Below, one piece after another: positions 1 through 64,000 of a stretch of DNA of 64,000 nt; positions within the stretch are counted from its first letter, which is position 1, and each line of letters begins with the position of its first letter. Source of the stretch: Bradyrhizobium ottawaense. GTDB lineage: Bacteria; Pseudomonadota; Alphaproteobacteria; Rhizobiales; Xanthobacteraceae. The notes beneath the pieces were generated by a model. It saw only the letters and a list, made by a program, of their open reading frames with translations. It was not told the DNA's origin and did not search any database. The position numbers and the translations under genes were made by a program. The DNA lies in NCBI RefSeq assembly GCF_002278135.3, contig NZ_CP029425.2:4936001-5000000 (forward strand). Direction: 5' to 3'.

Positions 1-118
1 GAAACAGCCATGCGGCCGCGCTTTCGTCCTTGGCACCGGCGAGCGCGCTCGTCGCCGTGCAGGCCAGGGCGATCGCGGCCGCCACGGATATTTGGGTCCC
101 CCAACTCACGATCGACAC
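1..118 (-). CDS. N-terminus of a secreted protein (partial, runs off the window)
   Basis: Read on the minus strand from a GTG at 118 (or a second in-frame GTG at 109), the frame stays open to the window edge. It encodes a classic Sec signal peptide: a hydrophobic Ala-rich core (ISVAAAIALACTATSALA) and an Ala-x-Ala-type cleavage site before GAKDE. It starts 4 bp after the stop of the upstream CorA/ZntB-like gene, so it probably shares that transcript. Only about 39 residues are visible, so the family cannot be named. Confidence 0.55.
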   Translation of the reverse strand, partial: MSIVSWGTQISVAAAIALACTATSALAGAKDESAAAWLF

Positions 119-121
119 ACG

Positions 122-1138
122 CTACTTGAAGATACCGGTGCGCCGCATGAAGAGATAGGCCGCAGTAACCGAGCAGGCCATCAGCACTGCCGCCCACAAA
201 AATCCGCTTTCGACCTCGGTCAGCGGCAGGCCCTTGGTGTTCATGCCGAAGATGCCGGTGACCAGCGTCGGCGGCAGCAACAGCGAGGTCACGATCGAGA
301 GGGTGTGGAGATGGCGGTTGCTCTCCTCCTCGTTCTTGAAGCGCAGCTCTTCCTCGAGCAGGCGGCTGCGCTCGCGCAGCTCGACGATGTCGTGATCGAG
401 GCCATCGAGCCGCTGCGCAAGCTTGCCGGCCTGGATCCGCAACGCCGGCGACAAATGATCGGTGTTCTTCTGATCGAGACGGTGAAACAGCGTGCGCAAT
501 CCGGTGAGCTGCCGATGCAGCCGCACGCAGGTGCGGCGGAGCCGGCCGAGATTGCGGCGCATCTCGGGCCTCGCGTCATCGGCGAGGATGCGCTCCTCGA
601 TATCGTCGATCTCCTGGCCGAGCTTGTCGGCCATCCGGTCCAGCGTGTCCGCGACCTCGTCGACGATCTTTTCGAGCAGATGAGCGACGTTGTCGACGCG
701 GTAGCCGCCTTCGAGCACCCGCCGCGTGGCGTCCGCCGAGCACAGCGCCTGATGGCGGCCAGAGACCAGCAGCCGCTCGGTCATGGCGAAGCGCAGGAAC
801 GCGGTCTCCTCCGTCGCGCTGTCGATCTCGCGCACGAGATCGGAGAACACACCATAGACGCAATGGTCGATGACGTGAAGCTGCTGGAAGGTGTCGCTCG
901 ACAGCAGCAGTTCGCGTGCAAGCGCCGGCAGCTGCGACGCCGCGATCCAGGGCCGCGCCCGCGCGTCGGTCAGGTTGAAATGCAGCCAGAGCCGGCCGTC
1001 ATGGCTGAACTCGATCGGCTGGTCGACCGGCAGCGCCTCGGCACTGCCGTCGCTGTGCAGGCGGAAGGCCCAGACCAGGCCGGGAATGGCGGGTTCGGCG
1101 TTCGATAATGCGCTGGCAAGCTTTGCCGGCTCAGCCAT
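122..1138 (-). CDS. CorA/ZntB-family divalent cation transporter
   Basis: A 338-aa inner-membrane cation channel of the CorA superfamily. The long N-terminal cytoplasmic part ends in a helical region rich in Glu and Arg. Two C-terminal membrane segments (about 278-295 and 312-331) flank the signature GMN (about residue 298) within GIFGMNTKGLPL. The residues after GMN resemble ZntB-like members more than classic Mg2+ CorA, so Zn2+ efflux or uptake is as likely as Mg2+ transport. The ATG at 1138 is preferred over the upstream TTG at 1150 because a G-rich Shine-Dalgarno-like stretch lies 8 bp before it. A secreted protein gene follows after 4 bp. Confidence 0.88.
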   Translation of the reverse strand: MAEPAKLASALSNAEPAIPGLVWAFRLHSDGSAEALPVDQPIEFSHDGRLWLHFNLTDARARPWIAASQLPALARELLLSSDTFQQLHVIDHCVYGVFSDLVREIDSATEETAFLRFAMTERLLVSGRHQALCSADATRRVLEGGYRVDNVAHLLEKIVDEVADTLDRMADKLGQEIDDIEERILADDARPEMRRNLGRLRRTCVRLHRQLTGLRTLFHRLDQKNTDHLSPALRIQAGKLAQRLDGLDHDIVELRERSRLLEEELRFKNEEESNRHLHTLSIVTSLLLPPTLVTGIFGMNTKGLPLTEVESGFLWAAVLMACSVTAAYLFMRRTGIFK

Positions 1139-1249
1139 GGATAGCCCCAACCGTCAACAACTGCCCCGTTTCGGAAGATGGCTGACGGCATCTTCCGGAC
1201 CCCACGCGGGTACTCAATTACGCCAGTGTTACAGTTTGATGATGCCGCC

Positions 1250-2029
1250 CTATTCCGCCGCCAGCCCGGTCGCGGCCGCCTCGGCTTGCCTGATGTAGTC
1301 ATGGACGACGCGGCCGAACGGCAGCGTCAGATCGGCAATGTAATGATGCGCGCCGAGGCAGCGGCGGACCGGGAAATCGGCGACCGGCGCGTTGACATGA
1401 GGCACCAGGTGCAGCCGGCCCGGCCCCATCCAGGAGCCCTTCGGCACGATGTCGACGAGGTTGATCGCGACCAGCTGGCAGACCTCGAGACGACCGTCGA
1501 CGCCCGGGATCATCTTCAGATTGATCTGCGTCTTCGACAGCGTGGCGCGGGTGAGGTCGCCGTTGCCGGCCATGCTCTCGTGCTTGTAGCCCATGGTGCC
1601 CATGGCGACGAGCTGGCCGGCATATTCCAGCGTGCCCGTCAGCGTGTCCTTGACGATTTCGAGCTTGGGATGGGCGTATTTCTTGGGAAAGCCCCAGATC
1701 TCGCGGCCGGCGGCGATCGGCGGATCGTCGTCGAGATACATCTGCGAGACGAAGTTGACGTCCTCGCCGTTGAGGCGCGCGGGAATGACGAGGCCGGATT
1801 CGGTATAGCTGCCGAAGCCGGAGGAGTCAGGCATCTTGATCCACTCGTAATGCGCGATCGGCTGGTCGATCGGCTGCAACGGCTCAGGCAGGCCGGCACG
1901 GATCAGCTCCGGGTCGGTCTCGTAGGTGATGACGAGGAATTCGCGGTTGACGAACCGATACGGACCGGCCGGATAGCTCGGCCCCGCCGCGGGCATGGAC
2001 GGAAGTCTCAGCACGTCTTCGCTTCGCAT
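1250..2029 (-). CDS. adc: Acetoacetate decarboxylase family protein
   Basis: A 259-aa cytoplasmic enzyme matching the acetoacetate decarboxylase family over its whole length. The diagnostic EIWGFPKKYAHP stretch carries adjacent Lys116 and Lys117, the Schiff-base lysine and the neighbour that lowers its pKa. In the family it decarboxylates acetoacetate (ketone-body or PHB breakdown) to acetone and CO2; some homologues act on other beta-keto acids. An AGGAG sequence lies 9 bp before the ATG. It is divergent from the patatin gene, with a 198-bp shared upstream region. Both may belong to polyhydroxybutyrate or lipid turnover, but that link is inferred from position only. Confidence 0.88.
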   Translation of the reverse strand: MRSEDVLRLPSMPAAGPSYPAGPYRFVNREFLVITYETDPELIRAGLPEPLQPIDQPIAHYEWIKMPDSSGFGSYTESGLVIPARLNGEDVNFVSQMYLDDDPPIAAGREIWGFPKKYAHPKLEIVKDTLTGTLEYAGQLVAMGTMGYKHESMAGNGDLTRATLSKTQINLKMIPGVDGRLEVCQLVAINLVDIVPKGSWMGPGRLHLVPHVNAPVADFPVRRCLGAHHYIADLTLPFGRVVHDYIRQAEAAATGLAAE

Positions 2030-2227
2030 CGCTGGTCTCCTGTGTTCCTGATCGGCGGCAATTGCTAGCGATCCTCATTGACTGCGATGTGAAGCTTTTC
2101 CGTCGGGCGCACGACCCCTGCCGTTGCAGCGTGGTCGGTCTGCGTTGCCGGCGATGCATCGGCGCCGCCTTGTCATCACGCCGTCACCACGTGACGCAAT
2201 CGTCTGGCGCAAGCAGGAGGCATCGCC

Positions 2228-3403
2228 ATGGACGCCCGCACGTCGCAACCGACATATCAGAGCCATCAGGCGCCCTCGCGGGGCTGGCGGCCCGAGCGCT
2301 GCGATCGCGTCGCGCTGGTGCTGCAGGGCGGCGGCGCGCTCGGCGCCTACCAGGCCGGTGTCTACCAGGCGCTGCACGAGGCCGGCATCGAGCCGGACTG
2401 GGTCTGCGGTGTCTCGATCGGCGCGATCAACTCCGCCATCATCGCCGGCAACAAGCCGGAAAAGCGGCTCGAGGCGCTGCGCATCTTCTGGGAGCGCATC
2501 ACCAACCGCAAGATCTGGCACTACACCCCCGACGGCGACGTCTTCCGCCAGTGGCGCAATCTCACCAGCGCCTGGATGACCTCGGCGATGGGCCAGCCCG
2601 GATTCTTCACCCCGCACCAAATGAATCCCTGGTTCAGCCCGGTCGGCGCGCGCACCGCGACCAGCTATTACGACACGATGCCGCTGAAGGAGAGCCTGCT
2701 CGAGCTGGTCGACTTCGATCTCATCAACGAGAAGAGGGTCCGCTTCGCGGTCGGCGCGGTCAACGTGCTCTCGGGCAATTTCATCTATTTCGACAATTCC
2801 CATGACGAGATCGAGCCGGAGCACATCATGGCCTCCGGCGCCCTGCCCCCGGCGCTGCCGATGGTGCGGATCGGCACCGATCATTTCTGGGACGGCGGCA
2901 TCGTCTCCAACACGCCGCTGCAACACCTGCTCGACCAGGAGGATGCGCTCAATTCGCTGGTGTTTCAGGTCGACCTGTTCAGCGCGCGCGGCGTGCTGCC
3001 GCGCTCGATCCAGGACGTGATGGCTCGCCACAAGGACATCATGTATTCCTCGCGCACGCGCCACAACACCGACGTCTATCGCCGCACCCACAATCTCAAG
3101 GTCCTGCTCCACAAGGCGCTGGCGAAGCTGCCGGACGAGCAACTGTCCGACGAGGAGCGCAAGCTGAAGACGAGCCTGTGCCACATGCCGGAGATCGCGA
3201 TCCTGCATCTGATCTACCAGCAGAAGGCCTATGAGGGCGACGCCAAGGACCACGAGTTCTCGGGCACCTCGATGCGCGAGCACTGGACCAGCGGCTATGA
3301 AGACACCAAGCGCACGCTGAAGCGCCGCGACTGGATCAAGATGCCGGAGGAAGGCATGGGCCTCGTCGTGCACGACGTGCACCGGGAGACGGAGAGCGCG
3401 TAA
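2228..3403 (+). CDS. Patatin-like phospholipase with DUF3734 C-terminus
   Basis: A 391-aa patatin-family serine lipase. The oxyanion-hole glycines (GGGALGA, 34-40), nucleophile elbow GVSIG with Ser63, and catalytic DGG with Asp222 give a complete Ser-Asp dyad. The C-terminal third (about 270-391) is the charged DUF3734-type extension common in alphaproteobacterial homologues. It would hydrolyse acyl ester bonds of phospholipids or similar lipids; there is no signal peptide, so it acts in the cytoplasm or at the inner membrane. A strong AGGAGG lies 8 bp upstream. It is divergent from the acetoacetate decarboxylase gene. Confidence 0.9.
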   Translation: MDARTSQPTYQSHQAPSRGWRPERCDRVALVLQGGGALGAYQAGVYQALHEAGIEPDWVCGVSIGAINSAIIAGNKPEKRLEALRIFWERITNRKIWHYTPDGDVFRQWRNLTSAWMTSAMGQPGFFTPHQMNPWFSPVGARTATSYYDTMPLKESLLELVDFDLINEKRVRFAVGAVNVLSGNFIYFDNSHDEIEPEHIMASGALPPALPMVRIGTDHFWDGGIVSNTPLQHLLDQEDALNSLVFQVDLFSARGVLPRSIQDVMARHKDIMYSSRTRHNTDVYRRTHNLKVLLHKALAKLPDEQLSDEERKLKTSLCHMPEIAILHLIYQQKAYEGDAKDHEFSGTSMREHWTSGYEDTKRTLKRRDWIKMPEEGMGLVVHDVHRETESA

Positions 3404-3410
3404 GGGACGC

Positions 3411-3550
3411 TTGTGTCCCGGACGCGCAGCAACGCCTTGAGCGTTGCTGCGCCAAGCCGGGACCCAGAAGCTACACGGTTCGTCGCGATCATGGGCTCCG
3501 GCTCTGCAGCGCAACGTCGAAGGGACGCTGCGCTGCGTCCGGGGCACGAG
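3411..3550. repeat. Interspersed palindromic repeat (REP-like, GTCCCGG type)
   Basis: Immediately after the patatin stop lie GTCCCGGACGCGCAGCAACG, its inverted partner ending CGGGAC, and a second imperfect pair ending TCCGGGGCACGAG. The GTCCCGG arms and GC-rich core match the REP-like elements scattered through Bradyrhizobium intergenic regions. It may also act as a transcription terminator or mRNA stabiliser. Confidence 0.6.
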
Positions 3551-3599
3551 ACTGCCCATAAACATGATCCATTCGGAAGACACACTATCGCATTCTCGC

Positions 3600-4135
3600 G
3601 GCTCATTTCGCCCGAGCTTTGCTCTCGTCGTTGCCCTTCTTGTTCAGAAAGGGCGCAGGGAAGGCCGGGCGCCGGCTGGCACCCGCGGTCCCGTGTGCGA
3701 ACAAGACGCGCACGGGTTGGACAACAGGTGTAGCCGGGCGACCGGCCTTCCCTGCGCGGATGGCTTTACGGCTTATGTCGCGCTCTCCCCGGGGAGCGAT
3801 GCACTATTGCCCCCGTCGCGTTGCGGATGACTGATGTGCTGACCCGGTTGAGCCGCAACATCACCGCAACACTTGACGCACAGACCCCGGGCGTCAGGAC
3901 CACACGATTTTGCCGTCCGCGCACATCCCCGTTCCTGTCCCCGATGGCTTGCGTGCGCTCACCATCGTGGCCGAACCAAGGACGCCGTCAGCGCCGTGTC
4001 GTATCGCGCGTGCAGCTGCTCACGGGGATTCCCGCCCTGCAGCCTGCCCAGCGCGCCGACGCCGTCGCGGCCACCGCCTCCCGGCCCGCGTCTCGTGACG
4101 ATCGCGAAACGCCCCTTATGGCGGGCGGGATGAGC
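3600..4135 (+). repeat. Decayed long interspersed repeat, no intact gene
   Basis: Several short frames overlap here and none looks like a gene. Their translations contain phrases that recur as spurious 'hypothetical proteins' across Bradyrhizobium genomes: FRKGAGKAGRRLAP, ALRLMSRSPRGAMHYCP, ASGPHDFAVRAHP and RLVTIAKRPLW, the last two in a different frame from the first two. The shift between frames shows a degraded copy. I recognise the family from memory and could not align it here. Confidence 0.5.
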
Positions 4136-4830
4136 CATTGATACGACATATCCGAAATTCGGTAAATAGGAATGTTTTTGCGTCGAGGGATTGACAGGGT
4201 GTTTTGCCCGACGGGCGGGGTGCCACCGCAACTGAATATTCGATGCAATGGTGTAATGGGCCTTCGGGTCCCTCTCGCAACCACCGGGGTGGAACAACAG
4301 CAGATCGTTTCGAGCAAGTCGCTTCCTGATGGAGGCGCCGGGCTCCTGGATGGCGGAGGTCGCGATCGAATTGAACAAGGAAGCGAAGTGACGCCGATCT
4401 TCGCGCATGCGCAACAATTCTCCATACGCAGCAATCGTTCTCCGCTTGGTGGAGCGGCATCGCAGCCGCTATCGTTGCCTTCAGGCCCTAGGACTCCCCA
4501 AGTTCTCGCGCCTGAGGACCGCCGCCTCGGCCCCTGGACGTTGACAGTCCCCGAGCAGCTGGCGGCGGTCCTTTCTCCTGTCTCGGCCGCGCCCCGATTT
4601 GCAACAGTCGGTTGCTGAGACGGGCCGAGCCGAGGCAGACGATTTGCGGACCCGCTAAGTCATTGATCCCTTTTGTGACCCGAACTGGAAGGACAAGCCT
4701 TTTTCCGAGTCCCAATCTCTCGGCTTGGGATAGAGGTCAGCCACCTCCGGACCCAAATCGGCCGTGCAAGGCCCCAAAACAAACCGCAGGAGGCGCCGCG
4801 GTAGGACGTCGATTGAAGGAATGTCGTTAG
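4136..4830. other. Intergenic stretch without a supportable gene
   Basis: About 700 bp downstream of the decayed repeat. Open frames on both strands are short, lack a Shine-Dalgarno and show no family features. The text near 4185-4215 (TTGACAGGGTGTTTTGCCCG) resembles the tail of the same interspersed repeat. I see no RNA gene, tandem repeat or convincing promoter. Confidence 0.4.
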
Positions 4831-5373
4831 CTACCGCATCAGGTGGAAATCAGGGCGGGCTGGCGCTAACGGCGGCCACAGAAGCGCCCGAACGATGAGC
4901 GGAATACCAACGGCCAAAGGTATCAACCAGTACATGAAATGAGGCAGGTCCTTCCAAAGTGGAAGCTGCTTTCCGTTGTCCACGTAGAAGGCAACCAGCA
5001 TCAGGATATACGACAGGCCCATCCCCGCGATATGGACCCTGACCCAATACCGCCAGCGGTGCCGGAGCGCAGTGCGACCGATCCAGGCGCAGGCGAACGA
5101 CAACGTACCGAGGACGAACAAGTGATAGTTTTCGGCCCAGCGCATAAGCGACAGTAACGTCGCGGACGCGAAGAGCGCCAGCAGACACCAGAAATAGATC
5201 GTTCCAAGCCTAGAATGACGCCCGCGACGCTTCTGACTCGACATTGCGATTGCGCCGATCGCAACGCTCGCAAGGCCCAGGGGGATATGCACCCCGAAGA
5301 TCAACGCCAGAAAGAAGTGGTCGGTTGATGGAATTTCGATGCCCGCCACGATGGTCGTTTCTTCGCCTGTCAT
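4831..5373 (-). CDS. Multi-pass membrane protein (DUF2306-like)
   Basis: A 180-aa integral membrane protein with five or six predicted hydrophobic segments. It has short His/Arg loops (KKRRGRHSRLGTIYFW, RHRWRYWVRVHIAGMGLSYI) of the kind seen in DUF2306-type proteins. No enzymatic motif is visible. The ATG at 5373 is chosen over a TTG 21 bp upstream because GGGAG lies 7 bp before it. The gene follows a truncated MFS transporter remnant on the same strand, in a repeat-rich neighbourhood. Function unknown; the family label is tentative. Confidence 0.7.
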   Translation of the reverse strand: MTGEETTIVAGIEIPSTDHFFLALIFGVHIPLGLASVAIGAIAMSSQKRRGRHSRLGTIYFWCLLALFASATLLSLMRWAENYHLFVLGTLSFACAWIGRTALRHRWRYWVRVHIAGMGLSYILMLVAFYVDNGKQLPLWKDLPHFMYWLIPLAVGIPLIVRALLWPPLAPARPDFHLMR

Positions 5374-5395
5374 GGCGTTACTCCCATCTTGCAAT

Positions 5396-5623
5396 TCAAC
5401 ATCGACTAAGCGGCGAAGAGGGTCGTTTGACGGCGAACGCTACGGCGCCGCAGACAATGCAAAGCATGCAGCAGCCGATCAGGACGACTGCATAGCTTCC
5501 CGTCCAATCGGCGCTTGCTGCGAAAGGCAGCGGGCCGAACGCTGCGCCGGCAATGCCAACCCCTTCGGGCCGCGCCCGCCAGGGACGAAGAGCGCGCCTG
5601 GTCAAGCGTTCGAGCCGCGACAT
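5396..5623 (-). pseudogene. C-terminal remnant of an MFS transporter
   Basis: The last 55 codons read like the end of a major facilitator protein: GVGIAGAAFGPLPFAASADW, then a final membrane helix and a basic tail (KRPSSPL). The A-FGPL---D-TGSY pattern is typical of the last two helices of such permeases. The first 20 residues are Arg-rich and unrelated, and nothing upstream encodes the remaining ten or so helices. It is therefore a truncated leftover rather than a functional small protein. Confidence 0.5.
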
Positions 5624-5808
5624 GGAATACTCGTCAGGTCAATTGCCCGTCAATTTTCCCCTGCGCAGCTTCGTCAATGGTGCTGACGGTAATTCTCCGG
5701 AATTGCCGTTGCGTCTGTCCCGGTCTGGGATGGGCCATTCAATGCATCCACTTCGAGACGAGACGACTGCCCCTTTGTCCGCATCGTACATTGAGTCTGG
5801 AGATGATC

Positions 5809-6234
5809 ATGCGCAACATTGCATCGGCGATTGCAATCGTGATCGCGTTGAGCGCGCCGGCTTTGGCTCAGAAGGCCGAGATCGAAGCGAACAATGCGAA
5901 ATGGATAGAGATGTTCAACAAGGGAGATTTTTCCGGGATTGCATCCCTCTACAGCGCTGATGCGACCGCGCTCCCGCCGGGCTCCGCGATGGTGCAGGGT
6001 CGACCAGCCATCGAGGTCATGTGGAAAAGCATGGCTGAACAAGTGACCGATCCGAAGCTCACAACGGTGGATGTCAAGCCACTCGGTTCTTCCGCGGCCC
6101 GTGAGATCGGCACGTTCGTCCTGAAGACCAAGGGATCGACACCGCAGGAAGTGACCGGAAAGTATGTCGTCGTCTGGGAGAAGGTCGGAGACGACTGGAA
6201 GCTCGCCACCGACATCTGGAACGACGGCAAGTAG
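5809..6234 (+). CDS. Secreted SnoaL/DUF4440-like (NTF2-fold) protein
   Basis: A 141-aa protein with an N-terminal signal peptide ending in SAPALAQ (about residue 20), followed by a single NTF2-like domain: helices around NAKWIEMFNKGDFSGIASLY, the conserved YSADATALPPG turn, then beta strands ending WEKVGDDWKLATDIWN. This is the SgcJ/EcaC (DUF4440) layout. The fold binds small hydrophobic molecules, and exported members have no firm role. The ATG at 5809 has GGAG 6 bp upstream; an ATG at 5803 is the alternative. Confidence 0.78.
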   Translation: MRNIASAIAIVIALSAPALAQKAEIEANNAKWIEMFNKGDFSGIASLYSADATALPPGSAMVQGRPAIEVMWKSMAEQVTDPKLTTVDVKPLGSSAAREIGTFVLKTKGSTPQEVTGKYVVVWEKVGDDWKLATDIWNDGK

Positions 6235-6390
6235 CCGTCTTACGTCCAAACCAGCGCTTGCGCAAAAAGCAGGAGGGATCAAACCGACGCGCGTGTTCAT
6301 TCGCCGTTGTCATTCGATACGCAGGCGCTATCGTGCGCATGCGGCGCAGCCGCGACGTTCATCCGATAATTCTGGTCATGGGAGAATCGC

Positions 6391-6666
6391 ATGAAATTCA
6401 TAACCACCTGGAGCGTACCTCAAGGCACCTTCAATGCAGCCGTCGCCCGCTTTCTCGAGACCGGTGGCGCACCACCCGAGGGCGTCAAGATGCTGGGCCG
6501 CTGGCATGGCATGAATGGACAGGGATTCGCGATCTCTGAATCGAGTGATCCAAAAGCCATGTATCGTTGGCTCGCGCAATGGTCTGACCTGCTCCCGTTG
6601 ACCGTCACGCCCTGCCTTGAGGACGGAGACGCGGGCGAGGTGATGGCGTCGCTTCCCAAGCGTTGA
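6391..6666 (+). CDS. DUF3303 family small protein
   Basis: A 91-aa cytoplasmic protein beginning MKFITTWSVP, with the alternating strand/helix pattern of a dimeric alpha-beta barrel (ferredoxin-like) domain. The GRWHGMNGQGFAISES and YRWLAQWSDLLPLTVTP segments are typical of DUF3303. GGAG lies 8 bp before the ATG. The family has no established activity. Its stop codon lies inside a 14-bp tandem duplication. Confidence 0.75.
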   Translation: MKFITTWSVPQGTFNAAVARFLETGGAPPEGVKMLGRWHGMNGQGFAISESSDPKAMYRWLAQWSDLLPLTVTPCLEDGDAGEVMASLPKR

Positions 6667-6688
6667 TCATCAAGCGTTGATCATCAAG
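6661..6688. repeat. Exact 14-bp tandem duplication over a stop codon
   Basis: CGTTGATCATCAAG occurs twice back to back. The first copy contains the TGA that ends the DUF3303 gene. It is probably a replication-slippage duplication; GATC and the TTGATCATCAA palindrome are incidental. Confidence 0.7.
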
Positions 6689-6723
6689 CGGGCGAAGGGT
6701 TTTCTGAACCAGCTCATCCACTG

Positions 6724-6822
6724 AAGCGCGATGAGATTGGGATGAATCGTCATCGCGCTTTAGTTTATTGCTTGAGCATGAACTTTTCGGAAAACCTCTG
6801 CGCACTTTTCCGGATCATGCTC
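6724..6822. repeat. Two adjacent interspersed inverted repeats
   Basis: The first unit (6724-6760) has perfect 11-bp arms AAGCGCGATGA and TCATCGCGCTT. The second (6774-6822) has arms starting GAGCATGA with TTCGGAAAA and ending TTTTCCGGATCATGCTC. Both are element types recurring between genes in Bradyrhizobium and relatives. They sit between converging genes and could serve as a bidirectional terminator. Confidence 0.65.
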
Positions 6823-6859
6823 TAGGGTCCAGCCGTCTCCTGGACTCTCCGGAGAGCGG

Positions 6860-7354
6860 CTACTTCGCGTCCTTGTTCAATTCGATCGCGACCTCCGCCA
6901 TCCAGGAGCCCGGCGCCTCCATCAGGAAGGATTGACGGTTACTCCTGGTCTGGATCGTCACCAGCGCGGCCACTGTGTTTCCCTCTATTCGCGCCTCGAT
7001 CAGGCCGTCCTTGTTGGTGCCGTAGACCTTGCCGCCCTGCCGGTACTCGCTCTCGAACCAGTTGCCGGAAAGCTCCGTCCCGCTCTGCTCGATGTTCGCG
7101 GACAGGACCATCTTGTACGCATCGCTTGCGCAGCGCAGGTCGAGTGTCAACGACCGTCCCGGCCTGGTGACGTTGTACGCCACCTTGCAGCGAACCTTCT
7201 CGCGCGGACCGTCCGACGGCTTCATGGTGCCGATGCCCGACCATGCGCCGGCCAGACTGTCGAACACCGGCTCTGCGCGCAGCGGGCCGGTGCCGACGAG
7301 CACGAGCCAGGCCGCGCCAATGCTCATGCGCGCCGCCAAAACCTTCAATCGCAT
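6860..7354 (-). CDS. Secreted protein of unknown function
   Basis: A 164-aa protein with a signal peptide (hydrophobic 12-22, cleavage after PLRA about residue 27). The mature part has alternating hydrophobic residues, suggesting a small beta-barrel (lipocalin-like): AGAWSGIGTMKPSDG, SGTELSGNWFESEYRQGGKV, IEGNTVAALVTIQT. Two cysteines (CKV and RCAS) could form a disulphide in the periplasm. No family name can be given. It is monocistronic with no functional neighbour. Confidence 0.7.
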   Translation of the reverse strand: MRLKVLAARMSIGAAWLVLVGTGPLRAEPVFDSLAGAWSGIGTMKPSDGPREKVRCKVAYNVTRPGRSLTLDLRCASDAYKMVLSANIEQSGTELSGNWFESEYRQGGKVYGTNKDGLIEARIEGNTVAALVTIQTRSNRQSFLMEAPGSWMAEVAIELNKDAK

Positions 7355-7596
7355 TCTGCCAATCCTGATCTGTAAAGTCCGAGCGCGTTCTACGCCCTGA
7401 TGGCCGCGGGAAGTTGTCGAAGATGTTTAGAAATGTTGCAGAGATTGCCTGAACGTTGCCGGGATCGACACATCAGCCGGTAATGAAGCCGATATCGCCG
7501 CGGCAAGTTCCCGTCGGTCCCGCTCGGCCGCAAATGCCCCGCGGGAGCGCAGGGCAATCGCATACGGCATTTTCCGCCAGCCGAGCGCGCGCCTCG

Positions 7597-7723
7597 TCCT
7601 TCGAGACGACCGCTTTGCGGTCTCCCAGGATGAGGCTAAGCGGCATCGGTGCCCGTTGAGAGTGCTGCCGCACACTCCGTCCTCATCCTGAGGCCCGCCA
7701 ACGGCTTGCGCCTCGAAGGATGG
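7597..7723. repeat. REP-like element pair (CCTTCGAG type) in a 402-bp gene-free gap
   Basis: TCCTTCGAGACGACCGCTTT with its partner CAGGATGAGG, then a second unit CCTCATCCTGAGGC to GCCTCGAAGGA in opposite orientation. The CTTCGAG/CATCCTGAG boundaries match another copy at 17931-18044. The rest of the gap (7355-7596 and 7724-7756) shows no gene, promoter or RNA that I can support. Confidence 0.65.
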
Positions 7724-7756
7724 CCACAGAGAACGTCGCCGGAGCGAAATCCCGCC

Positions 7757-8503
7757 TCAGTTCGGACCGGGCATATTGCCCGCGAACTGCGGATAGCACT
7801 CGCGCAGTTCCTCGCGGATTCGCCCCCGGATCAAAGTAAGCGTCGCCTCGTCCGGCAGCGGCGTCGTGACCTCGCATCTCTCGTTGTCGTACGAGAATCC
7901 CGTCGTGCCTCGAATGTCGCGCCAACCATATCCCGGATGCGTGCTCTCGAGGCGGAAACGTCCCGCTTCCCGGTCGAAGGAAAACAACGCCGCATTGGTC
8001 AGCAGGGCATGAGGGCCGCCTCGCCGATAGACCGTCTCGTCGGTAACTCCAGGCGCGGAGACGAAGTCCACGCGCTCCACCAGGGATCGCAGGCTGTGCT
8101 CTTCGCGGAACAGAATGACCCGCGGCACCAGGAAGTACAGATAGGCGGAGCCGAACGAGCCGGGCCACCTGACCGGATTGTTCGGATAGTCGCCGGTGCC
8201 AACGAGATTGACGTTGCCCTGACCGTCGATCTGGCCGCCGCCGAGAAAGAAGGCGTCAAGGCGCCCCTGCGCAGCGCAATCGAACAGCTCCTCGGCACCG
8301 CCAGTGAAGGAATTGTGCTTGACCGACCCGAGGATCGAGACCTGCACGTGCTCCAACCCGTCACGCTGGTTGAGCGCGCGCAAGAGCATCGCTCCCGCCG
8401 CCGGCATCGGCGAGGATTGGCCGACTGCAACATGCCGCACGCCCTTCAGCAGCCGCGAGATCGTGTAGATCATCAACTCGCGGCTGGTGCACGCCTCGCT
8501 CAT
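7757..8503 (-). CDS. CoA-transferase subunit beta (IpdB-like)
   Basis: A 248-aa beta subunit of a class I-type CoA-transferase. It has the GGGQIDGQGNVNLVGTGDY core and FFLG segment typical of the IpdB/GctB branch. The SENG-type catalytic glutamate motif of canonical CoA-transferases is not apparent, as in IpdAB, which opens a ring of a steroid-derived CoA ester rather than moving CoA. The ATG at 8503 overlaps the stop of the alpha subunit by 4 nt (ATGA), so the two are translationally coupled. The start is set by this overlap rather than the longer frame upstream. Substrate unknown. Confidence 0.85.
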   Translation of the reverse strand: MSEACTSRELMIYTISRLLKGVRHVAVGQSSPMPAAGAMLLRALNQRDGLEHVQVSILGSVKHNSFTGGAEELFDCAAQGRLDAFFLGGGQIDGQGNVNLVGTGDYPNNPVRWPGSFGSAYLYFLVPRVILFREEHSLRSLVERVDFVSAPGVTDETVYRRGGPHALLTNAALFSFDREAGRFRLESTHPGYGWRDIRGTTGFSYDNERCEVTTPLPDEATLTLIRGRIREELRECYPQFAGNMPGPN

Positions 8504-9306
8504 GCCGCGCTCCTCGCGCCCCGCATGTAGGCCTGGAACCCTTCCGGCGAGCGCGCCGCGCGCGCGTATTTCTCGACTTCCTGTCCATCCCTGGGATATT
8601 CGGCGTAAAGCCCGGTGGGCCATCCACCGTTCTTCAGCTGTGCCACCGCGCTCACATAGATCGCGGGCAGGACGCCCGCGGCCATCTTCTCGTCCTCGAG
8701 CAGCGACGTCTCGGAGATGCGCTCCACGGTCACGAAAGCCCGCTTCGACGCATGGGCCAGCAGCATCGTTTCGCGCCGGCGGCCCAGCCGCACATTGCCG
8801 AACCTGTCTGCTTCAGGCGCATGAAACAAAGCGACATCGGGCTGGATCGCCGAGACCACGACGATCTTCTCGCCGTCGTCGAACGGATTGGACGTCACCT
8901 TCCAGTCGTCGCGCTTCTCCAGGACGTCGCTGCCGATGATGCCGCGGATCGGCATGAACGGAACGCCCTTCTCCGCGGCCGTCAACCCTGCGAACACCGC
9001 GGGACAAGTGGCATCACGGAGGCGAATAGATCCGTCGCGGACAGCCCGGCTGAAGCAGGGCGCGCCGCCGGCTTCGCCGAGACTGACGGCGCTCGTCTCC
9101 AGCGTTGCCACGGCGCCGGCGCCGATGAGCATGTCGACCTGCATGCCGCCGATCGGTGCGCAGACCACATGGAGATCGCGAATGCCGCGATCGATCAGCA
9201 TCCGAACCAGTCCTGGTGCCGCGGCGTAATCGTCCGGCGCCAGGCCGAGCTTGCATCCCGAGGGTATCATCTCCGCCATCTCTCGCGGCGTTACGAAGTC
9301 TGTCAT
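8500..9306 (-). CDS. CoA-transferase subunit alpha (IpdA-like)
   Basis: A 268-aa alpha subunit partner of the gene overlapping it downstream. Recognisable family segments are the N-terminal glycine-rich loop, VPFMPIRGIIGSDV, NPFDDGEKIVVVSAIQPDVA and the HAPEADRFGNVRLG stretch that contacts CoA. The ATG at 9306 follows GGGAGAGGTGAAGAG, a strong ribosome site, so the longer in-frame extension is rejected. Together the pair would act on a CoA ester or acid in the cytoplasm. An AhpD-like gene and a TetR gene lie upstream on the same strand (111-bp gap), possibly one transcript. Confidence 0.85.
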   Translation of the reverse strand: MTDFVTPREMAEMIPSGCKLGLAPDDYAAAPGLVRMLIDRGIRDLHVVCAPIGGMQVDMLIGAGAVATLETSAVSLGEAGGAPCFSRAVRDGSIRLRDATCPAVFAGLTAAEKGVPFMPIRGIIGSDVLEKRDDWKVTSNPFDDGEKIVVVSAIQPDVALFHAPEADRFGNVRLGRRRETMLLAHASKRAFVTVERISETSLLEDEKMAAGVLPAIYVSAVAQLKNGGWPTGLYAEYPRDGQEVEKYARAARSPEGFQAYMRGARSAA

Positions 9307-9417
9307 CTCTTCACCTCTCCCTCGATTTCCAGTCAGGCCCATCGAACAAGATCGACGTCCGGACACGTCCGCATCATTTGAGCCGTGGCGCCGCCGGTTG
9401 TGAACATGCGAATCCGG

Positions 9418-9993
9418 TCAACCACGTCCCATGTTGTAGAACTCCGGGTTCGGACGCATGCTGGTGACGTTGGCAAGCCGGTTGGAGAGACCGAAGAAGG
9501 CCGAGATCGCGGCAATGTCCCAGATGTCGTCTTCCGTGAACCCGTGCGATTTCAGCGTGGCGAAATCGGATTCGGAAACCTTGTAGGCCTCGGTCGAAAC
9601 GCGCACGGCGAAATCGAGCATCGCCTTCTGCCGGTCGGTGATATCCGCCTTGCGGTAATTGACCGCGACCTGGTCGGCGATCAGCGGATCCTTGGCGCGG
9701 ATCCGCAGGATCGCGCCATGGGCGACGACGCAATACTGGCATTGATTGAGGTTGCTGGTCGCAACCACGATCATTTCCCGCTCGGCCTTGGTGGTGTTGC
9801 CGGGCTTGTCCATGAGCGCGTCGTGATAGGCAAAAAATGCGCGAAACTCGTCCGGCCGGTGCGCCAGCACGAGAAAGACGTTCGGGATGAAGCCGGACTT
9901 CTCCTGGACGGCGACGATGCGGGCGCGGATGTCCTCTGGCATGTCGGCCAGATCAGGGACAGGGAAGCGGCTGATGGCAAGTGCCTGGGTCAT
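9418..9993 (-). CDS. AhpD/carboxymuconolactone decarboxylase-like peroxidase-related protein
   Basis: A 191-aa all-helical protein of the AhpD/CMD superfamily. The redox signature is intact: Cys85-x2-Cys88 with His92 (CQYCVVAH), preceded by the conserved TKAEREMIVVATS helix. This is the 'uncharacterised peroxidase-related enzyme' layout. Family members transfer electrons to peroxide-reducing partners; some are promiscuous stress proteins. It begins 7 bp after the TetR gene stop, so it is co-transcribed with the regulator and may share its inducer. Confidence 0.82.
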   Translation of the reverse strand: MTQALAISRFPVPDLADMPEDIRARIVAVQEKSGFIPNVFLVLAHRPDEFRAFFAYHDALMDKPGNTTKAEREMIVVATSNLNQCQYCVVAHGAILRIRAKDPLIADQVAVNYRKADITDRQKAMLDFAVRVSTEAYKVSESDFATLKSHGFTEDDIWDIAAISAFFGLSNRLANVTSMRPNPEFYNMGRG

Positions 9994-10000
9994 GGCCTGG

Positions 10001-10690
10001 TTATCCTCGGTACTCGTCGATGGAAATCGGTACGATCACGCGTTCCTTCGCCTGGATCATGGCGAGAAATCCTCGCGCGAAGACGTCGAGCGCGTCGGGG
10101 CGCCTTTCCAGCTTCGCCCGCAGCACCGCGCCCTCCCAGCCGATCCAGAAGAACTGCGCGAGGCTGTCGCAATCGACGCCTTCGGGGACGTCGCCCGCCT
10201 GCTGCGCCGCGCGGAGGCAGCGTGAGGTCCGCGCCTCCCAATCCCTGAAGACGGCGGCGAGGCGCTTTCGGAACGGCTCCGGCAGCGCCCCCATCTCTTG
10301 CCCGAGATTGCCGACGAGACAGCCACGTCGATAGCCGTAGCGAGCCATGCCCGACCGCGCGTCTGCGATGAAATCGCGCAGGCGATCCAGCGGAGCCCGC
10401 TCTATGTCGTCGAACCATCGATCCAGCTTGCGGGCGAAATAGGCGGCATAGGCATCGATCAGCTCGAGGCCAAAAGCCTCCTTGCTGCCGAAGTAATGAT
10501 AGAACGACCCTTTCGGCACGTCCGCGGAATCCAGGATCTCCTCGACGCCGACGGCGCTGAATCCCTTCTCGGTCAGTATAGCAACGCCCGTCCGCAACAG
10601 ACGCGCGCGCGGCGCATTCGGCTGCGACTGGTCCTTGGGAGGACGCCCCCGTCGGCGCGGCTCTGGAACCGAGGCTGCTCTATTCATCAT
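10001..10690 (-). CDS. TetR/AcrR family transcriptional regulator (AcuR-like)
   Basis: A 229-aa repressor with an N-terminal basic tail (RRRGRPPK), a TetR helix-turn-helix at about 30-75 (GVAILTEKGFSAVGVEEIL, then VPKGSFYHYFGSKEAF) and a C-terminal ligand/dimer domain with FFWIGWEGAVLRAKLERRPD, as in AcuR-type repressors. It is transcribed away from a FAD dehydrogenase gene, with a 190-bp region between them. An AGAC-N5-GTCT palindrome lies 9-21 bp before its start codon, so autorepression is likely. The co-transcribed AhpD-like gene follows after 7 bp. Confidence 0.9.
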   Translation of the reverse strand: MMNRAASVPEPRRRGRPPKDQSQPNAPRARLLRTGVAILTEKGFSAVGVEEILDSADVPKGSFYHYFGSKEAFGLELIDAYAAYFARKLDRWFDDIERAPLDRLRDFIADARSGMARYGYRRGCLVGNLGQEMGALPEPFRKRLAAVFRDWEARTSRCLRAAQQAGDVPEGVDCDSLAQFFWIGWEGAVLRAKLERRPDALDVFARGFLAMIQAKERVIVPISIDEYRG

Positions 10691-10698
10691 GATTTATT

Positions 10699-10711
10699 AG
10701 ACCGACTGTCT
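10699..10711. promoter_or_regulatory. Candidate TetR-family operator
   Basis: AGACCGACTGTCT is a hyphenated dyad (AGAC-N-G-N-C-N-GTCT) centred at 10705, just upstream of the TetR gene start at 10690. Size and placement fit an autoregulatory TetR operator. Whether it also controls the divergent FAD gene starting at 10881 is not clear, since it is 170 bp from that start. Confidence 0.55.
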
Positions 10712-10880
10712 TGCAAAATCAACCGCTCGTCGTCCCAAGGCTCAACTCTCCCGCGGACCGCATTCGTCACCGGCTGCAGTTCGAGACATCTTGCCGTTAG
10801 ACTCCCCGCGCCAAACGTGGACAATAACCCGGGCACGTTACGTGCGCAGTGCACACCAAGATGCGCCAGGGGAAACGAAA

Positions 10881-12356
10881 ATGCCGGCTGCCTTTCCGTC
10901 GTCCGAACCCACCATTCCGACCGCTCCCTTGACGGCCGAGATGCGCGATGCGTTGCGCGTGATCGTGGGTGAGAAGGGCCTCATCGAGGACGCGCACGGC
11001 AAGCAGCCATTCGTGACGGATTGGCGGGGACTGCTGGTTGGCGGTGCCGGCGCCGTCGTCCGTCCTGGCAGCACCGAGGAGGTCTCGAAAGTGGTCCGGC
11101 TTTGCCATGAGCACGGCGTCGCCATCGTGCCACAGGGTGGCAACACCGGCCTGATGGGTGGGGCAACGCCCTGGCCTGCACACACCGGCATCGTGTTGTC
11201 GCTCGGCCGCATGAACCGCGTGCTGGACGTCGATCCCGTCGGCTATGCGATGACGGTCGAGGCCGGCTGCGTGCTGCAGACACTTCAAGAGACGGCAAGC
11301 CGGCACGACAGGTTCCTGCCGCTCAGCCTCGGCGCCCAGGGCTCGTGCATGATCGGCGGCAATCTATCGACCAACGCCGGCGGCGTGCAGGTGCTGCGCT
11401 ATGGCAATGCCCGCAATCTCGTGCTGGGTCTCGAGGTCGTGCTGGCGAGCGGCGAGATCTGGGACGGATTGCGCGCGCTCAAGAAGGACAACACCGGCTA
11501 TGACCTCAAGCACCTCTTCATGGGCGCCGAGGGCACGCTGGGCATCATCACCAAAGCCGTGCTCAAGCTGTGGCCGGCGCCGAAGGACGTCTCTACGTCG
11601 TGGCTGGCGATCCGCGATCCGCGCGCGGCCCTCGAGATCCTGTCGGAAGCGCACAGCGCGTCCGAGGACAATGTCGGCTCCTGCGAGCTGATGAGCCGGG
11701 CCGCCATCGACATGGTGCTGCGCCATATTCCCGGCACCCAGGATCCTCTCAAGGCCGACACGCCATGGTACCTGCTGCTGGAATGGTCGTCCTCGCGGGC
11801 GCGCCAGGACGGCGCGGAGGGCATGTCCGAGAAGATGGAGCAGTTTCTTGGCCATCAACTCGAGGCCTGCCGCGTGCTCGATGCGGTGATCGCCCACACG
11901 GTCGGTCAAGCGCGCAACATGTGGCGCATCCGCGAAAGTGTCGCCGAGGCGTCCCGGGCCGAAGGTCCGGGGCTCAGCTTCGATGTGTCGGTGGCCATCT
12001 CCAAGATTCCGGAGTTCATCGCCAAGGGCACCACGGCGGTGCTCGACATTCTCCCGACCATCAGGCCCTATCCTTTGGGGCACATCGGCGATGGCAATCT
12101 GCATTTTTCGTTCATGGGGCCATCAGGCATGGATCAGCAGACGCTGACCCAATACAAGGGGGCCATCACGCGGGCCGTGAACGATCTCGTCACCTCGATG
12201 GGCGGCTCGATCTCGGCGGAACACGGCATCGGCATCGACAAGCTCGACGAGCTCAGCCATTACCGCTCGAAGACCGAGCTCGACATCATGCGAACCATCA
12301 AGCGCGCGCTCGATCCGCAGAACATCATGAATCCCGGCAAGGTGCTGCGGCTGTGA
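10881..12356 (+). CDS. GlcD-like FAD-binding 2-hydroxyacid dehydrogenase
   Basis: A 491-aa flavoprotein of the D-lactate/glycolate/D-2-hydroxyglutarate dehydrogenase family (FAD-binding type 4 plus FAD-oxidase C-terminal domain). The FAD domain (about 45-220) shows VPQGGNTGLMGGATP and GGNLSTNAGGVQVLRYG. The C-terminal half has PLGHIGDGNLHFSF and SAEHGIGIDKL, supplying metal and carboxylate-binding histidines. It would oxidise a 2-hydroxy acid and pass electrons to the quinone pool or an electron-transfer flavoprotein. The ATG at 10881 has AGGGGAA upstream. It is divergent from a TetR gene. A paralogue lies at 60794-62233. Confidence 0.9.
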   Translation: MPAAFPSSEPTIPTAPLTAEMRDALRVIVGEKGLIEDAHGKQPFVTDWRGLLVGGAGAVVRPGSTEEVSKVVRLCHEHGVAIVPQGGNTGLMGGATPWPAHTGIVLSLGRMNRVLDVDPVGYAMTVEAGCVLQTLQETASRHDRFLPLSLGAQGSCMIGGNLSTNAGGVQVLRYGNARNLVLGLEVVLASGEIWDGLRALKKDNTGYDLKHLFMGAEGTLGIITKAVLKLWPAPKDVSTSWLAIRDPRAALEILSEAHSASEDNVGSCELMSRAAIDMVLRHIPGTQDPLKADTPWYLLLEWSSSRARQDGAEGMSEKMEQFLGHQLEACRVLDAVIAHTVGQARNMWRIRESVAEASRAEGPGLSFDVSVAISKIPEFIAKGTTAVLDILPTIRPYPLGHIGDGNLHFSFMGPSGMDQQTLTQYKGAITRAVNDLVTSMGGSISAEHGIGIDKLDELSHYRSKTELDIMRTIKRALDPQNIMNPGKVLRL

Positions 12357-12398
12357 CCGACGCTGCGCCCCGCGCCGACGATCGGTCGAGCGTGGGCA

Positions 12399-12419
12399 GG
12401 TCGCAACGATGTTGCGACC
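12399..12419 (+). terminator. Hairpin after the FAD dehydrogenase gene
   Basis: GGTCGCAAC-GAT-GTTGCGACC forms a perfect 9-bp stem with a 3-nt loop 42 bp past the stop codon. No T-run follows, so it may be a Rho-assisted terminator or an mRNA end-protector. Confidence 0.5.
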
Positions 12420-12455
12420 CGTCCGCGATCTTGTCGAGAGTGGTGTCCGCGGCCC

Positions 12456-13049
12456 TCAAGCCGCCGAGCCGCCGCGCGGATTGACGATCGCATACCCTCG
12501 CAATGAACGTGCGTGGATTCGCGTGGCGTGTCCGCCCGAGTTGGCGTCATAGGCCATCCAGACATCGCCTCCGAGGTGCTGCTCCAGAACGAAAACGTGT
12601 CCTCGTCGCGCAGCAACCATTCCCGGTGCGGGTGATGTCCGCGGAAAGCGCAGCCAATTGGCCGCAAGATTCAATTCCGGCACGATACGACCGAACACGC
12701 GCAGAGCCGCGCCGCAGCCGCAGAAGGACGAAGGGCAACCTGCCGGACGACCACCGACGACGCGAGCCCCGGAGACACTGGAGACGGTCGCCGGCGTGGC
12801 GGCGCCCCCAGCATCGGTCACTGTCAGTTGCGTCGAGCGGTACGCTTGCAGTGACGGCCTGGAATTCAGTGAGTATCTGGAAGTAATTGAAGACTTGAAA
12901 GTCCGCTCGCGCTGCATCTGCGAATACGAGAAGTCGCAAGGCATGGTGACGTTGCATTCGGAAGCATGATGAATGCGATAAGGTCGCGCTTCCGAAGTAA
13001 CAGAGCTCAAGACAACGAAGAGATACGCAGAAATTACTAGCCTGTACAT
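12456..13049 (-). CDS. Secreted protein with an NlpC/P60- or CHAP-like C-terminal region
   Basis: A 197-aa protein with a signal peptide (LVISAYLFVVLSSVTSEA, cleavage near residue 21), a Thr/Ser-rich linker (about 60-100) and a compact C-terminal part. That part contains a Cys-rich stretch (CPSSFCGCGAALRVFG), NLAANWLRFP, a ARRGHVFVLE strand with one His, and a final HARSLRGYAIVNPRGG. This order of Cys, then Asn-Leu-Ala helix, then Gly-His strand resembles Bradyrhizobium secreted proteins with a cysteine-peptidase-like fold. GGAG lies 8 bp before the ATG. Peptidase activity is not shown; the similarity is from memory. Confidence 0.55.
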   Translation of the reverse strand: MYRLVISAYLFVVLSSVTSEARPYRIHHASECNVTMPCDFSYSQMQRERTFKSSITSRYSLNSRPSLQAYRSTQLTVTDAGGAATPATVSSVSGARVVGGRPAGCPSSFCGCGAALRVFGRIVPELNLAANWLRFPRTSPAPGMVAARRGHVFVLEQHLGGDVWMAYDANSGGHATRIHARSLRGYAIVNPRGGSAA

Positions 13050-13336
13050 TGCAGGACTCCAAAATAGAGTGGTCCTGCCCCAGGCAACGAGAAATCAATA
13101 ACAGTTTGGCTGAAATGGGCCTAAAGAGCGGCTGAAAATGGCTGCGTCCGCGCGACGCTGTCTGCAATCATCATAGCCTACAAATAGCGACCGAAATGAT
13201 TAACTCGCAGAGAACGAATGAGCGCTCCGCGCGTCCAACGCAGCGCATGCAATCAAGTCCGGTTCGCATGGGTCGTGGATTCCGCAGCAAGCTCTCCTCG
13301 TCACTGCGCTGCCCGTGATCGGCACGACGCCGCCAT

Positions 13337-15034
13337 TCACTGCATCATCGCTGCTGCGATCTTCTCCGCCGACATCAACACGGGAAAGTTGGTGTTGGCG
13401 CATGGCACCACCGGAAAGATCGAGGCGTCGACGACGCGCAGGCCCTGGATGCCCTTGACGCGGCCCTGATTGTCGACCACCGCCATCGGATCGTCGGCCC
13501 GGCCCATGCGGCATGAGCAGGAGGCGTGCCAGACGCCGATGGTGGCCTTGCGCACGAAGGCTTCCAGCGCCTCGTCATCGTTCATCACCTGATCGAAGGT
13601 AAAACCCTCGACCACGAAATTGTCGATCATGTAGTGACGCAGCGCCGCCGGTCCGTCCATCAAGGTCGCGGCGATTTTGGTCAAGATCCTGTTCCTGGTG
13701 TTGACCACGCCGATCTTGCGGACCTTGTCCGTATAGGCGGCCGGGAACGGCTTGTCCGTCACCGCCTTGACCACGTCGCTCATCTGCACCGCCGCCATCT
13801 TGCGGAAGCCGCTCATCAGGCGATCGAGATCGCGCCGGTCGGACAACAGGTTGAACTCGACGATCGGCTCTGCCGACGGATCGCGCGAGGCCAGCTTGAC
13901 CTGTCCGGTCTCGGAATAGGTCTTGTTGACGAAGGTCAAGAGCGAGCCGATCTGCTCGCCGACCGCATGCCAGGCCGACTTGGAGAGCAGGACGACGAAC
14001 ATGTCGCCCTTCGGCACACCTTCGAGACCCGACGAGTAGCGCAGGCCAAGCTGCATGTGGCGCCTGGTGTGCTCGTTCATGCGCGCGCCGCGGCGGACAA
14101 AGGACGACAGCGAGATCGAGGGATGATCCATCAGGCGCTGGCCGACGCCCGGCAGTCCCATCAGCACGGGAATCCCCATATCCTTGAGATGGCCGACCGG
14201 CCCGATGCCGGCGCGGAGCAGATGCGCCGGCGAATGGATGGCGCCGCTGGAGAGGATGATCTCGCGTCCACGGAATTCCTGCTCGCGTCCGTCCACGACG
14301 GCCTTCACGCCGACGCATCGCGTCCCCTCGAACAGCAGCTCGCGCACTTGCGTGTTGGTGGAGATCGTGAGATTGGCGCGCTGGCGGGTGTCGCGGTCGA
14401 GATAGCCCATCGCGGCCGAGACGCGCTGCTCGGCCTGATTGGAATGCGTCACCGGGAAATAGCCGTCGACGAACTCGCCGTTCTGGTCCGGCAGGAATCG
14501 GTGGCCGGCCTGCTGGAAAGCATCGGCGAAGGCCTGCGAATGCCGCGTCCAGTGCTCGCGCGGGATGCGGCGGACCGGGATCCGGCCATCCTTGCCATGG
14601 TACGGTCCGTCGAAATCGAGATCGCGCTCGACCTTCTTGAAGAAGGGCAGCACGTCGTTCCAGGTCCACCCTTCGGCGCCGCGCGCGTCCCATTCGTCGT
14701 AATCGGTGGGAGCACCGCGGTTGGCCATCTGGCCGTTGATCGATGAGCCGCCGCCGAGCACGCGCGCCTGCTCGTATTTGCGCAAGGGGGGCCGGCCCAC
14801 GTGCGGGTTGTTGTGGCTGACGACCTGCGTCGTGACCTTGAGCTCGGTCCAGTGGAAGCGTGGATCGAAATAGGCCGTACCCGGATAGCTGTCCCTGATC
14901 TCGGCCGGCTCGTTGCCGGGCGGCGTGTCCTGCCCGGCTTCGCACAGCAGGACCTTGTTGGCACTTCTCGCGGAGAGCCGGTGGGCCAGCACGGACCCCG
15001 CCGAGCCGCCGCCCACGATAATGAAGTCATACAC
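13337..15034 (-). CDS. GMC family FAD oxidoreductase
   Basis: A 565-aa glucose-methanol-choline oxidoreductase. It starts at GTG 15034 (VYDFIIVGGGSAGSVLAHRL), giving the Rossmann GxGxxG at the very N-terminus as usual; AGAGGA lies upstream. GMC signature 2 (SSGAIHSPAHLLRAGIG) and the C-terminal GVWHASCSCRMG with catalytic His, followed by VVDASIFPVVPCANTN, are all present. It oxidises an alcohol to an aldehyde or ketone; choline, PEG-type and aromatic alcohols are all possible. There is no signal peptide. It lies 107 bp downstream of the carboxyltransferase gene on the same strand. Confidence 0.9.
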   Translation of the reverse strand: MYDFIIVGGGSAGSVLAHRLSARSANKVLLCEAGQDTPPGNEPAEIRDSYPGTAYFDPRFHWTELKVTTQVVSHNNPHVGRPPLRKYEQARVLGGGSSINGQMANRGAPTDYDEWDARGAEGWTWNDVLPFFKKVERDLDFDGPYHGKDGRIPVRRIPREHWTRHSQAFADAFQQAGHRFLPDQNGEFVDGYFPVTHSNQAEQRVSAAMGYLDRDTRQRANLTISTNTQVRELLFEGTRCVGVKAVVDGREQEFRGREIILSSGAIHSPAHLLRAGIGPVGHLKDMGIPVLMGLPGVGQRLMDHPSISLSSFVRRGARMNEHTRRHMQLGLRYSSGLEGVPKGDMFVVLLSKSAWHAVGEQIGSLLTFVNKTYSETGQVKLASRDPSAEPIVEFNLLSDRRDLDRLMSGFRKMAAVQMSDVVKAVTDKPFPAAYTDKVRKIGVVNTRNRILTKIAATLMDGPAALRHYMIDNFVVEGFTFDQVMNDDEALEAFVRKATIGVWHASCSCRMGRADDPMAVVDNQGRVKGIQGLRVVDASIFPVVPCANTNFPVLMSAEKIAAAMMQ

Positions 15035-15141
15035 GATTGGCGCGTCCTCTTGTTCTTGTTCGGGGAACGTAGCGCGTAATTGTTTTGAGGTCACGCCATC
15101 GCGGCCGCGACAAGATTGTCGCGCGGCAGCGATGGCCAATA

Positions 15142-16701
15142 TCAAGGCCTGATCGAAAAGTTCTCCGGCGGCCCGGCTTTTCGCAGCGGCTCGGCGAGGC
15201 GCGCGAACTCGCACAGCAGCGAGCGCGTCTTGCGGGGATCGATGATCTCCTCGACCCAGAATTTCTCGGCCGAGCGGAACGGCGAGCGCAGCTTGTTGAG
15301 GCGCTCCTCGATCTCCTTGAGCTTCTCCGCCTTGTCCTCGGCAGCATCAATGTCGGCGCGGTAGGCAGCCTCGATGCCGCCTTCGAGCGGCAGCGAGCCC
15401 CAATAGGCCGACGGCCAGGCGTAGCGGATCGAGAAGCGGTCGGCCGGCTGATGCACCACGCCCGCAACACCAAACGCGTTGCGCAGGATCACGGTGCACC
15501 AGGGCACGGTGGTCTGGTTCACCGCAGCCATGGCGCGAACGCCGTGGCGGATGGTGGCGGCCTTCTCGGCATCGAGGCCGATCATGAAGCCCGGGCAGTC
15601 CATGAGATAGACGACCGGCAGATGAAAAGTTTCGGCGAAGTCGACCCAGCGCACCACCTTCTGGCAGGCATCCGCCGTCCAGGAGCCGCCATAATGAAAG
15701 CTGTCGCTGGCGAGGACCAGCACCGCCCTGCCCTCGAGTCGCGCGAGACCGACGATGATGGGCTTGCCGAAATTCTTGCCGACCTCGAAGAACGAGCCCT
15801 TGTCCACGACGGACTCGATAATGGGCCGCATCTTGTAGACCTGCTTGCGGTTGCGCGGCACAGCGTTCATCAGCGCCTCTTCGGAGCGCTCGGGATTGTC
15901 GGTGCAGGGCAAGGTCGGCGGCAGCTCATAGACCGATGACGGCAGATAGGACAGGAAGCGCCGCGCGCAGGCGAACGCCTCTTCTTCCGTATCGACGGCA
16001 TGATCGACCGCGCCGGCGCGGGTCTGGATGTCGGCGCCGCCGAGCTCCTCCTTCGAGAGGTCCTGCCCGAGCGCCTTCACCACCGGCGGCCCCGCGACGA
16101 ACATCGCGGACTTCCTCGTCATGATCGAATAGTGGCTGGCGGCAAGCCGCGCGGCACCGAGCCCTGCGACCGAGCCAAGGCCGAGGGCGACCACGGGAAC
16201 GCGCGACAAATTCTCCGTCGTGAAGCGATACCAGCGCGTGCCGCCGATGCCTCCAGGCAGATTCGCCGCGCCCTTGGTCTCGATGGTCTTGACCGAACCG
16301 CCGCCGCCGGAGCCCTCGATGATGCGGACGATCGGCAGGCGGAAATCATGCGCCATCTCCTCCGCCATCAGCGGCTTTGCGGAAATGGACGCATCCGCCG
16401 AGCCGCCCCGTACCGTAAAGTCGTCGCCGACCACAACCACGGTGCGGCCGTCGACGCGCGCACGGCCGAACACGCAGTTCGCCGGCGTCAATTTCTGCAG
16501 CTCGCCGCTGCTATCGTACTCACCGATGCCGGAGACGGCACCGATCTCGTGGAAGCTGCCGCGATCGATCAGCTTGTCGATACGCTCCCGAACAGTCAGC
16601 CGGCCCTGGTCATGCTGTCGCTTGACCTTGTCAACGCCGCCCATCTCCCGCGCGAAGGCTTCGCGCCGGGCGAGCTCGTCGAGTTCCGGCTTCCAGTTCA
16701 T
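15142..16701 (-). CDS. Acyl-CoA carboxylase carboxyltransferase subunit
   Basis: A 519-aa protein with paired crotonase-like carboxyltransferase domains (N half about 25-270, C half about 290-510), as in propionyl-/methylcrotonyl-CoA carboxylase beta chains. Acyl-CoA and biotin oxyanion-hole stretches are visible (IIEGSGGGGSVKTI, VYLMDCPGFMIG, PWCTVILRNAFGVAG). It should move CO2 between biotin and an acyl-CoA. The ATG follows a strong GGAGGGAG that lies inside the 3' end of the upstream IclR gene; the two frames overlap by 71 nt. A stand-alone biotinyl protein is encoded divergently, but no biotin carboxylase subunit lies nearby. Confidence 0.88.
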   Translation of the reverse strand: MNWKPELDELARREAFAREMGGVDKVKRQHDQGRLTVRERIDKLIDRGSFHEIGAVSGIGEYDSSGELQKLTPANCVFGRARVDGRTVVVVGDDFTVRGGSADASISAKPLMAEEMAHDFRLPIVRIIEGSGGGGSVKTIETKGAANLPGGIGGTRWYRFTTENLSRVPVVALGLGSVAGLGAARLAASHYSIMTRKSAMFVAGPPVVKALGQDLSKEELGGADIQTRAGAVDHAVDTEEEAFACARRFLSYLPSSVYELPPTLPCTDNPERSEEALMNAVPRNRKQVYKMRPIIESVVDKGSFFEVGKNFGKPIIVGLARLEGRAVLVLASDSFHYGGSWTADACQKVVRWVDFAETFHLPVVYLMDCPGFMIGLDAEKAATIRHGVRAMAAVNQTTVPWCTVILRNAFGVAGVVHQPADRFSIRYAWPSAYWGSLPLEGGIEAAYRADIDAAEDKAEKLKEIEERLNKLRSPFRSAEKFWVEEIIDPRKTRSLLCEFARLAEPLRKAGPPENFSIRP

Positions 16702-17596
16702 TCACTCCCTCCGAATTGATCGGCTTGTGCACGGCCATTGCGACCGGTTTACGCGGGATGCGGTTGTTGAAGGCGTCGCCTTCCGCGCCCTCCATCAGGC
16801 TGCCGAGCGAACGGCCGAGCTCGAGCATCAGGGGTGCGACTTCGGCATGCAGCCGCTGCTCGTCATACATCGTGGACAGAAGGCCGATCGTGATGACGAC
16901 GTAGGTCTGGTACTGCGGCGACCAGATCGGCACCGCGAGCCCGTTGATGTGCCGGCTCCAGAGGCCACAGGCCACGACATATCCGCGCTCACGCAACATC
17001 TGCCGATTGGCTTCAATGCGGGGTTTCAGGATCTTCGCAGCCTCGGGCGCTTCCCGTTCCACGTCCGCGATGAAGGCATCGCCGATCTCCGGCGCCAGCG
17101 CCGCGGTGTAGGCCGCGCCCGCGGCGGTCGAGGCCATCGAGATGCGGCTGCCGGTGCCCTCGTGCAGGCCGAGGGCGGTCGGCGAGCGCGCGAACTGCAG
17201 ATAGACCAGATGGAAGCGATCGGGCACGACGAGGCCGACTGTGCCCGGCAGCTGCTCGGCGACTTCCTGAAGCCGTTGCCGGATCATGCTGCGCAGCTGC
17301 GCGCCCTTCATCATCGAGGCACTCATCGCCACCGCGCTCGGGCCGATGCGATATTTCTGATCGCGCGGCAGGTAGACCAACTGGCCCATCCGCGTCAGCG
17401 TGTGCGTGAGCCGCGACACCGTCGAGCGCGGCAGGCCGCAGCGATTTGAAATCTCGAGATTGCCGAGCCTTGCCTCGTGGCCCTCGAAGCATCGCAACAC
17501 GTCGAACGCGCGCGAGACCACCTGGATGACATCACCCTCACCGGCATCGCCAGCGAGCACACCTTGCCTACTCAACCGCTCGGATCGTCGTCCCAT
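16631..17596 (-). CDS. IclR family transcriptional regulator
   Basis: A 321-aa regulator with an N-terminal winged helix-turn-helix (about 25-85: VIQVVSRAFDVLRCF, GLPRSTVSRLTHTLTRMG) and an IclR effector domain (about 100-270) ending with GLAVPIWSPQYQTYVVITIG. An Arg/Pro-rich tail of some 50 residues extends beyond the usual end and overlaps the carboxyltransferase gene by 71 nt, so the two are probably translationally coupled. AGGGAAC precedes the ATG. A perfect TTCCGC-TGT-GCGGAA palindrome lies 15 bp upstream of its start, next to the divergent biotinyl gene. Confidence 0.9.
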   Translation of the reverse strand: MGRRSERLSRQGVLAGDAGEGDVIQVVSRAFDVLRCFEGHEARLGNLEISNRCGLPRSTVSRLTHTLTRMGQLVYLPRDQKYRIGPSAVAMSASMMKGAQLRSMIRQRLQEVAEQLPGTVGLVVPDRFHLVYLQFARSPTALGLHEGTGSRISMASTAAGAAYTAALAPEIGDAFIADVEREAPEAAKILKPRIEANRQMLRERGYVVACGLWSRHINGLAVPIWSPQYQTYVVITIGLLSTMYDEQRLHAEVAPLMLELGRSLGSLMEGAEGDAFNNRIPRKPVAMAVHKPINSEGVNELEAGTRRARPARSLRAGDGRR

Positions 17597-17611
17597 GTTC
17601 CCTACCGTTTG

Positions 17612-17626
17612 TTCCGCTGTGCGGAA
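17612..17626. promoter_or_regulatory. IclR-type operator
   Basis: TTCCGCTGTGCGGAA, a perfect 6-bp inverted repeat with a 3-bp spacer, sits in the 94-bp region between the divergent IclR and biotinyl-domain genes. The TTCCGC half-site is typical of IclR-family regulators, so it likely controls both directions. Confidence 0.7.
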
Positions 17627-17690
17627 TTAAATTCCACTTGCAGACGACGCTACCTCAGGCATTTTGCGACGACAACAAAAAGGCGATGGC

Positions 17691-17912
17691 ATGCCAGAAA
17701 TTAAGATCGTCACGGAGGTCGCCGGGCGCGTCTGCGCAACGCCCGTGCAAGTTGGAGGAACCGTTGCGGATGGCGATGACGTTGTAATCGTCGAAGCCAT
17801 GAAGATGGAGATACCGGTGTCCTCGCCCGCGAACGGCACCATCACATCGCTTCTGGTGAAACTCGACGACGTCGTTGCCGAGGGACAGGCGGTCGCGATT
17901 GTCGCGAGCTGA
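17691..17912 (+). CDS. Stand-alone biotinyl (BCCP-like) domain protein
   Basis: A 73-aa single biotinyl/lipoyl-attachment domain. The invariant EAMKM (35-39) contains the biotin-acceptor Lys38, and the flanking hammerhead glycines (GRVCATPVQVGGTV, ANGTITSLLV) are in place. Such 70-80-aa proteins carry CO2 on biotin between a biotin carboxylase and a carboxyltransferase. The carboxyltransferase gene lies divergently across the IclR gene, making this its probable partner. The ATG at 17691 begins right at the domain; the upstream Shine-Dalgarno is weak (AAGGCG). Confidence 0.88.
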   Translation: MPEIKIVTEVAGRVCATPVQVGGTVADGDDVVIVEAMKMEIPVSSPANGTITSLLVKLDDVVAEGQAVAIVAS

Positions 17913-17930
17913 AGTGCGTTCTCTTCGTGG

Positions 17931-18044
17931 CCATCCTTCGAGACGCCCGCTACGGCGGGCTCCTCGGGATGAGGTCTGTTTTCGCCGCAGATTCGTAGAC
18001 CTCATGGTGAGGAGCGCCGCTTACGGCGCGTCTCGAACCATGGG
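17931..18044. repeat. REP-like element pair (CCTTCGAG type)
   Basis: CCATCCTTCGAGACGCCCGC with its partner CTCGGGATGAGG, then a spaced second unit CTCATGGTGAGGAGC to GCGTCTCGAACCATGG. Arms and layout match the 7597-7723 copy. It fills most of the 317-bp gap before the TAXI gene, so the IclR-side promoter probably does not drive the transporter through it unimpeded. Confidence 0.65.
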
Positions 18045-18229
18045 CCGAGCACTCCGTATTCGCCGCGAGGCCGCATCCTCCGCGACAATGTGTCAGTCCG
18101 ATGCGTCGCATTCCCGGTACGGCGTTGCCATCGCCTGATGCGGGTGACATGATCCGTCGCAAACAAAACTCTGTTTCAAACAAAGAACGAAATTCTTCGC
18201 GGCAAACGCGACGATCATTGGAGGGAAAC

Positions 18230-19396
18230 ATGCTTCGTGGGCTGCTCATGCTCGCGCCTGCCTTGGTGGCGGGCATCTCTTTTGCGTCTACACGCTATTC
18301 GTTCGCCGAAGACATCAAGCTGCCGGCGACGTTGACGTTCACCGCCTATGACACCGGAACGGCCGGCTTCAACATCGCCGTCGGCGTCGGCAAGATGATG
18401 AAGGACAAATACGGCACCGATGTGCGCGTGCTGCCCGCAGGGAACGACGTCGCCCGCCTCGCGCCGCTGCGCGCCAAGCGCGCCGTATCCTCGGCGATGG
18501 GATCCGGCACCTACTTCGCGCAGGAAGGCATGTTCGAGTTCGGCGCGAAGGAATGGGGTCCGCAGCCGCTTCAGATCCTGCTCTCGACCGTCGACTGCAA
18601 TTGCGGATCGCTGGGCGTCGCCGCCGACACCGGTGTGAAGGAGCTGAAGGACCTCAAGGGCAAGCGTGTCGGCTTCGTGGTCGGCTCACCCGCGCTGAAC
18701 CAGAACTCGCTCGCAGTGCTCGCCTTCGCCGGGCTGACGCAGAAGGACGTCAAGGCCGTCGAATTCGCAAGCTACGGCGCGATGTGGAAAGGCCTAATCA
18801 ACAACGACGTCGATGCCGCTTTCGGCACCACCATCACCGGCCCCGCCAAGGAAGCCGAGACCTCGCCGCGCGGCCTGATCTGGCCGCCGCTGCCCGCCAA
18901 GGACAAGGAAGGCTGGGCTCGGATGCAGAAGGTCGGCTCGTTCTTCTTCCCGCAAGTCGCGACCTGCGGGGCCGGAATCTCGCCGGACAAGCCGGTCGAG
19001 CTCGGCAACTACCCCTACCCGATCTTCGTCGCCTATGCCTCGCAGCCGGCCGACCAGGTCTATGCGATCACCAAGGCGATGATCACAAATTACGATGCCT
19101 ACAAGGACTCCGCGCCCGGCGCCGGCGGCCTCGCCGCCGACCGCCAGACCAAGAACTGGGTGGTGCCGGTGCATCCCGGCTCGGTGAAGGCGCTGAAGGA
19201 AGCCGGGCAATGGAGCGATGCGCAGGAGGCGCACAACAACAAGCTGATCAAGCGGCAGGAGGTGCTGGCAGCCGCGTGGGCCGATTACGGCAAGTCCAAC
19301 CCGCCGTCGGACGACAAGGCGTTTCTCGACGGCTGGATGAAGGCGCGCGCGACGGCGCTTGCGAAAGCCGACATGCCGAACGGGTTCGAGGATTAG
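18230..19396 (+). CDS. TAXI-family TRAP transporter solute-binding protein
   Basis: A 388-aa periplasmic binding protein of the TAXI branch of TRAP transporters. The signal peptide (about 1-27) ends at SFA before EDIK. The mature part begins with TFTAYDTGTAGFNIAVGVG, the T-A-Y-D-TG region lining the TAXI ligand site, and continues with LKDLKGKRVGFVVGSPALN. GGAGGG lies 6 bp before the ATG. The fused permease follows 150 bp downstream, separated by a stable hairpin, which would raise binding-protein mRNA over permease mRNA. The ligand is not deducible; known TAXI ligands include glutamate-like dicarboxylates. Confidence 0.9.
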   Translation: MLRGLLMLAPALVAGISFASTRYSFAEDIKLPATLTFTAYDTGTAGFNIAVGVGKMMKDKYGTDVRVLPAGNDVARLAPLRAKRAVSSAMGSGTYFAQEGMFEFGAKEWGPQPLQILLSTVDCNCGSLGVAADTGVKELKDLKGKRVGFVVGSPALNQNSLAVLAFAGLTQKDVKAVEFASYGAMWKGLINNDVDAAFGTTITGPAKEAETSPRGLIWPPLPAKDKEGWARMQKVGSFFFPQVATCGAGISPDKPVELGNYPYPIFVAYASQPADQVYAITKAMITNYDAYKDSAPGAGGLAADRQTKNWVVPVHPGSVKALKEAGQWSDAQEAHNNKLIKRQEVLAAAWADYGKSNPPSDDKAFLDGWMKARATALAKADMPNGFED

Positions 19397-19443
19397 AGTG
19401 TGCCGACATTGAGCTTGACCGTTGCTTCGCGTCAGGTGCGCCG

Positions 19444-19465
19444 CCTCTCCCGCTTGCGGGAGAGG
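19444..19465 (+). terminator. Stable intercistronic hairpin (transport operon)
   Basis: CCTCTCCCGC-TT-GCGGGAGAGG pairs over 10 bp between the binding-protein and permease genes. There is no T-run. It probably protects the upstream mRNA end or partly terminates transcription, as is common after binding-protein genes. Confidence 0.55.
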
Positions 19466-19546
19466 TTGAGCGAGCTCGCGGCCGCATTCGAGTCAACCAA
19501 CGGCTATTCGCCTAATTAGTTACCAGCCCACGCGCGGGGTCGATTG

Positions 19547-21622
19547 ATGTCTTCCGTTTCCACCTCCACTGCCCCGCAAGACGAGACCAAGCGGGTCGTA
19601 TTCGGCGATCCACATGGTGCGGCCGGCAACATGCAGGAGGCCGAAGTCACGCGCGTGCGCACCTTGCGCGGCGCCTGGCGCTGGACGCTGGTCGCGGCGA
19701 CCGCGGCCACGATCCTGCTCTGCATCAACCAGCAATTCTCGTTGCGCTTCTTCATCGGCTACACCCAGCTCAACACGGAGTATTTCTATCTCCTGATCGC
19801 GTTGATGCTGCCCTTCACCTTCCTGATCTTTCCGGGCTCCGAGCGCGCCCCGCTCGACCGGATTCCCTGGTACGACCTCGTCTTGTTCGCCGCGACTTTC
19901 GCCGCAGCGCTGCTGCTGATGTCGAACGTGCGCAAGGCGGCGGAGGCCGGTTGGGAATTCGGCGGCGCGCCGAACAACGTGATCGCCGCGGGGCTCGTGA
20001 TGTGGGTGATGCTGATGGAGGCGCTGCGCCGCACCGGCGGCTGGAGCCTGCTGTTGAGCGTGCTCCCCTTCACCGTCTATCCGCTGTTCGCCGAATCCAG
20101 CTGGCTCGGCCCTTTCCGCGGCACGCAATCGACGTTGGAGCAGGCGACCGCCTATCACGTGCTGTCGGGCGAGAGCCTGCTCGGCATTCCGATCCAGGCC
20201 TTCGCCGATACCGTGATCGGCTTCCTCGTATTCGGCACTGCGCTGATGATGACGGGCGCCGGCAAATTCTTCATCAACCTCTCTTTCGCGATGTGCGGGA
20301 CGTTCCGCGGCGGCGCGGCCAAGGTCTGCATCTTCGCGAGCGGCCTGCTCGGCATGATGTCGGGCTCGATCATCTCCAACGTGCTGACCGCCGGCACCAT
20401 GACCATCCCCGTGATGAAGAAGAGCGGCTTTCGCGCCTCCTATGCCGGCGCGATCGAGGCCTGCGCCTCGACCGGCGCGGTGCTGGCGCCGCCGGTGATG
20501 GGCGCGACCGCCTTCGTGATCGCGCAGTTCCTCAATATCAGCTACGCCGAGGTCGCGGTCGCCGCGATCATCCCGGCCGCGCTCTATTATGTCGGCCTGT
20601 TCATGCAGGTCGATACCTACGCCGCGCGCCACGGGCTGAAGGGGATTCCGCGCGCCGAGCTGCCGCGGATCATGGATACGATCAAGGACGGCTGGTACTA
20701 CGTCTTCGTCATCGCCCTGCTGATCGTGATGCTGCTCTACTTCAAGCGCGAAAGCCATGCGCCGTTCTACGCGACCGCGCTGCTGCTGGTGCTCAACCAA
20801 TTCTTCTCCAAGGACACCCGCTGGACCCTTGCGACGATCGGAAAATTCCTCGAGGTCAACGGCCGCACCTTCGTCGAGCTCGTCGGCATCCTCGCCGGCT
20901 GCGGTCTCCTGATCGGCGCGTTCTCGATGACCGGAGTGGTGTCGAGCCTTGCTAACGATCTCTTGCATATTGCCGGCGACAATCCCTTCCTGCTGCTCGG
21001 CATGTGCGCGGTCACCAGCCTGATCCTCGGCCTCGGGCTGACGACGACGGCCTGCTACATCTTCCTTGCCATCCTGGTCGCGCCCGCACTGGAGAAGCTC
21101 GGGCTGAACAAGATGGCCGTGCACATGTTCATCTTCTATTGGGGCATGCTGTCCTCGATCACCCCGCCGGTCGCGATCGCCTCCTTCGCGGCCGCAGGCA
21201 TTGCCGGCTCGCCGGCGATGAAGACGGGCTGGGAATCGATGTGGGTCGGCAGCATCATCTATTTCATCCCGTTCTTCTTCGTGCTCAATCCGGCGCTGGT
21301 GCTGCAAGGGCCGAGCCCGTATCTCGCCGGTCTCGGCCTGATGGGACTTGCTGCGTTCGGCACGCTGTTCATCTGCGGCGGCATCCAGGGCTATCAGCCC
21401 TTCGTCGGGGACTTACGCAGCGCCGGCGGGCTGGAATGGCCGATCCGCGTTCTGCTGGTGATCGGCGGCTTCGTGGTGGCGACACCGGGCGGCGGGATCA
21501 TGCCGCTGTCGCAGCTGCAGGTGACGCTGCTGGGCCTTGCCATCCTTGCACCCACGGTTCTGCTCGCCCTGCTGTTGGTCCGGCGGCAGGCCGTGGTACC
21601 GAACGGGTTGCGCGTACCCTGA
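19547..21622 (+). CDS. TRAP transporter fused permease (4TM + 12TM)
   Basis: A 691-aa inner-membrane protein combining the small DctQ-like and large DctM-like TRAP subunits, as usual for TAXI systems. About 17-18 hydrophobic segments are visible. DctM-type motifs include GLLGMMSGSIISNVLTAGTM and IEACASTGAVLAPPVMGATA; the polar S/T/N residues here line the Na+ and substrate sites. It drives Na+- or H+-coupled uptake of the ligand caught by the upstream binding protein. The ATG at 19547 follows an in-frame TTG. The glutaminase gene starts 21 bp after its stop, giving a three-gene operon. Confidence 0.9.
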   Translation: MSSVSTSTAPQDETKRVVFGDPHGAAGNMQEAEVTRVRTLRGAWRWTLVAATAATILLCINQQFSLRFFIGYTQLNTEYFYLLIALMLPFTFLIFPGSERAPLDRIPWYDLVLFAATFAAALLLMSNVRKAAEAGWEFGGAPNNVIAAGLVMWVMLMEALRRTGGWSLLLSVLPFTVYPLFAESSWLGPFRGTQSTLEQATAYHVLSGESLLGIPIQAFADTVIGFLVFGTALMMTGAGKFFINLSFAMCGTFRGGAAKVCIFASGLLGMMSGSIISNVLTAGTMTIPVMKKSGFRASYAGAIEACASTGAVLAPPVMGATAFVIAQFLNISYAEVAVAAIIPAALYYVGLFMQVDTYAARHGLKGIPRAELPRIMDTIKDGWYYVFVIALLIVMLLYFKRESHAPFYATALLLVLNQFFSKDTRWTLATIGKFLEVNGRTFVELVGILAGCGLLIGAFSMTGVVSSLANDLLHIAGDNPFLLLGMCAVTSLILGLGLTTTACYIFLAILVAPALEKLGLNKMAVHMFIFYWGMLSSITPPVAIASFAAAGIAGSPAMKTGWESMWVGSIIYFIPFFFVLNPALVLQGPSPYLAGLGLMGLAAFGTLFICGGIQGYQPFVGDLRSAGGLEWPIRVLLVIGGFVVATPGGGIMPLSQLQVTLLGLAILAPTVLLALLLVRRQAVVPNGLRVP

Positions 21623-21643
21623 TTGCGTTGCACAAGAGAGGCG

Positions 21644-23491
21644 ATGACCCCGCTCTCGCCTCTCGCCGCCGCCTGGACCCGCTCGAAGCCGCCCTTGCTG
21701 CGGTTTCTGGATAATTGCCTCAACGAATTCTCGGCCGAGACCTCAGGCGCGGTCGCCGACTACATTCCCGAGCTGAGCAAGGCTGATCCTGCCTATTTTG
21801 GCATCAGCCTCGCCACGCTCGACGGCCATGTCTATGAGGTCGGCGACTCCAGGGTGCCCTTCACCATCCAATCGATGTCAAAACCGTTCGTGTTCGCGCT
21901 GGCGCTCGACCTGCTCGGCGCCGGCAGGGTCGAGAGCGCGATCGGCGTCGAACCGTCGGGCGATCCTTTCAACTCGATCCGGCTCAATTCCGAGAACCAC
22001 CCGTTCAACCCGATGGTCAATGCCGGCGCGATCGCCTGCACCGGGCTGATTTACGACAGCAAGGGCGCAGATGCCTTCGAGCAGATACGCCTGGCGCTGA
22101 GCCGCTTCGCGGGTCGCGATCTCGCCGTGGACGAAGCCGTCTACGGCTCGGAGAGCCAGACCGGCGACCGCAACCGCGCGATCGGTTATCTCTTGAAGAC
22201 CAACGCGGTGATCTCGGACAATGTCGCAGGCGTGCTCGACGTCTATTTCCGGCAATGCGCGGTGCTGGTCACCGCGCGCGACATCGCGGTGATGGCGGCG
22301 ACCCTCGCCAATCGCGGCGTCAATCCGGTCACGGGTGAGCAGGTGCTGACGCCTTACGCGATCTCCCGCACGCTGTCGGTGATGACGTCCTCGGGCATGT
22401 ACGACTATGCCGGCGAATGGATCTACCGGATCGGCATTCCCGCCAAGAGCGGCGTCGGCGGCGGCATCCTTGCCGCCCTCCCCGCCCGGCTCGGGCTCGG
22501 CAGCTATTCGCCAAGGCTCGACAAGCACGGCAACAGCGTGCGCGGCATCAAGGTCTGCGAGGCGCTGTCCTCACATTACGATCTGCACATGCTCAACCGC
22601 AGCGACGATGCGCGCAACGCCGTCATCGCCGACTACGATATCGGCAAGAGCCCGTCGCGCCGCGTGCGCCGGCCGCAGGAGCGCGAGATTCTCGCCGCCC
22701 ATGAGCAGGAGGTGCGGATCATCGAGCTGGTCGGCACGCTGTCACTGTCCGCGGTCGACTACGTCTCCCGGCGGCTTGCGGGGCGGCCCCGTCCGCAATT
22801 CGTGATCTTCGATCTGCACCGCGTCACCTCCACCACGCGCGCCGGGGCGCGGCTCGTCGCCGAAGCGTTCGAGGAGCTCGCGGCGCTGAATGTCACGGTG
22901 GTGCTGTCGGGCGTCAGGCGCGCATCCAAGGAATGGGACACGTTGCGGGAATGGACGGCCGAGCTGAAGAACGTCCGCGACTTCTACCTGCTCGACACCG
23001 CGATCGAATGGGCCGAAGACCAGATCGTCTACCGCTACGGCGGCTCGATCGACTTCCACGAGACCACCGAGCTTGCCGAGCAACCGCTGCTCGAGGGCCT
23101 CGGCGAGGACGAGCTGACTGACCTCACCTCGATCTGCACCATCCGCACCTATCAGTCCGGCGCGAAGATTCTCACCACGGGCGATCCCGCCGATTCCCTG
23201 TTTTTCCTGCGCAGCGGCGCCGTGCACGTCACGCTGCCTGACGGCGTGCGGCTCGCGACGCTGACCGCGGGCATGGCGTTCGGCGAGATGGCGCTGCTGG
23301 AATCCACGCGCTCGGCCGACGTCTTCGCCGACATGGCAGCGACCGCCTATGAGGCTCCGCTGCAGGAATTCGAACGCTTCCGCCAGCGGCACCCGCACGC
23401 CAGCGAGCGCATCATGCGCAACCTCGCCCAGCTCCTCGCCGACCGCCTGATTGTCGCCAACGCCAAGGTGGATATTCTGACATCGATGTAG
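21644..23491 (+). CDS. glsA: Glutaminase fused to STAS and cyclic-nucleotide-binding domains
   Basis: A 615-aa three-domain protein. Residues about 10-310 are a serine-dependent glutaminase with Ser77-x-Ser-Lys80 (QSMSKPF), NAGAIACTG, the E-T-RN block, GMYDYAGEWIYRIG, PAKSGVGGGI and KHGNSVRG, so it should hydrolyse glutamine to glutamate and ammonia. About 340-450 is a STAS domain (IIELVGTLSLSAVDYV, FVIFDLHRVTSTT). About 470-600 is a cNMP-binding domain (SGAKILTTGDPADSLFFLRS, GMAFGEMALLESTRSADVFA). Ordinary glutaminases stop near 310 residues. The add-ons suggest control by a small ligand or partner. Co-transcribed with the TAXI transporter. Confidence 0.93.
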   Translation: MTPLSPLAAAWTRSKPPLLRFLDNCLNEFSAETSGAVADYIPELSKADPAYFGISLATLDGHVYEVGDSRVPFTIQSMSKPFVFALALDLLGAGRVESAIGVEPSGDPFNSIRLNSENHPFNPMVNAGAIACTGLIYDSKGADAFEQIRLALSRFAGRDLAVDEAVYGSESQTGDRNRAIGYLLKTNAVISDNVAGVLDVYFRQCAVLVTARDIAVMAATLANRGVNPVTGEQVLTPYAISRTLSVMTSSGMYDYAGEWIYRIGIPAKSGVGGGILAALPARLGLGSYSPRLDKHGNSVRGIKVCEALSSHYDLHMLNRSDDARNAVIADYDIGKSPSRRVRRPQEREILAAHEQEVRIIELVGTLSLSAVDYVSRRLAGRPRPQFVIFDLHRVTSTTRAGARLVAEAFEELAALNVTVVLSGVRRASKEWDTLREWTAELKNVRDFYLLDTAIEWAEDQIVYRYGGSIDFHETTELAEQPLLEGLGEDELTDLTSICTIRTYQSGAKILTTGDPADSLFFLRSGAVHVTLPDGVRLATLTAGMAFGEMALLESTRSADVFADMAATAYEAPLQEFERFRQRHPHASERIMRNLAQLLADRLIVANAKVDILTSM

Positions 23492-23513
23492 AGCAGCTCA
23501 TTCACGACAGGTC

Positions 23514-23587
23514 GTCATGCCCGGGCCTGTCCCGGGCATCCACGTCCATCGTGCTGCATGGCATGGCCGGGACGAGCCCGGCATGAC
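23514..23587. repeat. REP-like element (GTCATGCCCGGGC type)
   Basis: GTCATGCCCGGGCCTGTCCC at one end and GACGAGCCCGGCATGAC at the other form an inverted pair around ATGGCATGGCCGG. It lies between the converging glutaminase and MazG-like genes and may terminate both. Confidence 0.65.
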
Positions 23588-23626
23588 GCTGTGGAGGCTG
23601 TCGGTGTCCAGCCTACATCTCTTGCC

Positions 23627-23929
23627 CTACCGGCTCGCCGCCTCGCTCAGCCGCCGCTTGATCTTTGCCGCGCTCCTTTCGAGCAGCTCGGACGGCTTCT
23701 GGCCGGTCGTCGCGCAGAGGCAGGCCCAGTAATAGATGACGTCGCCGAGCTCATCGACGAGGCCAGCCTTGTCGAGCCAGTCATCGCGCAACAGCTTCTT
23801 GATGTGCTCGGCCACCTCGCCGGCCTCGCCCGCGAGGCCGAGACCGAGATAGGACAGCCGCTCGTTGGACGGATGTTCATCGACTTTCGCAACGCTCGCG
23901 GCCCAGGCCGCATATTCATCGATCGTCAT
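23627..23929 (-). CDS. MazG-like nucleotide pyrophosphohydrolase
   Basis: A 100-aa single all-alpha MazG/DUF550-type domain. Metal-binding residues are visible as E35-x2-E38 in GLAGEAGEVAEHIKK and E60-x2-D63 in DELGDVIYYW. Family members cleave nucleoside triphosphates to monophosphate and pyrophosphate (house-cleaning or dCTP-type pools). The second ATG (23929) is chosen because GAGGG lies 6 bp before it and only 1 bp before the first ATG (23935). It lies 26 bp downstream of a CMD-family gene on the same strand, probably co-transcribed. Confidence 0.85.
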   Translation of the reverse strand: MTIDEYAAWAASVAKVDEHPSNERLSYLGLGLAGEAGEVAEHIKKLLRDDWLDKAGLVDELGDVIYYWACLCATTGQKPSELLERSAAKIKRRLSEAASR

Positions 23930-23955
23930 TGGCATCCCTCGCCGCGGTGCTTCGA

Positions 23956-24483
23956 TCAGCCCACCACTTCGGTAACGGGCTGGAGATCGATCTCAAACGT
24001 CTCCAGGAATTTTGACGTCATGATGTAGAAGCCGACCGAGAGCTGCAGCTCGACCAGCGCAGCCGGCGTCAGCTTCGCTGCGATCGCCTTGAAGGTCGCA
24101 TCCGTCGGCTTCTTGAGTTTCACGATCTCGTCGGTGAAGGCGAGCGCGGCGCGCTGCACCTCGTTGAAGCACGTCGCCGCCTGCCAGTTTTCGAGCGCCT
24201 CGTTCTGCGCGTCGGTGACGCCGACATTCTTGCCGATCCGCTTGTGCGCGACGATCTCGTACGGCGCCTCGCACAAGATGCCGGTGCGGGTGATCGCAAG
24301 CTCGCGCACGACCGGATCGAGCTCGCCCTTGTGACGGATGGCGCCCCCCAGGCGGCAGTACTGCTCGAAATAGCTTGGCGAGTGCGCCATCATGCGGAAG
24401 ATGTTGGCGTTGCGGTTCTTGTCGAGAATTTCGCGGGTGCGGTCGGATGCCTTGGACGGGTCGCTGTAGTTGATGCGGGCCAT
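23956..24483 (-). CDS. Carboxymuconolactone decarboxylase family protein
   Basis: A 175-aa helical protein of the CMD/AhpD superfamily, with RTREILDKNRNANIFRMMAH, LDPVVRELAITRTGILCEAPYE and a C-terminal helix VELQLSVGFYIMTSKFLETF. The AhpD Cys-x-x-Cys is missing; a single Cys (ILCEAPYE) precedes the usual His region. It therefore belongs to the CMD-like branch rather than the redox-active branch. The ATG at 24483 has AGGAAA upstream, and the frame beyond it is charged and unlike the family. Substrate unknown. Confidence 0.8.
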   Translation of the reverse strand: MARINYSDPSKASDRTREILDKNRNANIFRMMAHSPSYFEQYCRLGGAIRHKGELDPVVRELAITRTGILCEAPYEIVAHKRIGKNVGVTDAQNEALENWQAATCFNEVQRAALAFTDEIVKLKKPTDATFKAIAAKLTPAALVELQLSVGFYIMTSKFLETFEIDLQPVTEVVG

Positions 24484-24755
24484 GATTTTCCTGAAGTTTT
24501 CCCTGATTTTTTGATGCTTTTTGTCGTCGTCCGCGCAAGTTCCCAAAGACTCTATTCGCGCGAGGACGCAGGAGCAACATTATCGAGTCAAATTGCCGCC
24601 GCATTGCTGATCGACCCTGACACAGTCGATATTCGCCGCGTGGGGACAAATCACGGTGAATACTCGCAAATGGGGTGTTCCGAGTAAAACAATTGGCCGT
24701 CGGGTGCGCTAGCCGCACAACGATGAGTCACGCCCAAGTCTAGGGAGAAAAAGGC

Positions 24756-24857
24756 ATGAAGGAAGCCACCAAGGGGGCGGCCTCGGGAGCGCTCGCGCAT
24801 ATGCTGGCGGTGACGGCGATGCTCGTCATCGCCAGCATCTTGTTCTACGGGCGTTAG
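24756..24857 (+). CDS. 33-residue single-pass membrane peptide
   Basis: An ATG at 24756 preceded by GGGAGAAAAAGGC opens a 33-codon frame. It has a Lys/Glu/Gly/Ala N-terminus (MKEATKGAASGALAH), one hydrophobic helix (MLAVTAMLVIASILFY) and a Gly-Arg end. A good ribosome site plus a clean transmembrane helix argue it is real. A REP-like element follows its stop. Function unknown. Confidence 0.55.
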   Translation: MKEATKGAASGALAHMLAVTAMLVIASILFYGR

Positions 24858-24876
24858 TTGGAGTTCTAGAGTTTTC

Positions 24877-24956
24877 GTCATTCCGGGGTGGCCCTCGCAC
24901 AGGCCAGGCCCAGAATACCCGTTCCAGGCTCGGTCCCATGACCGCCCCCGAATGAC
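24877..24956. repeat. REP-like element (GTCATTCCGGGG type)
   Basis: GTCATTCCGGGGTGGCCCTC and its partner ending CCCCCGAATGAC enclose a degenerate centre. It shares the end sequences of the elements at 26472-26570 and 39867-39985 but not their centre. It lies between the small membrane-peptide gene and the DUF35 gene. Confidence 0.6.
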
Positions 24957-24964
24957 GAATCCCG

Positions 24965-25324
24965 TTACGTTTCCTTCGTGAAGAACGGCACGAGTTTCCC
25001 GGCAAACGGCTTGAAGCTCGCGATGACCGAATCGCCGATGACGAGTCCGTTGTCGCCATGCGCCATCATGCGAAAACCCTCGGCGCAATCGACCAGCAAA
25101 ATGTTGTAAGGCACGTGTGCGCGCGTCTCGGGTGTGGCGGCGCGGCAGACCAGCGAGCTCGCATAGACCCTGCCCTTGCCGCTGGCGCGCTGCTCGCGCG
25201 GATCCGATTCGCCACAAGCCGCGCAGAAGGCGCGGTGGAAATACTGCACATGCCCGCATGAGTTGCAGGTCTGGTAGGTGATGGCCGCCTCGCCCTTGGT
25301 CCAGTCTGCCAGACGCCCGCTCAT
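24965..25324 (-). CDS. DUF35/OB-fold zinc-ribbon protein, thiolase partner
   Basis: A 119-aa protein with an N-terminal rubredoxin-like zinc ribbon (Cys20-x2-Cys23, Cys34-x2-Cys37 in CNSCGHVQYFHRAFCAACG) and a C-terminal OB fold (GKGRVYASSLVCRAA, PYNILLVDCAEGFRMMAH). DUF35 proteins bind thiolase-like enzymes, position the acyl-CoA and can be essential for activity. Its ATG overlaps the stop of the upstream thiolase-like gene (ATGA), the usual arrangement for an obligate pair. The start is fixed by that overlap. Confidence 0.88.
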   Translation of the reverse strand: MSGRLADWTKGEAAITYQTCNSCGHVQYFHRAFCAACGESDPREQRASGKGRVYASSLVCRAATPETRAHVPYNILLVDCAEGFRMMAHGDNGLVIGDSVIASFKPFAGKLVPFFTKET

Positions 25325-26457
25325 CGCACCCGCTCCAGGAACATGCTCACATGCGACGACAGCACGCCGCCGTCGCCATGCAGCAACGCGATCGAGGCGT
25401 CGCGCACCTGGCGGCAAGCCGCCCGCCCCGTCATCTGCAAATGCGCCTCGACCAGATGCGCCATAGCGCCGCCGACGCCGCAATGGCCATAGCTGAGCAG
25501 GCCGCCATGGGTGTTCAGCGGCATCGCGCCGTCGCGGCTGAAATGGCCCGATCGGACGCGGGCTGCGGCCTCGCCGCGGCCGGCAAGACCGAGGTCTTCG
25601 AGCAGCATCGCGAGCGTAATGGTAAAACTGTCGTAGATCGCGGCGTAGCGCACATCGGAGATCGCAAGGCCCGTGGCCTTCTTGGCGCGGGCGATGGAGA
25701 TCTCGGCGCCGAGTTCGCTGAGCGCGGGCGCGGCCGTGACATGCTGATGGGTATGCGCCTGGGCGCAGCCGCGGATGCGCACGCCCGCCTCCCCCGTCCG
25801 CTCGCGGCTGATGATGAAGGCGGCGCCGCCGTCGGACACGGGGCAGCAGTCGAGCAGCTTGAGCGGCATCGCCACCGGCTTCGAGGCCATGACGTCGGCA
25901 ACGGTGATCGGGTCGTGGAATTGCGCGCCGGGATGGGTGCAGGCGTGGCTGCGCATCAGCACGGCGAATTCGGCAAGGTCCTCTTCGGTCACGCAATATT
26001 TGTGCATGTACCTGTTAGCGACGAGGCCGTAATAGGCTGGGATCGTTGGTCCCAGCGGCACCTCGTAATCGGGATGGCCGACCTGCGCCAGCGCCTGGAT
26101 CGAGGCATCGCGGCTCTGCCCGGTGAGCCGGTTCTCGCCGGCAACGACCAGCACATTGCGCGCGACGCCCGAGGTGACGAGGTGATGCGCCAGCATCGTC
26201 ATCGCGAGTCCCGTGGCGCCGCCGACCTGCACGGCGTGAGCGTAACTCGGGCGGATTCCAAAGTGCTCGGCGAACACGGTCGCCAGCATGATGTGCGGCG
26301 AGACGGTGGAATAGCCGCAAAGGATGCCGTCGATGTCCGCACGCTTCAGCCCGGCATCGTCGAGCGCGGCTTGTGCCGCCTGGCTCATCAGGTCGAGCGA
26401 GGACGAGCCTTCATGCTTGCCGAAAGACGTGAGGCCGACGCCGGTGATGAAGCTCAT
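25321..26457 (-). CDS. Thiolase-like protein lacking the catalytic cysteines
   Basis: A 378-aa thiolase-fold protein of the SCP-x/Ltp type. Where thiolases carry the nucleophilic Cys (VEAACASG), this has VQVGGATG with Gly80. Where they carry the second Cys near the C-terminus, it has LLHGDGGVLSSH. The GHP loop is YGHCGVGGAM. It is thus unlikely to make or break a C-C bond by the thiolase mechanism. Paired with a DUF35 protein, the closest functional analogue I know is the Ltp2-DUF35 retro-aldolase of steroid side-chain breakdown. An imperfect repeat separates it from the CaiB-like gene upstream. Confidence 0.85.
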   Translation of the reverse strand: MSFITGVGLTSFGKHEGSSSLDLMSQAAQAALDDAGLKRADIDGILCGYSTVSPHIMLATVFAEHFGIRPSYAHAVQVGGATGLAMTMLAHHLVTSGVARNVLVVAGENRLTGQSRDASIQALAQVGHPDYEVPLGPTIPAYYGLVANRYMHKYCVTEEDLAEFAVLMRSHACTHPGAQFHDPITVADVMASKPVAMPLKLLDCCPVSDGGAAFIISRERTGEAGVRIRGCAQAHTHQHVTAAPALSELGAEISIARAKKATGLAISDVRYAAIYDSFTITLAMLLEDLGLAGRGEAAARVRSGHFSRDGAMPLNTHGGLLSYGHCGVGGAMAHLVEAHLQMTGRAACRQVRDASIALLHGDGGVLSSHVSMFLERVR

Positions 26458-26471
26458 CGTCTCTCCTCCTC

Positions 26472-26570
26472 GTCATTCCGGGGCGCGCCCCTTGGCGCGA
26501 GCCCGGAATCCATACTCCCGATCGTGGTTATGGATTCCGGGCTCGCGACTTCGTCGCGCCCCGGAATGAC
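26472..26570. repeat. REP-like element with conserved centre
   Basis: Ends GTCATTCCGGGGCGCG and CGCGCCCCGGAATGAC are a perfect inverted pair. The centre CCGGAATCCATACTCCCGAT followed by CGTGGTTATGGATTCCGG forms an inner palindrome. The same centre recurs at 39867-39985. It sits between co-directional CoA-transferase and thiolase genes and could attenuate the downstream pair. Confidence 0.75.
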
Positions 26571-26602
26571 GGATGAGAGAGTTGTCGCCATCACTTCCTC
26601 CC

Positions 26603-27805
26603 CTACTCCGGCGGCGAGCGCGTGACGCCGTCGCGCACCATGGCGGCGATCTCGTCGGCGGAGTATCCGATCTCGCGAAGAATCTCCGCGCCGTGCTCGT
26701 TGAGCCGCGGCGCCAGCCGCACCGGCTCGGCCTCCGTCTCCGACCAGGTCGCGGTCACTTTCATGCTGCGGATCGGACCTTCGGTCGGATGGTCCACGAC
26801 CGGAAAGAAATTCGTCGCCTCCAGATGCTCGTCGTGCAGGATCGAGGCGAGGTCGTGCATCGGCATGACCGGCACGTCGGCCTTGGTCAGCAGGTCGATC
26901 CATTCGGCGGTGGAGCGCGTCTCGAAGATGCGCGCGAGCTCGGCATAGACGACGTCGATATTGGCGGCGCGCCCCGCGAAAGTCGCGAATTTTGGATCGA
27001 CACGCAGATCATCGCGCGCCGTCGCCTTGAAGAAATTCTCCCACTGCTTGTCGTTGTAGACGATGACGCTGAGATAGCCGTCCGAGGTCTTGTACGGCCT
27101 GCGGTCGCGCGAGAGGTGGCGGGCATAGCCGCCCTTGTCGAGCGGCGGCTCGTAGGTGAGCCCGCCCATGTGATCGCCCATGACGAAGCCGGCCATGGTC
27201 TCGAACATCGGGATATCGACGCGCTGGCCGCGTCCGGTGCGGTCGCGATGCACGAGACTGGCGCAGATCGCGCCGACGGCGGTGAGGCCGACGATGCGGT
27301 CGACCAGCGCGTTCGGCACATAGCGCGGCACGCCGTCGCCGGTCTGCGCCATCAGCGCCGGCAGCGCGGTGGCGCCCTGGATCAGATCGTCATAGGCGGG
27401 CTTTGCGGCATACGGGCCATCCTGGCCGAAGCCGAACACGCCGGCATAGACGAGGCGCGGATTGAGGGCGGAGACGACGTCGTAGCCGAGCTGCAGCCGC
27501 GCCATCGCCTGGGGGCGGACGTTGTAAACCAATACGTCGGCGTCCTTCAGCAGCCGCAACACGGCCTCGCGGCCCGCGGGCTTCTTCAGATCGAGGCAGA
27601 TCGAGCGTTTGCTGCGGTTGGTGTTGAGGAATACCGGGCCCATGCCGGCATGGCGCATCGGGCCGATCAGGCGGGTGACGTCGCCGTCGAGCGATTCCAC
27701 CTTGATGACGTCAGCGCCGTAATCGCCGAGCATCTGGGTCGCATACGGCCCCATCAGCACGGTGGTCATGTCGATGACCTTGATGCCCTTCAGCGGCCCC
27801 ATCAT
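26603..27805 (-). CDS. CaiB/BaiF family (class III) CoA-transferase
   Basis: A 400-aa protein of the formyl-CoA transferase/CaiB family. It starts with the typical GIKVIDMTTVLMGPYATQML, then DYGADVIKVE, NRSKRSICLDLK, and AYDDLIQGATAL with the catalytic Asp. It moves CoA between carboxylic acids in the cytoplasm; family substrates include oxalate, carnitine, mesaconate and bile acids. The starts at 27805 and 27802 are adjacent ATGs with GGGAG 3 or 6 bp upstream. It lies upstream of the cysteine-less thiolase/DUF35 pair on the same strand, consistent with feeding them a CoA ester. Confidence 0.9.
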   Translation of the reverse strand: MMGPLKGIKVIDMTTVLMGPYATQMLGDYGADVIKVESLDGDVTRLIGPMRHAGMGPVFLNTNRSKRSICLDLKKPAGREAVLRLLKDADVLVYNVRPQAMARLQLGYDVVSALNPRLVYAGVFGFGQDGPYAAKPAYDDLIQGATALPALMAQTGDGVPRYVPNALVDRIVGLTAVGAICASLVHRDRTGRGQRVDIPMFETMAGFVMGDHMGGLTYEPPLDKGGYARHLSRDRRPYKTSDGYLSVIVYNDKQWENFFKATARDDLRVDPKFATFAGRAANIDVVYAELARIFETRSTAEWIDLLTKADVPVMPMHDLASILHDEHLEATNFFPVVDHPTEGPIRSMKVTATWSETEAEPVRLAPRLNEHGAEILREIGYSADEIAAMVRDGVTRSPPE

Positions 27806-27931
27806 TCGCTCCCGATTGCGCGGGGGGCTCAAGGCGCGGCCCCGCGATTTCGGTCCAGCTAAGGGCAGCGGTGCCGCGCGCGCAAGGGCGGCCGGCGTAT
27901 GGCCGCATGCGCCGCGCGGTGATATCGGCCG

Positions 27932-28138
27932 CTATTTCTTCTGGCGGGATTCGCGGATCTTGAGGAGCCGGTCGAGCTCTTCGTTCTGCTGGCTGATCCG
28001 GTCGGCGATGCGCGACTCGTTCTGCTCGCCTGAGGCGGCCGCGGCCTGCTCGATGAGCTGCCTTATATTGTCCTCGAGGATCGCAATCCGACCGTTGAGT
28101 GCGTCCATCGACAGCGAGTCTTCGTAGTCAGTGCTCAT
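27932..28138 (-). CDS. Small coiled-coil protein
   Basis: A 68-residue, highly charged protein with heptad-like spacing from about residue 13 on (LNGRIAILEDNIRQLIEQAA, then RISQQNEELDRLLKIRE) and a Lys/Arg tail. The layout is SlyX-like in size and coil, but no SlyX motif is visible. No Shine-Dalgarno stands out. Function unknown; similar short coiled-coil proteins are common in Bradyrhizobium. Confidence 0.65.
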   Translation of the reverse strand: MSTDYEDSLSMDALNGRIAILEDNIRQLIEQAAAASGEQNESRIADRISQQNEELDRLLKIRESRQKK

Positions 28139-28171
28139 GATGCATTTCCGCCAATCAATCAGGAGCCATAG

Positions 28172-28252
28172 GGTGGGCCAAGCGAAGCGGGCCCACCATG
28201 ATCTAACGCAAGGAAGAGGGTGGGCACGGCGCCTTCGCGCCTTTGCCCACCC
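28172..28252. repeat. Two adjacent GGTGGGC hairpins
   Basis: GGTGGGCC...GGCCCACC (28172-28197) and GGGTGGGCA...TGCCCACCC (28218-28252) form two strong stems around GC-rich loops. This GGGTGGGC pair is a further REP-like type. It lies between the thiolase gene and the coiled-coil gene and may terminate the thiolase transcript. Confidence 0.65.
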
Positions 28253-28260
28253 TACAAGAC

Positions 28261-29436
28261 CTACTTCAGCGGCTCCAGCACCGAGACGTAGTTGGCGACC
28301 GCGGCGCCGCCCATGTTGAAGATGCCGCCGAGCTTGGCGTTCTTGAGCTGCATGCCCTCGGGCGCCTGGCCTGCGAGCTGCATCGCGGTCATCACATGCA
28401 TGGAAACGCCGGTGGCGCCGATCGGATGGCCCTTGGCCTTCAGGCCGCCGGACGGATTGACCGGCAGCTTGCCGTCCTTGAGCGTCCAGCCTTCCTTGAT
28501 GGCGCGGGCGCCCTGCCCCCTCGGCGTCAGCCCCATCGCTTCGTATTCGATCAGCTCGGCCACGGTGAAGCAGTCATGGGTCTCGACGAAGGAGAGATCG
28601 GACAGCGTCACCCCGGCCTTCTCCAGCGCGCGCTGCCAGGCAACGGTGCAGCCCTCGAACTGGAGGATGTCGCGTTTGGACATCGGCAGGAAGTCCTGGG
28701 CGTGCGCGGTGGCGCGGAAGCCGATCGACTTGGTCATGCCCTTGGCGGTCTCGGCGTCAGCCAGCACCAGCGCGGCGGCGCCGTCGGAGACCAGCGAGCA
28801 ATCGGTGCGCTTCAGGGGGCCGGCGACGTAGGGGTTCTTCTCGCTCTCGGCGCGGCAGAAGTCGAAACCGAAATCCTTGCGCATCTGGGCGAAGGGATTG
28901 GCGACGCCGTTCTTGTGGTTCTTGGCCGCGATCAGCGCCAGGGCGTCGGACTGGTCGCCGTATTTCTGGAAATAGGAGCTGGCGATCTTGCCGAACACGC
29001 CGGCGAAGCCGCCGACGGTGTCGCCGTCCTCGGGCAGGTAGGACGCCTTCAGCAGGTTCTTGCCGATCTCGGCGCCCGGGGTGCGGGTCATCTGCTCGAC
29101 ACCGACGACCAGGACGATCTTGGCCGCGCCTGCGGCGATCGCGCGCAGGCCCTGGTGCACGGCGGCAGAACCGGTGGCGCAGGCGTTCTCGACCCGGGTG
29201 GCCGGCTTGAAGCGCAGCTTCGGGTCGGCCTGGAGCACCAGCGAGGCGGTAAAATCCTGCGCCGAGAAGCCGGCGTTGAAATGGCCGAGCACGATCTCGT
29301 CGACATCGCCGGCCGAAATGCCGGCATCGGCCATCGCCTCATTGGCGACGCGGGTGACGAGGCTTTCGACGGTCTCTGTGTCGAACTTGCCGAACGGCGT
29401 ATGCGCCCATCCGACGATGCTGGCGGTCATGGTCAT
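28261..29436 (-). CDS. Acetyl-CoA acetyltransferase (SCP-x type thiolase)
   Basis: A 391-aa thiolase with the nucleophilic Cys86 intact (RVENACATGS) and the GHPIGATG loop with His337. The C-terminal active-site block is GIFNMGGAAVANY without a second Cys, as in the SCP-x branch. It should cleave or condense beta-ketoacyl-CoA esters. AGGGAG lies 3 bp before the first ATG. It is monocistronic, between a small coiled-coil gene and the sugar-acid operon. The contrast with the cysteine-less relative at 25321 is informative. Confidence 0.88.
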   Translation of the reverse strand: MTMTASIVGWAHTPFGKFDTETVESLVTRVANEAMADAGISAGDVDEIVLGHFNAGFSAQDFTASLVLQADPKLRFKPATRVENACATGSAAVHQGLRAIAAGAAKIVLVVGVEQMTRTPGAEIGKNLLKASYLPEDGDTVGGFAGVFGKIASSYFQKYGDQSDALALIAAKNHKNGVANPFAQMRKDFGFDFCRAESEKNPYVAGPLKRTDCSLVSDGAAALVLADAETAKGMTKSIGFRATAHAQDFLPMSKRDILQFEGCTVAWQRALEKAGVTLSDLSFVETHDCFTVAELIEYEAMGLTPRGQGARAIKEGWTLKDGKLPVNPSGGLKAKGHPIGATGVSMHVMTAMQLAGQAPEGMQLKNAKLGGIFNMGGAAVANYVSVLEPLK

Positions 29437-29491
29437 GTCTCCCTGGGGTCTCTCTTCCTGAGCTAAGTCTTAGCGCAGGGATGGCAAGACT

Positions 29492-30142
29492 TCACGCGGG
29501 TTTCAGGGCCTTGAGGGTGCGCTGGCAGATGGCAGTTATGCCGGCCCAGTTCCCGGCCTTGATCTCGGCCGTCGGGCACAGCCAGGAACCGCCGACCGCG
29601 ACTACATTGGGCTCGGCGAGCCAGCTCGCCGCATTGGCCTCACCGATGCCACCGGTCGGGCAGAACCGCACGTTCGGGAACGGGCCGCCGAGCGAACGCA
29701 GGCCCTTGATGCCGCCGGCCTGCTCCGCCGGGAAGAATTTTGCGACGTCGAGGCCGTGCGACAGCGCCAGCATCAGCTCGGACGCCGTGGCGATGCCCGG
29801 CGCGAACGGCAGGGAGCTGTGGGCGGCGGCCTTGAGGAGATCGGGGGTCAGGCCCGGGCTGATGCCGAAGGCGACGCCGAGCTTCTCGACACGGGTGAAG
29901 TCGGCCGGATTCAGGATCGTGCCGATGCCGACGACCGCCTCCGGGACTTCGGCCATCATCGCCCTCGCCGCCTCGATCGCAACCGAGGTGCGCATGGTCA
30001 CCTCCAGTGTGCGGACGCCGCCGGCAACCAGCGCGCGCGCCAGCGGCACGGCATCCTGGATCCGCTCGATGGTGAGGACGGGAATGACGGTCGCCGCCTT
30101 GAACAGCGCGGCGAGGTGGTTCTGTTGGGCAGTCGTGGTCAT
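29492..30142 (-). CDS. eda: 2-dehydro-3-deoxy-phosphogluconate (KDPG) aldolase
   Basis: A 216-aa class I aldolase. The catalytic pattern TLEVTMRT (Glu), GIGTILNP, SPGLTPDLL and the Schiff-base Lys in DVAKFFPAE match Eda. It splits 2-keto-3-deoxy-6-phosphogluconate (or a close analogue) into pyruvate and glyceraldehyde 3-phosphate. It is the last gene of a seven-gene leftward operon, 13 bp after the kinase gene. The ATG at 30142 gives the standard family length; a longer frame upstream is Arg-rich and unlike Eda. Confidence 0.93.
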   Translation of the reverse strand: MTTTAQQNHLAALFKAATVIPVLTIERIQDAVPLARALVAGGVRTLEVTMRTSVAIEAARAMMAEVPEAVVGIGTILNPADFTRVEKLGVAFGISPGLTPDLLKAAAHSSLPFAPGIATASELMLALSHGLDVAKFFPAEQAGGIKGLRSLGGPFPNVRFCPTGGIGEANAASWLAEPNVVAVGGSWLCPTAEIKAGNWAGITAICQRTLKALKPA

Positions 30143-30155
30143 AGGGTCTCGATCT

Positions 30156-31130
30156 TTACTTGGTCGCCTGGCGGGAGGTCGCCGGCCGGTGCCGTTTCTT
30201 CGGCGGCATGGCATAGGCCGGAATAATGGCGCCGGAATAGCAGATCACGAGGCTGGCGAGGCGATGCCCGGCCTGGGCGGCCTCGACCGGATCGGAACCG
30301 GCGAGCCGGGCCGCGATATAGGCCGCGGCAAAGCTGTCTCCGGCCGCCGTGGTGTCGACGACGGGCTTGGTCATCGGTTCGGCCCGGACCTCATGGGTAG
30401 CCCCGGGGAAACGCAGCAGGCTGACGGGCTCGGCGAGCCGGAACACCAGCTCGGGCGTCGGGATGCGTGCCATCAGCTGATCGTTGCTCTCGCCAGGATA
30501 GAGCGCGAGCAGGTCCTCGGTCGAGGTCAGCACGATATCGGCGGCGGCGAAAGCAGCCGCAAACACCTCGCGCGCGACGTCGCGGTCCGGCCAACCCCGC
30601 GCGCGAAAATTGGTGTCGAACACAAAGCGGGTGCCGAGCAGGCGCGCGCGCTTGATCGCCGCGAACAGCCGCTCGCGCCCGGGCGCATCGTAGATCGAGA
30701 GCGTGATCGCGGAGAGATAGACGATGTCGTAGCTCATCAGCGAGTTGAGCAGCTCATCGGTCTCCGGCATGTTCATCAGCTGGCGCGCCGCCGCGCTGTC
30801 GCGCCAGTGGAAGAACTGGCGCTCGCCCTTCGCATCCAGCTGGATCATGTAGAGGCCGGGTAGCTTGCCGGCCAGCCGCACGACACGCCTTGTGCCGACG
30901 CCCTCCGCATTCCAGGCCGCGATCATCTCTTCGCTGAGGCCGTCATCGCCGAGCGCGGTGAGATAATCGACCTTGACCTCGAGCCGCGCCAGATAGACCG
31001 CGGTGTTGAGGGTGTCACCGCCGAAGCCGCGCGAATACAGCCCGCCGCCCTGCCCTTGCCCGGCAGACGCGCCTCCTTGCGCCTGCCTGAGCTCGACCAT
31101 GCATTCGCCGATGCAAGCAACGCTCGCCAT
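30156..31130 (-). CDS. kdgK: 2-dehydro-3-deoxygluconokinase (PfkB family)
   Basis: A 324-aa ribokinase-fold sugar kinase. The N-terminal IGECMVEL and the glycine pair of GFGGDTLNTAVYLARL are KdgK-like, with VDYLTALGDDGLS following. The C-terminal PfkB signature DTTAAGDSFAAAYIA holds the catalytic Asp. It phosphorylates 2-keto-3-deoxygluconate (or an analogue) to KDPG, the substrate of the aldolase encoded next. The start may be the ATG at 31130 or the GTG directly before it. A Lys/Arg-rich tail ends the protein. Confidence 0.92.
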   Translation of the reverse strand: MASVACIGECMVELRQAQGGASAGQGQGGGLYSRGFGGDTLNTAVYLARLEVKVDYLTALGDDGLSEEMIAAWNAEGVGTRRVVRLAGKLPGLYMIQLDAKGERQFFHWRDSAAARQLMNMPETDELLNSLMSYDIVYLSAITLSIYDAPGRERLFAAIKRARLLGTRFVFDTNFRARGWPDRDVAREVFAAAFAAADIVLTSTEDLLALYPGESNDQLMARIPTPELVFRLAEPVSLLRFPGATHEVRAEPMTKPVVDTTAAGDSFAAAYIAARLAGSDPVEAAQAGHRLASLVICYSGAIIPAYAMPPKKRHRPATSRQATK

Positions 31131-31154
31131 CACCAGGGCTCGCTCAGTCAGAGA

Positions 31155-32141
31155 TCATGCGACGAAGTTGCCGCCGAGCTCGTCTTCGATGTGAATGCGG
31201 ATGATGTCGTCGAAGGTCTTCTCGGCGGTGGTGAAGCCGAGCTCGAGCGACCGCTTTGCATTGAAATTGCGCGGCCAGCCGCCGACGATGCCGACGATGA
31301 AGGGATCAGGTTCGTGCTTGATGCGCGCCGCGACTTTTTCGCCGGCAACCCGCTTCAAGGCGGCGATCTGCTCGCCGACCGTTGCCGAAAGGCCTGGCAT
31401 GGTCAGATTGCGGCGCGGGCCGACGGTGGCGAGATCCATGGTGCCGGCATGGAGCAGGAAGCCGACCGCGGAGCGCGGCGTCGCGTGCCAGTGGCGAACG
31501 TCCTCGGACACCGGCAGCACCGCTTCCTTGCCGGCCAGCGGCTCGCGCAGGATGTTGGAGAAGAAGCCCGATGCCGCCTTGTTGGGCAGGCCCGGCCGGA
31601 TGCAGATGGTCGGCAGACGGATACCGATGCCGTCGAGGAAACCACGCCGCGAATAGTCGGCCAGCAACAGCTCGCCGATCGCCTTCTGGGTGCCGTAGCT
31701 GAGCAGCGGGGTGTGGAAGAACTCGTCGCCGATCGCATCGGGGAACGGCGCGCCGAACACCGCGATCGAGGACGTGAACACCACGCGAGGCTTGTAGCCG
31801 CCGCCGACCAGCCTGACAGCATCGAGCAGCATCCGCGTGCCGTCGAGATTGATGCGGTAACCCTTGTCGAAGTCGAGCTCGGCTTCGCCGGAGACGATCG
31901 CGGCGAGATGGAAGATCACGTCCGGGCGGCCGGCGATGAGCTTCTCGGCCGCGCCTGGGACTGCGAAATCGCCCGACACGGTCTCGACCGGGAAACCGGC
32001 CTTTTCCGGCCTCTTCGGTTCGACCACGTCATGCATGGTCAGCTTGGTGATGTCGCTCTTGCCGAGCCGGCCGTCACGCAACAGCCGTTCGCACAATTTG
32101 CGGCCGACCATGCCGGCGGCGCCGAGAACCAGAATGTGCAA
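31155..32141 (-). CDS. NAD-dependent epimerase/dehydratase, DenD-like
   Basis: A 328-aa extended SDR with GAAGMVGRKL (NAD binding), FTSSIAVFG and the catalytic Tyr/Lys pair SYGTQKAIGE. Its overall pattern resembles D-erythronate dehydrogenase (DenD): PRSAVGFLLHA, IVGGWPRNFNAKRSLELGF. In known four-carbon pathways DenD works with an OtnK kinase and OtnI/OtnC, none of which is adjacent here; instead it sits between an ABC transporter and KDG kinase. It may oxidise a different aldonate in this operon. The start is TTG, with AAGGAG 8 bp upstream. Confidence 0.8.
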   Translation of the reverse strand: MHILVLGAAGMVGRKLCERLLRDGRLGKSDITKLTMHDVVEPKRPEKAGFPVETVSGDFAVPGAAEKLIAGRPDVIFHLAAIVSGEAELDFDKGYRINLDGTRMLLDAVRLVGGGYKPRVVFTSSIAVFGAPFPDAIGDEFFHTPLLSYGTQKAIGELLLADYSRRGFLDGIGIRLPTICIRPGLPNKAASGFFSNILREPLAGKEAVLPVSEDVRHWHATPRSAVGFLLHAGTMDLATVGPRRNLTMPGLSATVGEQIAALKRVAGEKVAARIKHEPDPFIVGIVGGWPRNFNAKRSLELGFTTAEKTFDDIIRIHIEDELGGNFVA

Positions 32142-32208
32142 GAGCTTAACTCCTTCTTATTGGCCGGAGCGCGCAGCCTCCGGCGCGCTCCCGTGGCAGA
32201 CCCCGCGA

Positions 32209-33144
32209 TTATTCCTTCACGGCGCCGGTCATCGCGGACACATAATGCTCCACGAAGAAGGCGTAAAGGATGACGAGCGGCAGCGAGCCGGCCAGGGCTC
32301 CGGCCATCAGCGAACCCCAGCGGTAGATGTCACCGTCCACGAACTCGTTGACGATCGCGACCGGCACCGTCTTGTTGCTGGTCGACTGCAGGAAGGTCAA
32401 CGCGTAGATGAACTCGTTCCAGCACAGCGTGAAGCAGAAGATGAAGGCCGAGATCAGCCCGGGGATTGCGAGCGGCAGAACGATCTTGATCAGGATCTGC
32501 CAGCGGCTCGCCCCGTCGATCAGCGCGCATTCCTCGAGCTCGAACGGGATGGTCTTGAAATAGCCCATCAAGAGCCAGGTCGAGAACGGGATCAGGATGG
32601 TCGGATAGGTCAAGATCAACGCCAGCGGCGAGTCGAACAGCCCGTACTGGAACACGACGGTGGCGAGCGGGATGAACAGGATCGATGGCGGCACCAGATA
32701 AGCGAGGAAGATCAGCCCGCCGACGAGATTGGCGCCCTTGTAGCGCAAGCGCACGATGGCGTAGGCAGCTAACACCGACGCGATGATCGAAAGCACCGTC
32801 GCGCAGACGGCCACGTACATCGTGTTCCAGAGCCAGTACGGGTAGTAGCTCTCGAACAGCAGCTTGTGGAAATGCTTGAAGGTCGGATTCCAGGTCCAGA
32901 ACGGGTTGTACCTGTCGAGATCGAGCAATTGCTCGTCCGGCTTCACCGAGGTCAGCGCCATCCAGTAGAACGGGAACAGCAGAACGATGACGATGATCGC
33001 GAGCGGCAGGTACAGCGTCACCATCCGGCGCGGCACCGACTGCAGATAGCTCATGCCCTCGCTGTGATCGTCCTTCGCCACCGTCGGAGAGGATCCCGAT
33101 AGCACGGCCTTGAGATCAACGGACCTGGTGGGCAGATCAGTCAT
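32209..33144 (-). CDS. Carbohydrate ABC transporter permease (MalG/UgpE type)
   Basis: A 311-aa inner-membrane permease with six helices and the ATPase-docking EAA loop (EECALIDGASRWQILIKIVLP region, about residue 205). The first helix begins at about residue 43 after a hydrophilic N-terminus. It overlaps the other permease gene by 8 nt. With that gene, the binding protein and the ATPase it forms a complete CUT1-type sugar importer. The substrate is unknown but is probably the sugar or sugar acid broken down by the surrounding enzymes. Confidence 0.92.
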   Translation of the reverse strand: MTDLPTRSVDLKAVLSGSSPTVAKDDHSEGMSYLQSVPRRMVTLYLPLAIIVIVLLFPFYWMALTSVKPDEQLLDLDRYNPFWTWNPTFKHFHKLLFESYYPYWLWNTMYVAVCATVLSIIASVLAAYAIVRLRYKGANLVGGLIFLAYLVPPSILFIPLATVVFQYGLFDSPLALILTYPTILIPFSTWLLMGYFKTIPFELEECALIDGASRWQILIKIVLPLAIPGLISAFIFCFTLCWNEFIYALTFLQSTSNKTVPVAIVNEFVDGDIYRWGSLMAGALAGSLPLVILYAFFVEHYVSAMTGAVKE

Positions 33145-34090
33145 TGTTCTCTCCCTGCTGCCATTTCCTGCGCTGGAGGCCGAACCACGACACCATGATT
33201 GCGGCGAGCAGGAACGGGATCATGGCGCTCGAGATCGCGGCACCCTCGCCCAGTTGCCCGGCGATGATCGCGCGCTGGTAGGACAGCGTCGCCATCAAAT
33301 GGGTGGCGTTGACGGGGCCGCCGCGGGTCATCGCCCAGATCAGCTGGAAGTCGGTGAAGGTGAACAGCACCGAGAAGGTCATCACGACGGCGATGATCGG
33401 CGTCAGCAGCGGATAGGTGATGAAGCGGAAATTCTGCCAGCGCGTGGCGCCGTCGAGCGTTGCGGCTTCATAGAGCGAGGGCGACACCGTCTGCAGGCCC
33501 GCCAGCAGCGTGATGGCCACGAACGGCACGCCGCGCCAGATATTGGCGAAGATCACGCAAATGCGCGCCCAGGTCGTGTCGCCGAGGAAGTTGATGTTTT
33601 GGTCGATCAGGCCGAGATGCCTCAGCGACCAGGAGATGATGGAGAATTGCGAATCGAAGATCCACCAGAACGCCAGTGCCGAGAGCACCGTCGGCACGAT
33701 GAAGGGGATCAGGACCATCGCGCGCAACATCGCCTTGAACGGCATGTTCTCGTTCAGCAGCAGCGCGAGATAAAGCCCGATCGCGAATTTGAGGGCGCTG
33801 GCGACGAAGGTGTAGAGCAGCGTGTTGAACACCGACAGCCAGAAGATGGAGTCGTCCCACAACCACTCATAGTTCTCGGTAGCGACAAAGTGCCCGACCC
33901 TGCCGATGCGGGTGTCGGTGAAGGACAGCCAGATGCCGAGCCCCAGCGGATAGGCCAGGAAGAAGATCAGGAAGGCCATGGCCGGCACCATGAACCAGAA
34001 GCCAAGCCAGTTGCGATTGTGTTTGAGCTGGGTCCAGGCGCCGTCCTCTCTCATCTGAGGCTTGGCCCGGGGAATTGCGACATCAGCCAT
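33137..34090 (-). CDS. Carbohydrate ABC transporter permease (MalF/UgpA type)
   Basis: A 317-aa inner-membrane permease with six to seven helices and an EAA loop at LYEAATLDGATRWQNFRFIT (about residue 215). Its partner permease starts before this frame ends (8-nt overlap). The N-terminal cytoplasmic stretch (1-28) is basic. It is a component of the same importer as the neighbouring binding-protein gene. Confidence 0.92.
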   Translation of the reverse strand: MADVAIPRAKPQMREDGAWTQLKHNRNWLGFWFMVPAMAFLIFFLAYPLGLGIWLSFTDTRIGRVGHFVATENYEWLWDDSIFWLSVFNTLLYTFVASALKFAIGLYLALLLNENMPFKAMLRAMVLIPFIVPTVLSALAFWWIFDSQFSIISWSLRHLGLIDQNINFLGDTTWARICVIFANIWRGVPFVAITLLAGLQTVSPSLYEAATLDGATRWQNFRFITYPLLTPIIAVVMTFSVLFTFTDFQLIWAMTRGGPVNATHLMATLSYQRAIIAGQLGEGAAISSAMIPFLLAAIMVSWFGLQRRKWQQGENND

Positions 34091-34154
34091 GCCCGATATC
34101 CCTGATCGAAATGTTGACGAGCGGGCGGCCGAATGGCCGCCCGCCCCGTGACCC

Positions 34155-35474
34155 TCAGCGATAGATGCGCTTCAGCTGGCGCTCGGCTTCCGCCATCGCG
34201 CCCTTCGCATCCTTGGTGCCGGTGCAGTAGTTGGCGAACATGTCGACGACGATGAAGTCGGCGATTGCGGTTGCCGCCTTTTCGCCGACGGTGCCGATAC
34301 CGGCCGCCGGGAGAGTGCGCTTGGACGCCTGCGAGAACACGGCATTCTTGGGATCCGCCGTCCAGATCGGCGCCGATTCATAGCCGTTCAAGGTCTGCGT
34401 CAGATAGCCCTGCGCGCCGTCCAGCCACTTCTCGTAGTTCTCCTTCTCCAGCATGAAGGCGACGAAAGCCTTCGCCGCGTTCGGATATTTGGTGAAGTTG
34501 AAGGCGAGGATCGGCAGCGCAAGCTGCAGCTCGGTCGGCTTGCCGACCGGTCCGACCGGCCAGAGCGCGTGATAGGTGTCCTCGGCGAGCTCCTTCTTGC
34601 TCGCATCGGTCTTGGCGGCGACGTAGATCGAGATGCCGTTCGCCGTGCAATAGAGCTCGCCGGCGAGGAACGCCTTGTTGTTGGACGAATCGTTCCAGGA
34701 CGCGGTGCCCGGGATGAAGGCATCGTACAGCGACTTGCAATATTCAAGCGCCTTCGCGGTCTCCGGCGAATTGATGATGATCTTGTCGCTCTGGTCGACC
34801 GTGTAGGCGCCGTGGCCCCACAGCACCCAGTGCAGCCACGAATTGCCGTCGCCCGAGGCGTGCCCGAGCGCGAAGCCGGCCGGCGTGTTGTTCGCCTTCA
34901 GCGCCTTGCACATCTCGAGGAAGCCGGGGAAGTCCTTCGGGAATTCCTTGAACCCCGCCTTGTCGAGCGCCGACTTGCGGTACGTCATGTAACCGCCGTT
35001 GGTCGCGACGGGAATACCGAGCCAGTCGTTGCCTTGCTTGCAGGTCTTGGCGGCCGCATCGGTCCAGCCGCCGTACTTCTTGCCGAGATAATCGGCGACG
35101 TCGTTCATCTTCAGCACTTTGGTGGGGAACAGCTGCGGCAACGTGTGCAGGCCCCAGGCGAGATCGAGCCCGGAGCCGGTATTGGCCGCAACAGAGGCCT
35201 TCGGCTGCACGTCCTCGAAGGATTCGCTGAACACGTTCATCTCGGTGCCGGTGGCAGCCTTGAACGCCGCGACCATTGCGTTGAACGCGTCGTCCTCAGC
35301 CGGCACGAAGCGCTTCCATCGCATCACGGTCAGCTTGGCACCGGGCTCCGCCTTCCAGGGCGCGCTCTGCGCCCAGGCCTTGGCGAAATCGAACAGTGCC
35401 GGCCCGGTGAGCATGCCGGTCGCAGCCAGTGCCGTTCCGCCTTGAAGCAGAGTCCGGCGGGTAAAGTCTTGCAT
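34155..35474 (-). CDS. Sugar ABC transporter substrate-binding protein (Tat signal)
   Basis: A 439-aa extracytoplasmic binding protein (cluster 1, MalE-like). The N-terminus MQDFTRRTLLQGGTALAAT carries a twin-arginine motif, so export through the Tat system as a folded protein is likely. The mature part shows TVMRWKRFVPAEDDAFNAMV, SGLDLAWGLHTLPQL and WLHWVLWGHGAYTVD, with aromatic residues suited to sugar stacking. AGGGAGGACGAC precedes the ATG. It is second in the operon after the ATPase gene. Confidence 0.9.
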   Translation of the reverse strand: MQDFTRRTLLQGGTALAATGMLTGPALFDFAKAWAQSAPWKAEPGAKLTVMRWKRFVPAEDDAFNAMVAAFKAATGTEMNVFSESFEDVQPKASVAANTGSGLDLAWGLHTLPQLFPTKVLKMNDVADYLGKKYGGWTDAAAKTCKQGNDWLGIPVATNGGYMTYRKSALDKAGFKEFPKDFPGFLEMCKALKANNTPAGFALGHASGDGNSWLHWVLWGHGAYTVDQSDKIIINSPETAKALEYCKSLYDAFIPGTASWNDSSNNKAFLAGELYCTANGISIYVAAKTDASKKELAEDTYHALWPVGPVGKPTELQLALPILAFNFTKYPNAAKAFVAFMLEKENYEKWLDGAQGYLTQTLNGYESAPIWTADPKNAVFSQASKRTLPAAGIGTVGEKAATAIADFIVVDMFANYCTGTKDAKGAMAEAERQLKRIYR

Positions 35475-35521
35475 GTCGTCCTCCCTGTGATGCTTTTTTA
35501 TTGTCTTAACTTGAACTTACG

Positions 35522-36589
35522 CTACGCGTTCAGGCGCTTTCCCGTCGCCTCGTCGAACAGATGCACCAGCGACGGATCGGGCTTCAGCCGGATCTTGTCG
35601 CCCGGGTTGAACTGATGGCGTTCGCGGAAGACCGCGACGACCTGCTCGCCGCCGATCTTGGCGAACACCTGCGTCTCCGAGCCGGTCGGCTCGACCACGA
35701 TGATCTCGGCTTCGGCGCCGTCGTCGGCAATGGTGAAATGCTCGGGCCGCACGCCATAGACCGCGGGACGGCCGTCGGACGCCGCGGGAGCGGTCTTGAG
35801 CGGCAGCTTGACGCCGTTCGGTCCCTCGAAGGTCGCAACGCCGTTGACGCGCACATGCCCCTTCAGGAAGTTCATCGCGGGCGAGCCGATGAAGCCGGCG
35901 ACGAACTGGTTATCGGGCTTGTCATAGAGCTCGAGCGGCGTGCCCATCTGCTCGACGATGCCGTCATGCATGACGACGATCTTGTCGGCCATGGTCATGG
36001 CTTCGATCTGGTCGTGGGTGACGTAGACGGTCGTCGTCTTCAGCCGCTGATGCAGCTCCTTGATCTCGGTGCGCATGGCGACGCGCAGCTTGGCGTCGAG
36101 GTTGGACAAGGGTTCGTCGAACAGGAAGACCTGCGGGTCGCGCACGATGGCGCGGCCCATCGCGACGCGTTGGCGCTGGCCGCCGGAGAGCTGGCGCGGA
36201 TAGCGATCGAGCAGCGGCGACAGCGCGAGGATCTCGGCGGCGCGCTTGACGCGCTTGTTGATCTCGTCGGCGCCCGCATTCCGCAGCTTCAGCGAGAAGC
36301 CCATGTTGTCGGCGACCGTCATGTGCGGATAGAGCGCGTAGTTCTGGAATACCATCGCAATGTCCCGCTCCTTGGGCTGGACATTGTTGACGACGCGGTC
36401 GCCGATCGAGATCGTGCCGGAGGTGATGTTCTCGAGACCGGCGAGCATGCGCAGAAGCGTCGACTTGCCGCAGCCGGAAGGGCCGACCAGAACGACGAAC
36501 TGGCCGTCCTCGATCGGTACAGTCACGCCGTGCAGGACTTCAAAATTGCCGAACGATTTCCGCACGTCGCGGATTTGCACAGACGACAT
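35522..36589 (-). CDS. Sugar ABC transporter ATP-binding protein (UgpC/MalK type)
   Basis: A 355-aa ATPase: Walker A GPSGCGKST (36-44), signature LSGGQRQRVAMGRA, Walker B VFLFDEPLSNLD, H-loop VYVTHDQIEAMTMAD, then a C-terminal OB/TOBE domain (about 240-355) ending in VHLFDEATGKRLN. It powers the importer encoded downstream. GGAGG precedes the ATG. It is the first gene of the leftward operon, 202 bp from the divergent lacI gene. Confidence 0.93.
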   Translation of the reverse strand: MSSVQIRDVRKSFGNFEVLHGVTVPIEDGQFVVLVGPSGCGKSTLLRMLAGLENITSGTISIGDRVVNNVQPKERDIAMVFQNYALYPHMTVADNMGFSLKLRNAGADEINKRVKRAAEILALSPLLDRYPRQLSGGQRQRVAMGRAIVRDPQVFLFDEPLSNLDAKLRVAMRTEIKELHQRLKTTTVYVTHDQIEAMTMADKIVVMHDGIVEQMGTPLELYDKPDNQFVAGFIGSPAMNFLKGHVRVNGVATFEGPNGVKLPLKTAPAASDGRPAVYGVRPEHFTIADDGAEAEIIVVEPTGSETQVFAKIGGEQVVAVFRERHQFNPGDKIRLKPDPSLVHLFDEATGKRLNA

Positions 36590-36735
36590 CTAGCTCCCTC
36601 CTCGAAAGTCCACGGCGCCTCTAGCGCCGCGACCGTCTTGTTTTTTCAGACTTCACCGAACTCGGCCCGATCTTAGCGGGCAACATTGTCGGCAGTTTGT
36701 GCGGTTTTGGCAATTTGTCTTTGGTTAGTCGTTGC

Positions 36736-36749
36736 TGGTAGCGCTGTCA
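36736..36749. promoter_or_regulatory. Candidate LacI-family operator between the ABC operon and lacI
   Basis: TGGTAGCGCTGTCA is a 14-bp dyad (TGRYAGCGCTRYCA) with a central AGCGCT, the usual core of LacI-family operators. It lies 43 bp before the lacI start and 147 bp from the ATPase gene start. A sister site lies at 37865-37878, near the dehydratase gene. Confidence 0.65.
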
Positions 36750-36791
36750 ACGTTCCTTTGTTTGCGGGACTGACTGTGTTAAGAGCAGCAA

Positions 36792-37892
36792 ATGGGTCGA
36801 AAACGCACCAAGTCAGGCAAGATCCGGCTGGCGGAAGTCGCCGAGCTTGCCGGCGTCAGCCCGATTACGGCGTCCCGCTTCTTCCGCAATCCGGAGGCCC
36901 TGTCGATCGGCAAGCGGACGCGGGTCGAGAGCGCCGCCAAGGAGCTCGGCTATGTGCCGAACCTTGCGGCCCGCGCGCTGGCCTCGCAACGCACCGAGGT
37001 CATCGGTGTCTTGATCCCGTCCCTCACCAACAACGTGTTCTCGGACGTGCTGCGCGGCATCTACGACGCGTCCGAAGGTAGCCGTTACTCGATCCAGTTG
37101 TCCAACACGCGCTACAGCATTCTCCAGGAAGAAAAGCTGCTGCGACTGTTTCTCGCGCAGAAGCCGGCCGGGCTGATCGTCACCGGCATCGACCAGACCA
37201 CGGAATCGCGTGCCATGCTGGAGGCCGCGGATTGCCCGATCGTGCAGATCATGGAGATCGGCCCCGATCCGGTCGACATGATGATCGGCTTTTCGCACTA
37301 TGATGCAGCCCGCGCAGCGGTTGGGCACCTGTTCGAGCAGGGCCGCCGCAAGATCGGCTTCGTCGGTGCGCGCATGGACCCGCGGGTGCAGCGGCGGCTG
37401 GACGGATATGTCTCGGCGATGAAGGATGCCGCACTGTTCGAGCAGCGCCTCGTCGTCACCACGGCGACACCGACCTCGGTGACGCTGGGCGGCGCCCTGT
37501 TCACCGATCTCCTGGCGCGCGAGCCCAATCTCGATGCGGTGTTCTGCGCCAATGACGACCTTGCGCTCGGCGTGCTGTTCGAATGCCGGCGCCGGGAGAT
37601 CGCTGTCCCCGAGCAGATCGCGATCGTCGGCTTCAACGACCTCGAATTCATGGCCTCCGCCGTCCCCACCCTCACCAGCGTGCGCACCAACCGCTACGAG
37701 ATGGGCAAAACGGCCGCCACCATGCTGATCGAGGCGATCGACGGACGGCGCCCGGAGCAGTCGGTGCTCGATCTCGGCTTCAGGGTAATCGAGCGGCAAA
37801 GCTCATCGCCGCGCCATTCGGACGGCAGGCCGACCGTTTCAGGCGCAGGCGCGGCGAACAAAATGGTAGCGTTACCAAGTAGCCATGACTAG
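36792..37892 (+). CDS. LacI/GntR-like family transcriptional regulator
   Basis: A 366-aa regulator. The N-terminal LacI helix-turn-helix (about 10-57: RLAEVAELAGVSPITASRFF) with hinge helix NLAARALASQ is followed by a periplasmic-binding-like effector domain (about 65-330), typical of GntR/IdnR relatives: VIGVLIPSLTNNVFSDVL, IVGFNDLEFMASAVPTLTSV. It should repress the flanking uptake and breakdown genes until a sugar acid binds. Palindromes with LacI operator features lie before the gene and across its 3' end. Confidence 0.92.
   Translation: MGRKRTKSGKIRLAEVAELAGVSPITASRFFRNPEALSIGKRTRVESAAKELGYVPNLAARALASQRTEVIGVLIPSLTNNVFSDVLRGIYDASEGSRYSIQLSNTRYSILQEEKLLRLFLAQKPAGLIVTGIDQTTESRAMLEAADCPIVQIMEIGPDPVDMMIGFSHYDAARAAVGHLFEQGRRKIGFVGARMDPRVQRRLDGYVSAMKDAALFEQRLVVTTATPTSVTLGGALFTDLLAREPNLDAVFCANDDLALGVLFECRRREIAVPEQIAIVGFNDLEFMASAVPTLTSVRTNRYEMGKTAATMLIEAIDGRRPEQSVLDLGFRVIERQSSSPRHSDGRPTVSGAGAANKMVALPSSHD
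37865..37878. promoter_or_regulatory. Candidate LacI-family operator near the dehydratase gene
   Basis: TGGTAGCGTTACCA has 5-bp perfect arms (TGGTA/TACCA) around AGCGTT/GC and closely matches the site at 36736-36749. It lies inside the last codons of lacI, 150 bp before the dehydratase start, a plausible position for controlling the rightward enzymes. Confidence 0.6.
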
Positions 37893-38028
37893 TATCGCAT
37901 TTGTGAGGAAACGACCCGCCAGCGGGCCAGCGATCCGTCATTGGCGTCATTGGGCATCGCACAAGCCGACACCCCAAGACTGATGTAAATGGACGGACGC
38001 CAGTGCGTTTGCATTGCAGGAGAAACCA

Positions 38029-39858
38029 ATGACAAAAAAGCCAACCAATGGGCATGCGCCCGCCGGCAACGGCTCCCGCCGCCACCTTCGCTCGCAGGAA
38101 TGGTTCAACAACCCGCATAATCCGGGCATGACGGCGCTCTACATGGAGCGCTACCTCAATTACGGCCTCACCCGTGCCGAGCTGCAGTCCGGCAAGCCGA
38201 TCATCGGCATCGCCCAGACCGGCAACGACCTCTCTCCCTGCAACCGCCACCATATCGAGCTTGCCCATCGCGTCCGCGAGGGCATCCGTGAGGCCGGCGG
38301 CATTGCGATGGAATTCCCGACCCATCCGATCCAGGAGACCGGCAAGCGCCCGACCGCCGCGCTCGACCGCAACCTCGCCTATCTCGGCCTGGTCGAGATC
38401 CTCTACGGCTATCCGCTCGACGGCGTCGTGCTCACCACCGGCTGCGACAAGACCACGCCGGCCTGCATGATGGCGGCGGCGACTGTCAATCTGCCCGCGA
38501 TCGTGCTGTCGGGCGGCCCGATGCTGAACGGCTGGCATGCCGGCGAGCGCACCGGCTCCGGCACCATCGTCTGGAAGTCGCGCGAGCGGCTCGCCGCGGG
38601 CGAGATCGACTATGAAGAGTTCATGGAGATCGTGGCTTCGTCGGCGCCCTCGGTCGGCCATTGCAACACCATGGGCACCGCCTCGACCATGAACGGTCTT
38701 GCCGAAGCGCTCGGCTTCTCGCTGCCGGGCTGCGCGGCGATCCCCGCGCCCTATCGCGAGCGCGGCCAGATCGCCTACGAGACCGGCAAGCGCGCCGTCG
38801 AGATGGTCTGGGAAGATCTCAAGCCCTCGGACATCCTGACCCGCAAGGCGTTCGAGAACTGCATCGTGATCAATTCGGCGATCGGCGGCTCGACCAACGC
38901 GCCGATCCACATCAACGCGCTGGCCCGCCACATCGGCGTCGAGCTCACCATCGAGGACTGGCAGAAGGTCGGGCACGACGTGCCGCTGCTGGTCAACATG
39001 CAGCCGGCCGGCTTCTATCTCGGCGAGGAATTCCACCGCGCCGGCGGCGTGCCTGCGGTGGTGCGCGAGTTGATGAAGCACAAGCGCATCCATGAGGATG
39101 CCGTCACCGTCAACGGCCGCGGCATCGGCGAGAACTGCAAGGACGCGCCTGTCCCCGACAACGACGTGATCTGGGCTTACGACAAGCCGCTGGTGAAGGA
39201 CGCCGGCTTCCTGGTGCTGAAGGGCAATCTGTTCGATTCCGCGATCATGAAGACCTCGGTGATCTCCAAGGAATTCCGCGACCGCTATCTCAGCAATCCG
39301 AAAGATCCCAACGCATTCGAGGGCCGCGCCATCGTGTTCGAGGGTCCGGAGGACTATCACGAGCGGATCGACGATGCCTCGCTCGACATCGATGAGCGCT
39401 GCGTGCTGTTCATCCGCGGCACCGGACCGATCGGCTACCCTGGTGGAGCCGAGGTCGTGAACATGCAGCCGCCGGCAGCGCTGATCAAACGCGGCATCCT
39501 GTCCCTGCCCTGCATCGGCGACGGCCGCCAGTCCGGCACCTCGGGCTCGCCCTCGATCCTGAACGCTTCGCCGGAAGCTGCCGCCAATGGCGGGCTTGCG
39601 ATCCTCAAGACTGGCGACAAGGTCCGGGTCGACCTCAACAAGGGCAGCGCCAACATCCTGATCTCGGACGAGGAGCTGAAGAAGCGTCACGCCGAGCTCA
39701 AGGCCAATGGCGGCTTCAAGCATCCCGAAAACCAGACGCCGTGGCAGGAGATCTATCGCAACACCGTCGGCCAGCAATCGACCGGCGCCTGCATGGAGCT
39801 CGCCACGCGCTATCAGAACGTCGCCGGCACGTTTGGCGTGGCGCGGGATAATCACTAA
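38029..39858 (+). CDS. IlvD/Edd family sugar-acid dehydratase
   Basis: A 609-aa iron-sulfur dehydratase. The cluster ligands Cys71 (NDLSPCN), Cys139 (TTGCDK) and Cys212 (VGHCNTMG), and Lys141 next to Cys139, match the pentonate/hexonate branch such as L-arabinonate and D-xylonate dehydratases; [12 protein letters not shown] is also conserved. It should convert an aldonate to its 2-keto-3-deoxy form. The product could go to the KDG kinase and KDPG aldolase of the divergent operon. The ATG at 38029 has AGGAG 7 bp upstream. The exact substrate cannot be read from sequence. Confidence 0.88.
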
Positions 39859-39866
39859 GCAAGATT

Positions 39867-39985
39867 GTCATTCCGGGATGCGCCGCAAGGCGCAGGCCGG
39901 AATCCATACTCCCGATCGTGGTTATGGATTCTCAGATGCGCAATTGCGTATCGTAGCTCGCGCCTTCGCCGCGCCCCGGAATGAC
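39867..39985. repeat. REP-like element, sister of 26472-26570
   Basis: Begins GTCATTCCGGGATGCGCCGC and ends CGCGCCCCGGAATGAC. The centre CCGGAATCCATACTCCCGAT and CGTGGTTATGGATTC are identical to the 26.5-kb copy. It separates the dehydratase gene from the two SDR genes, so it may act as an mRNA processing or attenuation site. Confidence 0.75.
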
Positions 39986-40011
39986 GGCACCAATTCAAAG
40001 GAGAAAACAAC

Positions 40012-40743
40012 ATGGCAGACCGCCTCAAGGGCAAACGCGCCGTCGTCACGGCTGCGGCAGCAGGCATCGGACGCGCTTGCGCCATCGCATTTGCGCGTGA
40101 AGGCGCAACCGTCATCGCCACCGACATCAACGAGGCCGGTATCGCTGATCTGACCAAGGAAGGCATTGCCGAGGTCGCAAAGCTCGACGTGCGCAACACC
40201 GCCGACGTCAACGCCCTTGCCAAGCGCATCGGCAAGATCGACATCCTGCTCAACGCGGCCGGCTTCGTGCACCACGGCACCATCCTGGAGTGCTCGGAAG
40301 AGGATTTTGATTTCTCGTTCGACCTCAACGTCAAGTCGATGCACCGGACCATCAGGGCGTTCCTGCCCGACATGATCGCGGGCGGCGGGGGCAGCATCGT
40401 CAACATCTCCTCCTGCGCAGCGCTGCGGCCGCCGGCGAACCGCTACGTCTACAGCTCGTCGAAGGCGGCAGTGTCGCTGCTGTCGCGCGCGGTCGCGCTC
40501 GACTTCATCACCAAGGGCATCCGCTGCAACTCGATCTGCCCTGGCACCGTCGAGACTCCCTCGATGCTCGACCGCGCCGCCGCACAGGGACCGCAAGGCA
40601 AGGAGATGTTCATCTCCCGCCAGAAGATGGGCCGGCTCGGCACCGCCGAGGAGATTGCCAACATGGCGGTCTATCTCGGCAGCGACGAGAGCGCCTTCAC
40701 CACCGGCGTCGACCTCGTCGTCGACGGCGGCTACATGCTCTGA
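40012..40743 (+). CDS. SDR oxidoreductase, 2-keto-3-deoxy-L-fuconate dehydrogenase-like
   Basis: A 243-aa classical short-chain dehydrogenase. The nucleotide motif is TAAAAGIG (Ala in place of the first Gly). Catalytic residues are the Ser of NISSCAAL and Tyr-x3-Lys in YVYSSSK. It resembles 2-keto-3-deoxy-L-fuconate dehydrogenases and BDH2-type enzymes (NSICPGTVETPSML, TTGVDLVVDGGYML). It would use NAD to oxidise a hydroxyl of a deoxy-keto acid or hydroxy acid. The next SDR starts 18 bp after its stop. Confidence 0.85.
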   Translation: MADRLKGKRAVVTAAAAGIGRACAIAFAREGATVIATDINEAGIADLTKEGIAEVAKLDVRNTADVNALAKRIGKIDILLNAAGFVHHGTILECSEEDFDFSFDLNVKSMHRTIRAFLPDMIAGGGGSIVNISSCAALRPPANRYVYSSSKAAVSLLSRAVALDFITKGIRCNSICPGTVETPSMLDRAAAQGPQGKEMFISRQKMGRLGTAEEIANMAVYLGSDESAFTTGVDLVVDGGYML

Positions 40744-40761
40744 CGCTTAGGGGCCGCCAGC

Positions 40762-41508
40762 ATGAACAAGATCGATCTCGACGGCCGCGTCGCCATCGTC
40801 ACCGGTGGCGCGCAGGGCTTTGGCCGCGCCATCACCGAGCGCCTTGCCGCCTCCGGCGCCAAGGTCGCGATCTGGGATTTCGACGCCGCGCTCGCTGAGA
40901 AGACGGCGAAGGAGATCGGCGACAACGTCCGCGTCTTCAAAGTCGACGTCACCGACACCGCGGCCGTCGAGCAGGCGCGCGATGCGACGCTCAAAGCATT
41001 CGGCAAGATCGACATCCTCGTCAACAATGCCGGCATCGCCGGCGTGAACAAGCCGGTCTGGGAGACCGACCTCGAGGAATGGCGGAAGGTCCTGCGCATC
41101 AACCTCGATGGTCCCTTCATCGTCTGCAAGGCCATCGTGCCCGCGATGCTCAAGCAGAAATACGGGCGGATCGTGAACATCGCCTCGATCGCCGGCAAGG
41201 AAGGCAACCCGAACGCCTCGCATTATTCGGCGTCCAAGGCCGGCCTGATCGCGCTGACGAAATCGCTCGGCAAGGAGCTTGCCGCGCATGACATCCTCGT
41301 CAATGCGGTGACACCGGCCGCGGCCAAGACCGCGATCTTCGACCAGATGACGCAGCAGCACATCGACTTCATGCTGTCGAAGATCCCGAAGGGGCGCTTC
41401 GTGCTGGTCGAAGAGCTCGCCGCGATGGTGGCCTGGCTCGCATCCGAGGACTGCGCGTTCTCGACCGGCGCGGTGTTCGACATCTCGGGCGGACGCGCAA
41501 CCTATTGA
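40762..41508 (+). CDS. SDR family oxidoreductase
   Basis: A 248-aa classical SDR: TGGAQGFG nucleotide motif, NNAGIAG, catalytic Ser in NIASIAG and Tyr-x3-Lys in YSASK. The C-terminus DISGGRATY is typical of sugar-oxidising SDRs (aldose 1-dehydrogenases or 3-keto acid reductases). In this cluster it could make the aldonolactone for the dehydratase route, but no lactonase is present. The GFA gene follows after 7 bp. Confidence 0.87.
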   Translation: MNKIDLDGRVAIVTGGAQGFGRAITERLAASGAKVAIWDFDAALAEKTAKEIGDNVRVFKVDVTDTAAVEQARDATLKAFGKIDILVNNAGIAGVNKPVWETDLEEWRKVLRINLDGPFIVCKAIVPAMLKQKYGRIVNIASIAGKEGNPNASHYSASKAGLIALTKSLGKELAAHDILVNAVTPAAAKTAIFDQMTQQHIDFMLSKIPKGRFVLVEELAAMVAWLASEDCAFSTGAVFDISGGRATY

Positions 41509-41515
41509 GGACAGC

Positions 41516-41908
41516 ATGATCCGGGAAGGTGGATGCCTGTGCGGCGCGGTGCGGTTCAAGGCGGAAGGCGAGCCGCTCAACGTTCGCGTCTGCCATTGCC
41601 GCCTCTGTCAGAAGGCGATGGGCTCGCCCTTCTTCGCCCGCGCGCAGTTCGACCAGCGCGCGCTGAGCGTCGAAGGCGAGACGGAGCGCTATGCGTCGTC
41701 CGAGGCGATCGACCGCGTGTTCTGCAAGCGCTGCGGCACGCGCTTGTTCGCCTGGCGCCGTAACGGCACGCTCGCGGGCGTGTCCCTCTCCGTTTTCGAC
41801 GATCGCAATGCCTTCGCGCCGACCGAGCACATCTGGGTCTCGGAAAAGCCCGCCTGGCTGAAGCTCGACGACGGCCTGGTGCAATATCCGGGGACGATTC
41901 CGGCCTAA
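41516..41908 (+). CDS. GFA family protein (zinc-binding, formaldehyde-activating-like)
   Basis: A 130-aa GFA-fold protein. Zinc ligands are complete: Cys7-x-Cys9 (GGCLCGAV), Cys26/Cys28/Cys31 (CHCRLC) and Cys70-x2-Cys73 (FCKRCG). The family includes glutathione-dependent formaldehyde-activating enzymes, but most members are uncharacterised. GAGGACAGC precedes the ATG. It is co-transcribed with two SDRs, so a role in disposing of a reactive aldehyde made by that pathway is possible. Confidence 0.87.
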   Translation: MIREGGCLCGAVRFKAEGEPLNVRVCHCRLCQKAMGSPFFARAQFDQRALSVEGETERYASSEAIDRVFCKRCGTRLFAWRRNGTLAGVSLSVFDDRNAFAPTEHIWVSEKPAWLKLDDGLVQYPGTIPA

Positions 41909-42057
41909 TTGCACGATGGCACGGCGGCGTGCTGCCGGCGCCCCCTTTGCAGCGTGGCATTTCGGGACCGCCCCTCCTATGTTGAGCCGAAGCGTTGCTG
42001 TACCGCCGGTTGGCCGGGACGGCCGCAAGGCCGCAGGCAAACCGGGACGGACGAGCC

Positions 42058-42738
42058 GTGAACACTTCCCTTTATGATCTGTCGGTATGGGTGCTTCCCC
42101 TCGTGCTCGCCATCACCTTCCACGAGGCTGCGCACGCTTTCGTCGCGGACCGGCTCGGGGACGACACGGCCTCGCAGCTCGGCCGCGTCAGCTTCAACCC
42201 GCTGCGCCACATTGACCCGTTCGGCACCGTGATCCTGCCGGCGATGCTGCTGTTCGCGCACTCGCCGTTCCTGTTCGGCTACGCCAAGCCGGTACCGGTC
42301 AACTTCCGCAAGCTGAACAACCCCAAACTGGACATGGTCTGGGTGGCATTGGCCGGGCCTGTCACCAACATCCTGCTGGCGCTTGCAGTGGCCCTCGCCT
42401 TCCACGCCCTGCCCCTTGTCCCCGCAAGCTCGGCGAAATGGGTCGCCGACAACCTCAAGAATGCGCTCATCATCAACGCCATCCTCGCGGTCTTCAACAT
42501 GATGCCGATCCCGCCGCTCGATGGCGGGCGCGTCGCGGTCGGGCTGTTGCCCCGCCCGCTCGCCATGCCGCTGGCCCGGCTCGAGCCGTTCGGGATGCTG
42601 ATCCTGATCGGCCTGTTGATCCTGCTGCCCCTTGCAGGTTCCCAGTTCGGTCTAAATCTTGATGTTATTTCAGCAATACTGCGAACGTTGACCGGTTATG
42701 TGATTCAGGCTGTTCTCCTCCTGACCGGCAATGCGTAG
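42058..42738 (+). CDS. Site-2 protease family (M50) membrane metalloprotease
   Basis: A 226-aa intramembrane metalloprotease. His22-Glu-x-x-His26 (FHEAAH) lies in the first helix and NMMPIPPLDGG with Asp155 supplies the third zinc ligand. Four to six helices are visible. It is the short YwhC/SpoIVFB-type form without a PDZ domain. It would cleave a membrane-embedded substrate. The start is GTG at 42058 because the frame before it is Arg/Ala-rich and unlike the family. A hypothetical gene follows after 44 bp. Confidence 0.9.
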   Translation: MNTSLYDLSVWVLPLVLAITFHEAAHAFVADRLGDDTASQLGRVSFNPLRHIDPFGTVILPAMLLFAHSPFLFGYAKPVPVNFRKLNNPKLDMVWVALAGPVTNILLALAVALAFHALPLVPASSAKWVADNLKNALIINAILAVFNMMPIPPLDGGRVAVGLLPRPLAMPLARLEPFGMLILIGLLILLPLAGSQFGLNLDVISAILRTLTGYVIQAVLLLTGNA

Positions 42739-42782
42739 TTGAACAGCCACCCGAACGTTAAGCCGAAGGGCCAGAGGCCGAC

Positions 42783-43223
42783 TTGGTCAAAGCTGCCGAT
42801 ATGCTGATCGCGCGACGCGCGGACACCCGCGCCCGCGCCGATTTTGCCACCTGGAAGATGATGGCCAAGCTCAATGGGGCGTCCGCGCTCCCGCCGGAGG
42901 CCCAGGAGTTTCTGGCGAGCTACCAGAACCTGCTGGCGCAGATGAGCGAGGGCGAGGCCACCGAGGCGACCATCGGTGCGATCTACAAGGCCTATTATGC
43001 CGAGATGGGCGGCGCGGGAGCCGCACCCGACGTCCGCCCTCGCCCGCCTGAAGCAGCGGCGGACAATGTTACCGCTTTCCGCCGTCCGGCGCCGAAGCCA
43101 AAGACGACCAGCTTTTTCGGGGCTGGGGCGACAGCTGGAACCCAGAAACGGCCACTCCCGGTGGCGCTGATCTTCGCCTGCCTGGTCGTCGTCTATGTCG
43201 GCATCCGGCTCTACTGGCGCTGA
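42783..43223 (+). CDS. Tail-anchored hypothetical protein
   Basis: A 146-residue protein with a helical N-terminal half (about 1-80, charged), a Pro/Ala-rich linker (about 80-120) and one C-terminal membrane helix (LPVALIFACLVVVYVGIRLY). This is a tail-anchored arrangement. The start is TTG at 42783 with AGAGG 6 bp upstream; an ATG at 42801 is possible. It overlaps the converging tonB frame by 13 nt. Function unknown. Confidence 0.6.
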   Translation: MVKAADMLIARRADTRARADFATWKMMAKLNGASALPPEAQEFLASYQNLLAQMSEGEATEATIGAIYKAYYAEMGGAGAAPDVRPRPPEAAADNVTAFRRPAPKPKTTSFFGAGATAGTQKRPLPVALIFACLVVVYVGIRLYWR

Positions 43224-44023
43224 GCGGTCTTCTTCTTTTTCGCGTCGGCCGGCGTGAAGATGATATCGACGGTCCGCTCGAACCGGTCCTCGGTCAGCCC
43301 GGCAGGCGGCTGCGGGATCGGATCCGACTTGCGGACGATCGAGACCGCGGCCGCGTCGTAGGCTGAATCCCCGGATGACTCCACCACATCCACCGACAGC
43401 ACGTTGCCCTTCCGGTTGATCGCGAAGCTCACCTTGACCTTCTGGTTATTGGGCTGCTTGCCTTCCGGATTGATCTTGTGCAGCGACAAATGCGCGCTGA
43501 TCTTGCGGTTCCAGTCGGCGGTCAGCTTCAGGATGTCCTTGCCGATGCCGATGACGGGCGCCAGCGCCTTCTCGGCCTCGCGCGCGTCCTCCTCGAGCGT
43601 CTGCCGTGCCGTCGCAACCGATTTCGGCGAGGCTTCGGCGGCCGGCGTTTCGACCGCCTGAATTTTCGGATCGTCTTCGGTCGGCTTCTTCGCGTTGTTC
43701 TCGGTCACGACGCGGTCGGGATCCTCGACCTGCTGCGACTGGTCCTTTGGAAGCTCCGTCTCCTTGGTCTCGGCCTTTTGCTCGGGAAGCGCCTGCTGCT
43801 CCTGCATCGCTTCGCTGTCGGGCCCGGGCGGCAGATCGGTTTCGGGCGCCTTGGGCGATGCCATCTCCACGGCGAATTCCGCACCGTTCGCACCCAGGCC
43901 GTCGCCGTCGTCGTCAGCGCGCAAATGAGCCAGCGCGAGCGCAGCACCACCGAGATGGAGCACGAGCGCGGCCACCGCCGCCAGGATCCAGAGCTTCCGG
44001 GATGGTCTGTGTTCGTCCGACAT
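43211..44023 (-). CDS. tonB: TonB family energy transducer
   Basis: A 270-aa TonB. One N-terminal membrane helix (about 11-32, ILAAVAALVLHLGGAALAL) carries the His in the ExbB/D-contact face. A Pro/Glu/Lys-rich periplasmic spacer (about 55-150) follows, then a C-terminal domain with VKVSFAINRKGNVLSVDVVE and the IPQPP end. It passes proton-motive energy from ExbBD to outer-membrane receptors such as the one encoded in this operon. It is the last gene of that five-gene operon. Confidence 0.9.
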   Translation of the reverse strand: MSDEHRPSRKLWILAAVAALVLHLGGAALALAHLRADDDGDGLGANGAEFAVEMASPKAPETDLPPGPDSEAMQEQQALPEQKAETKETELPKDQSQQVEDPDRVVTENNAKKPTEDDPKIQAVETPAAEASPKSVATARQTLEEDAREAEKALAPVIGIGKDILKLTADWNRKISAHLSLHKINPEGKQPNNQKVKVSFAINRKGNVLSVDVVESSGDSAYDAAAVSIVRKSDPIPQPPAGLTEDRFERTVDIIFTPADAKKKKTAQRQ

Positions 44024-44032
44024 AGCGGGCCT

Positions 44033-44488
44033 CTAAGGCTGAGCGGCGCCTGCCGCAGGCGCTCCCGGCGCGCCTTCCAGCGCCACCAGTTTCACCCGCG
44101 TATAGCCGCCTGAGCGCAGGAGCTCCATGACGCCCATCAACTCCCCGTACGGCACCGAACGATCGGCGCGCAGGAAGACGTACTTGTCCTTGCTCATGTC
44201 GGACAGTCCGTCGAGCGTCCCGATCAGCTCGGCCCGGTGAACCGGATTCTCCCCGAGGGCGAGCGTCAGATCGGGCTTGATGCTGAGATAGGTCGGCTTG
44301 TCCGGTTTCTTCTGCGGCGTCGCGCTCGACGTCGGCAGATCGATCGGCAGGTCGACCGTGGAGAGCGGAGCTGCGACCATGAAGATGATCAGCAGCACCA
44401 GGATGACGTCGATGAACGGCGTGACGTTGATGTCATGCGTTTCCGAGAAATCGTCGTCGTCATCGTTGTCTGCGAGCGAAACGCCCAT
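44033..44488 (-). CDS. exbD: Biopolymer transport protein ExbD
   Basis: A 151-aa ExbD. An acidic N-terminus (NDDDDDFSE) is followed by INVTPFIDVILVLLIIFMV, whose Asp is the essential proton-carrying residue in the single membrane helix. A periplasmic domain (about 50-151) follows. GGAGTGAGCC precedes the ATG. It lies 3 bp after exbB and 9 bp before tonB. Confidence 0.93.
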   Translation of the reverse strand: MGVSLADNDDDDDFSETHDINVTPFIDVILVLLIIFMVAAPLSTVDLPIDLPTSSATPQKKPDKPTYLSIKPDLTLALGENPVHRAELIGTLDGLSDMSKDKYVFLRADRSVPYGELMGVMELLRSGGYTRVKLVALEGAPGAPAAGAAQP

Positions 44489-44491
44489 GGC

Positions 44492-45469
44492 TCACTCCGC
44501 TGCGCGCGAATGCACGCTGCCGTGGCTGCGGTCGAGATCACGCGAGAGCAGCCGCCCCGCGGCACCCGAGGCGCGGCTGACGAGCTCGAGATAGCCCTTC
44601 GTCACGCGTGAGAAGTGGTTGTAGATGATGACCGCCGGGATCGCGGCGACGAGGCCGATCGCGGTGGCGAGCAGCGCCTCGGCGATGCCGGGCGCGACGA
44701 CCGCGAGGTTCGTGGTCTGCGACTTCGAGATGCCGATGAAGCTGTTCATGATGCCCCAGACCGTGCCAAACAGGCCGACGAAGGGCGAGGTCGAGCCGAT
44801 GGTCGCGAGCACGCCCATGCCGATGCGGATCCGCCGCGCCTCGGCGCGCACGATCTCGGAAAAGCTGGAGGCTGCGCGCTCCTTGATGCCGGCGTCGCTG
44901 GACAGGCCGGCCGACATCCGCGCCTCGCGCAGCGCCGCCGCCAGGAACGACGGCAGGATGCCCTCCTTGGCTCCGAGCGCCATCTGCGCTTCGGCGAGGG
45001 AGCGCGTCTCCGCAACCTTCTTCAGCGCCGAACGAAGCTTGGAGGATGCGACCGACAGCTCGATCGACTTGGCGATGAAGACGGTCCAGGTCATCAGCGA
45101 TGCGAAGGCGAGCCCGATCATCACCGCCTTCACGATGACGTCCGCCGACATGAACATCACCCAGGGTGACAATTCCTTCATCGCCGGCGCGATGCCAGCC
45201 GCCGCATCAGGCTTGGCGGTGGTCGAAACGGCGGCCGCGGAGGGCACCGTCGGAGCAACCGGGGTGGCTGCCGTCGAAGCCGAAGGCGCCGGGACCGCAG
45301 GCGTGGTGGCCGCGGGCGCCGCCGGAGCCGGACCGGCCGGGGCCGGCTGAGCCGTCGACTGCGCCGGTGCCGAGGGGGGTTGTGTCTGGGCCGAAACGGG
45401 GGATGCGAGCCAGGCGGCCGCCAGCATCAAGGCTGCGGCAAGGCTTGCTCTAGAGGTCATGGTCTTCAT
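44492..45469 (-). CDS. exbB: ExbB energiser with signal peptide and Pro/Ala-rich periplasmic arm
   Basis: A 325-aa MotA/TolQ/ExbB-family protein. It has an N-terminal signal peptide (about 1-27, ends SPVSAQ), then a Pro/Ala/Thr-rich periplasmic stretch (about 28-95), then three membrane helices with the conserved [20 protein letters not shown] and [20 protein letters not shown]. The long periplasmic extension is seen in alpha- and gammaproteobacterial TonB-system ExbB but not in TolQ. Its ATG overlaps the hydroxylase stop (ATGA). Confidence 0.92.
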
Positions 45470-46155
45470 ACTTCGGCCCAGTAGCGAATGAGGTTGTGAT
45501 AGATACCCGTCAATTTGACCGTTTCGGGATCGTCACGCCCGAGCCGGTCCACCAGCGCCTGAATCGCGGTATCGAGGTCGAAGATCATGCTCCGGGCTTG
45601 ATCGTCCCGTATCATGCTCTGAAGCCAGAAGAAAGACGCAACCCGTGTTCCCCTGGTCACCGGCGTGACGAGGTGGAGGCTGGTCGAGGGATAGAGCACG
45701 CAGTCGCCGGCTGGCAACTTGACTTCGTGCGAGCCGTAAGTGTCCTCGATCACAAGTTCGCCACCGTCGTACTCTTCCGGCTCGGCGAGAAACAGCGTCA
45801 CCGACAGGTCCGTGCGGATGCGAAGGCCGGTCAGACGGTCGCCGCGGATCGCATTGTCGACATGCAGGCCGAAATGGTGGCCGCTATCCGCCGCATAGCG
45901 GTTGAACAGCGGCGGGAAGATCTGGAGCGGAATTGCCGCCGCGATGAAGCGCGGGTTCGACGTCAGCGCCGAGATGATGTGGTTGCCGAGTTTTCGCGCG
46001 ACCTCGCTATCGGGCGGCAATTGCTCGTTGCGCTTGACCATCGCCGACTGCGCGCCGGCGGTGGACCGGCCGTCCTCCCATGCGCTGGCGTCCATGATGC
46101 GGCGGAAATCCGCCACATCATCCTTGCTGAGAACGCCAGGCAGACACGTCAACAT
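45466..46155 (-). CDS. piuC: PKHD-type Fe(II)/2-oxoglutarate hydroxylase (PiuC-like)
   Basis: A 229-aa 2OG-Fe(II) dioxygenase. Iron ligands are His98-x-Asp100 (GLHVDNAI) and His161 (SLHLVTP), with Arg171 binding 2-oxoglutarate. The length and [10 protein letters not shown] segment match PiuC/YbiX, which usually accompany siderophore receptors; its substrate there is unsettled. It begins 2 bp after the receptor stop and overlaps exbB by 4 nt. The ATG at 46155 is fixed by this spacing. Confidence 0.92.
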
Positions 46156-46157
46156 GA

Positions 46158-48572
46158 TCAGAACTTCGCCGTCGTGACGATGTAGAAGGCCCGGCCCGGC
46201 GCGACCGCCACGAACGGCACGGCGCTGCGATAGAACGAGTCGTAATACAGCTTGTTGGTCAGGTTCTGGGCGTAGAACTTCATGGTCCAGTTCTTGTCGA
46301 TCTTCTTCTCGACGAACGCGTCGAAGCGCCAATAGCTCGGCAGTTCGTTGGTGTTGGCCGCGAACGTGCCGCCATAGACCTTCGAGCGATACACCGCCTG
46401 TCCGCCAAGCTCCCAGCCGTCGTCGAACTTGTATTTGGTCAGCATGCTGAACGACTGATGGGCGATATTGGCAAGCTGCAGGCCGATGTTCGAGGCAACG
46501 CCGCTCTGCGTGACCTTGGACTGCATCAACACCAGGCCGCCGAAGATGCTCCAGCGATCGGTGATCTTACCCTCGGCTTCGATGTCGATGCCCTGGATCC
46601 TGTAGGCCGCGCCCGAGGTGAGCAGGCCGTTGACGGTCTCGCGCGCGTTGTCCTTGGTGGTCTGGAACAGCGCGCCGGTCACCAGCAGATGGCGATCGGC
46701 AAGCTCCCATTTGGTACCGACCTCGATCGCCTTGTTGCGCTCGGGTCCGAGCAGGATGGTCGAGTTGGCGGGAACGCCGCCGTAGTCGGTGCCGGTCGCG
46801 TCAAGCTCCGAGCCGAACGGATTGGCCGAGGTCGCGTAGGCTGCGTAGACGCTGCCGATCGACATCGGCTTGTAGACCGCGCCAACGTTGTAATTGACGA
46901 GATCGTTGTTCTGCTTGAGGTAGGCCGAGTTCGTCGACGCGCTCTGGCTGTAGCCGTCGTAGCGGATACCGCCGTTGACGATGATCGTGTCCTGCCAGTT
47001 CGCGGTGTCCATGACGTACACGCTGCTGGTGTTGACGCCATAGCGCGTCGGATTTCCGACGAGCCCCGGAATGCCGAAGGGAATGTTGGTGTATTGCGGG
47101 GAGTAGAGATTGACCCCCGTGACCGCACCGGTGCTCGTGAAGGGGCTTCCCGCCAGTTCCGAGGCGAGGCCGGCGTAGCGGTCGATCGAGATGTTCTCGT
47201 TCGAATATTCGACGCCGAACACCGCGGTGTGCTTGACCCCGCCGGTGTCGAGCTTGAACGTCGCCTCGTTCTGATTGGTCCACACGTCCACGTTCTGATA
47301 GCGGCTCTGCGCGCTCGCCGTCGTGGTCCAGAGCATCGGATTGGGGCTGGTCGTAATCGGGTTCTGCGGCAGCGTGCCGATATAGTTGAGCACCGAATGC
47401 TCGCCGCGCACCTTGCTGGTCAGCGTGATGGCCTCGTTGACCTTGTACTCGATCGTGCCGGTGCCGAAATCCTGCCGCGCCGTCTGGAAGTCGCGATTGA
47501 GGAAGCCGTACCAGTTGCCGCGCGGAATGCCGGCCGAGGTCACCGGCACATTGCCCTGCCTGTAATATGGCACGCCGAAATCCGGCAGACCGCTGAGGTC
47601 GGTGTGGACGTAGTTCGTGGTGATCTTGATGTCGCTCGTCGGGGTGTACTTGGTCGAGATGAAGGAGCCCCAGCGATTGTCGGTCACATAATTGCGGCCG
47701 GCGACGTTGGCGTCCTGGAACAGGCCGCCCGTGCGCACCGAGAAGGTGGGATCGATGACCTGGTTGACGTCGAGCGTGACGCGCTTTGTGTAGTCGGTCC
47801 CGAACTCGGTATCCATGCGCTGGAAATTGCGATCGCCCGCCTGCTTGGTGACGATGTTGATGGCGCCGCCGGCGGTGCCGCGGCCGGCATAGGAGGACGC
47901 GGGACCGCGCAGAATCTCGATCTGCTCGGTGAAGAAGTTCTCGCGGATGGACACGGCGGGATCGCGGATGCCGTCGATGAACACGTCGTTGCGCGCATCG
48001 AAGCCGCGGATGAAGAAACGGTCGCCGAACGCGTTGCCGCCCTCGCCCGAGCCCAGCGTCACGCCCGCGGTCGAGCGCCCGATCTCCTTCAGCGTCGTCG
48101 CGTTCTTGTCCTCGAGCACTTCCTTGCTGAGCACCGTGATCGACTTGGGCGTGTTCAGCATCTTCTCGGGAAACTTGCCGCTGGCCTGGACGTGGTCGAC
48201 CTTGTAGGGCGCGGCCGGATCCGCATAGGGATTGCCGTCGGGAGCGCCTGACGGTGTGGTCGGCGCCGTCTGCTGAGCCGCCTGCTCGCGCTGCGCGGCG
48301 CGGCGAATCGCATTGCGGGCGCGGACCTGCTCCGGCGAGGGCTTCGACGACGTTGGACGCGGACGTTCGACGGGAGCATCGACCGTCACCGGCGGCAGGT
48401 TCGACTGCTGCGCCTGCGCGCCGCTCGACACCGACGCCACCGCGATCAAGCTCGCAACTGCGGAGACCTTCTTGCCGGAAACGCCTGCGAACTTTTCATC
48501 CACCAGACCGAATGCTGCGACCGAACGCAACGACTTCGGTGCGACCACCTGCCCCATTACCAAACGCCCCAT
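46158..48572 (-). CDS. TonB-dependent siderophore receptor (catecholate Fiu/CirA type)
   Basis: An 804-aa outer-membrane receptor. The signal peptide sits unusually far in (about 34-54, ending in GAQAQQ) behind a 33-residue N-terminal extension. The plug domain (about 120-240) has [33 protein letters not shown] and [21 protein letters not shown] 22-strand barrel follows, ending in an aromatic residue (TTAKF). Association with PiuC suggests Fe(III)-catecholate import. It is the first gene of receptor-piuC-exbB-exbD-tonB. Three tandem iron-box-like palindromes lie 103-166 bp upstream. Confidence 0.92.
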
Positions 48573-48674
48573 CTTCCTGTTCGCTCATTCACTTCGACGA
48601 ACGATGAGTGTTGGTATCGACCACAAAATAGCGGGTCAATGCGAGCGCCTCGCAAGAACCCTTGAATCAATCCA

Positions 48675-48738
48675 GATCAAAACGATTCTAAACTAGAGTT
48701 TGAAATCGTTCTAAACTGAGATTGGACTCGTTCTAAGA
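48675..48738. promoter_or_regulatory. Three tandem 19-bp Irr/ICE-like iron boxes
   Basis: GATCAAAACGATTCTAAAC (48675), GTTTGAAATCGTTCTAAAC (48698) and GATTGGACTCGTTCTAAGA (48720) are related imperfect palindromes with starts 23 and 22 bp apart. All share CG(A/T)TTCTAA and read TTTAGAACGA on the other strand, like the iron control elements bound by Irr in rhizobia. They lie upstream of the siderophore receptor. Confidence 0.7.
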
Positions 48739-48781
48739 AACAGCGCCGCATGCTGTGCAATCGGCGGTTTCGCTCACAGCA

Positions 48782-49021
48782 TCAATCGCTGCTCGGTGGC
48801 TTCATCAGCGAAAACAATTCGTCGACGGTTTTCAGCGCGACGGCGCGCACGCGATCGGTGCTCTCCATGCCGACGATGTTGACTCCGTTCACGACGGCTT
48901 TGATCTCGTCCCGGAAGTCGGTGAGGAAGCGCAAGGGATCGCGCTGCTCATTGGCGACACGCGCGATCAATCCCGTGATCAGAATCTGACACGCGATCAG
49001 CTTGCCGTTCAGCTCGTCCAT
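48782..49021 (-). CDS. Small hypothetical protein near the iron-control region
   Basis: A 79-aa helical protein (MDELNGKLIACQILITGLIA, then DPLRFLTDFRDEIKAVVNGV and TVDELFSLMKP) with no membrane or export signal. The ATG at 49021 has GGAGCGCAGG upstream. Its stop is 44 bp from the nearest iron box, but it is transcribed towards the box, so it is not obviously regulated by it. Function unknown. Confidence 0.65.
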   Translation of the reverse strand: MDELNGKLIACQILITGLIARVANEQRDPLRFLTDFRDEIKAVVNGVNIVGMESTDRVRAVALKTVDELFSLMKPPSSD

Positions 49022-49299
49022 CCTGCGCTCCCTTTGTGGCGGCGCCGATATGGACGATGCCGAAATTCCTGACAACCAAAACGGCTTCCGCCCGACTTAG
49101 AACCATTCTTGTTACCGATACCGACTGGCGGCTCGGCCCGCACCATTCGGCCCGAGCACACCGTCTGGGAGTGCTGCTTGAGGTTTGCCCGCCGATCGCG
49201 TCTGCCGGGAAAATGCAGCACTGCACACCGCCGTGCCAGACCACTGCCCAGACGGTGCAAAGCTTTCCAATTGTTTAGGATTCTCAACTGATAGTGCTG

Positions 49300-49329
49300 T
49301 TTACACTGGAACTTGGCGTGTATTATACA
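49300..49329 (+). promoter_or_regulatory. Candidate promoter of the RND efflux genes (377-bp gap 49022-49398)
   Basis: TTTACA (49300) and TATACA (49324), 18 bp apart, resemble sigma-70 boxes 70-100 bp before the adaptor gene, in an AT-richer patch. The remainder of the gap shows no gene or repeat that I can support. No dedicated regulator gene is adjacent. Confidence 0.35.
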
Positions 49330-49398
49330 AACGCTTATGGAACCCTACGATTGCCCCATAATTCGTAGCTGAGGGCACAAGAGCCGACACGAGACGAT

Positions 49399-50571
49399 AT
49401 GAAAAAGTCCCGGCCGATCCTCTGGATTCTGATCATCGCGGCCGTGGCCTCCGCGGGTTACTATGGTTGGCAGAAATTCGGTGCCTCCCAGGCTGGAAAA
49501 GCCCAGACCGCCCAGAAGGGTCCGCCCCGCCCGCCCGCCGTCCCCGTCAGCGTTGCCCCGGTCCAGAAGGTCGATTTCCCAGTCTATCTGACCGGTCTGG
49601 GCACGGTTCAGGGGTTCAACACGGTGCAAGTCCGCACCCGCGTGGATGGCCAGATCGACAAGCTCGCCTTCCGCGAAGGCCAGATCGTCCAGCAGGGCGA
49701 GCTTCTGGTCTCGATCGATCCCCGTCCCTATCAAGCCACGCTCGACCAGGCCAAGGCCAAGAAGGCGCAGGACGAGGCTAGTCTGGCCAACGCCAATCTC
49801 GAGCTTCAGCGCGCCATGAAGCTCGGCGAATTCGCCACCGCCCAGCGGGTCGACACCCAGCGCTCGACCGTCGCCCAGCTCACCGCCCAGATCGCCGCCG
49901 ACGAAGCCGCGATCGCCAACGCCCAGACCCAGCTCGACTACACCCAGGTCAAGGCGCCGATCACCGGCGTCGCCGGCCTGCGCCAGGTCGACATCGGCAA
50001 CATCGTCAACGCCTCGACGCAGACGGGCATCGTCACGATCTCGCAGGTCGAGCCGATCTCCGTGATCTTCACCGCACCGGAAGACCAGCTGCCCTATATC
50101 ACCGAAGGGCAGAAGAGCGGCGCGCTCAAGGTGATCGCCTTCACCACCGACGGCAAGAAGACGCTGGCCGAGGGCAAGCTTGCGGTCATCAACAACCAGG
50201 TCGACACCAGCAGCGGAACGATCCGGCTCAAGGCGGTGTTCGACAACAAGGACCACACGCTGTGGCCGGGTCAGTCGGTCTCGACGCGGCTTCTGGTGCG
50301 GACGCTGAAGGATGCGACCGTGGTTCCGGATGACGCGGTCCAGCATTCGACCAACGGCCTCTACGCCTATACCGTCAATCAGGACAACAAGGCCGAGGTG
50401 CACAAGGTCAAGGTCAGCTACGCCATCGACGGACATTCGGTCATCGAAGAAGGGCTGAGCGCCGGTCAGCAGGTGATCACCGGCGGCCAGTTCAAGGTGC
50501 AGCCCGGAAGCCTCGTCTCGACGACGGTGGCGAGTTCGAACCCGGCCCAGAACAAGGTACGACAGGAATGA
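49399..50571 (+). CDS. RND efflux periplasmic adaptor (MdtA/HlyD type)
   Basis: A 390-aa membrane-fusion protein. An N-terminal anchor helix (WILIIAAVASAGYYGW, about residues 9-24) is followed by a Pro-rich linker, a biotinyl-lipoyl domain (VRTRVDGQIDKLAFREGQIV), a coiled-coil hairpin (about 115-180) and beta-barrel domains (ITGVAGLRQVDIGNIV). It links the inner-membrane pump to an outer-membrane channel. Its stop overlaps the pump gene (ATGA). No outer-membrane factor gene is next to the pair, so a TolC-like channel elsewhere is needed. Confidence 0.92.
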   Translation: MKKSRPILWILIIAAVASAGYYGWQKFGASQAGKAQTAQKGPPRPPAVPVSVAPVQKVDFPVYLTGLGTVQGFNTVQVRTRVDGQIDKLAFREGQIVQQGELLVSIDPRPYQATLDQAKAKKAQDEASLANANLELQRAMKLGEFATAQRVDTQRSTVAQLTAQIAADEAAIANAQTQLDYTQVKAPITGVAGLRQVDIGNIVNASTQTGIVTISQVEPISVIFTAPEDQLPYITEGQKSGALKVIAFTTDGKKTLAEGKLAVINNQVDTSSGTIRLKAVFDNKDHTLWPGQSVSTRLLVRTLKDATVVPDDAVQHSTNGLYAYTVNQDNKAEVHKVKVSYAIDGHSVIEEGLSAGQQVITGGQFKVQPGSLVSTTVASSNPAQNKVRQE

Positions 50572-53500
50572 CCGAGGGCGGGATTTCGGCACCTTTCATC
50601 CGTTATCCCATCGGCACCTCGCTGCTGATGGCCGGCATCCTCTTCGTCGGTCTCGTCGCCTATCCCCTGCTCCCGGTCGCACCGCTGCCGCAGGTCGACT
50701 TCCCGACCATCCAGATCACCGCCAATTTGCCGGGCGGCAGTCCCGAGACGATGGCTTCGTCGGTGGCGCAGCCGCTGGAGCGCCAGTTCGCCCAGATTCC
50801 CGGCATCGCGCAGATGACCTCGACGAGCTATCTGGGCACCGCGTCGATCACCATCCAGTTCGATCTCAACCGCAGCATCGATGGCGCTGCCAATGACGTG
50901 CAGGGCGCCATCAACGCCGCCAGCGGCCAGCTGCCGAAGAACCTGCCGTCGCCGCCGACGTACCGCAAGGTCAACCCGGCTGATGCGCCGATCCTGCTGC
51001 TCTCTGCGACATCGGAGACGTTGCCTCTGACCAGCGTCAGCGACGCGGTCGACGCCCAGCTCGCCCAGCAGATCAGCCAGCTCTCCGGCGTCGCCCAGGT
51101 CTTCATCGGCGGCCAGCAAAAACCCTCCATCCGCGTCCAGGTCGATCCCGCGAAGCTGGTCGCCAAGGGCCTGTCGATGGAGGACGTACGCAGCCAGATC
51201 GCGATCACCACGGTCGACAGTCCGAAGGGCAATATCGACGGCGAGAAGCGCGCCTACACGATCTACGCCAACGACCAGCTCACGCACGCGAAGGACTGGA
51301 ACGACGTCATCATCGCCTATCGCAACGGCGCTCCGTTGCGAATCCGCGACATCGGCCAGGCGGTCAGCGCCGCTGAAGACGCCAAGCAGGCGGCCTGGGC
51401 CAACGGCAAGCGTGGCGTGTTCCTGGTGATATTCAAGCAGCCGGGCGCCAACGTCATCGAGACCGTCGATCGGATCAAGGCCACCCTGCCTCGCCTCGTG
51501 GCCGCGATCCCACCCGCCATCAAGATCGAGCTCATCAGCGACCGCACAACGACCATCCGCGCCGCCGTCGAGGACGTCCAGTTCACGCTGCTGCTGACCA
51601 TCGCCCTCGTGGTCATGGTCATCTTCATCTTCCTGCGCAGCTTCTGGGCCACCGTCATTCCGGCCATCACGGTTCCGCTGGCGCTGCTCGGCGCCTGCGC
51701 GCTGATGTGGGTCGTCGGCTATTCCCTCGACAATCTATCGCTGATGGCACTCACCATCGCGGTCGGATTCGTCGTCGACGATGCCATCGTGATGCTCGAG
51801 AACATCACGCGCTACATCGAGGAAGGCGAATCGCCGATGGCGGCGGCCTTCCGCGGCTCGAAGGAAATCGGTTTCACCATCGTGTCGATCAGCATCTCGC
51901 TGGTCGCAGTGCTGATTCCGCTGCTCTTGATGGGCGGCATCATCGGGCGCCTGTTCCGCGAATTCGCCGTCGTGCTGGCGATGACCATCTTCGTCTCGAT
52001 GTTCGTGTCGCTGACCCTGACGCCGATGATGGCCTCGCGCTTCCTGCGCGCCCATGGCGAGGTGCGCCACGGCCGGTTCTATCAATGGAGCGAGCGCGCC
52101 TTCGACGCGATGCTGCGCGGCTACGAATACGTTCTCGACCATGCCCTCGCCTGGCGGCGCACCACGCTGGCGATCTTCTTCGCCACGCTCGGACTGTCGA
52201 TCTATTTGTTCGTCCTGATCCCGAAGGGTTTCTTCCCGCAGCAGGATGTCGGCCTGATCACGGCGACTTCGGAAGCCTCGCAGGACATTTCGTTCAAGGA
52301 GATGACCCGGCGTCAGGAACAGCTCGGCAAGATCATCCTCGCCGATCCCGATGTCGCCAGCGTCGCCATGTCGATCGGCGGCAGCGGCCGCGCCGGCAAC
52401 AACGGCAACATATTCATCACGCTGAAGGCTCGCGACAAGCGCGATGCCTCGGCTCAGCAGATCATCGCGCGACTGCGTCCCCAGTTCGACAAGGTCGAGG
52501 GCGCCCGCGTCTACATGCAGGCAGCCCAGGACGTGCGCCTCGGCGGACGGCCGACGCGTACGCAGTTCGAATTCACGCTGCAGGACGCCAATCTGGACGA
52601 GCTCAACGAATGGGCGCCCAAAATCCTCGCCAAGATGCAGACGCTGCCGGAGCTGCGCGACGTCGCGACCGACCAGCAGACCCAGGGCACCACGGTCCAG
52701 CTCAAGATCAACCGCGACACCGCCGCGCGCTACGGCATCCAGCCGCAGCTGATCGACGACACGCTGTATGACGCCTTCGGACAACGGCAGATCACGCAGT
52801 ATTTCACCCAGCTCAACACCTACAAGGTGATCCTGGAGATCCTGCCGGAGATGCAGGGCAATCTCGACAGCCTGAACAAGCTCTATCTGAAGTCGCCGCT
52901 GACGGGCGACCAGGTGCCGCTATCGACGTTCGCGACCTGGACCACCGATCCGGTCCGCCCGCTCTCGATCAGCCACCAGGGCCAGTTCCCGGCGATCACC
53001 ATCAGCTTCAACCTCGGCCAGGGCGTCGCGCTCGGTCAGGCGACGGAAGCCGTGCAGAAGGCGATGGCAGATCTCGGCGCGCCGCCGACGCTGAACTCGA
53101 GCTTCCAGGGCACCGCGCAGGCGTTCCAGCAATCGCTCGGCACCGTGCCGCTGCTGATCCTTGCCGCGCTCGTCGTGGTCTACCTGATCCTCGGCATCCT
53201 CTACGAGAGCTACATCCATCCGATCACGATTCTGTCGACCCTGCCCTCGGCAGGCGTCGGCGCGCTTCTGATCCTGATGGCGGCCGGATTCGACTTCAGC
53301 CTCATTGCCTTGATCGGAATCATTCTCCTGATCGGCATCGTGAAGAAGAACGGCATCATGATGGTCGACTTCGCCATCGCCGCCGAACGCGACGAGCACA
53401 AGACGCCGGCGGAATCGATCCGCCAGGCCGCCCTGCTCCGCTTCCGCCCGATCATGATGACGACGATGGCCGCGCTGCTCGGCGGCGTGCCGCTGATGCT

Positions 53501-53714
53501 CGGCCACGGCACCGGCGCCGAGATCCGCCAGCCGCTCGGCTACGCCATGGTCGGCGGCCTGATCGTCAGCCAGGCGCTGACGCTGTTCACCACGCCGGTG
53601 GTCTATCTCTATCTCGACGAGCTCAACAACTGGTTCTCGGGCTGGGGCCGTTCGGGTGACGGCGAAGGCGGCGAGACGGTCGAGCACGGCACCGTTAAGG
53701 AAGCCGCCGAGTAG
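50568..53714 (+). CDS. RND multidrug efflux permease (MdtB/MdtC type)
   Basis: A 1048-aa RND pump with 12 helices and two large periplasmic loops. Proton-relay Asp-Asp is visible in helix 4 (GFVVDDAIVMLENITRYIEE). Conserved blocks include FIRYPIGTSLLMAGI at the N-terminus, IPKGFFPQQDVG and GIVKKNGIMMVDFAI. Unlike E. coli MdtBC only one permease gene follows the adaptor, so it should work as a homotrimer. Likely substrates are bile-salt-like or amphiphilic drugs, by analogy. Confidence 0.93.
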   Translation: MTEGGISAPFIRYPIGTSLLMAGILFVGLVAYPLLPVAPLPQVDFPTIQITANLPGGSPETMASSVAQPLERQFAQIPGIAQMTSTSYLGTASITIQFDLNRSIDGAANDVQGAINAASGQLPKNLPSPPTYRKVNPADAPILLLSATSETLPLTSVSDAVDAQLAQQISQLSGVAQVFIGGQQKPSIRVQVDPAKLVAKGLSMEDVRSQIAITTVDSPKGNIDGEKRAYTIYANDQLTHAKDWNDVIIAYRNGAPLRIRDIGQAVSAAEDAKQAAWANGKRGVFLVIFKQPGANVIETVDRIKATLPRLVAAIPPAIKIELISDRTTTIRAAVEDVQFTLLLTIALVVMVIFIFLRSFWATVIPAITVPLALLGACALMWVVGYSLDNLSLMALTIAVGFVVDDAIVMLENITRYIEEGESPMAAAFRGSKEIGFTIVSISISLVAVLIPLLLMGGIIGRLFREFAVVLAMTIFVSMFVSLTLTPMMASRFLRAHGEVRHGRFYQWSERAFDAMLRGYEYVLDHALAWRRTTLAIFFATLGLSIYLFVLIPKGFFPQQDVGLITATSEASQDISFKEMTRRQEQLGKIILADPDVASVAMSIGGSGRAGNNGNIFITLKARDKRDASAQQIIARLRPQFDKVEGARVYMQAAQDVRLGGRPTRTQFEFTLQDANLDELNEWAPKILAKMQTLPELRDVATDQQTQGTTVQLKINRDTAARYGIQPQLIDDTLYDAFGQRQITQYFTQLNTYKVILEILPEMQGNLDSLNKLYLKSPLTGDQVPLSTFATWTTDPVRPLSISHQGQFPAITISFNLGQGVALGQATEAVQKAMADLGAPPTLNSSFQGTAQAFQQSLGTVPLLILAALVVVYLILGILYESYIHPITILSTLPSAGVGALLILMAAGFDFSLIALIGIILLIGIVKKNGIMMVDFAIAAERDEHKTPAESIRQAALLRFRPIMMTTMAALLGGVPLMLGHGTGAEIRQPLGYAMVGGLIVSQALTLFTTPVVYLYLDELNNWFSGWGRSGDGEGGETVEHGTVKEAAE

Positions 53715-53780
53715 CGGCTTGCACGGCGCTTCCGGCGACGCTACAGCGAGGCCCCCGGTTCACGCCAACGCGGTCTCGCC

Positions 53781-54344
53781 ATGCTCATGCAATCCAGACT
53801 TGTCGCCCTCGCCGCAGCTGTCCTGTTGCCCTTGGGCGCCGCGTATGCCCAACAGGCCAAGAAGAACGCCCCCGCTCCGGCGGCACAGCCCGCGCCGGCT
53901 CCGACGCAGCCACAGGCTGACGGCGCGCCGGCACAACAGCCCGGCTGGATCGTGCGTTGCACCAGCGTCAGCCGCGACGCGCCGCTCGAATGCGCGATGG
54001 AGCAGAACGCGGTGCTGACCAAGACCGGCCAGACCATCGTTTTGATCAACATCCGCATCGCGCCCGACACCCGCACGCCGGTGGCGCTGCTGCAATTGCC
54101 GCTCGGCCTCAACCTTCCCATCGGCGCCAAGCTCCAGGTCGACGAGGGCAAGACGGTCGATTTGCAGATCCAGACCTGCGAGAACCGCGGCTGCTACGCC
54201 TCGGCGCCGATCGCGCCGGACCTGGTTGCCGCCTTGCGGTCGGGCAAGCAGCTCAAGGTCTCCTTCCAGAACATGGCCAAGGAGACGATCGCGATCCCGA
54301 TGCCGCTGGGCGATTTCGCGGCCGCCTACGACAAGATCAAGTAA
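53781..54344 (+). CDS. Invasion-associated locus B (IalB) family protein
   Basis: A 187-aa exported protein. The signal peptide ends at GAAYAQQ (about residue 24), then a Pro/Ala/Gln-rich linker (about 25-55) and an IalB domain. The domain's cysteine pairs are in place (RCTSVSRDAPLECAME and TCENRGCYASAP), forming two disulphides in the periplasm. The family name comes from a Bartonella red-cell invasion factor; in free-living or symbiotic alphaproteobacteria its role is unknown. It lies 66 bp after the RND pump. Confidence 0.88.
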   Translation: MLMQSRLVALAAAVLLPLGAAYAQQAKKNAPAPAAQPAPAPTQPQADGAPAQQPGWIVRCTSVSRDAPLECAMEQNAVLTKTGQTIVLINIRIAPDTRTPVALLQLPLGLNLPIGAKLQVDEGKTVDLQIQTCENRGCYASAPIAPDLVAALRSGKQLKVSFQNMAKETIAIPMPLGDFAAAYDKIK

Positions 54345-54356
54345 CGCAAGTCCCCG

Positions 54357-54540
54357 TTACTGCCGCGCCATCTGCGCGTCGCCGTCGAGCCGCTGGTCAT
54401 TGTGCATGGTGACGGTGACGTGCAGCAGCCGTGTCGATCAGCAGCGTGTATTCGGTGATGGAGGCGCGGCTCGCCGGCTGCCCGCTGTTGCAGGCCGAAG
54501 TCGACCGCGCACCTCCGAGATAGGCTTTCTCCCCCGCCTC
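54357..54540 (-). pseudogene. Frameshifted C-terminal remnant of a small secreted protein
   Basis: On the minus strand one frame reads LGGARSTSACNSGQPASRAS then ITEYTLLIDTA and runs into a stop. Shifting frame near 54430 gives LHVTVTMHNDQRLDGDAQMA followed by a TAA at 54357-54359. The two halves join into one sensible beta-strand-rich sequence, so a frameshift has broken it. There is no start codon or signal peptide before the DUF1428 stop at 54541, so the 5' end is also lost. Confidence 0.5.
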
Positions 54541-54903
54541 TCAGCTGACGACGTCGCTCGCCCTGAGCAATGTCGTGAAGCCGCCATAGATCATGCGCTT
54601 GCCGTCGAACGGCATGCCCTCCATCTTCAGCCGCGGGTCCGCCATCACCTTCTTGTTGACGGCATCGCGGGTCTCCCGGTCGCGGTAGACGATCCAGGCG
54701 AACACCACGACCTCGTCCTCCTTCGCCATCACCGCGCGCGGAAACGAGGTGAGCTCGCCATAGGGGACATCGTCAGCGACGCATTCGACATAATCGAGCG
54801 CGCCGTGCTCCATCCAGAGCGCGCAGGCGGTCGTCGACAGCGTCTTGTAGGCCTCGATCTTGTCCTTCGGCACAGCCAGAACGAAACCATCGACATAGGG
54901 CAT
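54541..54903 (-). CDS. DUF1428 family protein
   Basis: A 120-aa protein matching DUF1428 (YbaA-like): MPYVDGFVLAVPKDKIEAYK, VECVADDVPYGELTSFPRA, DEVVVFAWIVYRDRETRDAV and MPFDGKRMIYGGF. It is a dimeric alpha-beta (ferredoxin-like) fold with no known reaction. AGGAG lies 7 bp before the ATG at 54903. It follows the tRNA-Gln gene on the same strand after 168 bp. Confidence 0.85.
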   Translation of the reverse strand: MPYVDGFVLAVPKDKIEAYKTLSTTACALWMEHGALDYVECVADDVPYGELTSFPRAVMAKEDEVVVFAWIVYRDRETRDAVNKKVMADPRLKMEGMPFDGKRMIYGGFTTLLRASDVVS

Positions 54904-55071
54904 CAGGGATCTCCTTGAGTTGTGTGACCCAAGGACGATGCAGAGAACGGCGATCCGACCGGGGAAGTGCGATTTCAGATGAGGCAAACGGTCGCGACCG
55001 GCGGCGCGGCCCGTGGACGGTCACCGTCACCGAGGGGCCTCGAGATCTTGACCTTTGGGCGTGCCTGGAAC

Positions 55072-55145
55072 TGGCTGGGGAACCTGGATTCGAACCAAGA
55101 CAAACAGAGTCAGAGTCTGTTGTGCTACCGTTACACCATTCCCCA
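55072..55145 (-). tRNA. tRNA-Gln (anticodon CUG)
   Basis: Read on the minus strand: acceptor TGGGGAA pairs with TTCCCCA, discriminator G, and CCA is encoded. The anticodon stem ACAGA/TCTGT encloses the loop CTCTGAC, giving anticodon CTG (Gln, codon CAG). GGTTCGAATCC forms the T loop. Length 74 nt including CCA. Confidence 0.93.
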
Positions 55146-55322
55146 CCGAAGCGCTTGAAATCGCTAAGCTTTCTTCGGAAGTTCTGCGAGGGCGGGCTGA
55201 CAGTTTCGCAAATCAGCGGCTCGCATGCCGCTCATATAGCCGCGCTGACCTTCGCGGTCCAGCCCCTCTGTGAACATCGTCGGCTTGTTCTCGCTGCGTT
55301 CGCACCGACAAGACCGACTGTC

Positions 55323-56366
55323 TCAACTCTTCCCGAAGGAATCCTGCGGCCCTCTGCGGTTGTAGAACAGCGACCGGCGCACCCGATCGATCCATCGCTG
55401 CAGCGTGAACTCGAAGGCGAGCGCAACGACCGTCGATGCGAGCAGGATGCCCAGGGTTTGAAACAGAATTCGCCAATGGCTCACAATGTGTGGATTGGTC
55501 AGCGTGATCGGATCAAAGAACTGCAGATTGATCGCGATCTGGATGAAGAGAAAATGCGAGAGATAGACGCCATAGGAGGCGTCGCCCAACGCGGTCGACA
55601 GCGGTCCGTTGATTCTCGAGAAAAGCGTCGGAATCACGATGCAGGTTGCGATAACCAGCGGTACGCCCTGAACGATGCCCCCGTGATAGTCGACGTCGGC
55701 ATAGACGTCGCCGAGGAGATAGAGGCAGTACAGGGCCGCGAGCCAGTAGCCCGCTCGCGTCGACCATGTCAGGCGATCTCGCAACGAGAAGAGTACAACG
55801 CCGGTGCCGAAATAGCCGATCTGGCTGTAGAACGGGAAGTAAGCCCATTTCCATTCGTAGACGTGCAGAATGGTCATCTTGATCGTGAAGGCAGCGACCA
55901 CCAATCCGGCGAGCCATTTTCTATTCAGGAGAAGCAAGGCAGGCAGCAGCGCGTAGAAGACGATCTCCGCACTGATCGACCAGGCCTGCGGAACCAGGAG
56001 ATACGTGGTGCTGTGCATGGCCGAATAGAGATCGAGACCCAGCAGCGACAGGTTGATCACATAGGGCCGCTCATCCGTTCTGAGGGAATTGAAGATGCCG
56101 CTCTCGTTCGCCGGATTCCACAGATGTAGCGCGAACGTAGCTGCAAGGACAGCGAGGTAGAACGGATAAAGCCTCGCGAAGCGGCTGGCGAAGAATGCAG
56201 CAGGCCGTCCGGGATAGTGCCGCTCATAGGCGGCGGCCATGTAAAAGCCGCTGATGATGTAGAAGACTTCTACAGCGGCCAAACCTCCGATTGTCTGGTG
56301 AATGACGCCAAATTGGCAATGAAATCCAACGACGATCGCCGCCAGCAGAAAACGAACAGTCCCCAT
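55323..56366 (-). CDS. Acyltransferase 3 family membrane protein (OafA/NodX-like)
   Basis: A 347-aa integral membrane acyltransferase with about ten helices. The family opening is RFLLAAIVVGFHCQFGVIHQ with the His of the catalytic region, FYIISGFYMAAAYE and RFARLYPFYLAV. The end shows DASYGVYLSHFLFIQI. Members O-acetylate surface polysaccharides or Nod-factor-like sugars. Base composition looks less GC-rich than its neighbours and it stands alone beside a tRNA gene, so horizontal gain is possible. The acceptor sugar is unknown. Confidence 0.88.
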   Translation of the reverse strand: MGTVRFLLAAIVVGFHCQFGVIHQTIGGLAAVEVFYIISGFYMAAAYERHYPGRPAAFFASRFARLYPFYLAVLAATFALHLWNPANESGIFNSLRTDERPYVINLSLLGLDLYSAMHSTTYLLVPQAWSISAEIVFYALLPALLLLNRKWLAGLVVAAFTIKMTILHVYEWKWAYFPFYSQIGYFGTGVVLFSLRDRLTWSTRAGYWLAALYCLYLLGDVYADVDYHGGIVQGVPLVIATCIVIPTLFSRINGPLSTALGDASYGVYLSHFLFIQIAINLQFFDPITLTNPHIVSHWRILFQTLGILLASTVVALAFEFTLQRWIDRVRRSLFYNRRGPQDSFGKS

Positions 56367-56474
56367 CAGCCCCGCACCCGTTGGCTGATGCGAACTTAGA
56401 CCGGCGACCGGCGTTGAACAAGCGGCCGCCGTTCTCGGGCATGCGGTGGCCGGCTTCTCTCATCGCGTGCCGCC

Positions 56475-57446
56475 CTACTCCAGCTTGATGTTGGCGGCCT
56501 CGATCACCTTCTTCCAGCGCGCCGTCTCAGCGTTGATGTAGGCCGCGAACGGTTCGGAATCCACGGCGACAGCGGTGGCACCGAGCTCGGCCATCTTCTG
56601 CACCGTCTCCGGTTGCTGCATGAAGGCGCGGATCTCGGCCGAGAGCTTTTCGACGATCGGCTTGGGCGTGCCCGCGGGCACAATGAAACCGTGCCAGGCC
56701 ACCGCCTCGAAGCCGGGCAGGAATTCGGCAACGGCCGGAGCTTCGGGATCGAAGGCGGCGCGCTTCGGCGTTGCCGTCGCGAGCAGCGCGAGCTGGCCGG
56801 TCTTCACCTGCGGCAGCAGCAGCGGAACGTTGTCGAAGGCGAGATCGATCTGGCCGCTGAGCAGGTCCGTCAGCATCTGGCTGGAGCCTTTGTAGGGCAC
56901 GTGCACCATCTTGGTGCCGGTCATCTGCTGGAACAGCTCGCTGGCAAGATGCTGCGAGGTGCCGACACCGGCCGAGCCGAACGAGACCTTGTCCGGATTC
57001 GCCTTCAGATAGGCGATCAGCTCCGGCACGGTACGCGCCTTGATCTTGTTGGGATTGACGACGAGAACGTTGGGCACGACGCTGATCTGGGCGACCGGCA
57101 CCAGGTCCTTGTCCGGCTGGTAGCTGAGCTTCGGCCCGTAGAGCGACGGGTTGATCGCAAGCGCGGACGTGCTGGCAAGGCCGAGCGTGATGCCGTCAGG
57201 CGCCGATTTCGCCACCCGCGTCACGCCGAGGATCGAGCCGGCACCGCCGACATTCTCGACCACGAAAGGCTTGCCGAACTTCGCCTGCAAATGGTTGGAG
57301 ACCATCCGCGCGAAGATATCCGCGGTGCCGCCGGCGGCGAAGGGAACGACCACCGTCACCTGCTTGGACGGATAGCCGTCCTGCGCCTTTGCGGGTGAGG
57401 CCGCCAGCACCAAGGCTGAGGCAAGGACGAGCCAGATCGATCTCAT
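56475..57446 (-). CDS. Bug/TctC family tripartite tricarboxylate transporter binding protein
   Basis: A 323-aa periplasmic binding protein. The signal peptide (about 1-21) ends at SPAKAQDG. The Bug signature follows: YPSKQVTVVVPFAAGGTADI near the N-terminus, NVGGAGSILGVTRVAK, and FGSAGVGTSQHLASELF. Bug proteins capture carboxylates for TctAB-type permeases, but no tctA/tctB gene is here, so it must use permease subunits encoded elsewhere or act in sensing. It is the last gene of a six-gene operon (60-bp gap). Confidence 0.9.
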   Translation of the reverse strand: MRSIWLVLASALVLAASPAKAQDGYPSKQVTVVVPFAAGGTADIFARMVSNHLQAKFGKPFVVENVGGAGSILGVTRVAKSAPDGITLGLASTSALAINPSLYGPKLSYQPDKDLVPVAQISVVPNVLVVNPNKIKARTVPELIAYLKANPDKVSFGSAGVGTSQHLASELFQQMTGTKMVHVPYKGSSQMLTDLLSGQIDLAFDNVPLLLPQVKTGQLALLATATPKRAAFDPEAPAVAEFLPGFEAVAWHGFIVPAGTPKPIVEKLSAEIRAFMQQPETVQKMAELGATAVAVDSEPFAAYINAETARWKKVIEAANIKLE

Positions 57447-57506
57447 AGACGTTTCCTCTGTTTTCCGTGTTGTTGATTGGCTGCCGCGCGCGAGCGGCGA
57501 AGACTG

Positions 57507-58637
57507 TTAGAACGCGACCTCGTACATGTTCAGGATCGCATCCCGGCCGAGGTCGCGCGGATTGTTGTCGAGCAGGCGGCGAATGGCGTGCGCCTCGTCG
57601 GCCATCACGCCGAGATCGTCCCGGGGCACGCCGAGCGCGGATAGCCGCATCTCGATGCCGAGATTCTTGCAGAACCCGTAGGTGGCGTCGAATGCGAGCT
57701 TTGGATCGCCCTTCTCCGGCAGTCCGAGCGCCTGGAGCACCGCGATCGTCTTCGCTTCCACCGCCGGCATGTTGAAGGCCAGCGTATGCGGGAAGATCGC
57801 CGCGCAGGCGAGGCCATGCGCCACGTGGTGACGGGTGCCGAGCGGATACGCCACGGCGTGGCCGGCGGTCGTGTTCACCGGTCCCAGGCAATAGCCGCCG
57901 TAGAGCGAGGCCAGGGAAAGGCCGGCGCGCGCCTCGCGATCGCCGCCATCTGCCACCGCGCGCTTGAGATAGCGGCCGACCAGCCGCGCGCCTTCGAGCG
58001 CGTAGAGGTCGATCGTCGGATGCGCCTTGCGGCTGGTATAGGCCTCGACGCAATGCGCCAGCGCGTCGACCCCGGTCGCCGCGGTGACCTCCTTCGGCAC
58101 GGTCATCGTCAGATCCGGATCGACGATGGCGATGTCGGCCAGCATGAAGCGGCTCTGCACCGCCTGCTTGTTCTGGCTGACGGGATCGGTCACGAGCGCG
58201 CGGGTGCCGGCCTCGCTGCCGGTGCCCGACGTCGTCGGAATCTGCATCAGCGCGACGCTGCGGCCGGCCACCTTCTCCGGCCCGACGATGTCGGCAAAGG
58301 GCACGTCGCTAGTGCACATCACCGCGACCAGCTTGGCGAGATCCATCGCGCTGCCGCCGCCGAAGCCGACCACGAGATCGGGGTTGACGTCCTTCGCCAT
58401 CGCCACCGCCTTCTCGAGATTGGGCAGGTCGGGCTCGGGCTTGACGTCACCGAACACCTTCACCGCACCCGGCAGCGCCAGCATGTCGACGCGGCGTGCG
58501 TTGAACGGATCGGAGATCACCAGCGGCCGCCTGGCACCGATCCGCTCGGCGAAGCGCGCTGCCGCGCCGATCGTGCCGTTGCCGAACTCGAGGATGGTGG
58601 GACGCTGGATTTCAATGGGCGTGAAGGCGTTGGTCAT
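57507..58637 (-). CDS. Iron-containing alcohol dehydrogenase
   Basis: A 376-aa group III alcohol dehydrogenase. NAD-binding GGGSAMDLAKLVAV and TSGTGSEAG are clear, with metal ligands in TGVDALAHCVEAYTS and PLGTRHHVAHGLACA. The family includes maleylacetate reductases, 4-hydroxybutyrate and lactaldehyde dehydrogenases. Within this operon it may reduce or oxidise an aldehyde or semialdehyde intermediate. The ATG at 58637 begins 13 bp after the pdxA2-like stop; upstream residues do not match the family. Confidence 0.9.
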   Translation of the reverse strand: MTNAFTPIEIQRPTILEFGNGTIGAAARFAERIGARRPLVISDPFNARRVDMLALPGAVKVFGDVKPEPDLPNLEKAVAMAKDVNPDLVVGFGGGSAMDLAKLVAVMCTSDVPFADIVGPEKVAGRSVALMQIPTTSGTGSEAGTRALVTDPVSQNKQAVQSRFMLADIAIVDPDLTMTVPKEVTAATGVDALAHCVEAYTSRKAHPTIDLYALEGARLVGRYLKRAVADGGDREARAGLSLASLYGGYCLGPVNTTAGHAVAYPLGTRHHVAHGLACAAIFPHTLAFNMPAVEAKTIAVLQALGLPEKGDPKLAFDATYGFCKNLGIEMRLSALGVPRDDLGVMADEAHAIRRLLDNNPRDLGRDAILNMYEVAF

Positions 58638-58650
58638 CGTGCGTTCGAAC

Positions 58651-59688
58651 TCATGATTTGGATGCAGAAACGCCAGCGGCGAGCCGCTCGGCATAGTCGA
58701 TGGCTTCGATCAGGCTGTGTTCGTTGGCGATGCCCTTGCCGGCGATGTCGAAGGCGGTGCCGTGGTCGACGGAGGTGCGGATGATCGGCAGGCCCAGCGT
58801 GATGTTGACGCCGGACAGTTCCTGCCAGCGGCCGGTCGCGGGATCGACCTGGAAGCCGAGCAGCTTGACGGGGATGTGCCCCTGGTCGTGATACATCGCG
58901 ACCGCCGCATCGTACTGGCCGGCGCGCAGCTTGACGAAGATGGTATCGCCGGGCACGGGGCCGACGACGTCGAGACCGTCGGCGACGGCTTTTGCAATCG
59001 TCGGCGCGGACACGTCGATGTCCTGCCGGCCGAACAAGCCGCCCTCGCCGGCGTGTGGATTGAGCGCGGCAACCGCGATCTTCGGCTTGGCAATGCCGAG
59101 CCGCAGCAGGGCATCGTTGGTGAGGTCGATGACCATGCGCAGCCGCTCCGGCGTCAGACGCTTCGGCACGTCCTCGAGCGCCACATGGGTCGAGACATGG
59201 CTGACGCGCATGTTGCCATGGGCGAGCAGCATCACCGAGCCGCGCACGCCGGTGAGATGCGCCAGCATCTCGGTATGACCCGGGAAGTGATAGCCGGCCC
59301 TGTTGAGCGCTTCCTTGTTGAGCGGCGCCGTGACGATCGCCGCGGTCCGGCCCGCCTGCGTCAGCCGCACGCCCTGCTCGATCGCCTTGTAGGCAAAGCG
59401 GCCGCCATCAGCGCTGAGCACGCCCGGCTTGATCGGATCGCCCTCGATGTCGGCCTGGAGGAAGCAGAGGTTTGGCCAGTCGCGATCCTCGGCGCGCACT
59501 TCGGGAATCGCAATGCCGGCACCAAGTGCGGCTTTCGCGCCATCGAGCGCCGCGCCGCTGCCGATGATCAGCATCCGCAGATCGCCTTTCGCGATCCGGT
59601 CCTTCAGCCCGACGCAGGCCTTGACGATGATCTCCGGCCCGATCCCGGCGGGATCGCCCATGGTGATGGCTAGATGACGAGAGGTCAT
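58651..59688 (-). CDS. pdxA2: PdxA2-like 4-phosphate dehydrogenase (PdxA family)
   Basis: A 345-aa member of the PdxA family. MGDPAGIGPEIIVKA, GYHFPGHTEMLAHLTG, NPHAGEGGLFGRQD and YHDQGHIPVKLLGF carry the metal-binding His/Asp residues. PdxA2 paralogues oxidatively decarboxylate D-threonate or D-erythronate 4-phosphate to DHAP in four-carbon acid-sugar catabolism, rather than serving vitamin B6 synthesis. Its ATG overlaps the stop of the DUF1537 kinase gene (ATGA), the usual pairing in that pathway, which makes PdxA2 more likely than PdxA. Confidence 0.9.
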   Translation of the reverse strand: MTSRHLAITMGDPAGIGPEIIVKACVGLKDRIAKGDLRMLIIGSGAALDGAKAALGAGIAIPEVRAEDRDWPNLCFLQADIEGDPIKPGVLSADGGRFAYKAIEQGVRLTQAGRTAAIVTAPLNKEALNRAGYHFPGHTEMLAHLTGVRGSVMLLAHGNMRVSHVSTHVALEDVPKRLTPERLRMVIDLTNDALLRLGIAKPKIAVAALNPHAGEGGLFGRQDIDVSAPTIAKAVADGLDVVGPVPGDTIFVKLRAGQYDAAVAMYHDQGHIPVKLLGFQVDPATGRWQELSGVNITLGLPIIRTSVDHGTAFDIAGKGIANEHSLIEAIDYAERLAAGVSASKS

Positions 59689-60797
59689 GTCGGACTCCCC
59701 TTGCTTAGCAAATGATTATCCCGAAGCAGGTCGCGCCACAGCTCGCTGGGGCCGAATGCACCGGACTTCGAGATGACATCGACGCCGGCCCAGCGGCCGC
59801 CTTGCAAGATCGAGCGCGGCAACCCCGGCACGATACGTCCTGTCACCTCGAGCGCATGCGCGCCAAGGGCAACGCATGCGGCCTTCAGGGTTTCCCCACC
59901 GGCAACAACCAGCGTGCCCGGCGGTTCGAGTGCCGCGATCAGCCCCGTCATCTCGTGCGCGATCCGCCGCGCCGCCTCGGCCCGCATCAAGCCGTCGGCG
60001 AGGGCGAATTTCACCAGCGCCACGCCCTCGTCGGCCAGCTTGCGCCGAACGCCCGCGTTGCCCTCCCCCTCGGCCAGCGCGATGGTGGCGTGACCACATG
60101 CAGCCAGCTGGGATGCGGTGGCAGCCTGGTCGGAGCCAAACAGCCCCAGCACCGGCCGCTTCAGTTGCGAGGACGCAGCGGCGCCTTGACCGCGGGCAAG
60201 CGCACCGGCCAAGCCGCCGCTCCCACACCACAACACGGGCCCCGGCATGCGCCGCGCCATCTCGACGACGCGATCGAGGTCGAGGTCGCTCTCGGCATCG
60301 AACACCTGAACGCCGCCTTGCGCGAGCGTGTCGGGCGTCCCCTGGCGTGCCTCGATGCCGTCCTGCCGCAATTGATCCAGCAAATTGTCGCCGACCCTGT
60401 GCCAATCGCCATGCACGGTGCGGGCGAATTGCTGGCCACCGACGGTGCGGCGTCCCTGATAATCGAACGCCGGCGCGACCACGCAGGAGGTCCAATGGCC
60501 GCTGCGCAGACAGGCGCCAAGCTCAGCCGCCCACGCGCCCCGAAGGAGGCTATCGACCTTCTTGTAGGCGATCGTCCCGCCCTGAAGGTGGGGCGCCAGT
60601 CGCCCAACGATTTCTACGCTCTCGGTTTTCGAGCGCTCACGGGTGCCGCTATCGATCGCCAGGCTTCCGGACTCCAGCAGCGTAAACGGATCCGACCAGA
60701 GGACGTCGAACGGTCCGCACAGGCCGACGAACTCTGCCGCGGTGTCGAGCGCACCGGTGAGATCGTCGGCAAGCAGGCGGACGCTCGTCATGGTCAT
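59685..60797 (-). CDS. DUF1537 four-carbon acid-sugar kinase
   Basis: A 370-aa kinase of the DtnK/OtnK family. The N-terminal RLLADDLTGALDTAAEF (substrate side), YKKVDSLLRGAWAAE, and C-terminal VAGGETLKAACVALG and ISKSGAFG (ATP side) are present. It is about 50 residues shorter than typical family members. It should phosphorylate a C4 acid sugar at the 4-OH, handing it to PdxA2. It is joined by 4-nt overlaps to the FAD gene upstream and the pdxA2 gene downstream. Confidence 0.88.
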   Translation of the reverse strand: MTMTSVRLLADDLTGALDTAAEFVGLCGPFDVLWSDPFTLLESGSLAIDSGTRERSKTESVEIVGRLAPHLQGGTIAYKKVDSLLRGAWAAELGACLRSGHWTSCVVAPAFDYQGRRTVGGQQFARTVHGDWHRVGDNLLDQLRQDGIEARQGTPDTLAQGGVQVFDAESDLDLDRVVEMARRMPGPVLWCGSGGLAGALARGQGAAASSQLKRPVLGLFGSDQAATASQLAACGHATIALAEGEGNAGVRRKLADEGVALVKFALADGLMRAEAARRIAHEMTGLIAALEPPGTLVVAGGETLKAACVALGAHALEVTGRIVPGLPRSILQGGRWAGVDVISKSGAFGPSELWRDLLRDNHLLSKGSPT

Positions 60798-62233
60798 GCC
60801 GCTCCCGCACCAAAGATCTTGCCGGGATTCATCAGGCCCTTCGGATCGAGCAATCTCTTGATATCGCGCATCAGCTCGATGTCGAGGGGATCGGCGATAC
60901 GGGCGAGCCGGCCGCGATTGGTGACGCCGATGCCGTGCTCGGCACTGATCGCACCGCCCTGCGCTGCGGTCTCGTCGTCGACGATCTCGTTGATTTCAGC
61001 CACCAGCGCAGCCGTCGCCGCCTGGTCCTGGCAACGCGCGCGGTCGATCAGGGCGATCACGTGGATGTTGCCGTCGCCGATATGGCCGTGCATCACGATC
61101 CGCGCGTGCGGTACCGCGGCGTTGATCCGGGCCTCGACATTGGTGACGAAAGCGGCCTGACGCTCCAGCGGAACGACACTGTCGTGCGAGACGACATAGC
61201 CGCTACGCTTGTTGCCTTCGGACACGCTGTGCCGGACAGCCCAGATCGCCTTCGCCTGCGCGAGGTTGACGGCCAGGATCACGTCCTCGGCAAGGCCGGC
61301 GTCCATCGCCTCCGCCAGCACCGTGGCGAGCGGCTCGTCGAGGTCGACGCCGGCGAGCGTGTCGGTCAGTTCGACGATCAGATACCACGGCGTCGTCAGC
61401 TCGAAGGGGATCGTGACATGTGGCACGGACTCTGCGATCGCCTCGATCTGCGCGCGCGACATGATCTCGAGGCTGCCGAGCCGGTCGCCGACCGCGCCGC
61501 GCAGGTGCTGCATGATCTCGAGCGCCTGCTCGACGCCCTGCAGTTTCAGCAGCGCCAGCGCCGAGCTGCGCGGCGGCGCGAACAGCTTCAACACCGCCGC
61601 GGTGATGATGCCGAGCGTGCCCTCTGCCCCGATGAACAGCTGCTTGAGCGCGTAGCCGGTATTGTCCTTGCGCAGTGCGCGCAGGCCGTTGAAGATGCGC
61701 CCGTCGGGCAGCACGACCTCCAGCCCGAGCACGAGATCGCGCGTCGGACCGTAACGCAGCACCGCCGTGCCGCCGGCATTCGTCGAGATATTGCCGCCGA
61801 TCTGGCAGGAGCCTTCGGCACCCAGGCTCAAGGGAAAGTAGCGATCGACGCCGCGCGCCGCGTTTTGCACCTCAGCGAGGATGCAGCCGGCTTCCACTGT
61901 GATCGTGTTCGCGAGGGGGCTGACGTCGCGGACGGCGCGCATCCGGTCGAGCCGGATCACCACATTGCCGGCCCGATCGTCCGGCGTCGCCGCCCCGCAC
62001 ATGCCGGTGTTGCCTCCCTGCGGCACGATCGCGAGCTGCCTTGCCGCACAGAATTTGACGACGGCGGCGACCTCGGCGGTGGAGCCGGGCTTCACCACCG
62101 CGACCGCGCGGCCGTGATAACGCCCGCGCCAGTCTACGACGTAGGCTTCCTGGTCAGCTCCGGACGCAATGACGTGCTTGTCGCCGACGATCGCGGCAAG
62201 CCCGGAGAGCGCGTCCTGGAAGGAATCTGACAT
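60794..62233 (-). CDS. GlcD-like FAD-binding 2-hydroxyacid dehydrogenase
   Basis: A 479-aa flavoenzyme, paralogue of the one at 10881-12356. The FAD domain has VPQGGNTGMCGAATPDD and GGNISTNAGGTAVLRYGPTR. The C-terminal domain has MHGHIGDGNIHVIAL and SAEHGIGVTNRGRL, holding the metal/carboxylate ligands. It would oxidise an alpha-hydroxy acid to the 2-keto acid. In this operon it could supply a 2-keto acid to the DHDPS-family lyase encoded 24 bp upstream. Confidence 0.9.
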   Translation of the reverse strand: MSDSFQDALSGLAAIVGDKHVIASGADQEAYVVDWRGRYHGRAVAVVKPGSTAEVAAVVKFCAARQLAIVPQGGNTGMCGAATPDDRAGNVVIRLDRMRAVRDVSPLANTITVEAGCILAEVQNAARGVDRYFPLSLGAEGSCQIGGNISTNAGGTAVLRYGPTRDLVLGLEVVLPDGRIFNGLRALRKDNTGYALKQLFIGAEGTLGIITAAVLKLFAPPRSSALALLKLQGVEQALEIMQHLRGAVGDRLGSLEIMSRAQIEAIAESVPHVTIPFELTTPWYLIVELTDTLAGVDLDEPLATVLAEAMDAGLAEDVILAVNLAQAKAIWAVRHSVSEGNKRSGYVVSHDSVVPLERQAAFVTNVEARINAAVPHARIVMHGHIGDGNIHVIALIDRARCQDQAATAALVAEINEIVDDETAAQGGAISAEHGIGVTNRGRLARIADPLDIELMRDIKRLLDPKGLMNPGKIFGAGAA

Positions 62234-62257
62234 CGGATCGCCTCGTCGTCGCGCCGC

Positions 62258-63178
62258 CTACAAAGCGACTGCGAATGCCGCAGCATTCGCGAGCAGCTCT
62301 TTCACCTGCTCCGGCGGCAAGCACTCCAGCGGCGGTCGCAGGCTCTGCCATCCGGCATGACCGGTGCGCTCGGCCACCAGTGTCTTCAGCGAGGCCATCT
62401 GCGGGAAGCGCGAGACCAGCTCGCGCGCTTTCACGATGCGCGCCTGCGCCGTCTTGAGCGCCGCGTCGTCGTCGCTATCGCGAAAATGCTTGTAGACATA
62501 AGCAAGGTCCCGCGCGACCAGATTGGAGGTCGCCGTGATGCAGCCGGCGCCGCCCTTGCGCTGCAGCGGCAGCAGCAGTGGATCGGCTCCGACCAGGACC
62601 GAAAAGCCGGGGAAGCGCTCGACCATCGCGGTCATGTTCGCGAAGTCGCCGGAGGAATCCTTGATACCCACGAACGTTGCCGGATAAGCCGTTCGCAGCC
62701 GCTCGATCAGCGCATGCGAGATCGGCTGCGCCGACATCTGCGGGATGTGATAGAGCACGACCTTGAGCCTGGCATCGCCAATGCGCTGCACGATTTCGCT
62801 ATAGGACGCGTAAACGCCATCGTCCGTGACACCCTTATAATAAAACGGCGGCAGCATCACGACGGTGTCGACGCCGACTGAAAGCGCGTGGCGCGTCAGG
62901 GCGATGGTCTCGCTGAACGCGGCAACGCCGGTGCCCGGCAAAAGTCGTTGCGGCGCGATGCCGGCGGCCACCACCGCCTCGAGCAGCGCCATGCGCTCGG
63001 CCGCGGAGAAGGAGTTCGCCTCGCCTGTCGTGCCGAGCAGCGCGATACCGTCGCAGCCCTCATCGAGGAGATAGCGGCAATGCGCGATGAAGCGCGCATG
63101 ATCGGGGGCGAGCTCGGCGTCGAGCGGAGTCAGCGCGGCGGAGAACACGCCATGAGGGTGCAGTGATGGTGTCGACAA
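62258..63178 (-). CDS. Dihydrodipicolinate synthase (DHDPS) family lyase
   Basis: A 306-aa class I aldolase/dehydratase. GTTGE (49-53), Tyr143 in YHIPQM and Schiff-base Lys173 in GIKDSSGD are in place. The family covers DHDPS, KDG aldolase and related pyruvate lyases; its position with acid-sugar genes suggests a 2-keto-acid aldolase or dehydratase rather than lysine synthesis. The start is TTG at 63178, with GGAGGAAG just before it. The in-frame ATG at 63220 lies inside the operator palindrome and lacks a ribosome site. First gene of the operon. Confidence 0.87.
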   Translation of the reverse strand: MSTPSLHPHGVFSAALTPLDAELAPDHARFIAHCRYLLDEGCDGIALLGTTGEANSFSAAERMALLEAVVAAGIAPQRLLPGTGVAAFSETIALTRHALSVGVDTVVMLPPFYYKGVTDDGVYASYSEIVQRIGDARLKVVLYHIPQMSAQPISHALIERLRTAYPATFVGIKDSSGDFANMTAMVERFPGFSVLVGADPLLLPLQRKGGAGCITATSNLVARDLAYVYKHFRDSDDDAALKTAQARIVKARELVSRFPQMASLKTLVAERTGHAGWQSLRPPLECLPPEQVKELLANAAAFAVAL

Positions 63179-63202
63179 ACTTCCTCCGATCGTCAAATCT
63201 GT

Positions 63203-63219
63203 TGTTCGGAATGCGAACA
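63203..63219. promoter_or_regulatory. IclR-type operator of the divergent acid-sugar operon
   Basis: TGTTCGGAATGCGAACA has perfect 6-bp arms (TGTTCG/CGAACA) with a 5-bp spacer. It lies between the DHDPS-family gene (TTG start at 63178) and the iclR gene (start about 63283), so it can control both. A sequence of this kind is the expected IclR-family site. Confidence 0.75.
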
Positions 63220-63282
63220 TTTGTTATTGGCTTGCACCAGTCGTAAAATCAGCTTGCCGCCGCGTCAAGGGCGGTGGCTGTC

Positions 63283-64000
63283 ATGGCAAGGCATTCGAGC
63301 ATGGCCAAGGTCGAAAAGAAGGCCACGAAGCGCAAATCGGAATCGTCCCCGAAAAATCCCAAAAATCATGTCGCGTCCGTCGGCAAGGCCTTTGCCGTGC
63401 TCAAGAGCTTCAGCAGCGAAGCCTTTGAGCTCACCCTGAGTGAGATTGCCGCACGGGCGGATCTCGATCGCGGAACGGCGTTCCGGCTGATCCAGACCCT
63501 GACCGAACTCGGCTATCTGCAAGCCGTGCCGCAGAGCCGCCGGTTCCGCCTCGGCGTTGCCTGCCTCGACCTCGGCTACACCGTGCTGTCGCACGGATCG
63601 CTAAGGCCGATGGTCGAGCCGTTGCTGCGAGATCTCGTGCCCGATGTCGGCGATGCGGCTTCGCTCGGCATCCTCGACGGCGGTGACGTGGTCTATCTCG
63701 CGCGCGTCGGCGCGGGCCTCGACCGCCACAAGATGGATCGCCGGCCCGGCACGCGCATTCCCGCCTATAGCGCCGCGCTCGGTCATGTCATGCTGGCACA
63801 TCTGGCGCGGGACGAGCAGATCGAGCGACTGGAATCGCGCCCTCGCGTCAAACTGTCGGAACGGACGCTGACCGATCTCGATGCCCTGCTCGCCCGGCTC
63901 GATCAGGTGAAAAAGAAAGGCCACGCCGTCTCCGACGGGGAGAACGCCTACGGCCTGCGCACGCTGGCAACGCCGATCTTCGACGCCCAGGGCCTCGTGA
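63283..64000 (+). CDS. IclR family transcriptional regulator (partial, 3' end beyond the window)
   Basis: The first 239 or so residues are visible. A basic N-terminus (KKATKRKSESS) is followed by a winged helix-turn-helix at about 35-95 (SVGKAFAVLKSF, TLSEIAARADLDRGTAFRLI) and the start of the IclR effector domain (LRPMVEPLLRDLV, YSAALGHVMLAHL). The ATG at 63283 or the in-frame ATG at 63301 may start it. Divergent from the six-gene acid-sugar operon, with a perfect palindrome between, it is its likely regulator. Confidence 0.88.
   Translation, partial: MARHSSMAKVEKKATKRKSESSPKNPKNHVASVGKAFAVLKSFSSEAFELTLSEIAARADLDRGTAFRLIQTLTELGYLQAVPQSRRFRLGVACLDLGYTVLSHGSLRPMVEPLLRDLVPDVGDAASLGILDGGDVVYLARVGAGLDRHKMDRRPGTRIPAYSAALGHVMLAHLARDEQIERLESRPRVKLSERTLTDLDALLARLDQVKKKGHAVSDGENAYGLRTLATPIFDAQGLV

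What the first reader, a model, noticed from the sequence alone, without database searches (positions are those of the whole stretch)
56475..63219. Six-gene operon for an unassigned acid-sugar pathway under an IclR regulator
Directly seen: DHDPS-family lyase, GlcD-like FAD dehydrogenase, DUF1537 kinase, PdxA2, iron alcohol dehydrogenase and a Bug binding protein run in one direction. Junctions are 24 bp, two ATGA overlaps, 13 bp and 60 bp. Known: DUF1537 kinase plus PdxA2 convert D-threonate or D-erythronate to DHAP. Inference: the added DHDPS-like lyase, FAD dehydrogenase and Fe-ADH point to a branched or longer route, e.g. oxidation and cleavage of a larger hydroxy acid giving a C4 acid sugar plus pyruvate or an aldehyde. 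I know of no described pathway with this exact set.
Basis: partly seen in the sequence, partly recalled or inferred. Interest (0 to 1): 0.75.

Follow-up and report, generated by a model that had tools for sequence, protein, structure and literature searches.

The report
Predicted pectin Dha-sugar catabolic operon
A soil bacterium of the Bradyrhizobium kind carries a conserved, specifically regulated set of genes that most likely digests Dha, a rare seven-carbon acid sugar found in plant pectin, by splitting it into pyruvate and a four-carbon acid that enters central metabolism; I found no published pathway for breaking this sugar down.

Summary
The operon is real. All six genes, their order and the stated junctions are confirmed; DHDPS probably starts at TTG 63178, below an operator. 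IclR plus five enzymes stand together in 47 of 62 Bradyrhizobium-type loci. A wider module recurs in other Proteobacteria, in 1043 of 5426 complete E. coli genomes and on an Enterococcus plasmid: pyruvate aldolase, iron alcohol dehydrogenase, DUF1537 kinase, PdxA2, usually with a sialidase-like gene, in some with a carboxylate transporter or NanQ-like gene. The aldolase is one of three non-orthologous types. One 17-bp palindrome, unique in the 8.59-Mb genome, precedes the operon in 56 of 58 loci and an unlinked symporter-sialidase-SDR island in 9 of 9 examined. Best reading: a sialic-acid-like lyase pathway joined to the D-threonate route, for Dha (3-deoxy-D-lyxo-2-heptulosarate, from the pectin rhamnogalacturonan II): aldolase gives pyruvate + D-threuronate, the iron enzyme reduces the latter to D-threonate, kinase and PdxA2 give DHAP + CO2. 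Stereochemistry, carbon count and redox balance fit. No step is shown biochemically. FAD dehydrogenase + Bug look like an alternative entry to the sialidase island.

The parts
63274..64000 (+). IclR-family regulator, divergent from the operon; cut by the window end (whole gene 286 aa in L005)
   Evidence: Pfam PF09339/PF01614; complete ORF in L005 1274-2134
63203..63219 (.). Candidate IclR operator TGTTCG-GAATG-CGAACA
   Evidence: perfect in 56 of 58 Bradyrhizobium-type loci; only site in the 8.59-Mb genome, reversed control 0; same 17-mer 63-65 bp before SSS in 9 of 9 unlinked sialidase islands examined
63183..63187 (-). Ribosome-binding site GGAGG of the DHDPS gene
   Evidence: seen in most of the 58 sequences printed
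62258..63178 (-). DHDPS-family pyruvate aldolase, type A (306 aa from TTG); predicted Dha lyase
   Evidence: PF00701; GTTGE, Tyr138 and Lys168 (A3 numbering) kept
60794..62233 (-). GlcD/D-2-hydroxyglutarate-dehydrogenase-like FAD enzyme; alternative entry step
   Evidence: PF01565/PF02913; best solved relatives 3pm9 405 bits and D-2-hydroxyglutarate dehydrogenase 311 bits; not core
59685..60797 (-). DUF1537 four-carbon acid sugar kinase; predicted D-threonate kinase
   Evidence: PF07005/PF17042; best NCBIfam NF047819 D-threonate kinase, below its cut-off
58651..59688 (-). PdxA2; predicted D-threonate 4-phosphate dehydrogenase/decarboxylase
   Evidence: PF04166; best solved relatives 2hi1 (PdxA 2, 262.9 bits), 4jqp (256.9) and 6e85 (D-threonate 4-phosphate dehydrogenase, 255.5), against 188.2 for 1ps7
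57507..58637 (-). Iron-containing alcohol dehydrogenase; predicted D-threuronate reductase
   Evidence: PF00465/PF25137; present in 34 of 34 aldolase-bearing and 0 of 6 aldolase-less kinase+PdxA loci of the table
56475..57446 (-). Bug/TctC periplasmic binding protein, orphan (no TctA beside it)
   Evidence: PF03401; seven TctA matches in the genome, none near

Best explanation
A catabolic operon for Dha (3-deoxy-D-lyxo-2-heptulosarate), a sugar of pectic rhamnogalacturonan II. (1) The DHDPS-type enzyme cleaves Dha to pyruvate + D-threuronate (a C4 aldehyde acid). (2) Fe-ADH reduces D-threuronate to D-threonate. (3) The DUF1537 kinase makes D-threonate 4-phosphate. (4) PdxA2 oxidises and decarboxylates it to DHAP + CO2. 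NAD(P)H spent in step 2 comes back in step 4. Bug + FAD (in the operon), or the IclR-controlled SSS-sialidase-SDR island (elsewhere in other strains), supply Dha from different precursors. IclR senses the substrate at one palindrome. Shown here: gene content, conservation, the gene-association pattern, non-orthologous aldolases, the shared palindrome. Inferred: every reaction, the substrate, and that IclR binds and in which sense it regulates.
For: The module is conserved outside Bradyrhizobium. Of 40 table loci with kinase + PdxA, 34 have a pyruvate aldolase and all 34 have Fe-ADH; the 6 without an aldolase have no Fe-ADH and no sialidase, and all 6 have an rbs-type sugar permease (2 of the 34 also have one nearby). 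In the sample drawn by the kinase alone, 14 of 297 genomes have a relative: 8 with aldolase + Fe-ADH, 6 with neither. In the sample drawn by the sialidase-like protein, 25 genomes (19 of 199 and 9 of 349, three in both), 23 have an aldolase, 21 a kinase, 20 PdxA and 18 Fe-ADH in the region read. Three aldolase types fill the same slot: DHDPS A, DHDPS B (27-31% identical) and class II HpcH/HpaI, which points to pyruvate aldol cleavage. Sialidase-like BNR_2 genes and, in Enterobacteria, a YhcH/NanQ-family gene sit in the clusters, as in sialic-acid operons; a 2025 review says that Dha resembles sialic acid and, in plants, is known only from RG-II (PMC12168206, passages). Transporters include the carboxylate families TctC/Bug and CitMHS/SLC13. 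In E. coli the same cluster bears the RefSeq names D-threonate kinase and D-threonate 4-phosphate dehydrogenase. Fischer bookkeeping: retro-aldol of D-lyxo Dha, then aldehyde reduction, gives D-threonate. DHDPS B keeps, in 9 of 10 sequences aligned, the Arg (YNIPARTGN/YDIPSRTQN) that, recalled, binds the carboxylate of aspartate semialdehyde, a C4 aldehyde acid. One palindrome precedes operon and island. Fe-ADH is kept in 53 of 53 Bradyrhizobium-type genomes with FAD (in the operon) or sialidase (anywhere) and lost in 5 of 6 with neither.
Against: No biochemical or growth data. The window's own genome has no sialidase-like gene, so the ulosonic-acid clue comes from relatives and from the regulon in sister strains. 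The window's DHDPS (type A) lacks the DapA Arg (YHIPQ), and so does one of ten type B sequences (G175). Its kinase scores 102.6 against a cut-off of 450 for D-threonate kinase, and its PdxA 298.4 against 583 for D-threonate 4-phosphate dehydrogenase. The FAD enzyme and the SDR have no settled step. Carboxylate-type transporters are the minority: of 43 aldolase loci of the table, 8 have Bug and 2 SLC13, but 22 an oligopeptide-type ABC protein and 6 SSS. DHDPS relatives of lower score often have no kinase, PdxA or Fe-ADH nearby (12 of 12 such loci annotated). G175, G149 and G119 have sialidase + kinase + aldolase but no PdxA or Fe-ADH in the region read, G180 has sialidase + kinase only, G058 and G095 lack kinase and Fe-ADH, Roseomonas lacks kinase and PdxA. 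L021 keeps Fe-ADH with neither entry enzyme. A 3-deoxy-D-xylo heptulosarate would also give D-threonate.
Confidence: 0.62

Rival explanations
1. A lyase pathway of the same logic (pyruvate + C4 aldehyde acid, then D-threonate or D-erythronate to DHAP), but the true substrate is another C7 3-deoxy-2-keto diacid or its 2-hydroxy precursor, the FAD enzyme making the 2-keto acid.
For: No sialidase-like gene in this genome; a FAD enzyme related to D-2-hydroxyglutarate dehydrogenase is present, and in the wider table FAD and sialidase never share an aldolase locus (0 of 43; only 5 have FAD, 3 of them of the window's genus).
Against: The same palindrome stands before the sialidase island in sister strains, so the regulon is tied to the ulosonic-type gene set; Dha is the only natural C7 compound of this kind that I can name (recalled).
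Confidence: 0.18
2. The kinase-PdxA2 pair serves D-threonate or D-erythronate alone; the other genes are an unrelated carboxylate pathway that shares a regulator.
For: Kinase + PdxA also occur with rbs-type sugar ABC genes and no aldolase (G099, G045, G050, G077, G278, M. ciceri), and without the other operon genes in two Bradyrhizobium loci (L046, L070).
Against: 34 of 34 aldolase-bearing against 0 of 6 aldolase-less kinase+PdxA loci have Fe-ADH, and 53 of 53 against 1 of 6 Bradyrhizobium-type genomes keep Fe-ADH; ATGA overlaps couple FAD, kinase and PdxA2.
Confidence: 0.1
3. Vitamin B6 salvage: the kinase phosphorylates 4-hydroxythreonine for PdxA, as proposed for DUF1537 proteins and as PMC12928451 reads the E. 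coli cluster.
For: STM0162 (DUF1537) phosphorylates 4-hydroxy-L-threonine (PMC10971088, passages; DUF1537 and 4-hydroxythreonine also in PMC7954711, passages).
Against: It gives no role to aldolase, Fe-ADH, sialidase, NanQ-like gene or carboxylate transporter; the genome has two further PdxA genes; PMC7954711 itself says that another study found DUF1537 enzymes rather in acid-sugar catabolism.
Confidence: 0.04
4. Catabolism of Kdo or another sialic-acid-like ulosonate.
For: Sialidase-like, NanQ-like and lyase genes suit any 3-deoxy-2-ulosonate.
Against: Kdo lyase would give D-arabinose (C5, recalled); reducing it does not give a substrate for a tetronate kinase and PdxA2, and I see no gene in the operon that bridges the gap.
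Confidence: 0.06

Closest known systems
D-threonate catabolism by DtnK + PdxA2 (Zhang et al. 2016, recalled, not held; DtnK named in PMC10971088, passages)
   Same: DUF1537 kinase and PdxA2, adjacent and ATGA-overlapped; predicted end product DHAP + CO2.
   Different: Here an aldolase and Fe-ADH accompany the pair, and the transporter differs; the six aldolase-less kinase+PdxA loci of my table have rbs-type ABC genes.
nan operons for sialic acid (lyase NanA, anomerase NanQ/YhcH, sialidase, SSS or other transporter; recalled)
   Same: In relatives: NanA-superfamily lyase, YhcH-family gene, sialidase-like gene and SSS or SLC13 transporter together.
   Different: Downstream are Fe-ADH, tetronate kinase and PdxA2. 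The 20 kb around the window's operon (L004) has neither sialidase-like nor YhcH hit.
E. coli BEN2908 genomic region 6 (PMC12928451, passages read)
   Same: Same gene families: DapA-like, Fe-ADH, OtnK/DtnK-like, PdxA2, COG4692 sialidase, an ORF 32.69% identical to NanQ, CitT-like; the authors note a similar S. meliloti cluster.
   Different: The authors read the DUF1537-PdxA2 pair as vitamin B6 metabolism, and the passages I read propose no pathway or substrate.
Dihydrodipicolinate synthase DapA (recalled chemistry)
   Same: Family, Schiff-base Lys motif; DapA joins pyruvate and a C4 aldehyde acid into a C7 diacid, the reverse of the step proposed here.
   Different: Below the dapA cut-off (135.8 against 206.15); type A lacks the DapA Arg.
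Oxo-tetronate (Otn) operon for D-erythronate/L-threonate (recalled)
   Same: DUF1537 kinase; one such-looking operon lies elsewhere in this genome (L179).
   Different: Has a 6PGDH-like dehydrogenase and a xylose-isomerase-like protein; no PdxA2 or aldolase was found in the 17 kb read.

Membership tests
DUF1537 D-threonate kinase (DtnK) | PF07005 + PF17042 domains | tested here: met
   71.1 and 45.1 bits, cut-offs 25 and 28.3
DUF1537 D-threonate kinase (DtnK) | NCBIfam equivalog NF047819 cut-off | tested here: not met
   102.6 against 450 for the window; the R. leguminosarum relative also misses it, 138.8; the E. coli relative bears the RefSeq name dtnK
DUF1537 D-threonate kinase (DtnK) | ATP-dependent 4-phosphorylation of D-threonate | not testable with these tools
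   needs enzyme assay
PdxA2 (D-threonate 4-phosphate dehydrogenase) | PdxA family, partner of a DUF1537 kinase | tested here: met
   PF04166 341.6 bits; ATGA overlap with the kinase; beside the kinase in 62 of 62 Bradyrhizobium-type loci
PdxA2 (D-threonate 4-phosphate dehydrogenase) | NCBIfam NF002891 cut-off | tested here: not met
   298.4 against 583; it does pass the general pdxA model TIGR00557, 355.6 against 290.35
DHDPS/N-acetylneuraminate lyase superfamily | PF00701, GTTGE-type loop, Tyr and Schiff-base Lys | tested here: met
   invariant T45, T46, Y138, K168 in the six sequences of A3; motifs (catalytic roles recalled)
DapA proper | dapA equivalog cut-off and the Arg after YxxP | tested here: not met
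   135.8 against 206.15; YHIPQM, no Arg
Sialic-acid (nan) catabolic operon | lyase with sialidase and anomerase genes in the same locus | tested here: not met
   no sialidase-like gene in the window genome and no YhcH hit in L004 (YhcH not searched genome-wide); present in relatives L217-L219, L222, L223
Iron-containing alcohol dehydrogenase | PF00465/PF25137 | tested here: met
   126.0 and 146.4 bits; none of the 15 NCBIfam models matched reaches its cut-off
IclR regulon | regulator gene plus one conserved palindrome before operon and island | tested here: met
   binding itself not tested

The most novel reading that the evidence does not exclude
This is a dedicated bacterial route for Dha, a sugar known in plants only from rhamnogalacturonan II: Dha lyase, threuronate reductase, D-threonate kinase, PdxA2. 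It is spread among rhizobia, other plant-associated Proteobacteria, about a fifth of complete E. coli genomes and an Enterococcus, with two interchangeable upstream modules (FAD + Bug, or symporter + sialidase-like hydrolase + SDR) under one IclR operator in Bradyrhizobium. The sialidase-like family would then be a cytoplasmic enzyme for Dha ketosides.
Probability: 0.5. Interest if true: 0.85.

Novelty: new variant of a known kind. Interest (0 to 1): 0.72.

Why it matters
It would assign a substrate and a step order to a gene cluster that is widespread in rhizobia and present in 1043 of 5426 complete E. coli genomes, where it is now named piecemeal or read as vitamin B6 metabolism (PMC12928451, passages). 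It offers a route by which rhizosphere and gut bacteria could use one of the rarest sugars of pectin, gives candidate enzymes to make and analyse Dha (a 2025 review notes that Dha standards are lacking; PMC12168206, passage), and gives a possible function to a sialidase-like family in bacteria that meet plants rather than animals.

Tried and rejected
Plain D-threonate or D-erythronate scavenging: loci that look like that are different (rbs-type ABC, no aldolase, no Fe-ADH). Vitamin B6 salvage: leaves most genes unexplained. Kdo: carbon count does not reach a tetronate. Dehydratase reading of DHDPS (KdgD-like): weak NCBIfam score (61.4 against 373.95), and a class II aldolase replaces it in G087. 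DHDPS subfamily score alone as a marker: rejected, since 12 of 12 lower-scoring loci annotated show no kinase, PdxA or Fe-ADH. Structure prediction was not run: a DHDPS fold would not discriminate substrates. The FAD enzyme as an obligatory step: rejected, since 13 of 60 DHDPS-bearing Bradyrhizobium-type loci lack it. Zhang et al. 2016 (PMC4961189) is not held, so what it says is recalled.

Rows dropped before counts: the 52-locus table (my notebook wrote 54, the count is 52) leaves out 15 fetched DHDPS loci of other subfamilies, L152-L162, L165, L166, L167 and L169; 12 of them were annotated, while L157, L159 and L161 were never annotated. Wide regions were fetched for only part of the DHDPS hits (85 of 385 and 20 of 398 genomes), but for all 25 genomes with a sialidase hit. 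G112 appears twice (two loci). G035 was fetched later (L235) and is not in the table. In one search an aldolase of the HpcH type counts only above 150 bits; G261 has a distant HpcH-type hit (28%) below that and is counted as without. G023 and Pantoea (L223) show no kinase in the stretch read. Of 62 Bradyrhizobium-type genomes, 3 (L029, L053, L065) were not held. In one search the FAD gene was looked for in the operon region only, the sialidase in the whole genome. Operator counts use the 58 of 62 loci with both DHDPS and IclR; the two imperfect ones (L067, L069) differ at the first base. The sialidase islands examined are 9 of 26. These genomes are closely related, so the P values printed are not independent-sample values. 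Paper listings were capped in two searches: 40 of 54 papers listed, 20 of 23.


Full report
OBSERVATION. The six genes, their strand, order and junctions are as described: DHDPS-FAD 24 bp, FAD-kinase ATGA overlap, kinase-PdxA2 ATGA overlap, PdxA2-FeADH 13 bp, FeADH-Bug 60 bp. Pfam confirms each family over its curated cut-off. The DHDPS open frame begins at ATG 63220, but the better start is TTG 63178 behind GGAGG: this leaves a perfect palindrome (63203-63219) outside the gene, and the resulting N-terminus resembles the relatives'. The genome is one 8.59-Mb contig; the nearest named record among those returned is Bradyrhizobium sp. Rc3b (94% for the kinase; very near genomes may be left out there).

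CONSERVATION IN THE GENUS. The kinase finds 62 loci in the species-representative collection: 60 titled Bradyrhizobium, L023 Bradyrhizobiaceae, L021 Frankia sp. I call them Bradyrhizobium-type. IclR, DHDPS, FAD, kinase, PdxA2 and Fe-ADH are together in 47 of 62; DHDPS in 60 of 62; Fe-ADH in 57 of 62; FAD is missing in 15 of 62, of which 13 have DHDPS.

CONSERVATION OUTSIDE. Roseomonas has aldolase, Fe-ADH, sialidase and Bug but no kinase or PdxA nearby. In E. coli the 8.7-kb cluster is in 1043 of 5426 complete genomes at 80% coverage or more, and RefSeq names two of its genes D-threonate kinase and D-threonate 4-phosphate dehydrogenase.

THE MODULE TEST. In a 52-locus table, 40 loci have kinase + PdxA; 34 of them have an aldolase, and all 34 have Fe-ADH; the 6 without an aldolase have no Fe-ADH, no sialidase, and all have an rbs-type sugar permease (2 of the 34 have one too). 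The table mixes loci found by different queries, so two samples drawn by one query matter more. Drawn by the kinase: 14 of 297 order genomes have a relative, 8 with aldolase + Fe-ADH and 6 with neither (G035); the 8 include four of the window's genus, and one of the 6 (G261) has a distant HpcH-type hit. Drawn by the sialidase-like protein: 25 genomes, of which 23 have an aldolase, 21 a kinase, 20 PdxA and 18 Fe-ADH in the region read.

WHAT THE ALDOLASE SLOT SAYS. Three unrelated or distant proteins fill it: DHDPS type A (window), DHDPS type B (27-31% identical; Azospirillum, E. coli, Sinorhizobium, others) and a class II HpcH/HpaI aldolase (G087). The chemistry these families share is aldol cleavage giving pyruvate (family knowledge). 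Type B keeps, in 9 of 10 sequences aligned, the Arg that in DapA binds the carboxylate of aspartate semialdehyde (motif; role recalled), which suits an aldehyde that is itself a C4 acid.

WHAT THE NEIGHBOURS SAY. A BNR_2 sialidase-like protein accompanies the module in 28 of 34 aldolase + kinase + PdxA loci. Its profile matches 20 solved chains at E 0.001 or less; 19 are named sialidase or neuraminidase and one BNR/Asp-box repeat protein; 5mqr, named beta-L-arabinobiosidase, matches weakly (E 0.0054; recalled as BT1020, which includes a Dha hydrolase). By eye its N-terminus has no signal-like stretch. Enterobacterial versions add a YhcH/YjgK/YiaL protein (PF04074); the E. coli one is 32.69% identical to NanQ by the table of PMC12928451. 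Transporters are TctC/Bug, SSS, SLC13 (PF03600 citrate transporter), MFS or, most often, oligopeptide-type ABC (22 of 43 aldolase loci). This is the outfit of a sialic-acid-type (3-deoxy-2-ulosonic acid) pathway, yet the end is a tetronate kinase and PdxA2.

CHEMISTRY. No dehydratase is in the operon, so the 2-keto-3-deoxy acid must arrive ready-made or by oxidation. A C7 3-deoxy-2-ketodiacid gives pyruvate + a C4 aldehyde acid; reducing the aldehyde gives a tetronate. For Dha the tetronate is D-threonate (Fischer bookkeeping), the substrate of DtnK (PMC10971088, passages). PdxA2 then gives DHAP + CO2 (recalled), returning the NAD(P)H. A review states that Dha, in plants, is known only from RG-II and resembles sialic acid (PMC12168206, passages).

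REGULON. TGTTCG-N5-CGAACA stands before DHDPS in 56 of 58 Bradyrhizobium-type loci and once in the window genome (reversed control 0; with 2 mismatches the window holds 3 sites, chance 2.87). Of 59 genomes held, 26 carry a sialidase gene elsewhere. The 9 examined are all SSS-sialidase-SDR islands with the identical palindrome and spacer 63-65 bp before SSS. All 26 of those genomes have the IclR gene in the operon (rows). Two-mismatch versions lie near the SDR and IclR genes of Roseomonas and near IclR-DHDPS of G282; these could be chance.

ALTERNATIVE ENTRY MODULES. Among 43 aldolase loci of the table, 36 have the sialidase, 5 have FAD (3 of them of the window's genus), 2 neither, 0 both. At genome level both can coexist (17 of 44 FAD-bearing genomes with Fe-ADH also have a sialidase gene), but FAD-less strains that keep Fe-ADH have it in 9 of 10, and Fe-ADH is kept in 53 of 53 genomes with FAD or sialidase and lost in 5 of 6 with neither (uncorrected for kinship). 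So I read FAD + Bug and SSS + sialidase + SDR as two supply lines to one lyase. Which precursors they act on is open; the FAD enzyme's nearest solved relatives include D-2-hydroxyglutarate dehydrogenase, so a 2-hydroxy diacid is my guess.

AGAINST. No assay. The window's kinase and PdxA miss the strict D-threonate models. Type A aldolase lacks the DapA Arg. G175, G149 and G119 have sialidase + kinase + aldolase without PdxA or Fe-ADH in the stretch fetched, and G180 has sialidase + kinase only. G236 has DHDPS + FAD + Bug without kinase, PdxA or Fe-ADH. In G058 and G095 an SDR stands beside PdxA, aldolase and sialidase, with no kinase or Fe-ADH. Lower-scoring DHDPS relatives lack the partners in 12 of 12 loci annotated.

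KNOWN OR NEW. Ten paper searches listed no paper whose title, abstract start or passages describe Dha catabolism or this pathway; I saw listings (40 of 54 and 20 of 23 papers) and the passages cited, not full texts, and most subscription papers are not held. PMC12928451 (passages) lists the E. coli cluster and a similar S. meliloti one and reads the DUF1537-PdxA2 pair as B6 metabolism. Each enzyme family is known; the assembly and substrate appear new.

VERDICT. A real, conserved, specifically regulated catabolic module; lyase-to-D-threonate logic likely (about 0.8), Dha as substrate more likely than not (about 0.6).

Noticed in passing
window 50568-53714 (+): Large RND-type efflux transporter ORF (1048 aa), judged by eye; a similar ORF lies near the operon in L026 and L040.
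   Followed up: no
window 55072-55145 (-): The only tRNA gene of the window, tRNA-Gln(CTG), lies close to the operon's downstream end.
   Followed up: no
window 55323-56366 (-): Acyltransferase-3 family gene (PF01757) downstream on the same strand; next to the operon in only 1 of 62 loci (L011; L015 has it several kb away), so not part of it.
   Followed up: partly
L007 10071-15700 (own genome, about 4.553 Mb): Another PdxA-family gene beside TctA, TctC and a class III CoA-transferase: perhaps a separate, unassigned carboxylate pathway.
   Followed up: partly
L179 7533-10518 (own genome, about 5.987 Mb): Second DUF1537 kinase with a xylose-isomerase-like and a 6PGDH-like gene, which looks like an ordinary oxo-tetronate operon.
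   Followed up: partly
L163 7263-8150: Class II HpcH/HpaI aldolase in place of DHDPS in the same kinase-PdxA2-FeADH-sialidase cluster; the sialidase match there has a stop inside.
   Followed up: yes
L222 9860-10582: A TerC-family membrane protein gene inserted in the E. coli cluster between the aldolase and the sialidase-like gene; role unknown.
   Followed up: no
L215, L216, L220, L221: Divergent clusters: sialidase-like + DUF1537 kinase + oligopeptide-type ABC, three of four with a DHDPS type B relative, without PdxA or Fe-ADH nearby: perhaps a related pathway for a different sugar.
   Followed up: partly
L207, L208: An SDR stands beside PdxA-aldolase-sialidase where Fe-ADH is missing, perhaps a non-orthologous reductase.
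   Followed up: partly
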